Made by a program: the position numbers and the translations under genes
Source of the DNA: Porphyra umbilicalis
Lineage: Eukaryota; Rhodophyta; Bangiophyceae; Bangiales; Bangiaceae
NCBI GenBank assembly: GCA_002049455.2
Contig: KV918901.1
Location: 62,001-126,000 of the forward strand
Direction: 5' to 3'
Length of the DNA stretch: 64,000 bases
The notes under the pieces: model-generated
Told to the model about the DNA's origin: nothing
What the model saw: only the letters and a program-made list of their open reading frames with translations
Database searches by the model: none
Shown: in pieces, positions 1-64,000 of the stretch
Numbering within the stretch: position 1 is the first letter of the stretch
Layout of the letters: every line of letters begins with the position of its first letter

Positions 1-135
1 TACGGGCGGTGGAAGCGCGAGTTTGACGCTGGCCACCGGGCCATCGTGCGGCGCTTCCACCGCCGCATGTTCCGCGCGTTGAAGCGCGCGGCGGCGGTGC
101 GCGCCGTCAAGGGGCGCTCGGAGGAGTACGAGCGG
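1..135 (+). CDS. 3' part of an unrecognised gene cut by the window edge
   Basis: The first 135 bases read as an open, basic, helix-like frame from base 1: roughly Y-G-R-W-K-R-E-F-D-A-G-H-R-A, then a run rich in Arg, Ala and Lys ending near S-E-E-Y-E-R-G-A. The frame then enters a long G homopolymer tract and loses coding character. A second coding-like piece in another frame lies at about 390-487 and ends with a stop after L-E-T-K-L-R-K-R-S-A-E-A. It could be the last exon, or the same exon displaced by homopolymer length errors. I do not recognise the family. A further Ala-rich open piece lies at about 780-900. From there to base 1027 I see only GC-rich low-complexity sequence. Confidence 0.3.
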
Positions 136-1027
136 GGGGCGCGGGGCGTGCGGGGGCGGGGGGGGGGGGGGGGGGGAGGGGGGGGGCGGGGGGGGCGCAC
201 GCTCCCGCGACGAGGCGCCGTATTATGGGGAGGGGGGGGGGGGGGGGGGAGGGGGGAGGCGCACCCGTGGCAGCGGCCGGGGGGGGGGCAGGGGGGGGGG
301 GGTGGGGGGGGGACCCCGGCCCCCGCCGCCCGGCCGCGCCGCCGCCGCCGCCGCCGCCGCCGCCGACAGACGAGACGATTCGGCACTTGGCGGGGATATG
401 GCGCGGCGGTCGCGGCGGCTCGGCGACAAGCACCTCTTCCAAGCGTCGTTGGAGACCAAACTCCGCAAGCGCTCCGCCGAGGCATGACGGCGGGGGGGGC
501 GGGGGAGGGGGGAGGGGGAGGGGGGGTGGGGGGGGGGGGGTTCCGTGGCGGCGTGCCGTGCTGCCCCACCGCCTGGGTGGGGTTGGTCCCCGCGCCGGTC
601 CCGCGGGTGGGGGCGTGCGCACAACGGCGGGGGTGGGGGTGGGCGGCTCTGGTCGTGGTCGTCGGCGCCGCCATGGTGTCGGCTCGGGTGGGTGGGGTGC
701 CTCCGCTTCCTTGTGTTTGTTGGTCGCACGCAAACGCTTTCTTCTTTTTTTCTTTTGTGGGTGCCTCGGACGCCGAGCAGGCGAAACGCGTGCCGTTGCC
801 AACGCCGCCCAAGCGCTCATGGCGGCGGCCGCGGGCACTGGCATCCGCCGCTGGAGGGCCGGGGCCCTGGCAGACGCCTCGACGCTGCGCTCGACGCCTT
901 CCCCCCCCCCCCTCTGCCTCGCAGTCAGACGCTGTCTTCCTAGGTGTGTCGGTTTATTCCGCCTTGCCACGGGTGCCCCCTCCCCCCCCTCCCGTCTGGC
1001 ACAGCAACGGCCCCTCACGCCGCCGCC

Positions 1028-1954
1028 TCACTTGTCGGCGACGGCGTCGGCGGCGGTGCGACCGCCGTCTGCGTCGCCCCCCTCCTCCACGGCGCGGCGC
1101 GCAAATTCCGGCAACACAAACGCCGCCGCGTGCACCGGCGGGCTGTAGTAGCGCAGGCGCCCCTGCACGGCCGCCGACGGGGCTCGGCGCGGCGTCGCCA
1201 GGTCCACCCCCGCGTCCTTGGCACAAATGACAAACCCGATTTGGCCCGACGGGTAGGTCGGCACCGCCGTGTAGGCGTAGCCGACGGTGGGAAACAGCCG
1301 GCGGCACGCCGACAGCAGCGGGCGGATGAGGTCGAGGTGCAACCACATGCACTCGCCTTGGCAGCAGGCGAGCCCCCCCGCCCGCAAACTCCGCGCCATG
1401 GCCGCGTAAAAGGGGGGCTGGAAGAGCACCTCGGCGGGCCCAATCGGGTCGGACGAGTCGGTGATGATCACGTCGTAGGCGTCGACGTGGTCTGCCATGT
1501 AGGCCGCCCCGTCAGCAATAACCACCTCCACCCGCGGGTCGTCAAAGCCGGCGGCGAGGGCGGGGAGGTAGCGCTTGGACGCCTCCACAACCGCCGCGTC
1601 AATCTCCACGAGTACCGCGCGGGCGACGGACGGGTGTTTGAGCACCTCCCGCAGCACGCCCCCGTCCCCGCCGCCAATGACCAGCACGTCCACGGGGGCG
1701 GGGTGGGCGAACAGGGGGAGGTGCGCAATCATCTCTTGGTAGGCAAACTCGTCGCGCGTCGTCACCTGGATGACGCCGTCGAGTACCAGCACCGTGCCAT
1801 AGGTGGGGTTGGTAAACACGAGGAGGTCTTGAAAGGCAGAGCGGCCGCTGTACAGCACGTCGGTGACTTGCAGGGACATGGCCTGGCCAGGCCATAGGGC
1901 GCCCCGCTCAGAAAACCAGCCGTCCTTGATGAGGTCCTTGCCGCAGATGCCCAT
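1028..1954 (-). CDS. spermidine synthase
   Basis: Predicted cytosolic enzyme that transfers an aminopropyl group from decarboxylated S-adenosylmethionine to putrescine, giving spermidine. The 308-residue length is typical for eukaryotic spermidine synthases. Visible features are the nucleotide-binding GGGDGG at residues 94-99, the catalytic-site segment DSSDPIGPAE at about 166-175, and the family stretch P-T-Y-P-S-G-Q-I-G-F at about 232-241. I chose the ATG at 1954 because it sits in a strong GCCACCATGG context. An in-frame GTG four codons earlier is unlikely to be used. No organellar presequence is obvious. The tail after about residue 275 is Ala-rich and less conserved. The next gene upstream is divergent. 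Confidence 0.93.
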   Translation of the reverse strand: MGICGKDLIKDGWFSERGALWPGQAMSLQVTDVLYSGRSAFQDLLVFTNPTYGTVLVLDGVIQVTTRDEFAYQEMIAHLPLFAHPAPVDVLVIGGGDGGVLREVLKHPSVARAVLVEIDAAVVEASKRYLPALAAGFDDPRVEVVIADGAAYMADHVDAYDVIITDSSDPIGPAEVLFQPPFYAAMARSLRAGGLACCQGECMWLHLDLIRPLLSACRRLFPTVGYAYTAVPTYPSGQIGFVICAKDAGVDLATPRRAPSAAVQGRLRYYSPPVHAAAFVLPEFARRAVEEGGDADGGRTAADAVADK

Positions 1955-2926
1955 GGTGGCTGCCACTGGTGGGGTGGACAGAGAAATAAGATGTTGCTAC
2001 CGTAAGCAAGGTGGAGCGTCTGGCCAAAGAGCGAGATGGACAGGCAAGCACAAGAATACAGGTCCCACAGCGCGAGCAGGAGCTGGACGAGCTGTGGCCG
2101 GGGAGGTTGGCGGTGGTGGTGGCCACCCCATTGGCGTCGTTGCCGTCCTCCATCGATTCGTCATCGGCCGGCGGTGCCATTGCGGATCAACTGCTCATCC
2201 CCTCCTCTTACAGTCCTCGAATCATGGCTATCAACAACCGTTTGAAGATGAGACTATCAAAGTATGTGAAAAAGATGTTGTGGAATCTACCGGAAATCAC
2301 AGAATCCGTCAGCCACTGTCCACAGTGGCTAGTGAGGCTGTGTCAGCCAGCCAATAGGCATGAAACATCAGCATGCTTCTGGATCTTTCTGACCATGAAA
2401 GAGCGTCTCAAAGATACTTGCAGTTTCCAAGGCCATCCGTCGGTCCATCGTGGTGAATTTGAAATCTCAGGAGGGGTGACGGTCGACCCCCGAATCAGGC
2501 GGCAGACCTCGCGTGGAAGCCCGTGGGGTGATGGTCGCTTCTGAGACTGCTGATTGGTCGATGCCCTCTGTCGGTCTCCCTGCTCTCCCCTGCGCGCGGC
2601 CGCCCGCAGCTTCCAACCGCCCCGCGCGTGCAGCGCCCGTGCAGGACATACCATAGCCCGTCACACGCCAGTGGCGGTGTGGCGACTCGCACTCGACTAC
2701 ATCATCTCGCCCCCCGGGGCCGGCCGAGTCCCACACCTGCCCCTCCTTCCCACACGCGCGTCGTGCGCAACCGCTTCCCGCGACACCATCGCCGCCTTGC
2801 TCCGCCACCCCACGCCCCCCCAAGTCAAACGTGCGCGCGGCGTCGGCACCGTCGACGGCGGCGCGTCTCGGCGTCCTTCCCGCCCTCCCTCCCACCCCCC
2901 CCCCCCCCTCTGCCTCGCCGGCGGCC
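1955..2926. other. divergent intergenic region between spermidine synthase and the DUF1517 gene
   Basis: About 970 bases with no convincing gene. The spermidine synthase side (1960-2560) has moderate GC and presumably holds its promoter. A pyrimidine-rich stretch ending in CCACCAG lies just upstream of its ATG. The side towards the + strand gene becomes C-rich, with a run of C and CT directly before the ATG at 2927. No clear TATA element was found. Confidence 0.5.
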
Positions 2927-4236
2927 ATGGCGGCCGCACACCCCCTCCCCCGGCGCCCAATGACGATGGCAACCGCGTTTGTCGCTGGCGCCCCCGCGCG
3001 CCTCCTCACCACCCCCGCCTCGGTCGCCGCCACGCCCGTCGGCGGCGCCGCCCGGTCGGCGTGGGCGGCGGGCACCCCCGCCCGGCGGCCACCGCCCGCC
3101 GCCCGCCGCCCCGCCGCTGCCGCCACCACCCTCCGCATGGCCACGCCGGGGGGCCCCCGTAAGGACCGCGACGGGGCCACCACCCCCCCACCGAGCACCC
3201 CCGCCCCCCCCCCGCACACCCCGCCGTGACCGCCGCGCGGCGGGTTGGCATTGCCACCCTAGCAGCCCTGATGCTCTTCACCACCGCCGCCCCCGACGCG
3301 GCGCTCGCCGCCCGCAGCGGCGGGCGCCTCGGCGGCTCCTCCTTCCGCTCCGCCCCCCGGTCGGCGCCCGCCCCCCGGTCGGCGCCGCGGGGCGGCTATG
3401 GCGGCGGTGGCGGTTATGGTGGCGGCGGGGGATACGGGGGTGGCGGCGGCTATGGCGGCGGCATCATGGTCATGCCCCGCATCTACTCCCCCGTCGCGCC
3501 CGTGTACGTGGGGGGCGGCGGCTTTGGGGGGCTCGCGACGCTCCTCCTGATGATGGCCGCCGCGGCGGTCGTCATCCAGTCGGTCGGCTCGGCGGTCGGC
3601 TCGTCGGTCGGCGCGTCGGCGGGGGGGGCGGGCGCGTGGGATGACCCGCCCACGACCGTGACGACGATCAAGGTCGGCCTGCTGGCGTCGGCGCGGGCGC
3701 TGCAGGGGGATCTCGACGCGCTGACGCGCGTCGCCAACACCTCCTCCGCGCGGGGCTTGGCAGAGGTGCTCCGGGAGGTGTCGGTGGCGCTCGTGCGGAA
3801 CCCCGACTACTGGACCCACGGTGCGATCTCGTCGGTCGAGCGGCCGCTGTCGGCGGCCGAGGCGGAGTTTGGCTCCCGCTCCCTCACCGAGCGCGTCAAG
3901 CTGGAGGAGGAGACGCTCTCCAACGTGGCCGGCCGCGGCGTGCACACGAGCGTCCGCCGGCGGCGGCCGGGGGAGGACGATGACCTCCTGCGCTACGGGC
4001 CGGGCGAGTTTATTGTGGTGACGGTGGTGGTGGCGGCAACGGGGGGGCTCGCGCGGTCCCTGCCGCGCCGCATCCAAAACGTGACGGACGTGCGGCGCGC
4101 GCTGACGGCGCTCGCGGGCGTTGGCACGGACGACATGCAGGCGTGTGAGGTGATTTGGGCGCCGCAGGGGGAGGGCGACACGCTCACCGAGCGGGAGATG
4201 TTGACCGACCACCCAGAGCTGCTGCGCATCGGCTAG
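2927..4236 (+). CDS. DUF1517 (FLAP1-like) thylakoid protein, frame broken near 3163-3229
   Basis: Homologues in cyanobacteria and plants (DUF1517, including Arabidopsis FLAP1) sit in plastid membranes and are linked to acclimation to changing light. The N-terminal part (ATG at 2927, GGCCATGG context) reads as a chloroplast transit peptide with an L-R-M-A cleavage-like site. A second frame from about 3163 gives a lumen-type hydrophobic segment, a G-G-S-S-F-R-S-A-P-R-S-A-P motif, Gly/Tyr repeats, a membrane span at about 3526-3600, then the family core: V-G-L-L-A-S-A-R, a V-R-N-P-D-Y-W segment, and an E-F-I-V-V-T strand near the end. The two frames are offset by one base inside a C-rich tract, so a missing C in the assembly is likelier than a real break. 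A short intron is the alternative. The gene ends in a TAG at 4236. Confidence 0.75.
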
Positions 4237-4627
4237 GATGGGGCGTGTGGTCCGCCGCGCTGAGGGTTCATTTGTTTTGATTTGTGTGGGGGAGCCGGGG
4301 TTGTCCCCGCTGGGGGGGGTGTCATGCACGCGCGCGCCGGCATGCACAGAAACATAAACAACAAAATCGACTATGCAAAGGTGTTCTTTCCTTTTTCTGG
4401 GACATTGGGGGCTTCGTAGTAGAAATGGCCATCGTCACCGTTGCTGGCTACGGGCATGAATGTAAAAAAAAGAGACACGCGCTCATGCGCGAGATGTAGA
4501 AGAAAAAAACGGTCTAAACGCGCAACAATGCAACCAACACCACAAAATGGCGGGGAAGGACACCAAGCGCAACGGCGGCCAACTGGTCGTCCGCTCTCAC
4601 CCCCCCCGCCCCCCCCCCCGGATCCGC
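4237..4627. other. convergent 3' region between the DUF1517 gene and petC
   Basis: About 390 bases separating two convergent genes. It holds A-rich and T-rich patches (4350-4520) that could serve as 3' UTR and polyadenylation signal for both genes, and a C run near 4600. No coding potential was seen. Confidence 0.5.
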
Positions 4628-5308
4628 TCAAAACTTCCACCACGGCATCTCCCCCGTGCGGAAGTCCTCGTCCTTCCAGCTGCTCAACACAATTTCCCCG
4701 TCCCCACTCACGTCCACGTGCTCCAACGCGAGGGACAGCGGCGCCGGCCCGCGGATGACCTTGCCGTTGCGATCGTACTGGCTGCCGTGGCACGGGCACT
4801 TGAACTTGTTCTCCGCGGGCACCCACGGCACGACGCAGCCGAGGTGGGTGCACACGGCGTTGAGGGCAAACGGCTCGAGGGCCTTGTCCGTGTCGACAAT
4901 CAACCAGGTGGCTTCCCCTTGCAGGCCGAGGACGAGCTCCCGGCTGCCCGCCGCGTGGGAGGCCAGGTACGGCTGCGCCTTGAGGACGCTGCCGGCCGCG
5001 TCGCGGGCGGCAAGGCCCCCGCCGGTGCCGCCCGCGGACTTTGGCACGAAAAAGTAGGTGTAGGGGCCGAGGGCGGCGAGCGCCACGGTCGTTGCCGCGC
5101 CGGCGAGGAGCAGGTTCATCGTGTTGCGCTTGTTCATGTCGGGGACCATCGGCTCTTCCGAGCTCGCCGTCGCCATTCGGGGGGCCCGCGCCGCGCGGGG
5201 TGGGTGGGGTGCCGTGACCGTGGCGCTGGCCGGGGGGTGGCGGGCGGTGACCGCCACGCCATTCATGGACCGCACGCCGATCGGGGTCGGGGCGACAAAT
5301 GCCGCCAT
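4628..5308 (-). CDS. petC: cytochrome b6f Rieske iron-sulfur subunit, plastid precursor
   Basis: Rieske 2Fe-2S protein that passes electrons from plastoquinol to cytochrome f in the thylakoid b6f complex. The 226-residue precursor has a transit peptide of about 45-55 residues (A-P-R-M-A cleavage-like site). It is followed by the family motif V-P-D-M-N-K-R-N-T-M-N-L-L-L and a single membrane anchor at about 64-87. The flexible Gly hinge (G-G-T-G-G-G) is at 93-98. Both cluster-binding boxes are intact: CTHLGC at 153-158 and CPCHGS at 171-176. The C-terminal F-R-T-G-E-M-P-W-W is characteristic of oxygenic phototrophs. The ATG at 5308 is in CGCCATGG context. Its presence with a transit peptide marks this as nuclear DNA of a plastid-bearing eukaryote. 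Confidence 0.96.
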   Translation of the reverse strand: MAAFVAPTPIGVRSMNGVAVTARHPPASATVTAPHPPRAARAPRMATASSEEPMVPDMNKRNTMNLLLAGAATTVALAALGPYTYFFVPKSAGGTGGGLAARDAAGSVLKAQPYLASHAAGSRELVLGLQGEATWLIVDTDKALEPFALNAVCTHLGCVVPWVPAENKFKCPCHGSQYDRNGKVIRGPAPLSLALEHVDVSGDGEIVLSSWKDEDFRTGEMPWWKF

Positions 5309-7481
5309 GGCGTTGGAGGGGGAAAAGCGTCCGGTGTCGGTTTCTGGGGTGGAGGATGGAAAGGCGATGGCAGGCAGGAAAGCGACGAAAAAGGGTAGAG
5401 AGTGAGGGCGGGTGGGAGCGAGCGAGGGAGAAGCGTCGTCGGTGACCGGGCAGTGCCCACGTCCGTCAACGGCGGACCGCCAGAGGGCCGCGGTAGTTGA
5501 TGATATCGGCCGCGCCAGATCCGCCGGTCCTGGGAGTGGGCGACAGCCGCGTCGCAGCTCCTCGCACCTCCCCGGGCCCCAGAGCCACCACAGCTGCAGT
5601 GTGGCAGTGGCAGGCTTCAGCGGACCGTTGACGCCCTTTCGCAGACCCCTTTCGCAGAAGACGGGGCCCGCGATTCGAAGCTCCTATTGGCTCGTGACGG
5701 TCGCGCGGGGGTGCGCTGCAGCCCGGTGCATCCCCGATTTGTCAACATAGGATACGCGGCCGCGCCGCGTATCCTATGTTGACAACCCCGGGATGCACCG
5801 CGCTGCACGTAGTTCCGGCGAAGGCGCAAGAGTTGACATCAGTAGTTTTACTATTTGAAGATCAATTTGTCTGTATCCAGCCCCCAATTCTGTCCCTGTG
5901 ACCGGCGGCGACAGCATCAGCCCGTCTGACAAACCACTCTCGTCACTTCGCCTCGTGGAACCCATTCTTGTGTCTTGCCCCTACGTCAACAACATCCCTT
6001 CCACCTGTTCACCAACCAACCACAGCCTCTTATATTCCTGCCGAACGGCTGCGGTCGCTGCTGACACAGCAAGGTCTTCCGACAGACTGACTGGTACAGC
6101 GTGGCGGCGTGCACGCAAAATACTTCACATATGTCAACGTTGCTACCGCCTCCCAAGTATCACATGACCAGAGCTGTGCGACAAGAATGATATCGCCTGC
6201 GATGTGAAAGACAAAAGCGCAAAAAGCCAACCAGGTCGACGACGGCATCCGCTGGCGTGCGCATGGCGCAGGAGCCCCGTCGCGGGCGTGCACGTCGTCA
6301 ATATTAGAGCGAGTGCTTAAGCCAGGGGATGGAGAGGATAAAACACGCCGAGGACACATGGTCGCAGACACCATATCGACATGCGTCGCGGAGGCAGTCT
6401 GCCAAACGGGCGGGTGCATCGTGGTACGAGTCGGTGCGAAGGTGGCCATCTAGAACGTCCAGGCCAGTATTGATAGTATTGATATCAATCAATTGGATCG
6501 TGCTGGGAATATACTTGGCTCGCGTGCCTCGTAAATACAGTAACGCTCTGTCTGGTGCCCGCATGTTCTTTCGCAGATATCCTAATGCACCCCGGTTCTG
6601 CGGGCCCCGCGGAACTGCGAAACGTGCTGCGAACGGGCCTGAGGTCGAGATTTCCATCGACGAGTGTGTGTGGCTGGGCGACGGCCGTCCGGAGCGATAG
6701 GAATTGTCAGAGTCCGCCGTTCTACCGCCAATAGGAAGGGCGCATGCGACCTACCTGCCAATCCTGTAGCTCCTGCTGATCGTGCGCCTCTTGACTCACA
6801 GGACGGGGTGGCGGCGCACCGCGCGGCAGTGGTCGCCAGACAAGCTCTGGCGCAGGAACCATCTAAAATACTAAAGTCTTAAGGAGTGTACGCAATCATG
6901 GAGAGTGTGACAAATCACGGGGCCCCCTTACAGCGGCGATTCCGATGTGGTCGAGCGAGATTTCGTGGACTTGGGATTGAACGGAGCGCTTCAACAGGCT
7001 CTTTACAAGAAATAAAAGAGACCAAAGTCACCATGAGCGTCGCTGATTCGGCGATGTCAAGGGCTCATGAGACTGCCTGACGTCTCCCGCTGCGGTTGCA
7101 CTCGGTTCTGCGTCGCACTCATCCGTATTGCGTGCTCCACGGACACAGACGTGCTGTTCATGTGACTGCATGAGCACGCCGACGTCCTTCTGTCTCGTTC
7201 TCAACACGACAGAAGCCAGCCTCCCCAGGCGGTCGGCTGGCCCCAGTTCAGAGGAGAGACAGACGTGCCTCCCGTCCCTCTGAGGCCCGACTGCTGGGGT
7301 CCAGTTGGCTCGACAAGGCGCAGGTGGAACCCCATATCATTCGCCGTTGTGGCCACGACCGTCGTCTCGGCTCCAGCGAGTGCCGCAGTTGTCCTTCCTT
7401 TCCCTCCCCTCTCTTACCTCCTCTCACTTCCTCACCCACCTGCGTGAGGCGCACACTCGTTGCCCTGTGCTGTTGGACACC
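5309..7481. other. lower-GC intergenic and repeat-relic region
   Basis: About 2.2 kb upstream of petC. Apart from the long palindrome at 5714-5807 I recognise no gene, RNA or intact mobile element. Open frames here are short and stop-rich. A pyrimidine-rich tract (7385-7440) leads into the small hypothetical gene that follows. Confidence 0.45.
5714..5807. repeat. near-perfect palindrome (fold-back)
   Basis: Two arms of about 45 bases meet around CGC at 5761-5763. The inner 20 bases (GTCAACATAGGATACGCGGC) pair perfectly with 5764-5783, and outer GTGCATCCC/GGGATGCAC segments extend the stem with a few mismatches. It could be a fold-back element or an assembly/replication fold-back. Confidence 0.85.
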
Positions 7482-7766
7482 ATGGCTCCAGGCGGCCAGC
7501 ACACCGCCCGCCGTGGGCAGCCCGTCATGGCCCAGCCTACCCGCGGTCTCACCAAAGACCAGGAGGTACTGCTGGACAGCTGGCTACCTCTGCTGCGCGC
7601 GCGTGAGATGGCGGTGAGACAGGCGGCGCGGCAGCTGAGCTGCTCTGAGGGCCTCGTCGCGCGCGCTCGGGACGGATCCGTCGAGGCGAGGTCCGCCGGT
7701 CTGTCGGCGGAGCCACTCTCAGCGCCGGCCGAAAGAGCCAATAAGAAGCCTAGAATCTCCGGCTGA
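7482..7766 (+). CDS. small hypothetical protein, possible helix-turn-helix
   Basis: A 94-codon frame starting at an ATG in CACCATGG context, preceded by about 60 bases of C/T-rich sequence like that before other genes in this window. The middle (L-T-K-D-Q-E-V-L-L-D-S-W, then V-R-Q-A-A-R-Q-L-S-C-S-E-G-L-V) resembles a short DNA-binding helix-turn-helix. The end is basic (N-K-K-P-R), like a nuclear localisation signal. I do not recognise a family. It may be a remnant of a transposon or retroelement protein, since it sits in repeat-rich DNA. Confidence 0.33.
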   Translation: MAPGGQHTARRGQPVMAQPTRGLTKDQEVLLDSWLPLLRAREMAVRQAARQLSCSEGLVARARDGSVEARSAGLSAEPLSAPAERANKKPRISG

Positions 7767-8726
7767 CAGTCGGCATGAATACAACCGATTGTGCTTCCTC
7801 AGATAGCAAGACGCGAGACGGACATCGACGGCCGCGACACGACTGTGCCTCGTAGTTTTTTGCTACCTCTTTCACAGTTGAACAAGCAACTCAGGGGCAT
7901 TCTCCCAATGTTTTTTTTTCTTGCATGGCGCTTGTAGGCGCTTCTCTACTGCGAGATAGCTCCTCAAGAGCATGCAGGATTCGAGCCATCCCCAGTATGT
8001 GTGTGTGCTACAAGTGCAGACAACTGGTCTCTGGGATGGGGCCGGGCTCCTGCGGGCGGGCCCCGACTGGTTGGCATCGCAACGGCGCCTGCGGATGGAG
8101 CGGACACCCCACACGGAGCAAGCGCTTGACACAGCGCCAGGTGCGGGCCACATGACGGGCTACCAACGGCACTTCATCCTCACGTGACGCCGCCCACACG
8201 GGACGCTTCTGTCGAATGCCATGGCGGCGGGGGGGGCCACCGCACGACCGATCTACTGCGCTTCTCCATAGGCTGGCGGTGGGACCGCTTCCTTTCTACA
8301 CACCCCTGCGCGTGTTTCGCCCATTGCAGTGGCGCGCGCGTCGGCCCCGGCACTTGGCAGCGCGCGGCATGTCTGTCCACGAGGCCGCTGTGGCGCCCGC
8401 CCTCGTGATTTCCGCACCCAAGGCAAGCGGCAGCAGCCGGTACACGACGAGGAGCACCGAAAAAAAAAAAAAAGGGAATCCGCCCACCGCCTGTGCAGTC
8501 GCCCCGCACGGCGAACGACCACGCCCACACACACCGCCTCTGCTCACTTGCCCACCCACCCCGTCCCTCCCCGTCCCGCCGACCACCCACCCCGTCCCGC
8601 CGACCACCCACCCCGTCCCGCCGACCACCCACCCCGTCCCGCCGACCACCCACCCCGTCCCGTTGACCACCCCCCCCCCCCCCCCCCAAGAGAAAACCAA
8701 ACACAGACGCCCGTCGGGCCTCCCGC
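7767..8726. other. intergenic region with 21-bp minisatellite
   Basis: About 960 bases 3' of the first Hint gene. It includes an A run at 8460-8473 and, at about 8570-8670, four to five copies of a 21-bp C-rich repeat based on CCCGCCGACCACCCACCCCGT, then a C run. No gene is visible. Confidence 0.55.
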
Positions 8727-10154
8727 CTAGTAGACCGACGCGCCGCGCGGCAGGAGCGCCGCGAGCCGCGCCGACCCCGCGTCGAGCGCGGACGTGCTCA
8801 CGCCCGTCGCGCGGAAGAGCGCGCGGAGCGGCGCCAGCAGCGCCGACGCCACCCGCGGCTCGACGGCCGTCGTAAACGTCGACGCGCGGATGCCATTGAC
8901 GAAAATGTCCCCGTGCAGCGTCTGCGGGTTGTACAGCCCCGTCTCGGTGACGGGGGAAGTAGCCGTGATAATGTCGCACTTGGCAGCGCCGACGAGCTCG
9001 AGCTCGTCCCCAAGCTTGACCGCCCCCGCCGCCGTCATCTTGCCATTGGCATACACATAGTGGCTGCGGGTGACCGTCAGCGACGCGCCCGAGGCGGTCG
9101 TCAGCTTGACAAAGGGGAAGCTCCCCGCCGCGACCTTGTGGGTAAAGAGGAAGACGCGGGAAAAGGCGTCGGCCGACACGCGCACATTGTCACCAACCGC
9201 CAGCTGGTCCATCGTCACGGTGCGGCCAGTGTCGAGCTCCACCTGGGCCGACGCTGGGAAGCACACATCATCGTCGTCACCGTCGGTCGGTGACGGTTCG
9301 GCCTCGGAGAGGCCCTCAATCACATCCGGCTCGCTGCCATCGCCCGGCACAATGACTGACGCCGACGGGGTCGGGTCCGACGGGCCCTCTCCGCCCCCCC
9401 CGCCCCCGTCGTCATTGTCGTCATCGTCATCATTGTCGTCGTTGCCCCGAACGGGCGGCGGGGCGACGGCGGCGCCGCCTGGCCGCCCCCCCCCGCCGCC
9501 CCCGTTGCCCGCCGCCCCCGTCGCCGCCCCGCCCGGCAGGCGCCCCGAGTAGGTGCACGGCACCCCGTTTGGCGCGTCGCGCGGAAACACAATCATGTAC
9601 GGGCGGCTTTCGGGGCGGAGGAAGGCCACCTGCGGCACATGGAACGACATTTCTTCCGAGATGAAAAAGGTCACGGTCGGCGCGCCAAACACCGTCGCCC
9701 CACACACCCGGTCAAACGTTTCAAAGCCGACGAGGAAGCCCGCGCGCACCGCCACCAGCTGCTCGTACACCGAGGCGAGGATCGGGTTGGTCGTCAGCAG
9801 CTCCGACAGCTGCCCCGCGAGGCGGCTGTCCCCGTTGCGGAGGGCGAGCATGGAGCCCGCCGACGTGCACGGGGACCCGTCCATGACAATGTTGCCAAAC
9901 GGCACGTTGAAGATGCCCTCGGCGGGGTTGGGCGCATCCGAGTGCACGATCGTGTCGGGGCAGTTGCCTTGGTCGATGAACCGCTTGAAGGTGCCTTTGA
10001 GTTGCGTCGGCTCAAAGACGCGGCCGGCGGTGGGGAGGCGCGGGGGGGGAAGCACCCCGCCCGCGGGTGACGCGCCTGCCGCAGCGGCGGCGGTGGCAGC
10101 GGCAACGGCGAGCGCCGCGCCGGCTGCCGCCCGCGCGGGGCGCGTGCGGACCAT
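8727..10154 (-). CDS. secreted Hint/Hog-domain protein A
   Basis: 475 residues. The N-terminus (1-30) is an Arg start followed by an Ala-rich hydrophobic segment, consistent with a signal peptide. Residues about 45-205 form a domain I do not recognise, with four cysteines (65, 96, 151, 200) shared with the second copy at 15566. A Gly/Pro linker and a short Asp/Asn-rich stretch (about 237-250) follow. Residues 297-475 are a hedgehog-type Hint domain: catalytic-type Cys298 in V-C-F-P-A-S-A, T-R-S-H at 362-365, and G-D-x-V/L turns. By analogy with Hog domains the Cys could attack the preceding peptide bond and release or lipid-modify the N-terminal part; this is inference. The ATG at 10154 lies directly after a long C/T tract ending in CAG, so a leader intron is possible. 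The tail ends S-V-Y without the usual Hog sterol-binding extension. Confidence 0.85.
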   Translation of the reverse strand: MVRTRPARAAAGAALAVAAATAAAAAGASPAGGVLPPPRLPTAGRVFEPTQLKGTFKRFIDQGNCPDTIVHSDAPNPAEGIFNVPFGNIVMDGSPCTSAGSMLALRNGDSRLAGQLSELLTTNPILASVYEQLVAVRAGFLVGFETFDRVCGATVFGAPTVTFFISEEMSFHVPQVAFLRPESRPYMIVFPRDAPNGVPCTYSGRLPGGAATGAAGNGGGGGGRPGGAAVAPPPVRGNDDNDDDDDNDDGGGGGGEGPSDPTPSASVIVPGDGSEPDVIEGLSEAEPSPTDGDDDDVCFPASAQVELDTGRTVTMDQLAVGDNVRVSADAFSRVFLFTHKVAAGSFPFVKLTTASGASLTVTRSHYVYANGKMTAAGAVKLGDELELVGAAKCDIITATSPVTETGLYNPQTLHGDIFVNGIRASTFTTAVEPRVASALLAPLRALFRATGVSTSALDAGSARLAALLPRGASVY

Positions 10155-10726
10155 GGCTGGGGGGGGAGGGGGGGGGGGGGGGGGGGGAGCGGTCGCCACG
10201 CCCAACGCACCGCTGGCAGCGACGGCGGCGGCGGCGCGCGCGACGCAGCGTCTGGCACCACGTCGACGGGCGCGCGCGCGACGGCGGTGCGTGCCGTCGG
10301 TGCCGTGATGCCGCAGACGGGCGCGTCGGCGGTGCCGCCGTGCGCGCGGCGGGCCCCTCCCACGCGGGGGGCGGCGATTAAGAGGGGGCGCCCCGCCGCC
10401 CGCGGGCGCGCCCCCCCCCGCGCCCCCCCCACCACCCGCAACGCAGCGGCGACGGCTGGGGGCGGCGCGGGGCGCGCGGCCGCATCGGCCGCCGCCGCGC
10501 GCGCACCCGCGCGGCCGACGCGGCGGCGCCGGGAGGATCCCCGCCCACCGTGCCCCAACCCCCCCGCCCCGACCGCCGACAACGGTCGCGGCCACGCGGC
10601 GGGGGGACGGACGGCGGCGCCCGCCCGCCCCCCCCCCCCCCCCCCCCCCCCCCGCATCTGCGCTGGCATCGATACGCTAGGATCTCCTATCCGAGCCACA
10701 GATTGATCTCTGGCGGGGCAGGCGGG

Positions 10727-10777
<51 letters not shown>

Positions 10778-11430
10778 GCGGCGCCGGCCCCCGCGCGGCG
10801 GCGCGGCGGCACCCCCCCCCCCCCCCCCCGCAACGGGCGGCGGACGCCGCCGCGCCGCCGCCGGGCGCTTGGCGGGCAGCGCCGGGCGCTTGGCAAGACG
10901 CGTCGCCGGCGGGGGGGGGGGGGCCCGCCGTCAGACGCGCCGGCGGGCCGCGCCGCAGCAAGCGGAGCGGCGCGCGCGAGCGCGCCCCCCGCGCGTTACT
11001 GCGAGGACGGTGGTCGCGGACGCCACGTGGGCGGCGGGGGGTGGGGGGCGGGGCGAGGCCGGCCGCGGCGGCATCGGACCGCAATGGGAGGCGGGGGCGG
11101 TGGGCAGCCTCGCGAGGCTGGGGGGGGGGGGGGGGGGGGGGGGGGGCGGGGGGCGCCGCCCAACGGGCGGCGGGGCGCGCGTCCCGCGCCGCATGGTCCG
11201 GGGTCGGCAGTGTAAACGAGATGGGGGAAGCGCCGACGGGGAGCGCCGCGCAGGGCAGTTGCGGCTGCAACTCCTCCACGAGGATGGGCAATTATACACC
11301 ACGAGGATGGGCCATTACACCGTTTGTATTGGCAGTCCGTGGCTCCCCCTGCCGGCCGACGAGGCATCTCGGCCAACCTCGTGGGGGGGGTGCCACGCCC
11401 GCCCCGCCGCCCGCGCTCGCTCGGGCCCGC
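10155..11430. other. GC-rich upstream region of Hint gene A
   Basis: About 1.3 kb of extremely GC-rich, low-complexity DNA with long homopolymers: a C run near 10628-10652, an A run of about 45 bases at 10728-10773 and a G run near 11119-11146. Several long open frames cross it on both strands, but their Arg/Pro/Gly composition marks them as shadows. It presumably contains the Hint A promoter. Confidence 0.5.
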
Positions 11431-11434
11431 GTCC

Positions 11435-11565
11435 ATGATCATCGCTGCAGGAAGCAGCCTCAACAGACAGCCATTCTGCTCGGACGTCTGTTCCGAACAG
11501 ACCCTCCACAGACGCGACTTCTGTTCAACACTTGTTATTTAGGGTGCACAGATCTGGATCGCGTG
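11435..11565. repeat. GAACAGA-rich element end, copy 1
   Basis: Contains CTGCAGGAAGCAGCC followed by several TCTGTTC/GAACAGA inverted motifs and ends near GGGTGCACAGATCTGGATC. It matches 12625-12743 in the same orientation and is an inverted relative of 14240-14425. Confidence 0.7.
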
Positions 11566-12070
11566 TTCGCACAAGAAAATAAGCTCCATTGAAGACCGTG
11601 GTTAGGTGTCCAGCGGAAAACGGCTTAGTTCCACACGAGGCAGTCCATATCCCACAAATCCAACAGGCTGGTTTCCAAGTATATGTCACCTGCTGAATCG
11701 ATTCGTGCTGACCGTTGAAGCAATAGGCAGCGCTACCCCACACAAAGAGGACACGGAGTGTTGGACAGGAGCAAAGCACACGCTGGAGAGAGAAGCATGT
11801 CAGAATGTCCGAGGTCACACCGGTCCTCTAGAGAGTAAAAAACGTCACGTCAAGTGCGGACAGAGGGACGGCAGCGCCGCGGTGCCATGGTCGTGCAACA
11901 AGAAGTATTCGGAGCAAGTGGAGGGGGGTGGGAGCGGTACAGGAGGAAGGCACATGACTGCAGAGAGGATACATGAGAGCGTGGAGCTGGAGATACCGAA
12001 CGTACTACTAGGACGCACATGCGGTATGGGTGGCTGCGACCGTGCGGTGAAAGGCTTCGTGTCGCGCTGA

Positions 12071-12209
12071 GGTACAGCCGTTCTCTCAAAAACCTCGCAC
12101 GCCAACTGTGCACCACTCTGACATATCGGCCTCTGCGACCCCGTAAAGGCCGATTTGTAAGAGTGGTGCAGCAGTCGGCGTCCGAGGTTTTTGCGAGACC
12201 GGCTGTACC
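12071..12209. repeat. fold-back MITE-like element
   Basis: About 139 bases with imperfect inverted arms of about 60 bases. GGTACAGCC pairs with GGCTGTACC at the tips, AAAAACCTCG with CGAGGTTTTT, and TGCACCACTCT with AGAGTGGTGCA. The centre is a short spacer near 12132-12148. No target duplication is evident. Confidence 0.8.
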
Positions 12210-12408
12210 GTCGAGCGATTCCTCAGTCGACGACCCAAGGAGGACACGGACTGTTTTAGCTGTATTTGAAATTCTTCTGCACTGATCGATCAGGCAGTCC
12301 TTCTTGTCATCTTCTAAGTTTCTGCAAGGTGCGCCTCCGGTGTCTTCATTCCCATCCACCCCTGTCAATTCATCAATTTGAGCCGTTACGCACTCCAGGT
12401 CCTGGCCC

Positions 12409-12743
12409 ATGCACGGACGCCCCACGAGAGAGGGCAACAGCGTGGCCAAACAGAATCGCCATCTGTTTGGGGTCTGTTGCCCGAACAGACGCCCAAACGG
12501 ATCGGCGTTATGTTGCCCGTTCCCGAACGGACTGTCGAGCTGCATCCTGCAGCGACCATAACAGCAGTTGCGGCGGCGCATCCGCGGCAAAAGGCGTGCC
12601 CAGCCGCCGCGCGGCCGACGATCGTCGCAGCAGGAAACAGCCTCAACAGACGGCCATTTTGTTCGGGCGTCTGTTCCGAACAGACCTTCAACAGACGCGA
12701 CTTCTGTTCGGAACCTGTTCGGGTGCACGGATCTGGATCACGA
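12409..12743. repeat. complete short GAACAGA-rich inverted-repeat element, copy 2
   Basis: The left part (12409-12560) has CATGCACGG, CACGAGAGAGGG and clustered GAACAGA/TCTGTTC motifs, then GCTGCATCCTGCAGCGACC. The right part (12625-12743) carries the inverted counterpart and ends GGGTGCACGGATCTGGATC. Only about 60 bases separate the arms, so this is a compact nonautonomous element of the family also seen at 11435 and 14240. Confidence 0.72.
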
Positions 12744-14239
12744 GCTCGGGAAAAAAACGGGCGGGTCAGGCGAGCAAGCCGCTCCGACCGTCGTGTTGAG
12801 TGGTGCTGGTGAAAACGGCTTAGTGCGACGGAATGCAGGCCATGACCTGTGGAGAGTGCTCTAAAAAAGCATTACTACTGTGTTGAGCTGACGTCTAAAG
12901 AATTGCATCGTCCTGGCTGCTTCGCCATTGGCACCACGGTGCATCACTAAAAAAAAGGCCGCGGTTCTCTTTTGTACGTCTCCCCGACTACACCAGCGAC
13001 AATGCCCTCGACGCAAGAAAAGAGGGCACGACGCAGAGCGAGGCCAGTTGCGAACAGCGCAGTCTCACACCAACCCGGCAACCAACACGCAGAGAAAACA
13101 ACAACACAAACGACCCCGATACACGCATTCCGGGAAAGCGCCAGACGACGGAGACAGGCCCGTCGCCACAGCAAACAATGCGCGCACAGAAGAGAGCGGG
13201 AAACACGAACAAACGAGCAGACAAACGAGGTGACAGGGACTTGGCCAGTGCGAATCGACGGAACCCTCGGAGCCGTCCAAACGCCTGATCGGCAGGCACA
13301 GGGGCATTCGATGTACCTTAGACACGAGCGGCATCGTAGGCCCGCCACTGAGCGGCGTATTCCGCAGAGACGGGGCGAATTTCTTCATCATCTTCTTCGT
13401 CCACGACGTCCAGACGCTGGCGCTCCGCCTCGCGCGCGGCTTGCGACCCAGGAAGAGCCGAGACACCGACAGGGAGAGGCGCTAGACGCACAGCGTGAGG
13501 GGGCGTCGGAACAATGACACCGGCCTGGGGCTGTGGCAGAGCGAAGCTTGCGGTCTCTGGCGCCGACGCAACACGAACGGTCGGCGGGGGCGTTGCAGCC
13601 ACGACATCCACGTCCGACACCAGATGACGGCGGCCTTTCTCGCCGTCGAGCAGTTGCGGGCCATCATATACGACGGCGTCCTTGGGCAGGACACCGTGAG
13701 GCGGCCGGCGTTGGGGGTGGGGGCTGCCGGTCGGTGTTGGCGGCGGGGCTGTGGGTGGGGTTGGCGGTGGGGTTTTTCGGCGGGGCTGTTGGTGGGGTGA
13801 AGGTCGGGCGTGTGTGTAAATGCCGGTTGAGTGGACCAAGTGTAGGACGGTAACTCGTAGCGATTGAGCGCGACTGGTGGCTCGCCAAAACGAAGCAACT
13901 AGACAGTGTCACCGACGTGACGATGACGGTCCGTTGTTTCTAAGTTTCTTTGACAACCACGTTGACCCTCGTCGCGACGGCGGACCGCTACGTCGTAGCT
14001 TGCCTTTATCGCTGGCGCCTACCACTCCCACTGCAATTCGTAGGTTGATCGTCTGCGTCTGTCGCGTCATAAATGCCGAAATAATTCTCAGAGACAATCG
14101 TGCTTTGTTGCAGATGCAGTCCTCAGCAGCGAGCACTCAGTCCAGCTAACACCCGGGTGAAGGGCCATTAGGCAGCTCTGTTCTCTACTTCACTGCTAAC
14201 CGACCGAAGGGAGCCGATACGCGCACGAGACCTTGGCAG
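12744..14239. other. mixed intergenic region
   Basis: About 1.5 kb between two repeat copies. A 3' open piece on the minus strand at 13318-13839 (173 codons without an ATG; Pro-rich, then an acidic D-E-E-D-D-E-E motif and an A-A-Q-W-R-A-Y-D-A-A-R-V end) might be an exon of an unknown gene. I give it low weight and do not list it as a CDS. Nothing else is recognised. Confidence 0.35.
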
Positions 14240-14425
14240 CATGCACGGATCCCCCACGAGAGAGGGTACTGTATTTTACTGTAACAGCGGCGCCGAACAG
14301 AATCGCCGTCTGTTCGGCGTCTGTTGCCCGAACAGACGCCCGAACAGATCGGCATTCTGTTGCCCGTTCCCGAACAGACCATTCTGTTCGGCGTTCCGTT
14401 GGGCTGCATCCTGCAGCGACGATCT
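14240..14425. repeat. GAACAGA-rich element end, copy 3
   Basis: Begins CATGCACGG, then CACGAGAGAGGG, then clustered inverted GAACAGA motifs and GCTGCATCCTGCAGCGACGA. It is homologous to 12409-12560 in the same orientation. It sits about 1.1 kb upstream of Hint gene B, mirroring copy 1 about 1.3 kb upstream of Hint gene A. Confidence 0.72.
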
Positions 14426-14915
14426 GCGGGGGGGTGAGCGCGCACCCCGCCGCCGGCGCCGCAGCGCCGCGGCGCCACCCCCATTCGGCGCCGGCCCGTT
14501 CCGCACGGCGCCGAGGTGCGCCGGTCGCGGCGACGCGCGCGCGCGGGGCGGCGCCGCCGCCGCTGCCGCCGCCCCCCCGCGGGCGCCCGCCGGCTGCAAG
14601 TCGGCACGTGTGTGTGCAAGTCGCGCCGCCCGCCGCCGCCGCCGCCGTCGGCCCGCGTCGGCGGCGGGTGGGGGGGCGGCGCGCGCGCAGCCGCCGCCGC
14701 CGCGCCGCCGCGCGCGTCTGCCGCGGCGGTTGCGCCCGCGTGCGGGCGCCGCGGCGGCGGCGCCGCGCGTGCCCGCCGCCGGCCACAGCCGTGGCACCCG
14801 CCGCGGCGGGCCGGATCGCCCGACGGGTGTGCCCGCGGGGTGGGGGGGGTGGGGGGGGTGGGGGGGTGTGCTCGCAAGGTTGGGGGGGGGGGGTGCTGGC
14901 AGGGGGGGGGAAGGG

Positions 14916-14953
<38 letters not shown>

Positions 14954-15523
14954 GCCCCCCCCGCCCCCGCCGCCGGTCGGGCGACCCCCTCGCGGCGGCG
15001 CCCGCCGCGTCGAGTGGCCCGCTGCGCGGCGCGCGGCGGCCGCGGTTTGCAAGCGCCCGCCGGTCGGGCGCGGCGGCCGCGGCGGCCGCCCGGCGGGGGG
15101 CGCCGCGCCTGCCAGGCGGCGGCCGCCGCGGCGGCGGCGCCGCCGCTGCCGCCGCCGCCCGTGGCGCCGTGGAGGTTGGCGCCGCCGCCGCCCGTGGCGC
15201 GGGCGCGGGTGGGTGGCGGGGGCGGTCGGGGGACCGCCCCCGCCGCCGCCCCGAGGGGGCGCCCCCACGCGGCGCCGCCCACCCGCCGGGGGGGCGGCAC
15301 GCGTGGGGGCGGGCGCCGTCGGCCCCGCCGCCCCGGCAGCCGCCGTGGGCGCGTGCGAGGATAAAGCAGGCGGCGGCGGGCGGTGGAGGCGGCGGGCTGG
15401 CTGCGTTTGGAGCAACAGCGACCGGCTCGCCAAGTCGCCGCGTGCCCTTCCCCCCCCGCCACGCAACACGCGCACATCTGCCGTCGTCGACTGCCACGCC
15501 GCCCTCTCCCCTCCCGTCCGTCC

Positions 15524-15555
<32 letters not shown>

Positions 15556-15565
15556 AGTCGGCGCC
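14426..15565. other. GC-rich upstream region of Hint gene B
   Basis: About 1.1 kb of CGCC/GGCG low-complexity sequence with a long G run at about 14917-14952. A C run of about 27 bases (15528-15554) lies 11 bases upstream of the Hint B start codon. Long open frames in all directions are compositional artefacts. Confidence 0.5.
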
Positions 15566-17578
15566 ATGTTGTTTGCTCAGACGACCCGCACGGCGGCCGC
15601 GTCGCTGGTCGCCGCGGCCGCCGCCGTGGCCGTTGGCGTCTCGGCCGGCCCCATCCCCAACGCGCTGCCCGTGTCGGCGAGGGCCTTTACGCCCGACGAG
15701 TTGGCCGGCACCTTTACCCGCTTCATCGGCCAAGGCAACTGCCCCCTGACCATCCGCCACACGGGCTTTACGCGCGTGGCCAATGGGGTTATCAATGTGC
15801 CCTTTCAAAACATCCTCATGGGCGGCGACCGCTGCACGGCGCCGGGCTCCATGGTCGTCCTCCGCAGCTCGGATCGGGAGCTGGCCGGCCGGCTGGCCGA
15901 GATCCTCAAAACCAACCCGGTGCTGTCCGAGGTGTACGATGAGTTGACGCGCGCCGGCTCCGAGTTCCTCGTCGGCTTTGAGACGGTCGACCGCGTGTGT
16001 GGGGCGACGACCTTCCAGGCGCCGACCTTAACCTTTTTTGTCGACGATGATGCGGGGCTGTCGGTGCCGTCGGTGGCCTTCCTCCGCCCCTCCCTCGGTC
16101 CGTTTATGATGGTGTTCAAGACGGGCAACCCGGGGGGCATCCCCTGCACCTACGCCGTCGGCACGGGGCCGGCCGACCGGGGCACCGTTGATGCTGCGGG
16201 CGGCACTGACAATGACGACGATGACGATAACGATGATGACGACGATAGCGATGATGACGACGACGATAACGATGATGACGACGATAACGATGATGACGAC
16301 GATAGCGATAGCGATGATGACGACGACGATAACGATGATGACGACGATAACGATGACGACGACGACGATGACGCCGACGTGGTCGTTGTGCCGGTTGTGC
16401 CTGTTGTGGTGAATCAGCCGGTGAACCCGGCTGACACGGCCGACGTCGACTCGATCGACGATGACAATGACGGTATCCCCGACCCGTCTGATCCGGACGA
16501 CGACAATGACGGGCTGCTCGACAATGACGATGCCGACAATGACGGCGATGGTATTGCGGACATCAACGACGTGCCCCGCAACGATGGCGCGGATGTGGAC
16601 AAGGGTGCGCCAATTGTCCCGGCGTTTGGCGGGGAGGACATCGACTCGATCGACGATGACAATGACGGGCTCGACGACCCGGTCGACCCGGATGACGACA
16701 ATGACGGGGTCCTCGACAATGACGATGCCAACAATGACGGCGACGGCGTGCCGGATGTGGCCGACACCCCCCGCAATGACGGTGCGGATGACGGGGAGGG
16801 CGCGGCGGTGGTGCCTGACGACGGAGAGGGCGCGGCGGTGGTGCCGGTCCCTGGCGACGGGGAGGACACGGACGTAAACGACGACGGCTTGGTGCCGGTC
16901 CAGGACGACGGCGGCGATGGGACCCCGGACGTGAACGACGGCGACGATGGGATCCCGGTCGTGAACGACGATGTAGACACGGACGGTGACGTGGCGGGCG
17001 TCGATGATGCGCTGCCGTCGCCGTCGGACGATGACTCGGTGTGCTTCCCAGCGTCGGCCGAGGTGGAGCTTGATACCGGCCGCACCGTGACAATGGACCA
17101 GCTGGCGGTTGGGGACAATGTGCGCGTGGCGGCCGACGCCTTTTCCCGCGTCTTCCTCTTTACCCACAAGATCGCGTCGGGCAGCTTTGCCTTTGTCAAG
17201 CTGACGACCGCCTCGGGCGCGTCGCTGACGGTCACCCGCAGCCACTATGTGTATGCCAATGGCAAGATGACGGCGGCGGGGGCGGTCAAGCTTGGGGACA
17301 AGCTCGAGCTCGTCGGCGCTGCCAAGTGCGACATTATCACGGCTACTTCCCCCGTCACCGAGACGGGGCTGTACAACCCGCAGACGCTGCACGGGGACAT
17401 TGTCGTCAATGGCATCCGCGCGTCGACGTTTACGACGGCCGTCGAGCCGCGGGTGGCGTCGGCGCTCCTGGCGCCGCTCCGCGCGCTCTTCCGCGCGACG
17501 GGCATGAGCACGTCCGCGCTCGACGCGGGGTCGGCGCGGCTGGCAGCGCTGCTGCCGCGCGGCGCGTCGGTCTACTAG
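15566..17578 (+). CDS. secreted Hint/Hog-domain protein B with acidic calcium-binding-like repeats
   Basis: 670 residues. A signal-peptide-like hydrophobic N-terminus (about 8-27, then V-S-A-G) precedes the same unknown four-cysteine domain as protein A (about 40-200; Cys 59, 90, 145, 194). Residues about 215-270 are almost purely Asp with Asn and Ser. Residues about 293-400 hold two long blocks of D-x-D-x-D-G repeats resembling thrombospondin type 3 calcium-binding motifs. An acidic linker leads to the Hint domain at 492-670 with Cys493 (V-C-F-P-A-S-A) and T-R-S-H at 557-560. The Hint part differs from protein A at only about 8 of 179 residues, while the N-terminal domain is far more diverged. 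Likely an extracellular or cell-wall protein that may self-process. The gene is divergent from its paralogue. Confidence 0.87.
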   Translation: MLFAQTTRTAAASLVAAAAAVAVGVSAGPIPNALPVSARAFTPDELAGTFTRFIGQGNCPLTIRHTGFTRVANGVINVPFQNILMGGDRCTAPGSMVVLRSSDRELAGRLAEILKTNPVLSEVYDELTRAGSEFLVGFETVDRVCGATTFQAPTLTFFVDDDAGLSVPSVAFLRPSLGPFMMVFKTGNPGGIPCTYAVGTGPADRGTVDAAGGTDNDDDDDNDDDDDSDDDDDDNDDDDDNDDDDDSDSDDDDDDNDDDDDNDDDDDDDADVVVVPVVPVVVNQPVNPADTADVDSIDDDNDGIPDPSDPDDDNDGLLDNDDADNDGDGIADINDVPRNDGADVDKGAPIVPAFGGEDIDSIDDDNDGLDDPVDPDDDNDGVLDNDDANNDGDGVPDVADTPRNDGADDGEGAAVVPDDGEGAAVVPVPGDGEDTDVNDDGLVPVQDDGGDGTPDVNDGDDGIPVVNDDVDTDGDVAGVDDALPSPSDDDSVCFPASAEVELDTGRTVTMDQLAVGDNVRVAADAFSRVFLFTHKIASGSFAFVKLTTASGASLTVTRSHYVYANGKMTAAGAVKLGDKLELVGAAKCDIITATSPVTETGLYNPQTLHGDIVVNGIRASTFTTAVEPRVASALLAPLRALFRATGMSTSALDAGSARLAALLPRGASVY

Positions 17579-18296
17579 GCGGCGCCGCCCAATGGCGATT
17601 CGTGTTTGATTGTTTCTCTCCTGTGGGGGCGGTGGTGACCGGGACTGGGTGCGTGGAGAGGCGGGCCGACTGTGTGTCCATCTATTTAATACCACCCGTG
17701 GTCCGTCTCTGTGCGCGTTGACTTGATTGATAGCCCGACAATCCGACATCCTCTTTTTTTTTCGTTCATCTTTGGCTTGTGTCTCCGACAGCTGCTGCTG
17801 CTGCTTAGAGCACGTCTATCGGTAACCGCCCAAAATATGGTACTTTGGCGACGGCGGGATGGCCCACCGATAGACGTGAAGTTAGGCGTCACACGCGTGC
17901 GGCTGGCTGCAACGGCGACCGCAGCAGCGATGCCCAAGTGCACGGTCAGTGGCGGGCGAGCGCACCTGCAATGGTGGCGGGGGGCGAGTTGGCGCGACGA
18001 CACGCACGCCCACCAAATGGTGACCATCGCACGAGGCGGTCCGAGGTTGGGGGCCCCCGCGCTGCTGCCGAGTGACGTCCCTGCTGGGGTATCCATGGCG
18101 CGAGGGCACGACGCGGGGGCAGCGTGGTGACACAACAAGAGCAACAAAGGGAGAAATAAGGAACAAAGAGAGCCTCCAACACCGTCGGCTTCACCCCGTT
18201 CGTACCCGCAGCCTCGTGACTGTTTGCAGCTCCACACCGTTTTGTGCCAAAATTCTACCCTGCCACACCCCTCCCCCCCTCGCCCACGCCGCGCGC
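17579..18296. other. convergent intergenic region with short inverted repeat
   Basis: About 700 bases between the 3' ends of Hint B and proC. ACGTCTATCGGT at 17812-17823 pairs with ACCGATAGACGT at 17866-17877, a small hairpin or MITE relic. A T run at 17753-17762 may belong to a 3' UTR. No gene is seen. Confidence 0.5.
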
Positions 18297-19121
18297 TCAC
18301 TCTTTCCTCGGCGCGGCCATCTCTTGCGACCGCCGCGTCGCCGCCGACACGGCCGAAATGACCGCCGCCCGCATCCCCCCCGCCTCGAGCGCCGCGCTCC
18401 CGGCAATGGTCGTGCCGCCCGGGCTCTCGACGCGGTTGCGGAGCTCGGCCGGGTGCACGTCGGGGGAGTCGAGGACCATCTTGGCCGTCCCAAACACCAG
18501 CTGCGCCGCCAACTGCCGCGCCGTCGACCGGGGGAGCCCGTTGAGCACCCCCCCGTCGGCGAGCGCCTCGATAAAGGTGTAGACGTAGGCGGGCCCCGAG
18601 CCCGACAGCCCCGTCACCGCGTCGAGTTGCGCTTCGGGCACGCGCACGGCGAGGCCGACGGCGGAGAAGAGCGTCGTCACCAGCGCCGCGTCGTCGTCGA
18701 GCGTCGGGGACGCCCCCTCAAGCGCAAACGCGGCGGCGGTGGCGCCGACGAGGCAGGGGGTGTTGGGCATGACGCGCACGACGCGGACCGCGTCGGGCAC
18801 CGACGCGCGGAGGGTGGCGAGCGTCACCCCCGCGGCGATGGAGACGAGGAGGGTGGAGGGGGCGGACTTGAGGGCGGCGCCGAGGCTGCCGAGCAGCGCC
18901 GCCACCACGTCGGGCTTGACGGCGACAAAGACGGTCGAGGCGAGGCGGATCACGTCGGCGCCGTCGACAACGTGGACGCCGAGGCTGCGCATAACTTCCT
19001 GGCGGGGGGGGTACGGCTCGGACACGTACACGTCGGTCGGCTTGACAATGGCCTTGTTGAGGAGGCCGCGGAGGATGGCCTCGGCCATCATGCCGCCGCC
19101 GAGGAAGCCGAGGCCCGACAT
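18297..19121 (-). CDS. pyrroline-5-carboxylate reductase
   Basis: Final enzyme of proline synthesis, reducing 1-pyrroline-5-carboxylate with NAD(P)H. The 274-residue product has the N-terminal dinucleotide fold (G-F-L-G-G-G-M-M-A-E-A-I), V-A-V-K-P near 66-70 and V-R-V-M-P-N-T-P near 115-122. The family signature L-S-G-S-G-P-A-Y-V-Y-x-F-I-E-A-L-A-D-G-G is at about 172-191, and S-P-G-G-T-T-I-A-G at 233-241. The start at 19121 is in an ideal GCCGCCACCATG context. Just upstream is a pyrimidine tract ending CCAG, so an upstream exon with a targeting peptide cannot be excluded. An in-frame ATG 16 codons earlier lies in that tract and is less likely. Without such an exon the enzyme would be cytosolic. 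Confidence 0.94.
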   Translation of the reverse strand: MSGLGFLGGGMMAEAILRGLLNKAIVKPTDVYVSEPYPPRQEVMRSLGVHVVDGADVIRLASTVFVAVKPDVVAALLGSLGAALKSAPSTLLVSIAAGVTLATLRASVPDAVRVVRVMPNTPCLVGATAAAFALEGASPTLDDDAALVTTLFSAVGLAVRVPEAQLDAVTGLSGSGPAYVYTFIEALADGGVLNGLPRSTARQLAAQLVFGTAKMVLDSPDVHPAELRNRVESPGGTTIAGSAALEAGGMRAAVISAVSAATRRSQEMAAPRKE

Positions 19122-19993
19122 GGTGGCGGCCACCTGGAGCAGAAGGGGGGTAGGTGGGGCGGCAATCAAAAAAAAAAATTAATAGGAGGGAGCCCCAGCT
19201 GCAGGCCGACGCACACCCAGAAGCCGGCAGAGGAGCGCGGCGGGGGTGGCAGCGGGGTCCCACGCGCAACGGCGGCGGCGGCGGCGGGGCTCGGCAATGA
19301 TGGTCAATGCAACCGAGGCGCTGCGAGGCGGTCGCGGTCCCGCCGTCATTGACGAATCTCGGGCGCGGCTCGATCAAAACCCCGGGACACGTTGCCAATA
19401 CGCGAGTCGACGCGTCCTCAATCCAGGCCGGCGCCTGCGTGTCGCCCACCAGCGGCGGTCGCCGCTCGCGGCTCGAGGTCGGGCGTGAGACTCGCCGCGA
19501 CCACCCCGCGCGCCCGACGCCGCGCATACCATGGCCCCACGGACCTGTTTGGTGGGCGAGCCTCGGGGACAGCGGGAGAGCCGCCCAAACACCGGCGGCC
19601 AGTGCCACCAAAAAAAAAAAAAAGGAAGAGACACACACACACACAGCGCCCGACGCGAAAAAAAAGAAACAACAACCACAAGACATACATACATTGCAAA
19701 GCAGACACAGCCGGTAGCCGACAAAAAAAAAAAAAAAAAGAACGCGCAACACGAAAAAAAGAAAAAAAAAAGAGGTCGGGGTTGGGGCGTGGGTGCCGCC
19801 GACGGCTGCGCCGCGCGCGCACGCACCCCCCACCCGCCGACCGGCCTGCCCCCGCCCCGCGCCGGCGGGTGCCGCGCGCGCCCCGTCGACCGCGCGCGCG
19901 CGGCCGACGCGCGCGCGGCGCCGCCGCCGCGGTGCGCTGTGGCCGCCTCAAAAGTCCAAGATGCCGTCGACGCTCACGCTCCGCGCGTGCGCC

Positions 19994-20025
<32 letters not shown>

Positions 20026-20046
20026 GCCGCCGCCGCCGCCACCGCC

Positions 20047-20077
<31 letters not shown>

Positions 20078-20299
20078 CCCCCGCCGTCGCGGCCCGGGGG
20101 TCCGCCCGCCGGCCCGCCGGCCGCGGTGGACCCGCCGCCGGGCGCCTTTGGCGGGCGGCTCGGGTGCCCGCCGCCGCCAGTGCCGCCACCACCAGCGGCA
20201 GCACCAGCACCCTCACCGGCACCAGCACCAGCACCCCCACCCCCCCCACCCGTCGCCGCGCCGCCACCGCCACCGGCCGCCGGGCCGCCCCCCCCCCCG
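19122..20299. other. upstream of proC: A-rich runs and GC-rich low complexity
   Basis: About 1.2 kb. 19150-19790 has several A runs (19170, 19610, 19723, 19755). 19980-20300 is a CCGCCG/CCACCG trinucleotide-like expansion. I see no supported gene on the + strand. The − strand may hold the 3' end of the Ala-rich gene upstream. Confidence 0.4.
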
Positions 20300-20386
20300 C
20301 CGCCGCCGGCTGCGCCTCGGCCGGCGTCAAGTGCAGCAGCGCGTCTGGCGACGACTTCATCCGCGTGTGGCGGATGCGCACCGCCA

Positions 20387-20430
<44 letters not shown>

Positions 20431-20463
20431 GTCGCGCCCTCGGCGCCCGCCCCGCCCGCGGCA

Positions 20464-20506
<43 letters not shown>

Positions 20507-20553
20507 GGGTGCCCCCGACGCTGCCACCGTCGGCGGCGGCGGCGCGGGGGTTA

Positions 20554-20585
<32 letters not shown>

Positions 20586-22539
20586 GGCTGGTTCCCCCCC
20601 CCCCCCCGGCAACGCAAAGCGGATGGAGCGGGTGCCGCGGGGCCGCGGCGCGGCCCCGCCGCCGCGCACCACCGCCGCCGACGCGCGCGCCTTGGCCGCC
20701 CGCAACGTCGCGCCGAGGGGCCCCCGGAGGGCGGCGGCGGCGGCAAACAGGGCGCCGACCGCGTCGGCAATGGCGAGCGGCACGCCCGCCGCCCCTGCCG
20801 CCGCCACACCCGCCGCCGACGCGGGGGCCGTGTCGCCCTCGGCGCCGTCGGCCGCCGCCGCCACCACCGCCGCCGCCGCTGGCGGGTGCGCCGCCCGCAG
20901 CGCCGTCACGGCCGCGACGGCGGCGGTCAGGGGCGGCAACGCCGCGGCGAGGCGGCGGAGCGCCCCCGCGTGCGCGGCGCAGGCGGCAACGACCGCCGCC
21001 GGCGCCGCCGCCGGCGTCGTTGTCGTGAGCGTGGAGGCGCGGCGGAGGTGGCGGCGGAGGGCCTCCACGTCGGCGGCCGCCGCCGCCGCTGCTCCCGCCG
21101 CCGCGGCGGCGAGCGCGGGCGCCGTTGCCGCGACCGCCGCGTCGCGGGCGGCGACCGCGTCGCGGCGCGTCGCGGTGAGGGGCGGGAGCAGCAGGGCGCG
21201 GAGGCGGCACGCATACGCGTCGGCGGCCGAGGGGGGGGGCGGCGCGGCGGGGGAGGGGGGGGGGTCCGTCGCCGCCGCCGCACCCGCCACCGCCACCGCC
21301 ACCGCCACCGCCGCCAGTGGCCCGTCGGCGGGCGGCGGCGCGTCGCGGCGGGGCGGCGCCCACGCGCGGACGAGCGCGAGCGCCTCGTCGACGGCGGCCG
21401 CCCACTGGGCGGCGGCGACCGCCCGCGCGAGGGCGCGGCGGACGTCGGGCATCCCCCCCCCCCCCCCCCCCTTCCCCCCCCCCCCACCCCCCCCCGCCCC
21501 CCCCCCCCCCCCCCCCCAACACCTCTGCCAGCGACTGCAGCAGCCGCACGCCCGACCCGACGAGCGCGTCGCCGTCGACGCCGCCGAGGACCTGCCCAAA
21601 CACCCCCACCGCGTCGCGCCACACGGGCGCTCGGGCCCCCCCCCCGTAGAGCACCACCCCGACGAGCGGCGACACGCCGACCGCCGCCGCGTCGACGCCC
21701 GCCGCCCGCACGAGGCCCGTGACGAGCGCCGGCAGGGCGGGGCCGGCGCGCAACGCGCCGACGAGGCGCGGCGCGGGGCCGTCGGCGCCCGTCGGCGTCG
21801 CCCCCCGCCCGCCGAGCGTCGCCGCCCACCGGCGGGCGAGCGCCACGACCGCGTCGTGGCCGGCGGCGGCGGCGGCGGCGACCGCCGCCGCCGCCTCGGC
21901 GGCGGGCGATTAGGAGGCGGGGGGGGGGGGGGCGCGCCGCCGGGCGCGCCGGGGGCACCGCCGCCGCCGCCGCTGCTGCTGCTGCCGCCGCCGCCGCCGC
22001 CGCCGCCGGTGGCGCCCGTGGCGCCGCTGGCGGTGGAGGGGGCGTTGCCGCCGCCGCGGTCGCCGCCGGCGTCCCCCCCCCCCCCCCCGCCGCCGCCACC
22101 GGGTCCGCCCCCCCCCCCCCACGCCCCCCCCACCCCCCCGTCCTCGCCCGCCACGTCCTCCCCGTCCCCGGCGGCGGACGTCACGGTAGCCGCCGCCACC
22201 GCCGCCGCCGCCGCCGCCCAGGGGGCCTCCCCCCCCGCCCCCCCCCCCGGCGGGCCCCCCCCCCCCCCCGCCGGCGGGCATGCCCCACCCCCCCTGCCCG
22301 CCGCGGCCGCCCGCATAGTAGCCGCCCGTGGCGCCCGCCCAGTGGGCGCCACCATACGGTGGCAGCACGGGCCCGTAGGGGCCCCCCGCGGGCGGGCCAT
22401 AGTAGGCCCCCGGGGGGGCCCACGCGGGCGCGTAGGGGGAGTAGGCAAAGGCCGCGGGGGGGTGGTGCGCGGGCGGCTGCTGCGTGGGGGGGGGGGCCGA
22501 CGTGCCGGGGGGGGGGCCGGGGCGTCGGGGCGCCGCCAT
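20300..22539 (-). CDS. unresolved Ala-rich gene with Pro/Gly/Tyr-rich N-terminus
   Basis: No recognised family. Coding-like pieces occur on the minus strand in different frames. (a) From the ATG at 22539, in GCCATGG context, a Pro/Tyr/Gly-rich low-complexity region contains several Y-G-P-P and G-G-Y-Y motifs and ends near G-Y-R-D-V-R. (b) At about 21905-21530 lies a helical region (V-V-A-L-A-R-R-W-A-A-T-L onwards to L-L-Q-S-L-A-E-V-L-G-G). (c) At about 21450-20300 a helical Ala-rich region starts M-P-D-V-R-R-A-L-A-R-A-V and ends with R-I-R-H-T-R-M-K-S-S-P-D. Long G/C homopolymers at 21453-21517 and 21921-21931 separate the pieces. They may be introns, or tracts whose length is wrong in the assembly. 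The boundaries given are approximate. Confidence 0.3.
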
Positions 22540-25500
22540 GGCCGCGGCGGGGGGGGGGGGGGGTTGGGGTAGGGCGCGCGGGTCACGCCAACTTGGCGGC
22601 GTGGCCGGGCGGCCGCGCGCGGGGAGCGGCGGGCGTCCGGATTACGATCGACCGCGCGTCTGCGTCGTGCCAGCGTCGGCAAGCGGCGGCGCTCCCGCTG
22701 GGGGCGGCGGCGGCCGCTGGTTGCCGGCGGTGGCAACGTCGTCGTGCACGACGGCGGAGGGGCGGTGGAAAAAGGCCCGCGCGCAACGACCGGGTGTCAT
22801 GCGGGGCGGCACTGGCACCCTCCCTCCGCCCACCGTCACAGCGCGCAGCCGCCCTGACGGCCTATGACGGACCGCGTGGCGAGCGAATCGCCGCGCGCCA
22901 GAGACACCCCGCCACAAGAAGGACGGCGGCTGGGCGTCGGCGGCGTGGAAGGGTGACGTCGCCGTGACACCACACCCCCGCACGACGTCCAACGTGTGAC
23001 GCCACCGCGCGCCACCCCGCCAGAGCGCCCGGGTGCGTCGTCGGACCACGCTGGCGAAGTCAGCTCGCTGGCCCCCACAGACCTCCAACGGAAAATCCAA
23101 CGGCGCACCCGCGCTGCCGAGACCAGCAATGGCGGGACACGGCTTCTGCCGCCCCCCTCCAGTGACAGCATCCGTAAATGGGGTGGGCTGTCCTTGATCA
23201 TCAGAAACCTGCGCCCACCGGTCAACTGGGCGACTGCATCGGAAAACCAACCGGCATTGGCCGGCCGGTCAGGCATTCGCTGATGGACAGTTCAACGGCA
23301 AACAAACCGGAACATCGCCCCCCCAGTCACAGTGCCAAAAACGAGCTCAATGCAGACCACGGAGAGGGGCGTGGACCAGCGCATGTGCCTGGGTGACCGC
23401 CCGTTGGTGCAATCTCGCGGCTCTGTAGACTTCGACTGACACGTACTTGGTCTCTCAAATTGGGCTTCACAAGAAAACGCAATTGTGGTTCGCTGACAGT
23501 GAGAGTAACTCTGGCCTCGGTTGTATTACGCTTCAAATTTTGAGCTATAACATCGTGCTCGAATTCATTTCTGCTGTGTCGGGCACCCGCGTCAAAGTCA
23601 GCAGCGCACAAACGACAGAAAGAAACAGCAACAGAACACTTGCCAAGAAAAAAAGAGCAATGTAGAGAACGGACAGTGACAGAGAGACAGGCTGAGCACA
23701 ATGCCAAAGTCACGCAGTAGGAACGAAGCACCAGAGTCAGAAACTGCTCAGAGCATTGTTAACAATGAGATGCTATCCCCATATTCAAGCCACGTTGCAC
23801 AACGTGTCCCATTAAGCACCTGAAGTCCGATGTAACACCACTTTTTAGACGAAGAAGCCCTTTTTTTGTTCGGGCCATGGAAATCGAACTACCTACTTGA
23901 TTCTGGCTTCCGCTGACCAAGAATAGCTGTGCGGCTATCGCTTTTCTATTTCGAGTCGGAATAGCTTTTAGGATAGCCGAGGCTATCTCACGGGGGCCTC
24001 TGATTGGCCCATGTGATGCATCAACGACCCGTTTCACAGCAAATAGTAGCACGTGGCTGCAACGTGTGCGCCACGTCTGCAAGATTGACTGCCAGTTTCT
24101 TCTGGGCAGAGGTGGTGGGAACGTCCGCAAGAGCTGTCGTGCATGGCAATGGTCCTACAGTGACGTCCTTCTAGGCGTGGTTGTCATCAAGTGCTGCACA
24201 TTTTGACCTGTTTCTTTGTCCGTCTGCCGACGAGCGTTCTCTGCGCCTTCGATATGGTTGATACGGCTGCTCACCACAGTTGTCATCTGCCGCCGCAGTG
24301 AATCAAGTCCTGGCAGAAAATATCGTCTTGATCGGGCCCAGACAAGGCCTGGTGTAAGGAAACCTGCGGGTACTTAGGCTCATGACAGCACGGCAGCCAA
24401 CCGCTGACGTACATGTGGCTGTCTAAGGACGCGGACTTGGTTCTAGAATGGAATAGCTGATAGCGATAGCCTGAGTTGTTGGCAATGCTCTCAAGCGAAA
24501 GAGATCGTCTGATTCTCACACGGACAACCGTAGGCTCAATGTCACCGAACAGCAGCACATCTCTGGTAACGAGAGTCGAGGACGACAAAAGAGTGTCCGC
24601 CGAGATGCAGTGTAACGTACGGGGAAAGGAACCGTGAATAGTCGGGTAGCAACAAGATCATACCATAGAGAGAAAGGGTAACGCACTGCTCCATGATACA
24701 GCTGGTGCATACGAGAGGGGGTAGGGGGAAGGCCGAGGTCAAGGGCGGGGAAGAGGAGGAGGATGTGGAGCATTGTTGGAGTCCCCGCCGCTCGGGAGCA
24801 AGTGCGGATGTATGGTGATAACGCCGATGTGGGGACTGGCCTGGGGACCGCTGCCGCCCGCACCTTTTGTGTTTCATTGTGAGTCGTGCCTGTCGCTGTG
24901 TCACCTGCATGGCACGCAGCGCGCGCCAGTAGGTGCATCCGCTGAATATGAATCGCCAGCGATTAAGTTTAAGGTCAACCCAGCATTTTCAATCAGTACA
25001 CATGTAAGTTCCAAAGTGTTGTGAGTTATGTCGTGGAGGTCCTGAAGCGTTATCTAGATCCTTGCACGACACTCGAAGGTGAGAGCTGAAGTTATCTCGT
25101 CATCGCCCACCCCACCTTTCGCGCCCGTGGAGCGAGGTCAAACGTCGGGACCAAAGTGTCTCCTTTTGACGCGACGCTCAACACCCATCAAAACGCTCAT
25201 CTAACCGGCCGGTCAACAGCCCGGTTGAGATGTCGGTCACAAGCGCCATCCGCTGGTCGAGAATATTAATGGACGGTCTGATCGGTGGGAACAGGTTTCT
25301 GAATATGGGAGTTGTGCCTGTGCGGCGCCAGCCGGGATAGGCAAGGGCCAAGGGGCAGCAGCGCCCAAGCACCACATGTGCCCAGGCGGTGCCGCCAAAG
25401 TGCAGGCGGTGGCGATCAGTGACCGGTGTGTCTCGGGGGAGGAATTGTATCGGTGCTCTTGCGCGGGACCCCACCTGGCCACGCCTAGTTAGCACTGAGT

Positions 25501-25812
25501 GCTCGTGCTCTTCTGGGTTTTCAAGGGCACTGATGCGCCTGGTTGGCTCCTCGTCCCAAATACGATAGCTCATTGGTCACCTGATATTTTGTCAGCTGAT
25601 CGGGCCGTCCTTCGAATCAAGCGCCAGATTTCCATGGCGGAATACAACGTGGCCAAGCCGACCCGCTCTCACTGACGCATTGGGACCAGTCGGGCAACGA
25701 TTGTTTCGGGTTGATCCGACGAAAAGGAAGCGAGGCCGAGCCTCTTCCGGACGTCCCGCAACACTGCGCAACGGATCGTACGACAGTACCAATACCATCG
25801 CCACTGTCCGGT
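22540..25812. other. gene-poor region, lower GC
   Basis: About 3.3 kb. 22540-23300 is GC-rich and may hold the upstream region of the Ala-rich gene. 23300-25800 is clearly lower in GC, has only short stop-rich frames, and looks like old repeat or transposon relics without an identifiable coding core. I found no RNA gene or tandem repeat in it. Confidence 0.45.
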
Positions 25813-27816
25813 GTGAGCGACTCTCAGAGCCGCGGACGTGCTCAAAACCACTTCCTGACGGCAGATTATGACTCAGTGTCCCCTCAGCACCCATGTACAT
25901 ATAGGGGGAACTTCTGCAACTGTGGCCCGCGTGGCCCATGCCGCACGACACTCAAAATGCAACCGGGTGCAAGTGGTCACGGAGTGGGAAATGCGACTAT
26001 CTCTGGCTGTGCTTATGCTATGGCGGTGTTCTATAGCTCATTCGATAGGTCTCGGCGAGAGGAACGCTGCCGTGCGCACAAATGAACATGAAAATGTCGC
26101 AGAAAAAAGATAGTCCGTCGTTTTCATGTCACTGCCACTTCTCTTTGTGAGCGACTCTCAGAGCCGCGGACGTGCTCAAAACCACTTCCTGACGGCAGAT
26201 TATGACTCAGTGTCCCCTCAGCACCCATGTACATATAGGGGGAACTTCTGCAACTGTGGCCCGCGTGGCCCATGCCGCACGACACTCAAAATGCAACCGG
26301 GTGCAAGTGGTCACGGAGTGGGAAATGCGACTATCTCTGGCTGTGCTTATGCTATGGCGGTGTTCTATAGCTCATTCGATAGGTCTCGGCGAGAGGAACG
26401 CTGCCGTGCGCACAAATGAACATGAAAATGTCGCAGAAAAAAGATAGTCCGTCGTTTTCATGTCACTGCCACTTCTCTTTGTGAGCGACTCTCAGAGCCG
26501 CGGACGTGCTCAAAACCACTTCCTGACGGCAGATTATGACTCAGTGTCCCCTCAGCACCCATGTACATATAGGGGGAACTTCTGCAACTGTGGCCCGCGT
26601 GGCCCATGCCGCACGACACTCAAAATGCAACCGGGTGCAAGTGGTCACGGAGTGGGAAATGCGACTATCTCTGGCTGTGCTTATGCTATGGCGGTGTTCT
26701 ATAGCTCATTCGATAGGTCTCGGCGAGAGGAACGCTGCCGTGCGCACAAATGAACATGAAAATGTCGCAGAAAAAAGATAGTCCGTCGTTTTCATGTCAC
26801 TGCCACTTCTCTTTGTGAGCGACTCTCAGAGCCGCGGACGTGCTCAAAACCACTTCCTGACGGCAGATTATGACTCAGTGTCCCCTCAGCACCCATGTAC
26901 ATATAGGGGGAACTTCTGCAACTGTGGCCCGCGTGGCCCATGCCGCACGACACTCAAAATGCAACCGGGTGCAAGTGGTCACGGAGTGGGAAATGCGACT
27001 ATCTCTGGCTGTGCTTATGCTATGGCGGTGTTCTATAGCTCATTCGATAGGTCTCGGCGAGAGGAACGCTGCCGTGCGCACAAATGAACATGAAAATGTC
27101 GCAGAAAAAAGATAGTCCGTCGTTTTCATGTCACTGCCACTTCTCTTTGTGAGCGACTCTCAGAGCCGCGGACGTGCTCAAAACCACTTCCTGACGGCAG
27201 ATTATGACTCAGTGTCCCCTCAGCACCCATGTACATATAGGGGGAACTTCTGCAACTGTGGCCCGCGTGGCCCATGCCGCACGACACTCAAAATGCAACC
27301 GGGTGCAAGTGGTCACGGAGTGGGAAATGCGACTATCTCTGGCTGTGCTTATGCTATGGCGGTGTTCTATAGCTCATTCGATAGGTCTCGGCGAGAGGAA
27401 CGCTGCCGTGCGCACAAATGAACATGAAAATGTCGCAGAAAAAAGATAGTCCGTCGTTTTCATGTCACTGCCACTTCTCTTTGTGAGCGACTCTCAGAGC
27501 CGCGGACGTGCTCAAAACCACTTCCTGACGGCAGATTATGACTCAGTGTCCCCTCAGCACCCATGTACATATAGGGGGAACTTCTGCAACTGTGGCCCGC
27601 GTGGCCCATGCCGCACGACACTCAAAATGCAACCGGGTGCAAGTGGTCACGGAGTGGGAAATGCGACTATCTCTGGCTGTGCTTATGCTATGGCGGTGTT
27701 CTATAGCTCATTCGATAGGTCTCGGCGAGAGGAACGCTGCCGTGCGCACAAATGAACATGAAAATGTCGCAGAAAAAAGATAGTCCGTCGTTTTCATGTC
27801 ACTGCCACTTCTCTTT
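25813..27816. repeat. 334-bp tandem repeat, six full copies
   Basis: Units start at 25813, 26147, 26481, 26815, 27149 and 27483, each beginning GTGAGCGACTCTCAGAGC. A seventh, diverging partial unit starts at 27817. The six units look identical by eye. Each contains the same overlapping 81- and 97-codon frames, which I regard as repeat shadows. The array lies directly 3' of the transposase gene and may be part of that mobile element. Confidence 0.95.
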
Positions 27817-27892
27817 GTGAGCGACTCTCAGAGCAGCAGACGTATTCAAATCTACTTGTGGTCTACCGGTGGTGTTTTATCTGCCCTAACCG

Positions 27893-30613
27893 TCAGATGG
27901 CGCGCTGCATGTGCGCGCCAACTGTTGTAGCCGCCTCCTTGGTAATCCCCGCCGCCCACATCTTGCGCTTCTTCGCGGCTTTTCGGCTCTCTGCCCCACA
28001 AATTGGGAGCTGCGGCTTGTTCTCCCGCCGCCGCTTGTCACCGACCTTACGTGCCATGCGGGCCCCCGGTACAGCAGGCTTTCGTCGCGGCGCGTAGCGC
28101 GCAAGCACATCAGCCCCTGCCTCTCGTGCGAGTGCCATAGCCCTCATAAATGCCGCCGCACGCTCCAGCTCCGTGGCACCGGGGTACTTGACAGCACTCT
28201 GGCCGTAGCGGCCGTGCCACGCCTCTAAGCCCTGCTCCCCATACAGCCCGATACTGCCAAAGGACTCCAGAAAAGCCGGAGCATGGCACATCAGGATGTG
28301 CAACTTCGGTGAGATGGAGACCCAAGGAAAGCTTCCCTTCAGCAAGCGCACCATTGCAGCGGTGTCCGCCCTAAAGAGCGCGGCCTCAGCGCGGGGGATG
28401 ATCGACGCACGGTTAAGGGTTTTGCGCACCCGATTCCACAGCGACCACGCCTGTTCGTAGGCATCAAGGTGGCTCTGTGAGACCTTTCCCTTGAGCGCGT
28501 TACACACGAGCGCACTGCTGTCCCCAATAGTGTGACAGTCGCGGCCAATGAAGAGCCCGCCATGGTACGGCGTAGGCCGCACGCGCACCTTCTCGTGCAG
28601 CAGGCCAACAAGCTCGAGGGCAAAGCTGGCGCCCGCCTGTCGCCCAGCAGCAGCGCCGTCAGCTGAGCCCCGAAAGACCATCACCATCTCAACAGCAAGC
28701 CGCAAATACCGATGGTTAATTCCTAGCGTGCAATGCAGTGGAATTGGTACAATTTGCCGCGGGTTGATGGCAAGTAGGGGGCTTCGCTCCACCGAGCAGT
28801 GGTGCTCGGCTGTGCCGGGCTCGCCCACCACCGCCGCAGCGCCTTCAGCAACCATCCGATCGGCAAAGTGCGTTGCCTCTCGCAGGTGCCTGCGGGTGTC
28901 AACGTCTTGGAGGGTGCCATAGGCATCGTCGAGTACGGCCTGCGCGACACTCGGAAACCGCGTGCTCTTGCATCCCAGACAGGGCTGCGTCGCAGACGCA
29001 CCCTTGTGGCCCAGGACGTTGCACTGCGCTGCGTAGTCGCTGCCGAGCAGCAGCCGCACTGGGCGGTGCACACCGCGCACCAACACCCCATCCCGAAGCA
29101 GAGCGTCGACCTGCGGGAGGTGCGTCTCGAGCATTGCCGCAAGCTCCTCGTACTTGTCGTCCTGGCAGGGGCAAACGGCCACCAGTATCGTGTTGGATGG
29201 ACTGTTGGGGTGGGCTTGGTTAATAATTGTTGCCACAATTTTCACCGTCCCCGGGTCGCCTCCTTTGTCGAGGCCGAGGGTGATCTGCACGTCGAGTTCA
29301 GACGGAGAGGGAGACCCGGGAAGAACCGCGACCGCCGGGGCTCCGGCGGAGCCACTGGGCTCCCGTTGGCTGTCAGCCAGAGGTCTCTCGACGAAGGCGT
29401 CCGCGTCACACAGAGCCGAGACCCTCTCCTGGATGGCCGCAGTGAGGGATGCCAGATGGGCGCCCGAGCCCGTGACGATGACCTGCTTCCCCGGTAAATC
29501 AGAGAGCTGCCGCCGCGCGGCCCGGAGCACAGACAAACTGGCTAAGCCACTGCGGCGCCCCCCCAGAGCCAAGCGCCACCGGTTGAACCCGATATGACTC
29601 AGTCGCAGGGCCGCTGCCAGGCCCACCTGCTCGGCCACAGTGAGCCGCACGGGCTCACGGGCGGGTCGCGGGCTGTCGCGCCTCGTCCCCACCATCCCGC
29701 CGCGCGTGTCTTCCTGCAGCTTACGCGCGGCAGCGCGGCGCTTGTTAGCTTGACTGCTCTTGACCAGAGCCTTCCGCGGCGACATCTGCCGCGCGTACAC
29801 GACCACGCGTCCATTCTTGTGCTTGAGCCGGATCTGGGGGCGCTTGCCACGCAGCAAAATTGCGTTGGCAATTGCCTCCAGCACCGACTTGTCCTCCTCC
29901 CCGCCGTAATTCCCATCCACAAGACAGTCAAGGAAATCCTTGCAGCTTGGAATTGCCGCAGGCTCGGCCGCCTGCGTCGGAGCGGGTAAAGGCTCCGCGC
30001 CACCCGTCGCAGCTGGCGCACCTTCGTGGGGGTCGGCCGGGGGACACAGCTGCGCGTCTGCGGCCTCGCCAGGCATGGGCGCCGCAGCACGGCCTCGCTC
30101 TTGCCGTGCCTGTAGATGACACGCGTCATCTGGCTCGTCCGTGACCCGAGCGTTCCCAACGGATGCAGAAGTATCTGTGCAGCCCCCTGAAGGCATCAGG
30201 CTGACCACCGGCGCGCTCGTAGCCATCGTGCTCGAAGCCAGACACGTAGAGGGTCCCCAAACGCGAGACTGCACGCCGGCAGAGGCGGGGGGGTGGGGGG
30301 TGGGAGTAGCAGGTGTAGCGGGCGCCGCGCGACGTGCCGCTCGTGTGCGCCTGGCATAGCACTTGCCGCAACGGCCGCGGGGAGTGCCAGACGCGTCCAT
30401 GCCAAGCACCTGGGCCCCTTGTTTGCACAATATGACTGGAAGGCTGGCAACGACGGCATGAGGTGAGCCAGGAGGGAGAGACTGAGCCCACTCCCGCCAC
30501 GCTTGCATCCCTTTTGTGGGTTTGAGGAGGAGCCGCATGCAGTCGACGCATTGATAGGCCCACACTGTGCCTTTGAACGCAACGCCAATGTCTGCTGCGG
30601 TTGCCCTGTTCAC
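27893..30613 (-). CDS. DDE-type transposase, superfamily not assigned
   Basis: A single 906-codon open frame with strong protein character. The N-terminus has zinc-knuckle-like pairs (C-V-D-C at 22-25, C-G-K-C at 82-85). Residues 100-220 are low complexity. The core has L-G-L-D-K-G-G-D around D449, G-S-D-Y near D526 followed by G-H-K-G and C-L-G-C at 545-548, P-K-L-H-I-L at 769-774, and E-Q-G-L-E-A-W-H at 793-800. This order of D, D, a Cys pair and E fits an RNase H-like DDE transposase. The tail is Lys/Arg-rich. The frame starts at a GTG just after a TGA, with CAG immediately before it, so the true N-terminus probably lies in an upstream exon. GC is lower than in host genes. Terminal inverted repeats were not identified. 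Confidence 0.7.
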   Translation of the reverse strand: MNRATAADIGVAFKGTVWAYQCVDCMRLLLKPTKGMQAWREWAQSLPPGSPHAVVASLPVILCKQGAQVLGMDASGTPRGRCGKCYARRTRAARRAAPATPATPTPHPPASAGVQSRVWGPSTCLASSTMATSAPVVSLMPSGGCTDTSASVGNARVTDEPDDACHLQARQERGRAAAPMPGEAADAQLCPPADPHEGAPAATGGAEPLPAPTQAAEPAAIPSCKDFLDCLVDGNYGGEEDKSVLEAIANAILLRGKRPQIRLKHKNGRVVVYARQMSPRKALVKSSQANKRRAAARKLQEDTRGGMVGTRRDSPRPAREPVRLTVAEQVGLAAALRLSHIGFNRWRLALGGRRSGLASLSVLRAARRQLSDLPGKQVIVTGSGAHLASLTAAIQERVSALCDADAFVERPLADSQREPSGSAGAPAVAVLPGSPSPSELDVQITLGLDKGGDPGTVKIVATIINQAHPNSPSNTILVAVCPCQDDKYEELAAMLETHLPQVDALLRDGVLVRGVHRPVRLLLGSDYAAQCNVLGHKGASATQPCLGCKSTRFPSVAQAVLDDAYGTLQDVDTRRHLREATHFADRMVAEGAAAVVGEPGTAEHHCSVERSPLLAINPRQIVPIPLHCTLGINHRYLRLAVEMVMVFRGSADGAAAGRQAGASFALELVGLLHEKVRVRPTPYHGGLFIGRDCHTIGDSSALVCNALKGKVSQSHLDAYEQAWSLWNRVRKTLNRASIIPRAEAALFRADTAAMVRLLKGSFPWVSISPKLHILMCHAPAFLESFGSIGLYGEQGLEAWHGRYGQSAVKYPGATELERAAAFMRAMALAREAGADVLARYAPRRKPAVPGARMARKVGDKRRRENKPQLPICGAESRKAAKKRKMWAAGITKEAATTVGAHMQRAI

Positions 30614-32299
30614 AGTGTAGTTTCAAGATGCAGCGAAAAGGACAGGTGGCACGCTGACATGCAATAGATTGAAGCCGTGGACAGGAGGAAAAGGTGAGCG
30701 TAAGTTCCTTTTGCGTGCCCAACGCGTCCGTCTTGCGCCCGTCCAGCCCAGGACGAATTTATCGAACCCCGTCAGCCCCGTTGACCCTCCGCTGGTGTGC
30801 TTGTCCTGTCAACACGAGCAAACGTTACACAACAACAGAACTTACGTCCGGTCTTCATCGTCGTCCGCCATTTTGGGAACCACCACAGGAAGACGGCAAC
30901 GGCACAGGGAGTACTAAGTGGCTTCTGAATCACCTGCAGGCGCAACGCGCAGCAGCGCGCGGGCAAGACTTGATCCGGCCGATCAAGTCACACGCCGTCC
31001 CCGGCTCATCCTCTGTTGCAGACCCCTCTCAAATCGGCCGGAAAGCCCGGTTTGGGTCGCGTCCCCTGTTCCGGCGACCCCTCTCACAGAGGCCGTAGAG
31101 GCATAATTGGCGACGCGTCGCCAATTCTGCCCCTACGGCCTCTGTGAGAGGGATCACGCTCTCTCGACCACTGAGATTTTAGCACGTTGAAGGAACTATT
31201 TTCGAACGTCTCGTGTAAAGCTCAGACCCAGAAGAGCACGACAAACTAGGCGTGTGGCGGGCCCGCGAGAACGGTCTGCTGCCACACAACTCTAAGCCGT
31301 GGACTGCAACAATTCGCTCGCTCGCTTTGTCAGACAGGACGGGCCTGTGTGACACGTTTGTCCCCGAATGCTGCAGCAGACAGCGCCGTGCCTGCCAGCG
31401 GTGCTTCATCACGCCGTGGGCGCGTAGCAGCGCCGCGTTTGGTTCCCACCAAGCTCCTGCTGCGTCATCCACGGCGGCCCAGCAGGACACTCTGTCGCTT
31501 CTCAACTGTAGGGCTTCGTCCTCCACGTAGACGACATCTGCAAGAAAGCTCTTCTTGGCTCTGCTCCATGCCCAGTCGGCACAACGTTCGGTGCCACAAC
31601 ATACAACGCGCTGCATGCGCTCAAGAAGAATAGATGAAAAAAGGCGGGTGGGCGGCCGCCGCGCTACCATCGCACGTGGAATGTGTGCTCTGGCGGCTCA
31701 TACCGGAGGCATCTTCGCAGTGGGGCGGTGCCCGTAGAGTACAGAGCCCATAGAATGCTGGCAACGAACCAAGTGAAGGGCCGTTCGGGACAGGACGAGA
31801 CTCGAGGGCCAAGACGCTTAAGTGTGCCTTTCTATATACCAAAGAGCTGGAATACAACAGCCTCATGCGACAAAGAAAAAAGAAACAGGGCAGACGGAAG
31901 GCGGGACGTCGCAGGCCCGAGATTTGATGAACTTTCGGAGGAGATCGTGACCCGTCCAACGGCGGTGTCTCTCGAAGCGCCGCACGTGACATGGCCCTCG
32001 TCGGCACGATGAACGACGTGGCCGTGGAGGAGGGGAGAGCCTAAGCGAGAGGCATCTGCTGTGGGCGGTACCATGCCGCCGGTGGCCCCATTTGGGAGTC
32101 AGGAGAGTGCCTACGTCGGTGTCACCCTTGGGAGGCGTGGTGTCGCCGCCACGACCCCCACGACCGCCGCTGCTCGGGCGTTTGGATCCATCAGAGCAGT
32201 CTGGCAGGCCACTTCCTCAGACGACGCTTCCTTAGAAGTAGCTTCCTCTGGCTTCGCCCCAACGAGCGGTACCGCCTCCCGCGTCATCGAAGCTGGTGC
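30614..32299. other. intergenic region with palindrome
   Basis: About 1.7 kb upstream of the transposase. It may contain the other end of that element. Apart from the palindrome at 31078-31152 I recognise nothing. Confidence 0.4.
31078..31152. repeat. near-perfect palindrome
   Basis: CCCTCTCACAGAGGCCGTAG opens the left arm and CTACGGCCTCTGTGAGAGGG closes the right. The arms of about 37 bases meet at CGACG/CGTCG (31111-31120) with essentially no loop and about two imperfections. Confidence 0.85.
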
Positions 32300-32659
32300 T
32301 CACGTCGATGCCGCCCCCGCAGACGCCGTCCTCTTGCTGTTCACCAACCTCACCCCCCCTTCCTCCTCCCATACTAGCGCCGACATCGTCCGTACGACCG
32401 TCCGCGGGGTGAACATGGTCCGCGTGGACTGGGGCCGGCCGTCGGAGACGTCCTCATGTAGCATCAACGCAACGAGGAGCAGCGACGCCGCGGCGGCGGC
32501 AGCAACGGCGAGGCTGGACGAGGACAAGTGGGCGGGGCGGCGGCAGCGCCGGGGTGACAATGCCCAGGCGGCGAGGAGCGCGCCCACCGACGAGACGGCC
32601 TCGTCGAATTGTCGGGGAGACGTTGCCTTGGCGGTGGTCGGCAACACTGGAGTGCCCAT
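32300..32659 (-). CDS. small hypothetical membrane protein
   Basis: 119 codons from an ATG at 32659, preceded on this strand by a long C/T-rich stretch (32690-32760) like those before other genes here. One hydrophobic segment (L-A-V-A-A-A-A-A-A-S-L-L-L-V-A-L-M-L) near the middle predicts a single membrane span. It is preceded by S-P-R-Q-F-D-E-A-V-S-S-V-G-A-L-L-A-A-W. No family is recognised. An overlapping 199-codon frame on the + strand (ATG at 32073, ending 32669) is the competing interpretation. I prefer the minus strand for its upstream tract and membrane segment, without certainty. Confidence 0.33.
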   Translation of the reverse strand: MGTPVLPTTAKATSPRQFDEAVSSVGALLAAWALSPRRCRRPAHLSSSSLAVAAAAAASLLLVALMLHEDVSDGRPQSTRTMFTPRTVVRTMSALVWEEEGGVRLVNSKRTASAGAAST

Positions 32660-33700
32660 TGCAAGTTGAACAGCAACGCGAGTGTGCCGATGCAAAGGAG
32701 GAGCTTGGGGCCAGGGGAGGAAAGATGCGAAAAGAATGAGATGAGGATATGGGAACGAACGGCCGTACAGTAGCTAGAGTGGTGGGAAAGGCAACGAAGG
32801 TAGGTGAAGGATGTGCAGCGGGCGTGTCCGCCGAGGACGAGTGGCCTGAGAGCGACGCCCCATTTTTTCTCTGCGGGTGGACACTCAAACGCATGGAGTG
32901 GATTGTATTGGCTCTCCGTCCGACGCTGGGGGGAGACAGAGGTGGGGAACACTGCCACACCACCGTCAGCTGACGTGACGGCGCTTTTCGGCCTGTCACC
33001 ACCACTGCTGCAGCGTCACTGCTCAGCCCCGCCGCCGTGACTCGCGCTGCGCGTCCGTGGCAGTGACGCGCAGCGCGCGTCGGACCGACAGGGCTGTGCA
33101 TTTCCTGTGACGCCGTGCCGAGGGACACGAAAAGGATGTGTAAATATAACCACGTGGCTTGAATGTTTGGCCATCGCTTGTCTGTGCTCCACGCCGTCAG
33201 TCGGGTTGGCGGCTCCATCGCAGACGTACGTCGATGGGCCGCCACGCCACCACTGGCTAATGACAATGGCGGCGGCGGTCTCGGGTCCATCGTCACCGCG
33301 CCTGCACCGTCCGCGGCACAACCTCGCAGCGCCCCTCCCGTTGGCGGCGCGTCGGGTACACACACGGACACCCGGCCGGGTGTCCGCTGACGAGGAACCC
33401 CGCGGGGTTCCTCGTCAGCGGGCCGGGCTACAGCAGAACTGCAGCGGTCGCGCCCCATGTCAATGACGTGGGACCCGACGCGTGCGCGGAGGCAACCCAG
33501 CCACGACAATGGTTTTGGGGCTGCACGCGACGGCAGCGGTTGACGAGACGCGGGGGTCAGCGCTCCATGACGTTGGACAGAATGGTTGCCACAGGTCAGC
33601 GCGATGCAGACACGCACACAGTGTTCGTTCCAAGTGGTGGTTGTACACACAGTAGAACCGTCCCCCTCCGTTCAGCTCGCGTGGGCCGCGTCGGGCGCGC
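32660..33700. other. intergenic region with palindrome
   Basis: About 1 kb with no gene recognised. It contains a perfect palindrome at 33366-33420 and presumably the promoter of the small gene at 32300-32659. Confidence 0.4.
33366..33420. repeat. double perfect palindrome
   Basis: GGACACCCGGCCGGGTGTCC at 33366-33385 is self-complementary. It is followed by a second palindrome centred on CCCCGCGGGG, with arms CGCTGACGAGGAACC and GGTTCCTCGTCAGCG (33385-33420). Confidence 0.88.
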
Positions 33701-34299
33701 GACGGACCCACCGCCAATGGTGGCGGCGGCGGCGGCGGTGGCAGCGGCGGGGAGCCCCCACGGGCGGCACGCCCCGCCGCGGCGACCCGGCCGCGACGCA
33801 CCCCCGCGTGGCCGCGTCGCAGACGGCGCGCTTGCTCCCCCTCGTGCCGGCGGCACGCCGCTGCCCGACCGACCGCCGCCGCCCGACCAAGCGGCGCGCG
33901 CGGGGGCGCGCCAAACGGGAAAAGAGTGGAGAGCGCCGCCGAGTCAGACGGGAAAGGGACGACAAGCAAAAAAAAAAAAAAAAACCGCAAAAAAACGCAA
34001 CAGCATCGCCACGCGCGCGGCTGCAAGGCGCGGGACGCGCGGCCGACGCGGCCGACGGTGTCTGGTCGGCTCTGTCCGCCACGACGGCGTCCCCCCCCCC
34101 ACGGCAGCGGCGGCGGGGGCACCACCGCCCCCCCCACACCCTCCCCCCCCCGCCCCCTCCTCACACGTGCACAAAGAGGGCGAGGGTGTCGCGGACCCCC
34201 CCCCACCACCCCCCCCCCCCCCCCCCCCCTCCACCAGCGCGCCGTCGACGAGCAGCCCCCCCCCACGCGGTCGAGCCACGCCCACGACCGCTCGACGGC

Positions 34300-35690
34300 G
34301 TCGGCAATGGCCGCCGCCGGCGCCTCCCCCCCCCCCCCCCCCCCGGGCCAAGCGCGAGCAGCAGCACCTCGTCCCACACGGCAGCGTCCCCCCCCCCCCC
34401 GGCGGTCCCGCCGGCGGCCCCCCGCCGCCCGCGGCGGGCGCCCACGCCCCCCGCCGCCCGTCGCCGCCGCCGCCGCCGCGCGCGGCGGCCACGACGACGG
34501 CGCCGCCGGGGAGGTTGCGGAGGACGACCGCGCGGCCGACGCCGGCGCGGAGGAGGCGCCACCCCCGCAACGCGTGGCGGTGCCACCACCCGCCGCCCGC
34601 GGCCGCCGACGCCGGCGCCGGCGCCGACGCAACGACCAGCCGTCCCGCCGCGCGGCGCCAGTAGCCAAAGCCGACGAGCGTCGGGACCCCCCCCCACGCC
34701 ACGTCGGCGGGCGCCAGCGGGCGCGCGAGGGCGGCGGGGAGTTCGTCCCCCCCCGCCCCCCGCGCGAGCGCGGCGGCCCAGTCGGCGGCAACCGCCGCCG
34801 CCGCGCCCGCCGCCGCCGCCGAGCGGCCGGTCGTCGCCAGCACCAGCCGCAGGCGGTGGCCGCCGACCCGCACCGTCGCGGGGCGGAGGATGGCCGACCG
34901 CATGTGGGCGGCCGACGGGAGGTAGCGGCGCACCCACCAGCCGTCGGGGGTGGCCGCGACCGACGAGCCGCCACCACCGCCGCCACCGCCGCCGCCACCG
35001 CCACCGCCGCCACCGCTGCGCGCGGCGGGGTCATAGCCGGCCGCCGCGCCGGTCGGCGGCGACGCGTCGGCGGCCACCCCCGCGAGGACGCCCACGTCGC
35101 GGGCGTCGACGCCCCACGCGAGGACGAGCGCCGGGGGTCGTCCCCCCCCCCCCCCCCCCCCCCTCCCCTTCCTCGGCCGCCGCCGTCCACACCCCCCCCC
35201 CGTCACGAGGCCGTCGCCCGCCGCCCGCACGGACGCGCCGAGCGCGGCGGCGAGCGCCGCGCGTGCCGCGGGTGCCACGGGCGACGGCAAGACGCAGAGG
35301 CGGCCGCCGCCCCCGTCGGCGCCCCCCCCCCCCCTCCTCCCGCCCCCCACCCAGCGGCGCCGCCGCCGCAGCGTCAATGGCAACGGCGAGGGCGCGGGGC
35401 ACGCCCCACCCGCCCGCGGGGGCGTCCCCCCCCTCCCGGCGGAGCAGCGCGCCCACGTCGACGCCCGGCGCCGCCGCCGCCACGGCCGCAAGGCGCCCGC
35501 TGAGCAGCGCGGCAACCGCCGCCGCCGCCGCGTCGGTCACCGCCGCGGCGGTGGCCGCGTCGGCCGCCGCCGCGCCCGCCGCCGCTGCCGCTGCCGCCGC
35601 CGCAGCGGCGGCGGGGCGGGGGCGGCCGCGCCGCCACGGGGCCGCGCGCCCCCCCCCGCGTCGCCCCGCCCGCCGTGCCGCCGCGGGCGC

Positions 35691-35724
<34 letters not shown>

Positions 35725-36100
35725 TGCCACGCGCGGCGGGCGCGTCGGCGCGCACGGCGACGGTGTAGAGGACCCCCCCCGCACGTCAAAGTGGAGGGTG
35801 CCGTCCCCCGTGGCGACGGATGCGAGCGCCCCGCGGCCGCCGAGGCCCGCCCCCGTCGCGGCGTGGAGGCCACTCGCCGCCGCAACGAGGGGCGGGATGG
35901 CGTCGGGGTGGCGGGGGGGTGGCCGGGGGGGGGGGGCCCGCCGTGTGGTAGCCCGCGATTTTGCCGGCGGGGTGGAGAGGAAGAGCTCGAGGGGGGGGGG
36001 GGGGGGGGGGGGAGGCGCAGGGGGGGGGTGGGGGGGGGGGGTGACCGACAGGGGCGACGAGGGTGGGGACGCCCGCAGGGGGGGGGGAAGGGCGTCGCCG
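34300..36100 (-). CDS. MON1-like (Rab7 GEF subunit) gene, fragmented across frames
   Basis: Minus-strand coding-like pieces, read in order, follow the plan of MON1, the partner of CCZ1 that activates Rab7 on late endosomes. A-G-K-I-A-G-Y-H near 35960 resembles the MON1 A-G-K-P-I-Y-S-R start. Next come P-L-V-A-A-A-S-G-L-H and L-H-F-D-V-R-G-G-V-L-Y-T-V-A-V (35900-35760), V-D-V-G-A-L-L (about 35450), and L-C-V-L-P-S-P-V-A-P-A-A-R (about 35300). Then come D-G-L-V-T-G-G, A-L-V-L-A-W-G-V-D-A-R-D-V (35140-35090), and W-W-V-R-R-Y-L-P (about 34940) with a following longin-like strand. The pieces lie in different frames separated by G/C homopolymers (35142-35163, 34978-35020, 35980-36012), so introns or tract-length errors must be invoked. 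Assignment rests on pattern memory, not alignment. Boundaries are approximate; the 3' part (33,700-34,300) is unresolved. Confidence 0.42.
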
Positions 36101-36903
36101 CCGCCATGGCGCCCGCGGCCGCCGCCGCCGCCGCCGCCGCCGCCGGGCGGGCGGGGGGGGGGGGGGGGACGGCGCCGCGCCGCGCGCCGCGTAGCGACCG
36201 CGCGGGCGCCGGTAGTGGCAGCCGCCGCCGCCGCCGCCGCCCGCCGCTGCGGCGCGCGCCGACGCGGACCGTCGGCGCCGCGCCCGCCGCGGCGGCGGCA
36301 GCGGCAGCGGCAGCGACGGCGGCGGCGGTGGTGGCGGCGCGGCGGCTGCCGCGCCGTGCCCGCGTGCGCCGCCGCGCGCCGCGCGGGCGCGCGCGCCGCG
36401 CGCGCGGCCGCCGGCAGTCGCGGCGGCGCGGCGGGGCGGCCGGCGAGCACGGGCGGGCGGCGGGCGAGGCGCGCGCGGCGTCAGCGCGGCGCGGGCGCGC
36501 GGGCGCCATCACGGCGGCACCGTGGTGGTGCCGGACTTTGGGGGCGCGTCGGGCACCACTTGACACAAATGCGGGGGCGGGGCCCAACGGGGCGCCGTTG
36601 GCCACGTGGGAACCGCCGATTGGGAGGCGCGCGCCGCAGCTCACCGCATCGCCATCACGATGACGCCCGCCCGTGGCGTCACTGGCGGCGCGCCAGATCC
36701 CGGCCGCATGCCCCCACCCGCCACCCGCCGCCCGCCACCGCCGCCGCCGCGGTGCTGCGGCCTGCCCGTCGTCTCCCGCGCCAGGCACGGCACGCCCCCC
36801 CCCCCGCCCCTGCACCCGCCCTTTCCGTTTCTTGTTGACCTTGCTGCTGCCCCTCCCTCCCTCGGCTCCAGGCGGCCTCCTCCCCCGTTTTCCACCTGGC
36901 GCC
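36101..36903. other. GC-rich divergent region upstream of the MON1-like and GLYR genes
   Basis: About 800 bases, extremely GC-rich at 36100-36500. A C/T-rich stretch (36797-36900) leads to the GLYR start codon. No additional gene is supported. Confidence 0.45.
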
Positions 36904-38124
36904 ATGGCGCCCCCGCGGGCCGCCTTCCTCGCCCCCGCCGGCGGGCGGGGCCTCGCCCCGACCGCCGCCGCCGCCGCCGCCCTCCGCCGCCTGAGCGCCT
37001 TTACCGGCGCCGCCGCCGCCGCCTCCCGCGGTCCCGCCGCTTGGTCGACCCGCCAAGCCGGTCGCTCCCGCCTCCGCTCCCCGTCAACGGCGCCGGCGCC
37101 GGCGCCGGCGCCGCCCGCCGCCCGTCGGGGTGTGCGCATGGCCGCCACGGGCGGCGGCGGCGGCGGCGGCGGCGGCGGCACGGTCGGCTTCCTCGGCCTC
37201 GGCATCATGGGCGGGCCGATGGCGTCCAATCTGGCCCTCACCGCCGGCCGCCGGGTCGTCGTGTGGAACCGCTCGCCGGACAAGGCCGAGGCGCTCGCCG
37301 CGGCGGTGGCGGCCGCCGCCAAGGCAGCCGGCAGCGGCGGCGGCGGCGGCGGCGGTGACGCGCCCGCGGCCGGCGAAATCGTCATTGCCGGCAGCCCCGC
37401 CGAGGTGGTGGCCGCCTGTGACATCACCTACGCGATGCTGTCGACGCCCGCCGCCGCCGACGCGGTCTACCACGCCGCCGCCGGCGGCGCGCTCGCCGCC
37501 GTGACCCCCGGCAAGGCCCTCGTCGACTGCTCCACGTTTGACGTGGCGACCTCCACCGCCACCGCCGCGGCGGTCACGGCGCGGGGCGGGCGCTTCCTCG
37601 AAGCCCCCGTGTCGGGCTCCAAAGTGCCCGCCGAGACGGGCACGCTCGTCTTCCTCGCCGCCGGCGACCGGTCGCTGTACGAGGAGGTTGGTGGCGACCT
37701 CGACGCGATGGGCAAGCGCGCCTTTTACCTCGGCGCCGTCGGCGCGGGGACGCGCATGAAGCTCGTCGTCAACACCACGATGATTACGGTGCTGTCGGCG
37801 CTCGCCGAGGCCATTGCGCTGACGGAAGCGACGGACGGGGCCGACGCGGTGGCGGCGCTGCACGAGGTGCTCGCGCAGGGGGCGATGGCCAACCCCATGT
37901 ACGCGCTCAAGGGGCCCAAGATGGCCGCGGGCGCCAAGGCGTACGCGCCCAACTTTCCGTTGGAGCACGCGCAAAAGGATTTGCGCTTTACGCTCGCGCT
38001 CGCAGAGGAGGCGACCGTGCCAATGCCCGTCGCGGCGGCGACCAACGCGCTGTTTGTGGCGGCCAAGGCGCGGGGGCTCGGGCGCGACGACTTTTGTGCG
38101 GTCGTCGAGGCGCTGCGGCCGTGA
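36904..38124 (+). CDS. glyoxylate/succinic semialdehyde reductase, plastid-targeted
   Basis: NADPH-dependent enzyme of the beta-hydroxyacid dehydrogenase family that detoxifies glyoxylate and succinic semialdehyde. 406 residues. Residues 1-79 form a Pro/Ala/Arg/Ser-rich transit peptide with a G-V-R-M-A-A cleavage-like site. The mature part begins after a Gly run with G-F-L-G-L-G-I-M-G (95-103) and a W-N-R-S NADP-binding loop (121-124). F-L-E-A-P-V-S-G-S-K-V-P-A-E at 231-244 is the typical GLYR substrate-site segment. Catalytic-type Lys286 sits in M-K-L-V-V-N with Asn290. F-P-L-E-H-A-Q-K-D-L near 351-360 also fits GLYR rather than mitochondrial 3-hydroxyisobutyrate dehydrogenase. The ATG at 36904 lies in GCGCCATGG after a pyrimidine-rich leader. 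Confidence 0.92.
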   Translation: MAPPRAAFLAPAGGRGLAPTAAAAAALRRLSAFTGAAAAASRGPAAWSTRQAGRSRLRSPSTAPAPAPAPPAARRGVRMAATGGGGGGGGGGTVGFLGLGIMGGPMASNLALTAGRRVVVWNRSPDKAEALAAAVAAAAKAAGSGGGGGGGDAPAAGEIVIAGSPAEVVAACDITYAMLSTPAAADAVYHAAAGGALAAVTPGKALVDCSTFDVATSTATAAAVTARGGRFLEAPVSGSKVPAETGTLVFLAAGDRSLYEEVGGDLDAMGKRAFYLGAVGAGTRMKLVVNTTMITVLSALAEAIALTEATDGADAVAALHEVLAQGAMANPMYALKGPKMAAGAKAYAPNFPLEHAQKDLRFTLALAEEATVPMPVAAATNALFVAAKARGLGRDDFCAVVEALRP

Positions 38125-39839
38125 GGGGTGCATGTGGGGGGGGGGGGGCGAGGGGGGGTGCCCTCGACCACGCATAGGTGGGGGTGGTGGGGTGTGGGTG
38201 GCAGCGACATGACGCGACTGTGTTGGGGGAGAGAGCACTTGACGCTTGGGTGGGGGTCGCGTGGTTGAGTCGTGGGGGGACGGGCAGAGGCCGAGATTGT
38301 GTGTTGTCTCGTCACGGTCGCAGACGCTCGACAATCCTGTACATGGTTCCACGCTCGCGGCCTCTGATTTGCGGCCATCGGTCAACACCCTCGCCATGCC
38401 GGCCGCCCTGTACGGCTTCTTGCCGCTGAGCCGCCTCGTGGTCCTCCACGCGAGGACGCCTCCCATGGCTTTTGCCGACCCAAGGCCCGCGACCGTGCCG
38501 GCCGTCTCATTTGTCAGCACACCGAGACTGCGCGGCCACGGAGCTCCGCGCTTACCGGCAGCGCGGTGTCGGCGCTTGCGCGAGACGGCACTCAGGGGTC
38601 ATCAACCGCTCTGGTGCGCTACCGTGCATCAGGGCGGCTGGCGGCTGGGGGATATTGTTCATGAATGTATGATTGACCTCGGCCCAGAGATTGGTGGCTT
38701 GGCGGGAGCGGCTGTTGGTCAAGACCACCGGCCCATGCGTTGAGAACAGTAAAGTGTTCGATTACGCATATGTAGCGCGCCGCGGTGTCGCAGCTGTACA
38801 GGTCCTGTACAGAAAGAAAAGCGCAAGCAACAGGAACGGCATTCCTGGCTATCAGGACACCCAGAGGTGCTGCATTTCAGCGCCCGCCGCATGCCGCCAA
38901 GAGCAAAACAAAGCCGCTGGTGCGGCCAATGTCAGTGTACCCCCCTCCTTGGACGACGACACCGCAAGGAGCGCAAAATGGGCACGGGGCACAGACGGAA
39001 GACGACGGAGAAACGCCACGGAGTGGGCAGCGCCACCACGGCGTCGAGGAGGTCACGTCCTCGCTCAACGCCGACCGGATGATCGACATTCGCTTCGAGC
39101 GGGGCTGCCAGATGTTCGATTTCAAACCCTCTCTAGCTAGAGGGCTTGATCACTTTGACGACGTCTTCCAGAGCTCTGGAAGCACACTTTGACGACGTCT
39201 TCCAGAGCTCTGGAAGACGTCGTCAAAGTGATCATCTGCCCCCCTCGTCGAGACGTGAGGGCCACAGAATTCTGTCTTCTGGAAGAAGCCCATTGCTGCT
39301 GCACCCCACCTTCGCGGCCACGCCGACTGTGCATCCACACACACAGGCACGTTGATCCGCTTGTCGTCAACTCGAAGTGGGAGCACCGCCCGCAACGCAC
39401 CTCCGCGACAGTTGACATGGATGCGCCGGGTGCTGGCGGCACCCCAATTTAGAGGAAACCACAGGGCCGTTCGCGGCGGACCGATCGTCGGACACCCAGT
39501 GCCGCCTGACAGAACCCAAAAGGCAGGACGAACCCGAACGGCACGGAGTCGTTCGGCTTTGTTCGAGTGTTCGTCCGGCGAACGAACGCCGGATGTTCCC
39601 CGGTTCTCGTCCGACAGAGCGACAATTCGCCCACAACGACCTGTCAGAGAGGTGCTTGTCCAGGCCTCTGTGAGAGGCATTCACAAAGCCAGCCCGGCTC
39701 GAAGCCGATATCCATGACAGTCCCAGATCTTGACACAAATGAAAATGGCCAATCAGAGTCCCTCTAGCGGCAAGGTCACCAAGTCTATCAGACAAGTCAA
39801 GCCCCGAGTGCTGGTGCAACTCCAAGTCGAAAAGGCCCT
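38125..39839. other. intergenic and repeat region
   Basis: About 1.7 kb downstream of GLYR. Frames are short and unconvincing. It contains the palindrome at 39148-39235. No RNA gene or intact mobile element is recognised. Confidence 0.45.
39148..39235. repeat. perfect 54-bp palindrome with partial tandem duplication
   Basis: The sequence ACTTTGACGACGTCTTCCAG followed by AGCTCTGGAAG occurs twice in a row. The second copy continues into its own reverse complement and ends CAAAGTGATCA, matching the TGATCACTTTG start at 39148. Just upstream, CCCTCT and AGAGGG flank a small second palindrome around CTAGCTAG. Confidence 0.85.
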
Positions 39840-40039
39840 ACTGAAGCATCATGAGAGTGTCCTGCAATCAGCCGCAAACCGGGGGGAGCGGCAATGGCTG
39901 TGGACGTCGACAGCGGTGGAGGTGGAGGAGGACAGCGGCGTCGGTGGAGGGGGGGCAGCGGTGAGCGGGGGGCGGAAGGTCGAAAGGGACGAGGTCTGGA
40001 CGTGAGTGAAAAGGGGCAGGTGGAAGGAAGTGTGGGGAG

Positions 40040-40370
40040 TTGAGGCGTGGGGAGGGAGGGGCAAGGTGGGGAGGGGCAAGGTGGGGAGGCGGACGGTGGG
40101 GAGGGAGACGGCGGGGAGGAGGACGGCGGAAAGGAGGGCAGCGGGGAGGAGGACGGCGGGGAGGAGGACGGCGGGGAGGAGGACGGCGGGGAGGCGGAAG
40201 GTGGGCAGGGGGAAGGTGGGCAGGGGGAAGGTGGGCAGGGGGAAGGTGGGCAGGGGGAAGGTGGGCAGGGGGAAGGTGGGCAGGGGGAAGGTGGGCAGGG
40301 GGAAGGTGGGCAGGGGGAAGGTGGGCAGGGGGAAGGTGGTGAGGGGCAAGGTGGGGAGAGAGAAGGTGGG
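40040..40370. repeat. 15-bp minisatellite
   Basis: About twenty imperfect copies of 15-bp units. An upstream block (about 40125-40195) has AGGAGGACGGCGGGG units. A downstream block (about 40195-40345) has near-identical GTGGGCAGGGGGAAG units. Because 15 is a multiple of three, repeat-containing open frames appear on both strands. I do not call them genes. Confidence 0.9.
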
Positions 40371-40399
40371 AGGCAAGAGGACCGGTTTCCTTAGCAGTC

Positions 40400-41680
40400 T
40401 AGTCGTCATCTTTAACAGAGAAATTGCAGCACCAGAAGAAGTTATGTCAGGAGGATGCCGAGCTGTGATTTGGGCGGCAACGTTTGTCCAGACGAAAGGC
40501 CTTTCTTTCGGCTGCTCGTCTCACCGGACGACTGCCGATCGCTGCAACTGACGAATGTCGATTCGTCCGGTGGATGCAAGCCGAACGAGAAACGAACAAA
40601 GAAGAGCGTTCGTTCGAGGGCACACGAAGTCCCACGATCCGCAATCGACCGAGGGCGGCGGCGCGCACGGCGGCACCACGCCACGCCACGCTACGCCGTT
40701 CCAGATTTTGCCTCGGCGCGCATGACCTGTCCACCGGCGCACAGGTCTGTCACGTGGCAAGCGCCCAACGGCTTGTGAACCTGCCTTGCTGGCCCACATT
40801 GAAAGCCACAAGGTGCTGTCGAAGATTCCCTCCGTCATCCGCTGCCATAACCACATCGTGACCACAGTACTTTGTGTCAGGGGGCCCGCCACAACAAAAG
40901 TGGCCTCCATGTGTCATGTCCGACGGGGGGCCCACCAAGGTGCCCCCCTCATTGGAGGCGCTCGCTGGCCACCCCCGGGGGTCCCCCCGCGCCCACCGCG
41001 CGGCGGCGCCGCGACCCCCGTCAAATCGGCCCGCGGTGGGGCGCGGGCCCCCACAGACCCCGCGAGCGGCGTACGGCGCGGTCGGGCCACGCACCGCAGG
41101 CCGGGCACACGTGCGGCTCCGCTCCCACGGCACGCCGGCGCGTGGCACGCGCCACCGCGGTTCCGTCCTCTGCCCCCGCGACCCCCCCCTCCCATCACCG
41201 AGGTGAGGCGGGTGTGTGTCGTGCCGCCGGTCGGCGACGCCAACCTCTGCCGCCCCGCCGTGCTTGCAAGTGGGCGCGCGCGCGCGTGGGCGGCGGGCGG
41301 CCGACCTGCCGCTGCCGGCCGCCGCCGAGCCGCCGCTGAGTGCCGGTGGGTGGGCGGCGCCGCGCGGGGTGTTGCCGCCGGCGCCGTGGAGGCGCGCGGC
41401 GCCCGCAGGGAGGGGGGGGCGTGCGTCGAGGAGGGGCAGTGGGGACCACGTTTGTGGGGGCGCTCTGCCGCTGCCGCGGTGCACGAGTGGGGGGGCCTCG
41501 TGGGCGCCGCGTTCCGCGTCTGCCCGCCGTACCCGCCGCGGCCGCCGTGCCCGCCGTGCCCGCCGCTCTGACCGCCCCTGCCGACCGCCACGTCGACGGT
41601 GACGCTGTTGCCGCTGCTGCTGCTGCAGCGTCTGCCGCCGCCGCGTGTCGGCGGCGGCGACCGCACGCGCCCGTTGCAGC
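40400..41680. other. upstream region of the BAR-SH3 gene
   Basis: About 1.3 kb. The first half has moderate GC and no recognised feature. The second half is GC-rich, with long shadow frames on the minus strand. It presumably contains the promoter and leader of the gene at 41681. Confidence 0.4.
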
Positions 41681-43349
41681 ATGAGCAGCCTGTGGCCCGA
41701 CGCGCTGCGGCTGCCGCACCTGAGCGACGGCGCCGGCCTCGGGGGCGGCCCGCACGGGCGGATGACGACCGCCGGGTTGGGGGGGGGCGGCGGCGGCGCG
41801 TCGGGGGACGGCGACGGCCGGAGCGGGGCGGGGGGGGGAGTGGCTCCCTAACCAGCAGCTTCTCGGCGTTGGGCCTCGGCTCGAGCGTGGGGAGCGGGGG
41901 GGACCCGACGTTGGGGGGAGTTGCGGGCGATGACCCGCTGCTGGTCCCGGACGAGGATGCGGTGTTCAAGGACAAGTTGAGGAAGTTTGAGGCGGCGGAT
42001 GAGGCCTTCCAGGTGCTCGTCATGCGGTTAAATGTACGTTTGGGGGGCCCCCGCCCCGTGCGTCGCGCATGGTGGGAGGAGCATCGGATGGTAACAAGGG
42101 GTGTCGGCTGATGGGTGTGTCGGTCGTTGAGGTGGGGGGGTGGGCGCGCCTCTTGGGCATGAAGGAGCAGCTGCGTTGTCGCCTGCGGGTGGCAAAGGGG
42201 GGACGGTGTGGGGGGCGTATGCATGGACTGCGTTTGGACCGGCCAGACGGCGCACGCGATGGATGGGAGCGCGTTGCACGTGTGAGCATGGCGAGTTGTG
42301 GGTCGTGGGTTCCGTCGTGCGTGGAACTGGGGTCGTGTGCTGGGGGTGTGTGCTTGTTTGTGGCCACGCTCTTATTGGTCTGGCCTCCGGCAATGTGCGT
42401 GAATGTGTACCAGGGCGGTGGACTGACTGTCCCCCTCTTTGGTGCTTCCGCTGCTGGTGCTGCTGGTGATGCTTCCGTACATCTGCTGCTCGTTCTTGGT
42501 TGCACACGGCGTTGCCTTTTCTGTGTCCCTTTTTTCCTGGTCAGACGTACCGCGAGAACATGCGAGTCGTCCTCTCCTCTGGTGTACAGCTGGCCGAGCA
42601 CCTCACCTCCTTCTTTAACCCCCCTGCGTCCCCACTACAACGGGAGCTCTCCCTCCGCTTTCAAGAAGCTCAACGCTCCCTCGAGCGCACGTGGCTGACC
42701 TCCCTCGAGCCGGCGTTCATGGCGCGGGCAGTGGCGCCCGCGCGCTCCCGCGCTGACGACATCCCCGAGGTGCGAGACGTCATTAAACGTCGCGCCGCGT
42801 CGCTCGCCGACGTCCACCGGCGTGCGCGCAAGGTGCGGTCGCTCGCGCGTAAGGACAGCTCCCGCCTTCGCGACAATGAGCGCAAGTTAACGCAAGCCCG
42901 TCACAGCTACGCTCTCTTCCACGACGACGTGATGCAGCGGTTTGCCAACGTGGAGCGAAACTACGGCGCGTTTGTCGTGCCGACGCTCCGCGCGACCGTG
43001 CGGCTGAGTGCAGAGATGGCGGCGGTCACCGCCGAGGTGCTGGGGGGGGTCGACGCGCTTGTGTCGGCGCCCGCACCGCCGCGGGTGCGGTCGCGGGACA
43101 TGTCGCCGGCGTTGCCAGAGCGGCGGCGCAGCGGCCACCGCTCCCGGGGGGCCGGGCGCTCACGGCCAGGGACGGGGGGAGGGGGGGCGGGCGGTGGCGG
43201 CAGCGACAGCGGCGCGGCAGCGGCCGCGTCGGGCGGCTTAAGAAACTTTGACGAGAGCAGCGAGACATGGGACGACGCGTATGACTTTGGGGACGACGAC
43301 GGGTTGGTGAGTGGCAACGGCGTCATGAGCGGCGGGGGCGGCGCTGCCA

Positions 43350-43380
<31 letters not shown>

Positions 43381-44473
43381 TGGCGGTGGCGGCGGCGGTG
43401 GTGGTCCTTACTCGGCCGCCAACTCCACGCTGCCACCGACGTTGTCGCCGTCACCCACTGCAACTACCGCGCCCGGCCTTGGCGAGCGCGGCCGGGACAA
43501 CCGGCGGTCCTCCTCCAACGCGTCGTCTGTGCTCGCAGCCGCTGCGGCGGCGTTTGGTTCTGGCTCTGGCTTTGGGGGCGGCCGTCCGTACGCCGGCGGG
43601 AGCACTGGTGGCGCCGGCGGCGCGGGCACCGGCGGCGCGGGTACCGGCGCCGCCGCCGGCGTTAGCCGTGGCGGTGGCGGTGGCGGCGGCCCGGGTGGCT
43701 CCCTCGGTGCCGGCGGCTACGCGCGCCTCCGTCGCGCGGTTTCGTCTGCCGCTGGCGACGGCGACGACACGTCAACGGTTGACATCCTCGTGCCGTCGGT
43801 GGCGTCGGACGGCAGCGCATCGACGGGGATGGGCGGCTTGGGCGGCGGCCTGGCCAGCGGGGGTGCGGGCGGACCGACCGTGTCCCCGTCGCTTCCACCC
43901 GTGCTGCCGTCGCCTGGAACCAGTGGTGGTGGAGGGTGGCCCTCGCCCCAATCACCCAACCGGCTTGCACGAGCGGGAGATGGCGCCCGGTCAGGGGGTG
44001 GTGGCGGCGGCGGCGGCGGTGGCACGTCTGGCCCAGGTCCAGGGAGTGGACGCGGTGGCGGCGGCGGCGGCACCGCTACCACTGCGTCGGTAGCCGCGGG
44101 CGCCGCCCTGGCTACCCCCGCCGCGGACGCGCCCCCCCTCGAGGTGCTCGCCCGCGTGTGCGCAATGTACGACTTTACGTCTGGCGAGGAGAATGAGCTG
44201 TCCCTCGCCGAGGGCGACGTAGTCGAGGTGCTCAACCGCCACCCGAGCGGCTGGTGGACGGGCAAGTGCCGTCGGCGGCTCGGCTGCTTCCCATCCAACT
44301 ACACCCGCCCGTTGAGCGACGAGGAGGAGGTGGCGTTTCTGGAAGAGGCCGCCGCCCGCCGTGCGGAGCGGAGAGCCAAGCGCACCGCCTCGAGCTGTGC
44401 AATCGGAGGCGCGCCCCCAGATCCTGGAGGGGGGGGAACACCGGATGCCGCCGCTGGGGATGGCGGTGGGTGA
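41681..44473 (+). CDS. BAR and SH3 domain membrane-remodelling protein, one intron
   Basis: Amphiphysin/SH3P-like protein expected to bend membranes via its BAR domain and recruit partners through SH3 during vesicle traffic. The proposed start is the ATG at 41681 (M-S-S-L-W-P-D-A-L-R). A one-base frame change is needed in the G run at about 41828-41838 to enter the frame G-S-L-T-S-S-F-S-A-L-G. Exon 1 ends after M-R-L-N at 42033. The intron is 42034-42544 (GTACGT start, TTTTTTCCTGGTCAG end, phase 0), and exon 2 resumes T-Y-R-E-N-M-R-V-V. The helical BAR region spans about 41960-43060. A long Gly/Ser/Pro linker follows. The SH3 domain at about 44149-44315 has M-Y-D-F, W-W-T-G-K and C-F-P-S-N-Y. 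The tail is Arg/Ala-rich. Confidence 0.8.
42034..42544 (+). other. spliceosomal intron in the BAR-SH3 gene
   Basis: 511 bases with a GTACGT donor and a pyrimidine-rich TTTTTTCCTGGTCAG acceptor. Removing it joins two frames without changing phase and restores an uninterrupted BAR helix. Its composition is lower in C than the exons. It is the only unambiguous intron I found in the window. Confidence 0.8.
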
Positions 44474-45590
44474 CCGTGGCGTGTGCCGCGGGGCGCCTGG
44501 GGGGGGCGTCCATGGCCCGCGTAGGCTGCTGGGGGGCTCCACCGGTGGTCGTTGACTGGGGACCCCGTCCCGCCGACGCGCCTAGGGATGTGTTGTGCGG
44601 CGCATGGCGGCGCTGGCCTTTGGGGGAGGCGGCGCGGCCGTCCCTTTGGGTGCCGCTTGCTTTGGGTTGGGTTGTTTCTACTTGTTTTGTCGTCTCTTCT
44701 GCTCGCTTTTTTTTTTTTTTCGGTGGCGGAGCTGTGCTCCGCGCTTTTTCGTGTGGGGTGGCGCGCCGCCTTGGCTCTGTGTTTTCCCTTTGTTGCGTGC
44801 ATTTTGCGTTGTCGTGCGCGACGTGTGGTGGCGCTTTGCCGCTTCGCGTCCGCCCTCTTTTTTCCGGCGACAGTCGTCTGTTTTCGACCTCTCCCTCGCT
44901 CCCGCCTTTTTTTTTTTCTGTCGGTGTGCCCGAACCCCTCTATGTACGCGTGTATGCTTTCGGCTTTCGGTTCCGTGACGGCATCTTTTTTTCCGCTTGT
45001 TCCCGCCCCACATATGGCAGCCGCGGCCACACCCCATTCCCCATGAGGGCGGGCGGGCGCTGGCGGGGCCCCCGCCGCCGCCCGCGGGCGCCGACGCGGG
45101 CCCCGCGGCGGCGGCGGCGCCCCCGGTGCGCGGCCCGCCCGTTGCGGCGGGCCGTCGGCGCCCCCCGCCGACCGCACAGCCGCCGCGCCGGCAACGTACA
45201 GTACCGCCGCCGCCGACCGTCGCGCGGCGGTGACGCACGGCCGCCGGGCCGTCTGCCGACGTGGCATAGCTTGGTGGCGACGCGCGCGCGCACGTCCGCC
45301 CGGGGGCCGACGGTCGGCCGCGGCATGCGACGCCACGCCGCCCGCACCGCCGACGGTTGGGGGCGTGGAGCGCGCCCCCCCCCCAGCGCGCGGGCAGGGC
45401 ACCCGACCGGCCGGTCGGCCGCGGACCGCCAACGGCCCGCCGCCGCGCGGCGGGTCGTCGCTGGTGGCTCGGCGGCGCCCGCGCCGCTGCCGCCCACCGC
45501 TGCGCCGCGTCGCGCCGCCGCTGGCGCGCCACGCCGCGGCGGCCACGGGTGGCAGCCGCCGTGCGCCTGCCACCCCCCCCCCCGTGCGCC
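44474..45590. other. convergent 3' region between the BAR-SH3 and CDK genes
   Basis: About 1.1 kb. 44690-44990 is unusually T-rich on the + strand, with T runs at 44709-44720 and 44908-44917, and likely forms a 3' UTR or polyadenylation region. 45040-45590 is GC-rich low complexity, with a C run near 45573-45580. No gene is recognised. Confidence 0.45.
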
Positions 45591-47081
45591 TCAAAACGTG
45601 CCCATCGCCTCGTGGTACACATCCTCCTCTGCGCGCTTGCGGTCTTCGCCCGGCCCGCCGCCGCGTGCGCCACCGCGGCGCCCCCCCCCCTGGCGCCCCC
45701 CCCCCCCCCCCCCGCCCCCCCCGCCCCCCCATTCCCCCCCCGCGGTCCCCCCCCGCCCCGCCACCCGCTCCTTGGCCTCCCGCGCCCGCTGCTTGGTCTG
45801 ATACTCGTGCGCGCTCGCGTAGACGGGCAGGTCTGCCGCTTCCGCCGGCAGCGGGGCCGTCCAAAACCACTCGTGGTCGAGCGCCTCGTCCGCCGTCAGC
45901 CGCGCGTTGGGGTCGAGCGCGAGGAGCTTGGCAATGAGGTCCGCGGCGCCGCCCTCCCCACACTCGCGCAGGCGCTTGCGGAGGCCCCCACCGCCGGCCG
46001 GCAGCGCCGCCTCATTGACCATGTGGGAAAGCTCCAGGGTCCGCCAGCCGGGCCACGCCTCCTCGGTCGGCACGCCCGTGGCGGCGAAAATGCGCGCGAT
46101 TTGGTCCGCCTCATCCGAGCCGGGGAAGAGCGGCTCCCGCCGGAGGAGCTCGTACAAGAGGCACCCGACGCTCCACAAGTCGACGGCGGGGCCATAGTCG
46201 CGCGCGCCGAGGAGCAGCTCGGGCGGGCGGTACCAGAGGGTGATGACCCGGTTGGTGTAGTCCCGCCGCCCCGCCTCCCCGTACGTGCGGGCGAGGCCGA
46301 AATCCGCAATCTTGAGGTTCCCCGCATTGTCGACGAGGAGGTTGGAGCCCTTGATGTCCCGGTGCAGCAGCTCCCGCGCGTGGCAGTACCAGAGCCCCCG
46401 CAGCAGCTGCCGCGCGTAGCGCTTGACTTGCGCTTCCGTAAACCGCACGGCGGGGGACTCGAGGAGCCCCGTCAAGTCGTGGTCCATGTACTCAAAGACC
46501 ATGTAAATGTCGTCCTTGCCGGCGGCGCCGCCGGGGGCGCCCGCGAGCGCCCTTTTCGGCGACGTGACAATCTCCTTGAGGCACACCACGTTCTCGTGGC
46601 GCAGCGACAGCAGCAGCTTGATCTCCCGCACCGCCGTAATCGGGAGGCCCTCCCGCTCCGCGTCCATCCGCACGCGCTTGAGGGCGACGCGGTCGCCGGT
46701 GGCAACCTCCCGCGCCATAAACACCTCCCCGTACGCGCCTTCGCCCACCTGCTCCAGGCGGTCAAACGCGGACAAGTCGCGCGTCGGCCGCCGGCGGGGG
46801 TTGGTCGCCCCGACCGCCGCGCCGGCGGGCGTGACGCCGTCCATGTCAGTGGCGGCGGCGGCGGCGGCCGCGTCGGCCGCGGCGGCGGGGGCGGCGAGGG
46901 AGCCGAGGCCCCCAGAGGAGGTCGACGGGCCAGCCGCCGGTGGACCGCCAGTGACGGTGCAGCCGAGCAGCCGCAGCTGCTCCATGGACAGCGCGGGCGC
47001 GCCGTCGCCGCCGGCGGGGTAGCGGGTGGGCGTGGCCACGGGGCGGCTGGGGGCCCCCGCAGGCGCGCGGGAGACGTCCAT
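45591..47081 (-). CDS. cyclin-dependent kinase, CDKC/CDK12-like
   Basis: Serine/threonine kinase probably acting with a cyclin T/K-type partner on RNA polymerase II. 496 residues from the ATG at 47081 (GCCGCCATGGA context). The N-terminal 100 residues are Ala/Pro/Gly-rich. The kinase domain spans about 106-407: G-E-G-A-Y-G at 113-118, catalytic Lys135 in V-A-L-K-R-V, cyclin-binding helix P-I-T-A-V-R-E at 147-153, H-R-D-I-K-G-S-N at 240-247, D-F-G at 260-262, and activation-loop Thr276 in Y-T-N-R-V-I-T-L-W-Y-R-P-P-E. A PITAIRE-type helix and a post-kinase D-L-P-V-Y-A-S-A-H-E-Y segment fit CDK12/13 and plant CDKC rather than cell-cycle CDKs (PSTAIRE). A Gly run and an acidic/basic tail follow. 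All catalytic residues are present. Confidence 0.93.
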   Translation of the reverse strand: MDVSRAPAGAPSRPVATPTRYPAGGDGAPALSMEQLRLLGCTVTGGPPAAGPSTSSGGLGSLAAPAAAADAAAAAAATDMDGVTPAGAAVGATNPRRRPTRDLSAFDRLEQVGEGAYGEVFMAREVATGDRVALKRVRMDAEREGLPITAVREIKLLLSLRHENVVCLKEIVTSPKRALAGAPGGAAGKDDIYMVFEYMDHDLTGLLESPAVRFTEAQVKRYARQLLRGLWYCHARELLHRDIKGSNLLVDNAGNLKIADFGLARTYGEAGRRDYTNRVITLWYRPPELLLGARDYGPAVDLWSVGCLLYELLRREPLFPGSDEADQIARIFAATGVPTEEAWPGWRTLELSHMVNEAALPAGGGGLRKRLRECGEGGAADLIAKLLALDPNARLTADEALDHEWFWTAPLPAEAADLPVYASAHEYQTKQRAREAKERVAGRGGTAGGEWGGGGGGGGGGGRQGGGRRGGARGGGPGEDRKRAEEDVYHEAMGTF

Positions 47082-50000
47082 GGCGGCGGCCAGGGGGGAG
47101 GTACGGCGAGGGCAGTAAGGGGGGGAGTGACGCCCAGCAAAAACGGCTGTCCGCCGGGAGGTTGGGGCGGGACACGGGGCGGACGGGTCGCGGGCGAGGC
47201 GCGCACCCCACACCACAGCCCCGCCACGTCAGGTGGCGACACCGGCAGCGGAGCCCACCGCGCTGGTGAGCAAGGCGTCCACGCCACGTGTGGCCGTCCC
47301 CACCCGCCTGAGAATTCCAGGTACTGTTCAAGGCTAGGGATCACAACGGGCACGTCCATCTGATACTTATTAGCGAAGCTTCTAGTAGGGATCCATTCGT
47401 GTTCTCAACGCTCAGGCGGCCACGTTGCATAGAATGGATGGCCCTAGTCGATTTGATGGTCACCCTCTAGGCCATTTGATTGGATGGTCCCATCTGCACG
47501 CCCAATCAAGAATATCCACGTTTCAGCATTCGATGGCCTACGATCGCTCTGGTCCAGAAGGATTACACACGCAAGCGATTACAGGTTTCGCCAAAAGCGT
47601 TTACAGATGCCTTCGGGGAACCCCCACTGTACAGTATACACTCCACACCAAGGCCCAGAAATGGTCAGCAGCGCGCCTGCACTGCCCCCCGCTCTCTTCC
47701 GTCGTTTCACCATCTTGTCATCTGGCCCCTCCGTCGGGCCTTTCACACCGCCACTCCATCGTCGTCACCGCACCGCCATGCTGTCTCTTTGACGCGCGCG
47801 CCGCATCCGCTCCTTCTTCGGGCCCGCGCTCCGCATCCGCCCCTTTCTTTGCCCCCCCCCCCCCCCTTTCTTTGCGCCCGCGCGCCGCATCTGCCCCATT
47901 CTTTGCCCCCCTCCCTCCCCCCATCCGCACGCCATGCAAGTCGCGCTGTGCTGACGTTCGTTTTTTTCCTCCATGCGTTTCACGTCCTTCCCCGTTCCCC
48001 CCCCGGCCCCTGCCAAAGTGTTTACTCATCTCTTGTTCATTTCTTGAGGCATCTGGCGGCCTCCGCTGTCGACCTCCCCCTGCGTGTGGCGGCGCGCCGG
48101 GTGCTGTGTTTATTTGCTTTGCTGACCATTGTTTTATACTGAGAACCATACGACAAAGATGAAGATATCAAATGGGGACCGACAATGGGGACGTGACAAC
48201 TGGAGAAGAGAAAAAGACACAGCGACAACTGGGTAAGAAAAAAGGGACCCAACGCCATGGTGGTCACAAGAGCAAAGGGACAGGACGACTAGCCGCCATT
48301 ACAGTGACGAAGCTCGGAATTCTATGACAGCATCGAAAAGACATTCTCCCTCAATGACATTGACGCGCCATTGGCTCTCCAACCGCCAGGTTCGTGCAGA
48401 ATCGAGATTCTCCGTTTTCTTGGGATATTCTTCCTTTCTCAGTCGTCTCATGTGGTAAAGTAGCCCAGAGCAGTGAGTAATCGAGAGTTTCTTCAGGATT
48501 CTCAAATAATCTCAGAAGGACGAGTGCGCCGATCGTGCGTTTGCGGGCCGTACGGGCACATTCTGTACAGATGGGACCCAACATGCACTGCTGTTGCTCC
48601 TCTTGGCCAATCACAAACGTCCCTGCATTCCAGCTCGTGGGGGGTGGCGCTCCGGCCTCCGAGATGCCGCCGTAGGTCGCCGCCCCCTTGATGCCGAGCT
48701 CAGCCGCCACATGGAGGGCGTCCAGGTCGTCAGTTGCAGTCGCAACAAAGGCTACTGAGCCCATCCGCCCGTCGAGCAGCAGCTGACGACGAGATTGGCG
48801 GCCCAAAGCAGCTCCCTGGCGGTGTTGTCGTCGATGGCGCGGCGGACTGGTTGTTGAAAACAAAGCACGGGAGGTGAATACCGATCCAGAGAACACGAAG
48901 AAGGGTTGCCGTTCAGTGGGAGGTGCCGAGCCACCTGACAAAGGTAAAACCCCGCACTCCATACGAGCCCCACTCGTCGCCGTGCCCCGTCCACCCGTCT
49001 TGCGCACAACGAGCACACACCAGCAAGACAAAGCTACATGGGCTCGAAGAAAAAATCGGCCCTGGTGACCACGCACAGGCCGATTTCAGATTCCAATGTG
49101 GGTCCCCATTGCCAGCAATGACATTTGCGTCCCACCCCCAGTGAAGCGCCACTGCGCCGGGGAAAGGGCAGGGTCAGCCCGAGGTCTCTGTGAGAAGCTT
49201 GTAGCCCGCCTCTCTTATGTAGTGCTCGTGTGGTCTGTCCGCATCGGCCGCACGGGGTTGCTCCCGTAATCATTTGGACGGCACAGGGCGAAGCGAATCA
49301 CGGCTGACAAGGGGGTCTCACCCGTGCGCGCCCGCACGCCACGCACGTGCGGATGGGCGCGTTGGCGCGGCAGCCGACGCGATGGAGCGGCGACGCCTGT
49401 GCACACCCCCTGGCGCGGGCCCAGACGCGTGCAGCCAAGCGGGACAGACCACGCGACCGTTGGCAGCGGCGTGTGTCGCCACACCGGGCGAGGCGTTGCC
49501 GGATTGTCGACATCTCGTTTGACAGTTGTTGCAAAAGAGGGATTACAAACACCCAAGACGTGGAAAATCTCCCTTCACAGACGGTATACAGTGGTGTAAA
49601 CATACGCGGGGATCCGTACAGTACCGGCAAACTGTCACGTGACGACCTCGGCCAATCGCATCCACGCTACGTCGGCACACCGTGCCACGCGCACGGACCA
49701 CCCCACTCGCAGGAACAATGGACGGTCGACGCACGCCGCTCGGCTGCGGCGGTTTGTGGCTGCCACACCCCCCCCCCACCCTACAGCATGATGTGGCAGC
49801 GGCGAACGGGACGGGTGTTGCGCTTGCCCCGCTCCGCTCGGGGTGTCGGCGCGGTCGACGCCTCGTCCGACGGTGGGACAGGCGTCGCGTCAGTCGTTTG
49901 TGTCGCGGCTACCGGCGCGGTGCCCCACAGATGCGGCAGCAGCCACACCGTCCGGTGCGTGCGAGGCCGACCGAGCGGCGCGTGCGCCACCGAGGGACGT

Positions 50001-50552
50001 GCGGCCGCCGCTGTCAGACAGCTGGTCGATGGCCGCCAACACCGTCACCACCCACGCGTCGATCCCGTGCGCCGCAGGTGCTGCTGCCTCGTGTACGCTC
50101 GCGAGGGCGTCGAGGAGCTGCTGAAAAACGCGCTCCATCTCGTCCACGGGTGCGTGCGTGAGGTGCACGCCGTCCAACGCCACGTGCAACTCGGTGACGC
50201 GTTACCCGCTGCGCCTCGGCGAGCGGTCCAAGGTGCTACTCCGCGCGCGCAAGCCGGTCGTTGCGGCGCTCGGCGAGGCGCTCGGCGCGCCGCCGCGACA
50301 CGAGGGGGGGGGGGGCGGGGGGGCGGGCGCAAGGGGGGGGGGGGGGGGGGGGGCTGGGCGGGAGGCGTGAAGGCATGCGCCTTGACCTCAAGTACCGGCT
50401 TGCCGAGTGGCGGCTGTAGGGGCAACGGGAGAGGCGGCCATGCGGCGGAACCGTGGGAGTGGGTTTGCGTCTTTCTCGGGTCGGTGCTGGCTGTTGAGTG
50501 GCGGTTGTTATGAGGTCGGGCGACAGACTGTGGTGCGGGAGAGGGGTGCAAG
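47082..50552. other. long gene-poor region upstream of CDK
   Basis: About 3.5 kb. 47690-47870 is C/T-rich, with a C run near 47850-47858. 49890-50189 on the minus strand has a coding-like stretch (V-H-L-T-H-A-P-V-D-E-M-E-R-V-F-Q-Q-L-L-D onwards, stop at 49890) that has no ATG and a TAA just upstream. It is best read as a gene fragment or an isolated exon of unknown family. A G run of about 20 lies at 50332-50352. No other feature is recognised. Confidence 0.4.
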
Positions 50553-50662
50553 TTGGAAGGCGCTGCCGCTTCTTGCTGGTGTGCGCACTTTTTTATTGTC
50601 AAACGTAAAAAAACGCAATAAAAAAGTGCGCACACCAGCAGGAAGCGGCGGCGCCTTCCAAC
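50553..50662. repeat. hairpin element with 45-base arms
   Basis: Left arm 50553-50597 begins TTGGAAGGCGCTGCCGCTTC. Right arm 50617-50662 ends GAAGCGGCGGCGCCTTCCAA. About two mismatches in 45 bases; the loop of about 19 bases is AT-rich. Confidence 0.88.
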
Positions 50663-50956
50663 AAAAGCGAAATCGTGTACGCTTGAAGACCACTGATTGA
50701 GACTGACTGTATGTTTATCGATGCTTTTTTTATCTGGACCACCATTGATTCGAAGTACTTCTGCACATATCACCAGAACTTCTTGTCATGACCTCTTAAG
50801 TGTAGTAGATTACTTTTCTATGAATCCCAATATTCAGAAATGAAGGGAAAGCATAAATGACCCAGATATACTTCGTTTAATGGCTTAGAAAATCACAGTT
50901 ACGGACAAAAAAGATGAATGTTTGATTAATAAATTTGTTGGGTTATCCTTTTTTGT
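50663..50956. other. AT-rich tract upstream of the tRNA-Met-like sequence
   Basis: About 300 bases with far lower GC than the rest of the window and no open frame of note. Together with the organelle-type tRNA that follows, it may be organellar DNA transferred to the nucleus. Its last about 30 bases (from 50929) are repeated before the second tRNA-like copy at 51982. Confidence 0.45.
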
Positions 50957-51204
50957 GACAATGTAGTTCAGTTGGTCAGAACGGCGGAATCATATTGCTG
51001 TCTTCCCAATTTTGGCCGATGCCGTCGATGTCAAGAGGGGTGATCAACTGTGTGAAACTGTTTCTCAGCCATCCATTGAGCCCGATAAAGTCGCTCGACC
51101 AATGGGCAGTTGACCAAGACCCTGTCTTGACTTCGACCACATCGGCCAAAATTGGGAAGACAGCAATAATCCGTACGTCGTGGGCTCGAATCCCACTATC
51201 GTTA
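50957..51204 (+). tRNA. tRNA-Met(CAT)-like sequence split by a MITE
   Basis: With 50995-51168 removed (the MITE plus one TA), the sequence folds as a cloverleaf. Acceptor GACAATG/TATCGTT pairs 6 of 7 with wobble. The D arm is GTTC/GAAC. The anticodon arm is GCGGA-ATCATAA-TCCGT with anticodon CAT, and the T arm is GTGGG/CCCAC around CTCGAAT. The D and anticodon arms resemble bacterial and mitochondrial elongator tRNA-Met more than eukaryotic cytosolic tRNA-Met. The insertion falls right after anticodon position 36-37. Probably a non-functional organelle-derived copy. A spliced intron is the alternative but is less likely. Confidence 0.6.
50995..51166. mobile_element. TA-flanked MITE (Tc1/mariner-like) inside the tRNA
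   Basis: 172 bases bounded by perfect 27-base terminal inverted repeats starting TTGCTGTCTTCCC, imperfectly extended to about 44 bases. It is flanked on both sides by TA (50993-50994 and 51167-51168). The empty site is preserved at 52010-52070 and has a single TA there, which proves insertion with TA duplication. A diverged relative in the opposite orientation lies at 60594-60719. No coding capacity. Confidence 0.9.
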
Positions 51205-51279
51205 AGCTGTTATCGTCTAATGTTTTGGACAGTGCATTTTTCACGACATCGACGGGAGTTCAATTCCAGGCACGTGCGT

Positions 51280-51800
51280 GCAATACCCTGGCCTTGAGGG
51301 CGGCGGCGCGCTCGGCGACGCATCGACACCGGGCACGCCGGCCGGCTCCATGGCCGCGAGCGCGCACGGGGGCACGTACAGCCACGTTGCCGTGGCGGGG
51401 GGGGCGTGGGGCGGGGAAAGGGATGCCGCCGCCGCCACCGCAGCGGCGGCCGCCCGCCGGCGTGGCGCAACGCCCACGGGCGGGGCCGTCACCCCGCCGC
51501 GCAGCGCACCTGCGCGCGGCGGGCGGGGCGGCCGACACGGCGCACGGGCGGGTGGGTGGGACGGACCGCCGCGCGACGGCGCGCCTCTAACCTCGCCGCT
51601 AGATGGCGTCAGCAACCGCCGACGCGCCGCCGCAACAGAAGCCGGCGCGCCGGCACGATCACCCGCGGGTCATCGTGGGCGCTTCGAACCCCGGCAGTCG
51701 CTGCGCGCGGTTGCCGCGCGCAACTTGGCGCGGTGGGGGGGGGCAGGGGGGCAGGCGCCGTCCGGGCCCTACGACCGCTGTGGCGGGACAGTCCTTCTCA
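51280..51800. other. isolated GC-rich patch
   Basis: About 500 bases of host-like GC-rich sequence between AT-richer repeat DNA, with a sharp composition change at both edges. An Ala/Gly-rich open frame crosses it on the + strand. It may be a detached piece of the gene whose MRG-like end lies at 53715-54018. The evidence is compositional only. Confidence 0.3.
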
Positions 51801-52009
51801 GCCACGTAACTCCATTCGCTTTCAGCATCATCGCGACCCTTGCAACACTGACACGCCCTCAGATCCCTGAGGACACGAATGCAGACTGCCACCTCTGAAA
51901 CGGAGAGTAAGTCCCTTGATCTAAGTATATGTGTGCATCACTACACTTTGAGAGCACCCTGTCCTAAAGGCTAGGGAATTATTAAATTTGTTGGGTCATC
52001 CTTTTTTGT

Positions 52010-52070
52010 GACAATATAGTTCAGTTGGTCAGAACGGCGGAATCATAATCCGTACGTCGTGGGTTCGAAC
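52010..52070 (+). pseudogene. truncated tRNA-Met(CAT) copy
   Basis: Matches the split tRNA at 50957 from the acceptor 5' strand through the T loop, with an uninterrupted ATCATAA anticodon loop, then ends abruptly in GC-rich DNA after TTCGAA. It lacks the T-stem 3' strand and the acceptor 3' strand. The preceding about 30 bases also match the first copy, so both derive from one larger duplicated segment. Confidence 0.75.
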
Positions 52071-52997
52071 CGCCGCCGTCGCCGCGCCGCAGACGGGGGC
52101 CCCGGCCGGCGCCCCTGCCGACAGGCGGTATCCATACGCCCCCGGGGCTGCCGCTGGGCGCTCCCCCCGCCGAGGCAAGGGGGGATCCAATCGACGGCCA
52201 GCCCCGCGCCGGGCCGTCCGGCACCGCCACGCCCCCGGGGACCCATCGCCGCCAGCCGCCGATGGCTGCCGCGGGGCGCGTGGCGGCGCCGCACACGCCC
52301 GCCGCGACCGCTGTGCCGGCAGCGCCGCGGGCCGCCGCGCCAACCGGCGCGCCCCAGCCGCCGCGCCGCCGCCCACCGGGAGGGCGATGGTGGCGCCCCG
52401 CCCCGTTTTTGTGGGGCGGCGGGCGCGCCGCCCACCGCCCCCGACGCTGCGGGCGGCGCCGTGCCGCCGCAGCCGCCCCGGTCGCTCTCCCCCTCCTTGC
52501 CGCCGTCGCGGGGCGAACCGCGCGAGCGGCGCGCGTCCCTGCGCTGGCCGGGCGTGCCCTCCGGCGTCGACTCGTCGCCGCGCCGTCGCCCGCGCCCGGC
52601 CGCGGCGCCGTGCGCCCCGGCCGTGCACCCCCGCCACCGCCGCTGCTCGCGCCCGCTGGCGGGCGCGCCGCGAGGCGGCCCCGTTTGCGGGCCCGCTATT
52701 CGGGGGGGGGGGGGGGGGGCGGGGGGCCGCGACCACGACCACCCGCGCCGTGTCTGCCGCGTCGGCCGGCTCGCCGTGGGCGACCACGGGGGGGGGGCGC
52801 CGCGACGTCGGCCACCGCCGCCCCTGCGCCTGCCTCGCCGCGGGCGACGACGGGGAGCCGATCGCTTGAGCGGGCCGCGCCCACCCCCGGGGGGGGTACC
52901 TGCTCCGCCCCCGCTGCCCCGCCCACCACCCCACCGCGACCGACCCGGCGGCCGACCCCGTCGCTGCCTCCCCGTCCTCCCCCCGCTCGCGCACCCG

Positions 52998-53038
<41 letters not shown>

Positions 53039-53269
53039 CGTCCGCTCCCTCGGCGGCACCAATGTCGGCCACCAGCCGGGATGCCCCCGCCCACCCGACG
53101 TCGGCGCCCGTGCCGGCGCCGCCGCCCCCTGCCGTCACGTCGCCGCCGCCACCCACCCGACGGGGCGGTGGTCGTGACCACCCCGTGGCCCGGACACGCT
53201 GCTCGCGACGGGCGCCACCATGAGGGACGCCCGTCGGGTACTCCCGTCGGCGGGAGCCGGCCTGGCGCC

Positions 53270-53640
53270 GCCCCGCGCGCCCACCGGGGGGGTGGATGCG
53301 CCCCGACCGCCGGCGACGGGCAGGTCAGGGGCATCCGGGGGGGCGGTTGCGCCCCGACCGCCCGCCGTGGGTGGGCCGGGGGCACCGGGGGAGGGGGGTG
53401 CGCCCCGACCGCCTGCCGTCGATGGATAGAGGGCACCGGGGGAGGGGGGTGGGCCCCGAGCGACTGCTGCGGGCGGGTGGGGGGCACAGGTGGGGGCGGG
53501 TGCGCCCCAAACGCCGGTGGCGGGCGGGTCGGGGGCACTGGGGGGGGGGGTGCGGCCCGACCGCCTGCCGTGGGTGGGTCGGGGGGCACCGGGCGAGGGC
53601 AGTGCACCCCGCCCGCCGGCCGTGGGCGGGTCTGGTCTGT
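53270..53640. repeat. 57-bp minisatellite (19-codon period)
   Basis: About six to seven degenerate units of about 57 bases, each with a GGGGCACCGGGGGAGGG-like part and a TGCGCCCCGACCGCC-like part. The period is a multiple of three, so the + strand frame shows a 19-residue repeat with G-G-G-C-A-P. Confidence 0.75.
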
Positions 53641-53714
53641 GGGGGGGGGAGGCGGGGGGAGACGGCGGCGGCGGCGGCGGCCCAGACGCGGCGGCGGCTG
53701 GGCCGGCGGCGCCC

Positions 53715-54018
53715 ACGGCAGCGCGCCCGTGCTGTCGACGCCCGGCTGGGAGGCGACGTTGCCGTTCAAACTGCTCGCATCGCTCAAGCGGCAGCTCATT
53801 GACGGTGGGGAGTTCGTGTCCAGGGAACACGAGCGCGTGCCGCTGCCGCGGGAGCACATCGTGTGTTCCGTCCTCACGGGGTGGCTCGCCGAGGCGGGGG
53901 GGGGCGCCGCGGGCGCCGGGGGGGAGTCGTGGGGGGGCGACGGCGGCGGCAACGGTGGTAGCGCCGCCGCCGGTGGCGGTGCGACGGGGAGTGGGGCTGG
54001 CGGCGCACGCCTAGTCAA
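53715..54018 (+). pseudogene. 5' part of an MRG-domain gene, broken by repeats
   Basis: A + strand frame contains T-L-P-F-K-L-L-A-S-L-K-R-Q-L, then F-V-S-R-E-H-E-R-V-P-L-P-R-E-H-I-V and V-L-T-G-W-L-A-E. This is the start of an MRG domain (MRG15/Eaf3, chromatin-binding subunit of histone acetyltransferase complexes). A Gly-rich insert follows, then at about 54018 the sequence switches abruptly to AT-richer repeat DNA. The rest of the MRG domain was not found downstream. The upstream part (52070-53715) is GC-rich and unresolved, and a chromodomain was not seen. Likely a truncated or TE-disrupted copy; a long intron is possible. Confidence 0.45.
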
Positions 54019-55032
54019 GGGCGGTCTTCTTGTATTCGTCATTACAGTTTTTTATGAATATATTCAAACAACACGTCTCATTCGGACAGTCCGACCCCTC
54101 TCTGCAGCATGCTTCTGACGGCTTCGGCCTACGAGCTCGACCACCCAGTTTCTCAGTGCAGCACACGTATTTTTCATTGCTTTTTTCTGCAAACGCTACT
54201 AGACTACGTGATGATGTCGAGGACCCCAACAGGACCCCAAAGACCCCTACTTGTTTTCCCGCTATGGCCACCTCTCTTTCGCACTTGGGAGGCCTCCCAG
54301 AGACACCGAAAAGGCCACTACGGCTTCAAAAAGAACGTCAGACAGCATGTGCGAAGTCCCAAAGGATAAGAGAGGTGGCTACATGGTATGTAAGGGCTCT
54401 ACGGATGCCGTACCGGTAGCTCTGGCGGTGGTGTCGGATTGGGAGGGTGGACTCTGACGAGCAGAAATGTGAAAGTGCTATCGAAAATGTTGCCGAATGC
54501 GTCCACCGGAGCCGCTTTGTTTCATCGAGAGATCAGATAGTTCTTGTCCAAGCGTCTGTTGATTGGGTGCTGTGTGCCACGTCAAGCCCATTCGAAACTC
54601 ATTATATATTTCCACCTGGACCATGTCAGTACGCTCGTCCACCAATGACGTGAAGCGAGCCCCTGGCAAGATGAGGGAATCACCAATGGAAGGACAGATT
54701 CACATGAAAAACCCAGAAGTCCGCTTTTAGGCCCTCTTGACTAGGCGTGGGCGGCGGGGGCGGTGGCGACTAGGGCGGCGGACGCAGCGGCGGCTCCGGC
54801 TCGGCCGCCGTCGCTGCCGTCTGCACGTGACGTGGCCGATGGCCACCGCGATTTCTCTGACGTGGCACTGCTCGACTTGCCAATCCATCTGTCGTCGTTT
54901 GAAAACGGTTTTATGGTCTCGTCAGTCCAGGGTATTTTCGCGAACGTGGTTGCAGAAGTCAAATCGTGGTTCTGGTCCCAGGATTGGGACATTCATTTAC
55001 TGTACTTCAAGTCGTGGCATGGACTTTTCTAA
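54019..55032. other. repeat-rich region without a recognised gene
   Basis: About 1 kb of lower-GC sequence between the MRG fragment and the satellite array. A short open frame at 54763-55032 (from the ATG in GATGGCCACC-like sequence near 54838 onward) runs into the array and is not supported as a gene. Confidence 0.4.
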
Positions 55033-55915
55033 ATTTACTTGCCAGATGACCGTGCCGCTGTTCTCACCGGACAATCCGACAAATACGTCCACACGTCGGT
55101 GGTAAGTCGAGTTCAGACGGTATGTGTCTTGCGTTTTTCTGTATTTACTTGCCATGTCCGTGCCGCTGTTCTCACCGGACAATCCGACAAATACGTCCAC
55201 ACGTCGGTGGTAAGTCGAGTTCAGACGGTATGTGTCTTGCGTTTTTCTGTATTTACTTGCCAGATGACCGTGCCGCTGTTCTCAACGGACAATTCGACAA
55301 ATACGTCCACACGTCGGTGGTAAGTCGAGTTCAGACGGTATGTGTCTTGCGTTTTTCTGTATTTACTTGCCAGATGACCGTGCCGCTGTTCTCACCGGAC
55401 AATCCGACAAATACGTCCACACGTCGGTGGTAAGTCGTGTTCAGCCGGTATGTGTCTTGCGTTTTTCTGTATTTACTTGCCAGATGACCGTGCCGCTGTT
55501 CTCACCGGACAATCCGACAAATACGTCCACACGTCGGTGGTAAGTCGAGTTCAGACGGTATGTGTCTTGCGTTTTTCTGTATTTACTTGCCAGATGACCG
55601 TGCCGCTGTTCTCACCGGACAATCCGACAAATACGTCCACACGTCGGTGGTAAGTCGAGTTCAGCCGGTATGTGTCTTGCGTTTTTCTGTATTTACTTGC
55701 CAGATGACCGTGCCGCTGTTCTCACCGGACAATCCGACAAATACGTCCACACGTCGGTGGTAAGTCGAGTTCAGCCGGTATGTGTCTTGCGTTTATCTGT
55801 ATTTACTTGCCAGATGACCGTGCCGCTGTTCTCACCGGACAATCCGACAAATACGTCCACACGTCGGTGGTAAGTCGAGTTCAGACGGTATGTGTCTTGC
55901 GTTTTTCTGTATTTA
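55033..55915. repeat. 110-bp satellite array, eight units
   Basis: Units start ATTTACTTGCCAGATGACCG at 55033, 55143 (with a 2-base deletion), 55251, 55361, 55471, 55581, 55691 and 55801. A ninth start at 55911 is cut by a G run. Units differ by only a few bases. Each contains TTCTCACCGGACAATCCGAC and GTCGGTGGTAAGTCGAGTTC. The 67-codon frames inside are shadows of the repeat. Confidence 0.95.
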
Positions 55916-56099
55916 CTTTGGGGGGGGGGCGGGCGACACGGCGGCGGGTGTCGGCGCGCGGTGGCGCGGCAGGGGCGGGGGCGGGGGCGACCGCGGAGGT
56001 GGGGGGGCGCCCGCGCGGGCGGGGCGGCGGTCGTGGCGGGGGTCCACCGTATCGCGTTCGGGCCCTCGCGTCGGGGGCTCGCCGCCGTCTTCATGACGG

Positions 56100-56175
56100 G
56101 GATGATCCCCACGGGGGCCGACGGAAAACGTTCCGGTGAGAATAGGTGCACGGTCATCTGGCAGAAAAGTGAATG
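56100..56175. repeat. inverted copy of the satellite core
   Basis: TTCCGGTGAGAATAGGTGCA followed by CGGTCATCTGG is the reverse complement of the TGACCGTGCACCTATTCTCACCGG core in the arrays. With the array at 55033-55915 it bounds a GC-rich segment in inverted-repeat fashion. Confidence 0.75.
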
Positions 56176-56429
56176 GAATTTGTTTCACCCCCGTGTTGTC
56201 AAAGCTGGAACAGCGCCCATTGGGGTGCCTGCATTGGGCGCACCGAGGGTGGCCTCAGAGTCACATCCGCCCGGTTCAATACGACTGAACAACGGGCCCA
56301 CCCGTCCGAGCATGACTAGCAGGTGTTCACCTGGAACGGTCGACACACAACGGACGAGCCCCAGCGCATGGACGGTTTCACGACACGCATGGGGTTGGGC
56401 GCATATTGATTGCAAAATGAATGTATAAG

Positions 56430-57232
56430 TCGTTTTCAGATGGTATGTACTTTTATGTAATTATTTAGCCAGATGACCGCGCACCTGTTCTCACCGGATA
56501 GTCCGATGCCCTCCTGTCGGCGCCGCGGACGCACAAATACGTGATCTTGTTGGTGGTAAGTCGAGTTCAGATGGCATGTACTTTTGTGTATTCATTAAGC
56601 AAGATGACCGTGCAGCTATTCTCACCGGATCATCCGATACCCTCCTGACCGCGCCGCGGACGCACAAATACGTGGAATTGTTTTCGGTGTGCAACACACC
56701 CTCCATCTACTTTTGTGTTTTGATCTAGCCAAATGACCGTGCACCAGTTCTCACTAGGGATGCACACGACGCCCTTATTTGGGGGACGTCAGAGGCGAGC
56801 GACGGATAAGACGCCTTACTGACGACCCATTAGGCAGCCAAAACAAAATCTCACGACGCCCCAAGTAGCACCCTCAATATTCGCAATATGGATTAAGTGG
56901 CACCCATATTGTGCTTTCATATGTCATTTTGTGTCAAGACTGGGTGCCTGTCCCCAACCAAGGTGCACAGCGGCCACCTGCTGAATCATGTGGCCCCCCC
57001 TGAAAACTTCCTCTTCGCGACGCCTTGTTGACGCCCTTTTGAGCTGGGGCGTTAGGGGCGCACGACGCCCAAATGACGCCCTGGTGACGCCCTTAACGAC
57101 GCCCTTAACGACGCCCCGGGCGTTCTGAGCAACCCTAATTCTCACTGGATAATCCGATGCCCTCCTGACGGCGCCGCGGACGCACAAATACGTGGACTTG
57201 TTTTCGGTGTGCAACACACCCTCCCCGTGTGC
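56430..57232. repeat. diverged ~135-bp satellite units (three), one split by a MITE
   Basis: Units beginning near 56471, 56601 and 56731 share the TGACCGTGCACC-TTCTCACCGGAT core with the 110-bp array. They carry an extra CTCCTGACGGCGCCGCGGAC-type segment and ACGCACAAATACGTG. The third unit is interrupted at 56753-57137 and resumes ATTCTCACTGGATAATCCG. Confidence 0.85.
56753..57137. mobile_element. hAT-like MITE
   Basis: About 385 bases with short terminal inverted repeats TAGGGATGC and GCAACCCTA (8 of 9 matching). They are flanked by 8-base duplications GTTCTCAC (56745-56752) and ATTCTCAC (57138-57145), which match 7 of 8. TAGGG-type ends and 8-base duplications are hallmarks of the hAT superfamily. 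Internal GACGCC motifs repeat. No coding capacity. The host satellite unit gives the empty-site reference. Confidence 0.75.
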
Positions 57233-58169
57233 AATGCATGGTCGCCGAGGGACCCGTGTGACACGCGCTGGAAAGGGGCACATGCGGGCGTCGTTGGCAA
57301 ACTTGCAGATGGTGGTGCAGCGCGTCGATGTCGGGTCGTCTGTGCAGCTGTGTGCAGAGGCCCTGCTGCGTCTGTCGGACCGGACGCGTTATCTTTTCAC
57401 GCCCCTTGACAGCCTTTGTACGAGATGGTCAAAATTACCAGCACCTCCTTTCTTGGGCACTATTTGTTGCGCTACGACGTGATGCGTGTTCGAGAAGCGC
57501 CAACGACGAGTGAGCTCAGGACACTTCAGGGACCTCAGAAATCTGCTTACTGTGGAAATTGAAGCGCAGGAAGCTGCCTTGGCAGACGGATGGTCAATAT
57601 TACCCCCCAGACGGATACAGGGAGCCTTCCGACGGTGTTTGGGCGCCAGAAATCCACGCAAGCCCGGCCTGCACCTGGGGGAGGTGGGGGAGGCCACCAT
57701 GAGATGGCTTGTTGACACTGGTCACACATTGTCATCGGTGAGACCGCAGAAGCACGATGACGCTGGTCGCCTGCTGCACCAAGCGTTAAGAGCCTGTCAG
57801 ACACCCATTTTGATAGTCTGAATCGCAGCCGCAGCAGCCGTTCTCTCGTGGGCGACGAAGAGAATCGGACATCACTTGATGGGAAGCGCATCAAATAATG
57901 GTGGGGACGCCTACACACTTTGGGATGTGCACTGCCAGTATGGTATGGCCCTGCATTGGCCCTACCGTGCAGCTCTGGTGCCAGCCACAATCCCCACCGA
58001 CTTTGTGACGTCCTTGCGTGGTGGACGTCGCCGACCCACAGTATTGGAACTGGCCACCACCATCCCCCAAAGGGCCAGTGTCTGGACAAGCTGCTGGGAT
58101 CCTTTTGCAATCACCAAAGTATAGCACCCAGTGCGCCCGTGGCGCCGCTTCTTGTCATGAGAAGTAATT
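57233..58169. other. gene-fragment region
   Basis: About 940 bases. Two adjoining + strand frames (57280-57482, with L-A-N-L-Q-M-V-V-Q-R-V-D-V; and 57486-57821, with H-F-R-D-L-R-N-L-L-T-V-E-I) have coding-like composition but no recognised family. They may be a frameshifted gene remnant. Nothing else is seen. Confidence 0.35.
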
Positions 58170-58171
58170 CC

Positions 58172-59772
58172 AAGTACTTTTCTTGCCAGATGACCGTGCA
58201 CCTATTCTCACCGGATAATCCGAGAGGGTTCCGGCGGCGTTGCTTCATGCCAACTACGTGGAATTGTTTGTGGCACCAGCCATTGCGCAAAGCATGGACG
58301 GTCCACACGTTCTCACTGGTCTATGTCGGGCTCGTCCTGACTGTCGAGTCGGTGAAGAGACATGCACCACCCCAATAAATGCGGCAACTTCGGTTACACC
58401 GTGCATCGGCCAAACGGCCCGCGTTGTCCTTTCCACGCCACCCCCGGCGCGCACGCGGCTGCTTGAGGTGTGTGCACCGTTGATCCTTCCCAAGGGCCGA
58501 CCCCGGCGCTCATGCGCCGCGCCCCCCCCCCCCCCACTCGCCCTCGCCCATTCCTTGGTCCCACTCTGAAGTTGTGTTGGCTGTTCGCTCCCACCCGCAG
58601 CTGTGGAATGTCGGTCGCCGTGGGCAAAGTGGTGCCCCATGATATCACCGTCGCGGACCTTCGTTTGCCGGCAGAGTCTGCGCGGACGGTGGATCGCGGG
58701 CACATCGCTCGCATCAAGGCAGAGGTCCGAAGTGGGAACCTCGCCTCTAACGTGTTGCACATGATCGTCTGCGTCGCACCGGAGGACCCTGCCAAGAACC
58801 GTCCTTTCGACGGCTTTCACCGTCGTCGGTCTGTCGGAGGAATTTCCCAACCCGCCGCGACGGACAGCCGTCACCGCCGATGCGAACGGCGTGGCGACGG
58901 ACGACGCGGGCGCTCCAAGCCATCTTGTGAGGGACGATGGGAACGAGGAGGACGGGACCGCCGCGGACGACGGGCTGGAGGAGACCCACAGTTTCGCCAC
59001 GGACGTCGAAGTGGTGGAGTACGAGGTTGACGCCACGGACGACGAGGTGCAGGAGGAGGGCAGTGCCAACGCGGAAGACGGGGAGGCGGACACTGCCGCC
59101 GCGGACGACGAGGAGGCGGGCAGTGATGAAGAGTACGACGAGGAGGCGGGCAGTGCTGACAAGTACGACGAGGAGGCGGAAACTGCCGCCGCGGACGAAG
59201 AGGGCATCTACGAGGACGACGTGGAGCTTTCAAGCAGTGGCGACGCGGACGAGGGAGCCGCCACGGCAAACGATCCCATGCAGGTGGACCCCGGGGAGGA
59301 CGGCGTCGAGACTGGCGGTGGCACGTTCGCCGGCTCTGCCAACGACGTCGCGGAGGATGACGGGAAGGGTGGCAACGATCAAGATGACGGGGAGGGCGTC
59401 GATATGGATGGTGTGGTCGACGGTGGTGACGCCAATAGGGCGGCTGGTCAGGGGGGGGTTGCCTCCGTCCCGGGCTGCTGGCGGGTGGGGGTCATGACGT
59501 GGGCTCATAGCCACGGGGGGGTGACCGCGACCGCAGACGGGCCCCTGTGGGCCCCGTTGTATTGGTTGGGCGGACGCTCTGCGTCTGTTGGACACAAGTA
59601 AAAAACACACACGCAGATCGACTCGTGTGCGCAAATCAATACATCGGAATACTGCGAGCATGCCAAAAAAGTCCAAGGATTTGTCGTCTTCCACCGCCGT
59701 CGGAATGCTCTCGGATTATCCGGTGAGAATAGGTTCACGGTCATCTGAGAAAAGAAATACACAGAAGTACGA
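58172..59772. mobile_element. 1.6-kb unit bounded by satellite-like inverted repeats
   Basis: The left end (58172-58236) reads TTTTCTTGCCAGATGACCG, then TGCACCTATTCTCACCGGAT and AATCCGAGAGGGTTCCGGCGG. The right end (59693-59772), reverse-complemented, reads CTTTTCTCAGATGACCGTG, then AACCTATTCTCACCGGATAA and TCCGAGAGCATTCCGACGGCGG. The inverted ends therefore match over about 65-70 bases. The interior carries the ParB-like gene at 58608. No clear target duplication was found, so independent flanking repeats remain possible. Confidence 0.55.
58608..59601 (+). CDS. ParB-like domain plus acidic tail, frameshifted
   Basis: ATG at 58608, preceded by a CCCACCCGCAG acceptor-like sequence. The first about 75 codons read V-P-H-D-I-T-V-A-D-L-R-L-P, then H-I-A-R-I-K-A-E-V-R-S-G-N-L, M-I-V-C-V-A-P-E-D-P, and F-D-G-F-H-R near 58806-58823. 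This resembles the ParB/sulfiredoxin-like fold with its D-G-x-H-R nucleotide-binding motif. Continuity then needs a one-base shift near 58820-58835 into a frame reading G-L-S-E-E-F-P-N-P-P. That frame continues as a very acidic region (about 58930-59420, Asp/Glu repeats such as Y-D-E-E-A-G-S) and ends at 59601 after a W-A-H-S-H-G-G segment. It lies inside the inverted-repeat unit at 58172-59772. The family call is tentative. It could be a decayed transposon or viral gene. Confidence 0.4.
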
Positions 59773-62700
59773 GGGGCCACGCAAGGTGAACAAAGTCAGT
59801 ACATGGAAGTACGAGGGGCAACACAAGGTGGGCCATGGGACGGCCCCATGTGAGTACGTATTTCGTCTGTTTGGCTGCTGCTGTCGCGCGTGCGACGTTG
59901 AGCCATTGACCTGGACCTGGGGCGCAGGGCAGTGTGAAACCGCCTCTTTACCACTTTTTCGTGCGTGTGAGTAGGGTTGTTGAGTGCGCCCAGGCCGACG
60001 CTTTGGGGCGCATTGTTCGCGCTCTATGGGCGCTCAGAGGGCTCTCCAGCGCCCAGCGCCCACAGTTTTCTGGGCGCTTTGCTGCGCGCTATGCATATTA
60101 ATTGTCATAATATTGTAACTACGGAGTCGACTGGGAGACCGGCGACACTGTCTGCAGCCTCTATGGGCGCAGCGGCCCTGCCTGCAGCTGCCTCAGCTGT
60201 ACGGCGGGAAGGGTCCGTCGGGAGGTGGCCGTGGCAGCAAAATCCTTCCCATCCCCCCCCCACGACTGCAAGACGTGCGTCACAAGGATCTCTGTTGGGC
60301 GTCGGCGATCGCTACTTGGCCACCGCTGCAGCCGTGCATGGTGGGTGTGACTCTGCAGCGTGTGCGGGTTTTTCTTTTCCTTGTGGCCCGGCGGTCTGGT
60401 CTGCCTGGTTGACCCCGTCACCACCTGGAGCATATGCAGCTGTTCTCTTGGTTGTCCTTGACACGCAGACACCCTGCGGTTGGAGGATGACCGTCCGTAG
60501 TACTTTTTTCACAGATGGTCGCTGGTGATGGCGAAACACACGCAAGGTTGTGAGATCAAGGGGTGGCTGCCTGACCATTTCTGGGTGCTACGACCGTCTT
60601 CCCAATGTTGGCCGCTGCATGGCTGTATTTCCAAATTTGGTCAAAGTCAATACGTGGTCTCGGTCAACTGCCCACAGGTCGGAGGACTTTTGACGGCATC
60701 GGCGGGAACTGGGAAGATTGAACCCTGTGGCGTGTGGGGGACGGCCGTAATTGGTGGTACGGGTGCACCAGTGGCACAACGCTGGCCAGTCATTCGACCC
60801 TGAGCGATGGGTCCAATAAGGAGTCACCACAAAACCGAGCTGATGTGTGTGGGTTTTGACTCACCCCATGACTGTCCACGTGAAGACTTGTCGTTCACAT
60901 CAAACACAGTCAGGAACAAATTTGTCTGCATTTCTGCTTGCAAGCACAGTCACTGAGCGATCACGGCGCGCTGGCATCTGTTGCGCACCTGGTGGCTGGG
61001 AGGGGGCCGTACTGGAGGGACGCGGCACACCAGGGCCGCAGCGACAACGGATATCACCATGATATGAGTCGACGCGGCAAAGAGGGTGCTTGCCGGCACC
61101 CAGACGGCACGCACGCTCGGCACCCACGCTCAGCGGGCGGGGGACGCAGCTGAGGACGGGCGCGTGATGACCGACACCTCGAGGACCCGCGACCGGGGGC
61201 AACGAACGCGCAGCCGACCACACCACCAGGGTGTGTCCGTCACCTACCCCCACCGGCGCCAGGTCGTCGATCGACGCGTGGCCGCCGATCGACGTTTACG
61301 TCGTCGATGCGTGCGCGCCGGGGGTGTCGGTGGTGGGACCTTGCGCGTGCGGCGCGCCAGACGTCTGCCCGCACAGCGCTTTGATTTTATAGGCTTGGGT
61401 GACGGTGGGCTACATTTCAAGATTCAGCCAAACTGCGATGATTGTGTTGCTCGCTCAAGTGGTGCAGTCAATCGCCGCTTATATGGCACCCCTGTGCACT
61501 TTGTAGCCCACCCGCTGTTTCAAGAAACATATTCCTCCACGCCGGCTACTTCGTGTCGTTTGCTGGATTGGGCCAATGAGATATCAGCGATCGCGACCCT
61601 CCCGACTATATGGCAGGGTGCCATATAACCGGGACGCATATAACCGGATATTGACTGTACCCCCTGCGCGTCCCCAATCGGCAGAGTGGGTGCAGCACAC
61701 GACTGAGCGCGCCTCGTGAGGGCACCCACCGCAGCCTGTTGGGCTCAAACGGTCACACGCTTCTCCCCAGCCCCCATACCATGGCGCAACCGGCTTGGGG
61801 GGCGACACGCCATACGCACCACCGGGTGCTGATCACCCACCCCCACCCTCTCCGTTTGCGCATAGCAGACAGTCGTACGGGGCTGTCGTGTTTTGTGTTT
61901 CATTGTCGCCGCGCGCGTACAGGTCTGTACGCCACATGTACATAGGCGTGTGAACAGGTGGCTTTCCTTGCAGTTCCTGGCGTTTTGTGTCTCCCCAGTG
62001 GCGCACCTGGGGGCCCGGTCGGCGACGCGGACCGCGTCCCTGGCGAGGTGCAACCGAGCGCGAGGACGGGCATGGACCAGTGCTCACCGCGTATGGGGTG
62101 CGCGGCCGTCGTGCCGCGTGGGTGGGGGGCAAACAGGGATGTGCGCCAATTCCAAATGTCCGTGTGGGACACGACGTGTGTGCCACCCAAAAGATGTTTT
62201 CACAGACAACAACCCGACGCCCACGATCCGTCCCGACGCGCTTTCGAGTGTGTGCGGGGCGCAGCGGCCCGCGTCTGTCGTGCCCCCACGCCACATGTAC
62301 GCGTCCACGCGTCGTGGGGGAGACGAACCCGCTGCCGCAGGGGTCGAATCATGAATCTTTGACATGATCGGTTGTCTGAATAGTGCACCCCGCCACCGTC
62401 TGTCTGACCAGATGCCAACCATGTCACGATGGAGAAGACAACGTCGTCGGGAGCGGCCGCCGCGCATCACCCCGCAGGTGCTGACACGGGGGGGCACAGC
62501 CGCCCACACCCACTGGTACAGGTGCGCGCAGCATGCCACGGGCACTGTCCCTGGCGCAATTCTGGATCAAGATTACGCCTCTGGGGGATTGCGCTTTCGG
62601 ATCTCATCGCAGGAAACAGGTGCTGACGGGCCCGTCAAGGGAGGCCGACGTGGCCCCAGAATGTGCGCACCAGGAGCGGTCGGCCGGTGCGGGGCGGACA

Positions 62701-63680
62701 GCGCCCCAACTGCTGTACCGACCTGGGTGTGACCATCGAGAGTCGCCGCCGCCCGAGGTCGAATGCTGGCCTGCGACTGGCCGGAGAAGGACTCGACGCT
62801 CGTCGAGTCGGCGTGGTGAGGTGTACCCTCCTGCCACCGTATCCTACAAACCCCCTGCCGTCATGCGCCCAAACCGGCGCGTGCAATGGGGGTTGATGAG
62901 GTCAGGCGGCCGGTTGCGGTGGGGGACTGCCCGCCGCGCACACGACGCAGATGTGGGCCGCGACAACACGCCCTTTGCGCGGTGGCACCGCCCGGGCCCC
63001 CGCGTGTGGGGCGCGCGGCCCCGTGCAGCCCCGTGGTGGCAGACTCCCCGTCTGTCGCTCGGGCGACGGGGCCGCTTGGGCCACGACGTGTGCGGGTGTG
63101 TGGCCGCAGGGGACGTGCGGCTGCCCAGTGACGACGGGACGCAGTTGCCGCCCACAAACGCGCACGGGACGGGCCCGGAGACGGTCGACAGTCTACCGCG
63201 TCACAAGTAGGCGGCGCCCGCCGGTGCGGTTTACCACTACGGTACCACCACCACACAGCCACGTGCATGTAGAGTGGGGATGTGTGTGGGATATACGCCT
63301 GCATGTGTGCACCTCGGAGAGGAGGTGCGAGCATAAGGTCGGCCGACCTGGATCAAGGGTTGGGCCCGCGGTTTCGACACACACACGTCTGTCAACGTGC
63401 TTGGGGCGTGCCACGGCCCCGCTCAGTAGCGCGCGTCGGCGCCACAGGCGTCGGTCAAATGCGGACATGCTGTCTATCGCAGCCGCACGCCCGGCGTGCG
63501 TGGCGCCCCGTTTGCATGCGCGCTCGTGTGTGTCTGTCTTTCGACGCTGCCCACGCTTGGGCGGCGCGCCGTATGAACCGTCTCGCATTGCCGACCTGTC
63601 TGAGGCCTGCATCGTCCCACAGCGTCATGCCGTGAGACACTGCCTGTCTAGTTGCTCGACCCGCCGGCACCCGTACGCGT
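59773..63680. other. unresolved right-hand region
   Basis: About 3.9 kb. GC is intermediate, and many frames of 70-225 codons overlap on both strands with none convincing. The longest + strand frame, 62533-63210, ends in G-H-D-V-C-G-C-V-A-A-G-D-V and shares a G-H-D-V-C motif with a frame at about 62170. This hints at degenerate related copies. The MITE relative at 60594-60719 is the only feature I can support. Confidence 0.35.
60594..60719. mobile_element. diverged relative of the tRNA-inserted MITE
   Basis: Starts CGTCTTCCCAATGTTGGCCG and ends GGCGGGAACTGGGAAGAT, matching the MITE ends. The interior GGTCTCGGTCAACTGCCCAC matches the reverse complement of the interior of 50995-51166. The TIRs are degraded and the flanks are not clearly TA. 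Confidence 0.65.
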
Positions 63681-63681
63681 G

Positions 63682-63691
63682 CCTATAAAAG
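63682..63691 (+). promoter_or_regulatory. possible TATA box
   Basis: CTATAAAAGC lies 24 bases upstream of an ATG at 63709 that opens a 54-codon Arg/Pro-rich frame ending at 63873. The motif is a good TATA consensus, but no gene can be confirmed downstream before the window edge. Confidence 0.25.
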
Positions 63692-64000
63692 CGCCACCGA
63701 CCGGGACCGATGGGCGGCACCAGCAGGCGCAACAGCGCACACTGGGCCGACGCCCCCCGCCGCCGCGCGTGCCGGCGGCGCGGGGCGTCTCGTCCGCGCC
63801 GCCCGCCCCTTGTTGAGCGCGGCTGGAGCCGCACGCCCCCGCCTGCCCCCCTCCCCACCCCGGCCGGTAGACGGTGTCACCCGCCGTGGTGCCCCCCGCC
63901 TGTACGGCGCGCGGTACGTTGGGGTATGGCCGACCCGGGTGACAGTGCCCGTACGCCTCTGGGGCACGCGACACACCCTGGTGTGTGGGGGTATGTTCGA

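Follow-up and report, generated by a model that had tools for sequence, protein, structure and literature searches.

Hedgehog signals are the main known case of sterol attachment to proteins. The animal Hedgehog Hog domain (Drosophila 1AT0, 6TYY and 6TD6) sits C-terminally, behind a secreted cargo, and combines a first cysteine (Cys1) with a Thr/Ser-x-x-His motif and an SRR-like tail; Gly precedes Cys1, according to the accessible part of PMC9163320. Red algae and other protists carry non-hedgehog Hog domains after a secreted N-terminus, often with conserved cysteines, and in red algae and mosses Ser, Thr or Asp takes the place of the motif J Cys (PMC2362128, Buerglin 2008, as far as its available text goes). 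The same portions of that survey give at most 6 Hog sequences per red alga, and describe a further Hog-related group with many paralogues, novel N-terminal domains and some members without Hog. For the Cyanidiales, the available excerpts of PMC9812998 and PMC13353863 give Hog gene counts of 10, 17, 3 and 2 for four species, and place kelch-Hint and related genes in subtelomeric positions. Red algal Hog proteins, kelch fusions included, are therefore already known (PMC2362128 and PMC9812998, in the parts cited).

Two further genes of this kind, encoding proteins A and B, lie in a window of 64,000 nucleotides (the whole stretch of DNA analyzed) from Porphyra umbilicalis, a red alga, in agreement with the algal host proposed in the preliminary description. 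Both proteins have the same layout, namely a secreted-looking start, a four-cysteine domain, a linker, a C-terminal Hint domain and an SRR-like tail:

8727..10154, minus strand: protein A, 475 aa plus stop, uninterrupted ORF, Hog protein with four-cysteine cargo
9546..10022, minus strand: four-cysteine domain of A (Cys 65, 96, 151 and 200)
9264..9545, minus strand: linker of A, 95 aa, Gly-rich with a short acidic run, 23% D+E
8874..9263, minus strand: Hint core of A, Cys298 to Phe427, with His339 at the fly Asp46 place, Thr362 and His365
8730..8873, minus strand: tail of A, 48 aa, SRR-like, with LLAPLR; the alignment to 6td6 extends into it
15566..17578, plus strand: protein B, 670 aa plus stop, uninterrupted ORF, Hog protein with four-cysteine cargo
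15680..16156, plus strand: four-cysteine domain of B (Cys 59, 90, 145 and 194)
16157..17041, plus strand: linker of B, 296 aa, 42% D+E, containing stretches of Asp/Asn and DDDNDG repeats
17042..17431, plus strand: Hint core of B, from Cys493, with His534 at the fly Asp46 place, Thr557 and His560
17432..17575, plus strand: tail of B, 48 aa, SRR-like, with LLAPLR

Protein A runs from a Met at 10154 to a stop ending at 8727, and neither reading frame contains an internal stop. The Hog identity assigned to both proteins at the outset is borne out by Pfam Hint (PF01079; E 2e-21 for A and 7e-23 for B) and by the closest PDB sequences, which are Drosophila hedgehog Hint (E 3e-5 to 7e-4). Judged by sequence comparison, the Hint assignment is well beyond chance. 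The Cys start and the TRSH motif described earlier are present in both, as are the four shared cysteines and an N-terminal hydrophobic stretch that supports the signal-like start. The acidic linker applies to B, whereas that of A is only mildly acidic. Searched against Pfam at E up to 1, A and B matched Hint and sub-threshold Vint alone, with no Hedge signalling domain. Vint (VWA-Hint) was rejected, as its scores of 13.4 and 12.8 bits fall short of the cut-off (27) and no VWA match accompanied it in either protein. The likeness of the B linker to thrombospondin-3, which we presumed, was likewise set aside in view of the lack of a Pfam match.

The two genes belong to a large family. The genome holds ~77 Hint loci, and Pfam Hint was found in all 62 of the family's ORFs, 44 of which begin with Met and a hydrophobic stretch by a simple score that finds none in the other 18. 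Some loci (L085, L088 and L090) are broken or partial. Homologues with the same domain order as A and B do occur: among the 59 of 62 Hint ORFs with N-termini long enough to search (three were too short), an iterated profile found the four-cysteine domain in 22. Its four cysteines are the only invariant columns among 18 aligned members. This cargo, as the preliminary description had it, is uncharacterized: it matches no Pfam family, and a profile of 18 of the 22 members (four with unclear boundaries were left out) had no hit among PDB sequences at E values up to 10. It had no relatives in viral_contigs and the A Hint had none in viral_contigs or genome_contigs, which says little, these collections being without eukaryotic genomes by design. 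The domain lies near the C14 Hint, but in another frame.

Other partner domains are alpha carbonic anhydrase, fasciclin, imelysin and kelch, the last fused to Hint at C316 and C367; carbonic anhydrase is also encoded close to the Hints at C439 and C220, in both cases in a different frame. A DOMON partner is weak, the match at L060 falling below the Pfam cut-off. Fasciclin, alpha carbonic anhydrase and imelysin are folds that are usually extracellular. Many linkers (28/59) are enriched in Pro, Thr and Ser. Compared with the Cyanidiales genes as described in the available excerpts (PMC9812998, PMC13353863), both sets join secreted-type cargo to Hint through a Thr/Pro/Ala-rich linker and both include kelch-Hint, whereas carbonic anhydrase, fasciclin, imelysin and the four-cysteine domain are found here in addition. 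The ~77 loci found here, whose cargo includes several known domains, likewise contrast with the ceiling of six sequences per red alga in the accessible text of PMC2362128. Similar to the paralogue group described there, the four-cysteine domain also occurs at loci with no Hint found nearby. The scale of the family, the variety of its cargo and the Asp-to-His active-site change described below lie beyond the view of the preliminary description.

A and B had been described as a divergent pair. Both genes are real and form a trio with another copy, which lies on the same contig outside the window (C141:35.3-37.1 kb) and repeats the DDDNDG blocks of the B linker (C141:35 kb). Divergence holds for the cargo, in which the four-cysteine domains of A and B are 56% identical, but not for Hint, where 170 of 178 residues are identical. 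Within the trio, dS is 0.08-0.18 for Hint and 0.62-0.71 for the four-cysteine cargo; from these coding comparisons, Hint is nearly uniform and the cargo appears old. A Hint far more alike than its cargo would be expected of inteins or mobile Hint elements spreading by insertion at gene ends, as would the mixing of cargo types on the Hint tree, which was built by a quick method and yields only rough counts of cargo change, its labels predating the four-cysteine find at C14 and the carbonic anhydrase finds at C439 and C220. We nevertheless rejected such an origin as very improbable. The Hint core of A and B is followed solely by the 48-aa tail and a stop, which leaves no C-extein for splicing, the best matches are to hedgehog Hint rather than to inteins, and no similarity was found within the trio over the 700 bases downstream of the stop.

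Active site residues are conserved across the family. Cys1 is present in 60 of 62 Hint ORFs, the remaining two being without their 5' part, while position 69 is Ser (39) or Thr (23) and His72 is retained in all 62. The place of Asp46 (fly D303), the general base in animals, is taken by His in every one of the 70 Hint domains whose active site could be read (62/62 ORFs and 8/8 further pieces). This uniform His distinguishes the algal domains from animal Hedgehog, as do the lack of Gly before Cys1 (0/60), the loss of the late Cys (C143/C400) in most members (Cys in 5/62; Thr in A and B) and a cargo that differs from the Hedge signalling domain. Loss of the late Cys matches the replacement already reported from other red algae in the accessible text of PMC2362128, a text in which the word 'histidine' does not appear. 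A loose pattern finds a LAP-R-like motif in 42 of 58 tails and misses it in 16. According to the available part of PMC9163320, an engineered fly D303H variant keeps its structure and activity and broadens sterol use; among the matches listed and passages covered in the open papers searched, His at D303 appeared as this engineered change only, with no natural case.

Starting from the observed domain order, conserved active site, uniform His, family size and cargo variety, we propose with a probability of roughly 55% that A and B represent Hog-type self-processing of red algal surface proteins, probably with sterol attachment. For both proteins we infer secretion, cleavage, a sterol as nucleophile and tethering. 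On the way through the secretory pathway, Cys298 of A or Cys493 of B would attack the preceding peptide bond, giving a thioester. A small nucleophile would follow, most probably the hydroxyl of a sterol; the short SRR-like tail would hold this sterol, and His339 or His534 would activate the hydroxyl in place of the animal Asp. The four-cysteine domain would then leave as a lipid ester and be tethered to the wall or the outer face of the membrane, and the same Hint module would do this for the remaining cargo domains in the family. Self-processing of the Hog type is supported by the conserved Hint with Cys1, Ser/Thr69, His72 and the uniform His, by the LAP-R-like motif in most tails together with the match of A to 6td6 entering the SRR, and by the hydrophobic starts and usually extracellular cargo folds. 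Use of a sterol gains support from the active fly D303H variant and from cholesterol being the main sterol of red algae (PMC5104453, PMC8172173 and PMC8657749, in the parts available). Arguing against the proposal are the missing Gly before Cys1, the scarcity of C143, the 16 tails without the LAP-R-like pattern, the 18 ORFs without Met and a hydrophobic start, and the lack of a match to the sterol cyclase family PF13243.

Several of these points would also fit a Hint that self-cleaves but frees its cargo as an acid by hydrolysis, or passes it to a non-sterol nucleophile such as a wall polysaccharide hydroxyl, in which case Hint would act as a switch for maturation or would couple proteins to the wall. 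The residues that form the thioester are kept while sterol-specific ones are altered (Asp46 to His in 70/70, no LAP-R-like pattern in 16/58 tails), no sterol cyclase was matched, and many linkers are rich in Pro, Thr and Ser. Since the fly enzyme tolerates His here for sterol attack (PMC9163320, accessible part) and 42 of 58 tails keep an SRR-like motif, we regard this alternative as possible, but less probable than sterol attachment. A catalytically dead Hint, or one that stays uncleaved and serves only for structure or binding, appears unlikely: although Hint activity is predicted from sequence and some loci are broken or partial, Cys1 (60/62) and His72 (62/62) persist in a very divergent family, and the trio comparison gives a Hint dN/dS of ~0.2-0.3.

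If the family is active in Hog-type self-processing, one alga would make dozens of sterol-attached-type proteins, enzyme and adhesion domains among them, and the function of Hog proteins before animals would become testable. Nature would then be using an active-site residue otherwise met, as far as the papers covered go, as an engineered change. A surface-bound carbonic anhydrase would bear on seaweed carbon uptake, and the family may represent a little-studied means of anchoring proteins at the cell surface. Activity could also explain how surface proteins are tethered in red algae, GPI anchor synthesis being reported as apparently missing in two unicellular species (PMC3797821, in the part available). 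In the assembly, PIG-T, PIG-A and PIG-M had no match at E up to 1, with controls matched below cut-off only, and Gaa1 had no match, with no control matched either; all 14 controls were prokaryotes, so a true positive control was lacking in these searches. STT3 gave a match at 1e-97. With the GPI families unmatched, Hog might take over the role of GPI anchors. The oxidosqualene cyclase family PF13243 also had no match in the assembly at E up to 0.001, while two controls exceeded the cut-off; absences in this assembly are therefore soft, and the lack of a sterol cyclase match weakens both sterol attachment and substitution for GPI. A broader and rather doubtful extension is that Hog serves red algae as a general plug-in lipid anchor for enzymes (carbonic anhydrase), adhesion domains (fasciclin) and the four-cysteine family, in which the His base would loosen sterol choice and gene conversion would keep the module uniform as the cargo diverges. 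Sterol-sensing transporters of the Patched/NPC1 kind, none of which shows a hedgehog pathway, were also observed: L092 is about as similar to Patched as to NPC1, L093 is closer to NPC1, and a third Patched-family match lies at C3.

The Hint proteins of the window, A and B, are each encoded by an uninterrupted open reading frame:

8727-10154, minus strand, protein A, 475 aa
15566-17578, plus strand, protein B, 670 aa

Both possess the domain order originally proposed for them, namely a hydrophobic N-terminus, a four-cysteine domain of ~160 residues, a linker and a Hint module. The identity of the module was borne out by Pfam (Hint, E 2e-21 for A and 7e-23 for B), which detected nothing else in either protein except a sub-threshold Vint match at the same place. 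The closest solved sequences were those of Drosophila hedgehog (6tyy, 3e-5; 6td6, 6e-5; 1at0, 7e-4), of which 6TYY is the D303H mutant (PMC9163320). The alignment to 6td6 extends into the tail, which measures 48 residues after Hint in both proteins. Asp and Glu together account for 23% of the 95-aa linker of A and 42% of the 296-aa linker of B. Nothing unusual appears among the Pfam-named neighbors of the pair (spermidine synthase, a DUF1517 protein, the Rieske protein PetC and pyrroline-5-carboxylate reductase). Two open frames, putative genes, between and beside the pair (7287-7763, plus; 13321-13905, minus) had no Pfam match. A 908-aa open frame at 27896-30619 (minus), with a weak DUF1280 match barely above cut-off (E 4e-6), gives the impression of a transposon protein.

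Contig C141, which carries the window, belongs to an assembly (G000) of 83.8 Mb and 665 contigs. Phycobilisome genes are clustered on the 185-kb contig C665 (10 of 11 matches), and phycocyanin alpha encoded there is closest to 6kgx (from Porphyridium) and similar chains. Together with the nature of the nuclear genome, such a cluster indicates a red alga. A genome-wide search at E ≤0.001 returned 80 Pfam Hint matches, counted as 77 loci since frames on C16, C393 and C140 carry two matches apiece; 3 of the 77 score under Pfam's cut-off. Sixty-two Hint ORFs were read (60 elsewhere plus the 2 of the window), all confirmed as Hint by Pfam, with 4 truncated at the 3' end by the limits of the stretch examined. 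Eight further loci were read as short pieces, and in the remaining 7 the match to the profile begins at position 53 or beyond. By a simple score, 44 of the 62 ORFs begin with Met followed by a hydrophobic stretch. Seven Hint matches are clustered at 32-52 kb of C243 (loci L057, L062, L075, L080, L082 and two unread), where 4 of the 5 read members have another common cargo family ending in a Cys-rich motif.

In alignment with the fly domain, 60 of the 62 ORFs have the nucleophile Cys1; the other two are missing their 5' part. Position 69 carries Ser in 39 ORFs and Thr in 23, and His72 is invariant (62/62). Where the fly has its general base, Asp46 (D303), all 62 ORFs have His, and so do all 8 additional pieces when aligned to a profile built from the 62; H339 and H365 of A form two of the three invariant columns in a second alignment made with another tool. 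The fly D303H mutant is reported to retain structure and activity, its efficiency with coprostanol rising >200-fold (PMC9163320, PMC8529194). Among the literature matches listed, which do not extend to subscription papers, we found no report of His as the natural residue at this place. The residue preceding Cys1 (n = 60) is Ala (18), Val (13), Ser (10), Asp (6), Thr (5) or another (8), and never Gly. At the late Cys (C143) position, 32 of the 62 have Thr and 5 have Cys, and a loosely defined LAP-R-like motif occurs in 42 of 58 tails.

We favor predicted self-cleavage with sterol attachment, at a probability of roughly 0.55, with cleavage, adduct and cell location all putative. The main rival, release by water or another nucleophile, is a possibility to which we give appreciably less weight. 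Cholesterol is described as the main sterol of red algae (PMC5104453, PMC8172173, PMC8657749), and the genome encodes two transporters that carry a sterol-sensing domain, which fit general sterol handling and nothing beyond. The oxidosqualene cyclase family PF13243 had no match in G000 at E ≤0.001, which is unexpected in a red alga; the enzyme is known in Chondrus and Laurencia (PMC5104453). The PIG-T, PIG-A and PIG-M families had no match at E ≤1 and Gaa1 had none in a search in which no control matched either; STT3 was recovered. On the basis of two unicellular species, a glycosyltransferase survey describes Rhodophyta as apparently lacking GPI anchor synthesis (PMC3797821). Since PF13243 likewise had no match, either the assembly or search misses genes, which would weaken the GPI absence, or the alga is unusual, which would weaken the sterol step of the favored reading. 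No literature linking Hog to GPI loss in red algae was found among the matches listed, where the two red algal Hog papers do not contain the term 'GPI anchor'.

The four-Cys cargo noted in the preliminary description for A and B recurs elsewhere: an iterated profile started from A recovered it in 22 of the 59 Hint N-termini long enough to be searched, and the four cysteines are the sole invariant columns when 18 of these 22 are aligned. Whole or partial copies on C66, C244, C273, C182 and C336, some of them stop-broken or partial, have no Hint within ~1.5 kb of flank. On C14 the domain and Hint lie in different frames. Red algal Hog proteins with N-termini of unknown kind (PMC2362128) have been published, as have kelch-Hint fusions, four Cyanidiophyceae having 2 to 17 Hog genes apiece (PMC9812998, PMC13353863). 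As far as we could check, what is new here is the scale of the family in this alga, the four-Cys domain, the uniform His at the Asp46 place, carbonic anhydrase, fasciclin and imelysin as Hint cargo, and unequal divergence of cargo and Hint within the trio of A, B and a third copy (C141:35-37 kb).

In that trio, dS is 0.62-0.71 and dN 0.37-0.40 for the cargo, compared to 0.08-0.18 and 0.02-0.04 for Hint. The gap in dS points towards gene conversion, or repeated swapping, of the C-terminal module, during which the cargo would have kept diverging. The flanks have no similarity in the 700 bases past the stop or 800 ahead of the Met; linker blocks common to B and the third copy are 79% identical over 135 aligned positions.

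Most N-termini outside the four-Cys family have no Pfam name. The named cargo comprises tandem fasciclin (two Hint proteins; Hint is on 2 of the genome's 7 fasciclin ORFs by our own count), imelysin (one), kelch matches (C316, C367) and a sub-threshold DOMON match (C159). Alpha carbonic anhydrase shares one ORF with Hint on C455 and lies immediately upstream, in another frame, on C439 and C220, so that 3 of 12 carbonic anhydrase loci are Hint-linked by our own count; these three Hints form one group on the Hint tree (SH-aLRT 94). Cargo labels on a quick Hint tree required 20 changes; shuffled labels needed 33.7 on average, and none of 200 shuffles came as low. Both fasciclin Hints fall with one Hint of another cargo family in a starred group (99), and the four-Cys label changes 12 times, 2 of them forced by starred branches. 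The labels are thus clustered yet mixed, indicating that cargo and module recombined at times. At C439 (L071), C220 (L053) and C14 (L014), cargo and Hint are on the same strand but differ in frame; the shift falls within repetitive linkers and may reflect introns, frameshifts or assembly errors. At G000:C145:130655-137368, several stretches of carbonic anhydrase occur in an open frame of 1132 aa that has a fasciclin-Hint gene a few kb away.
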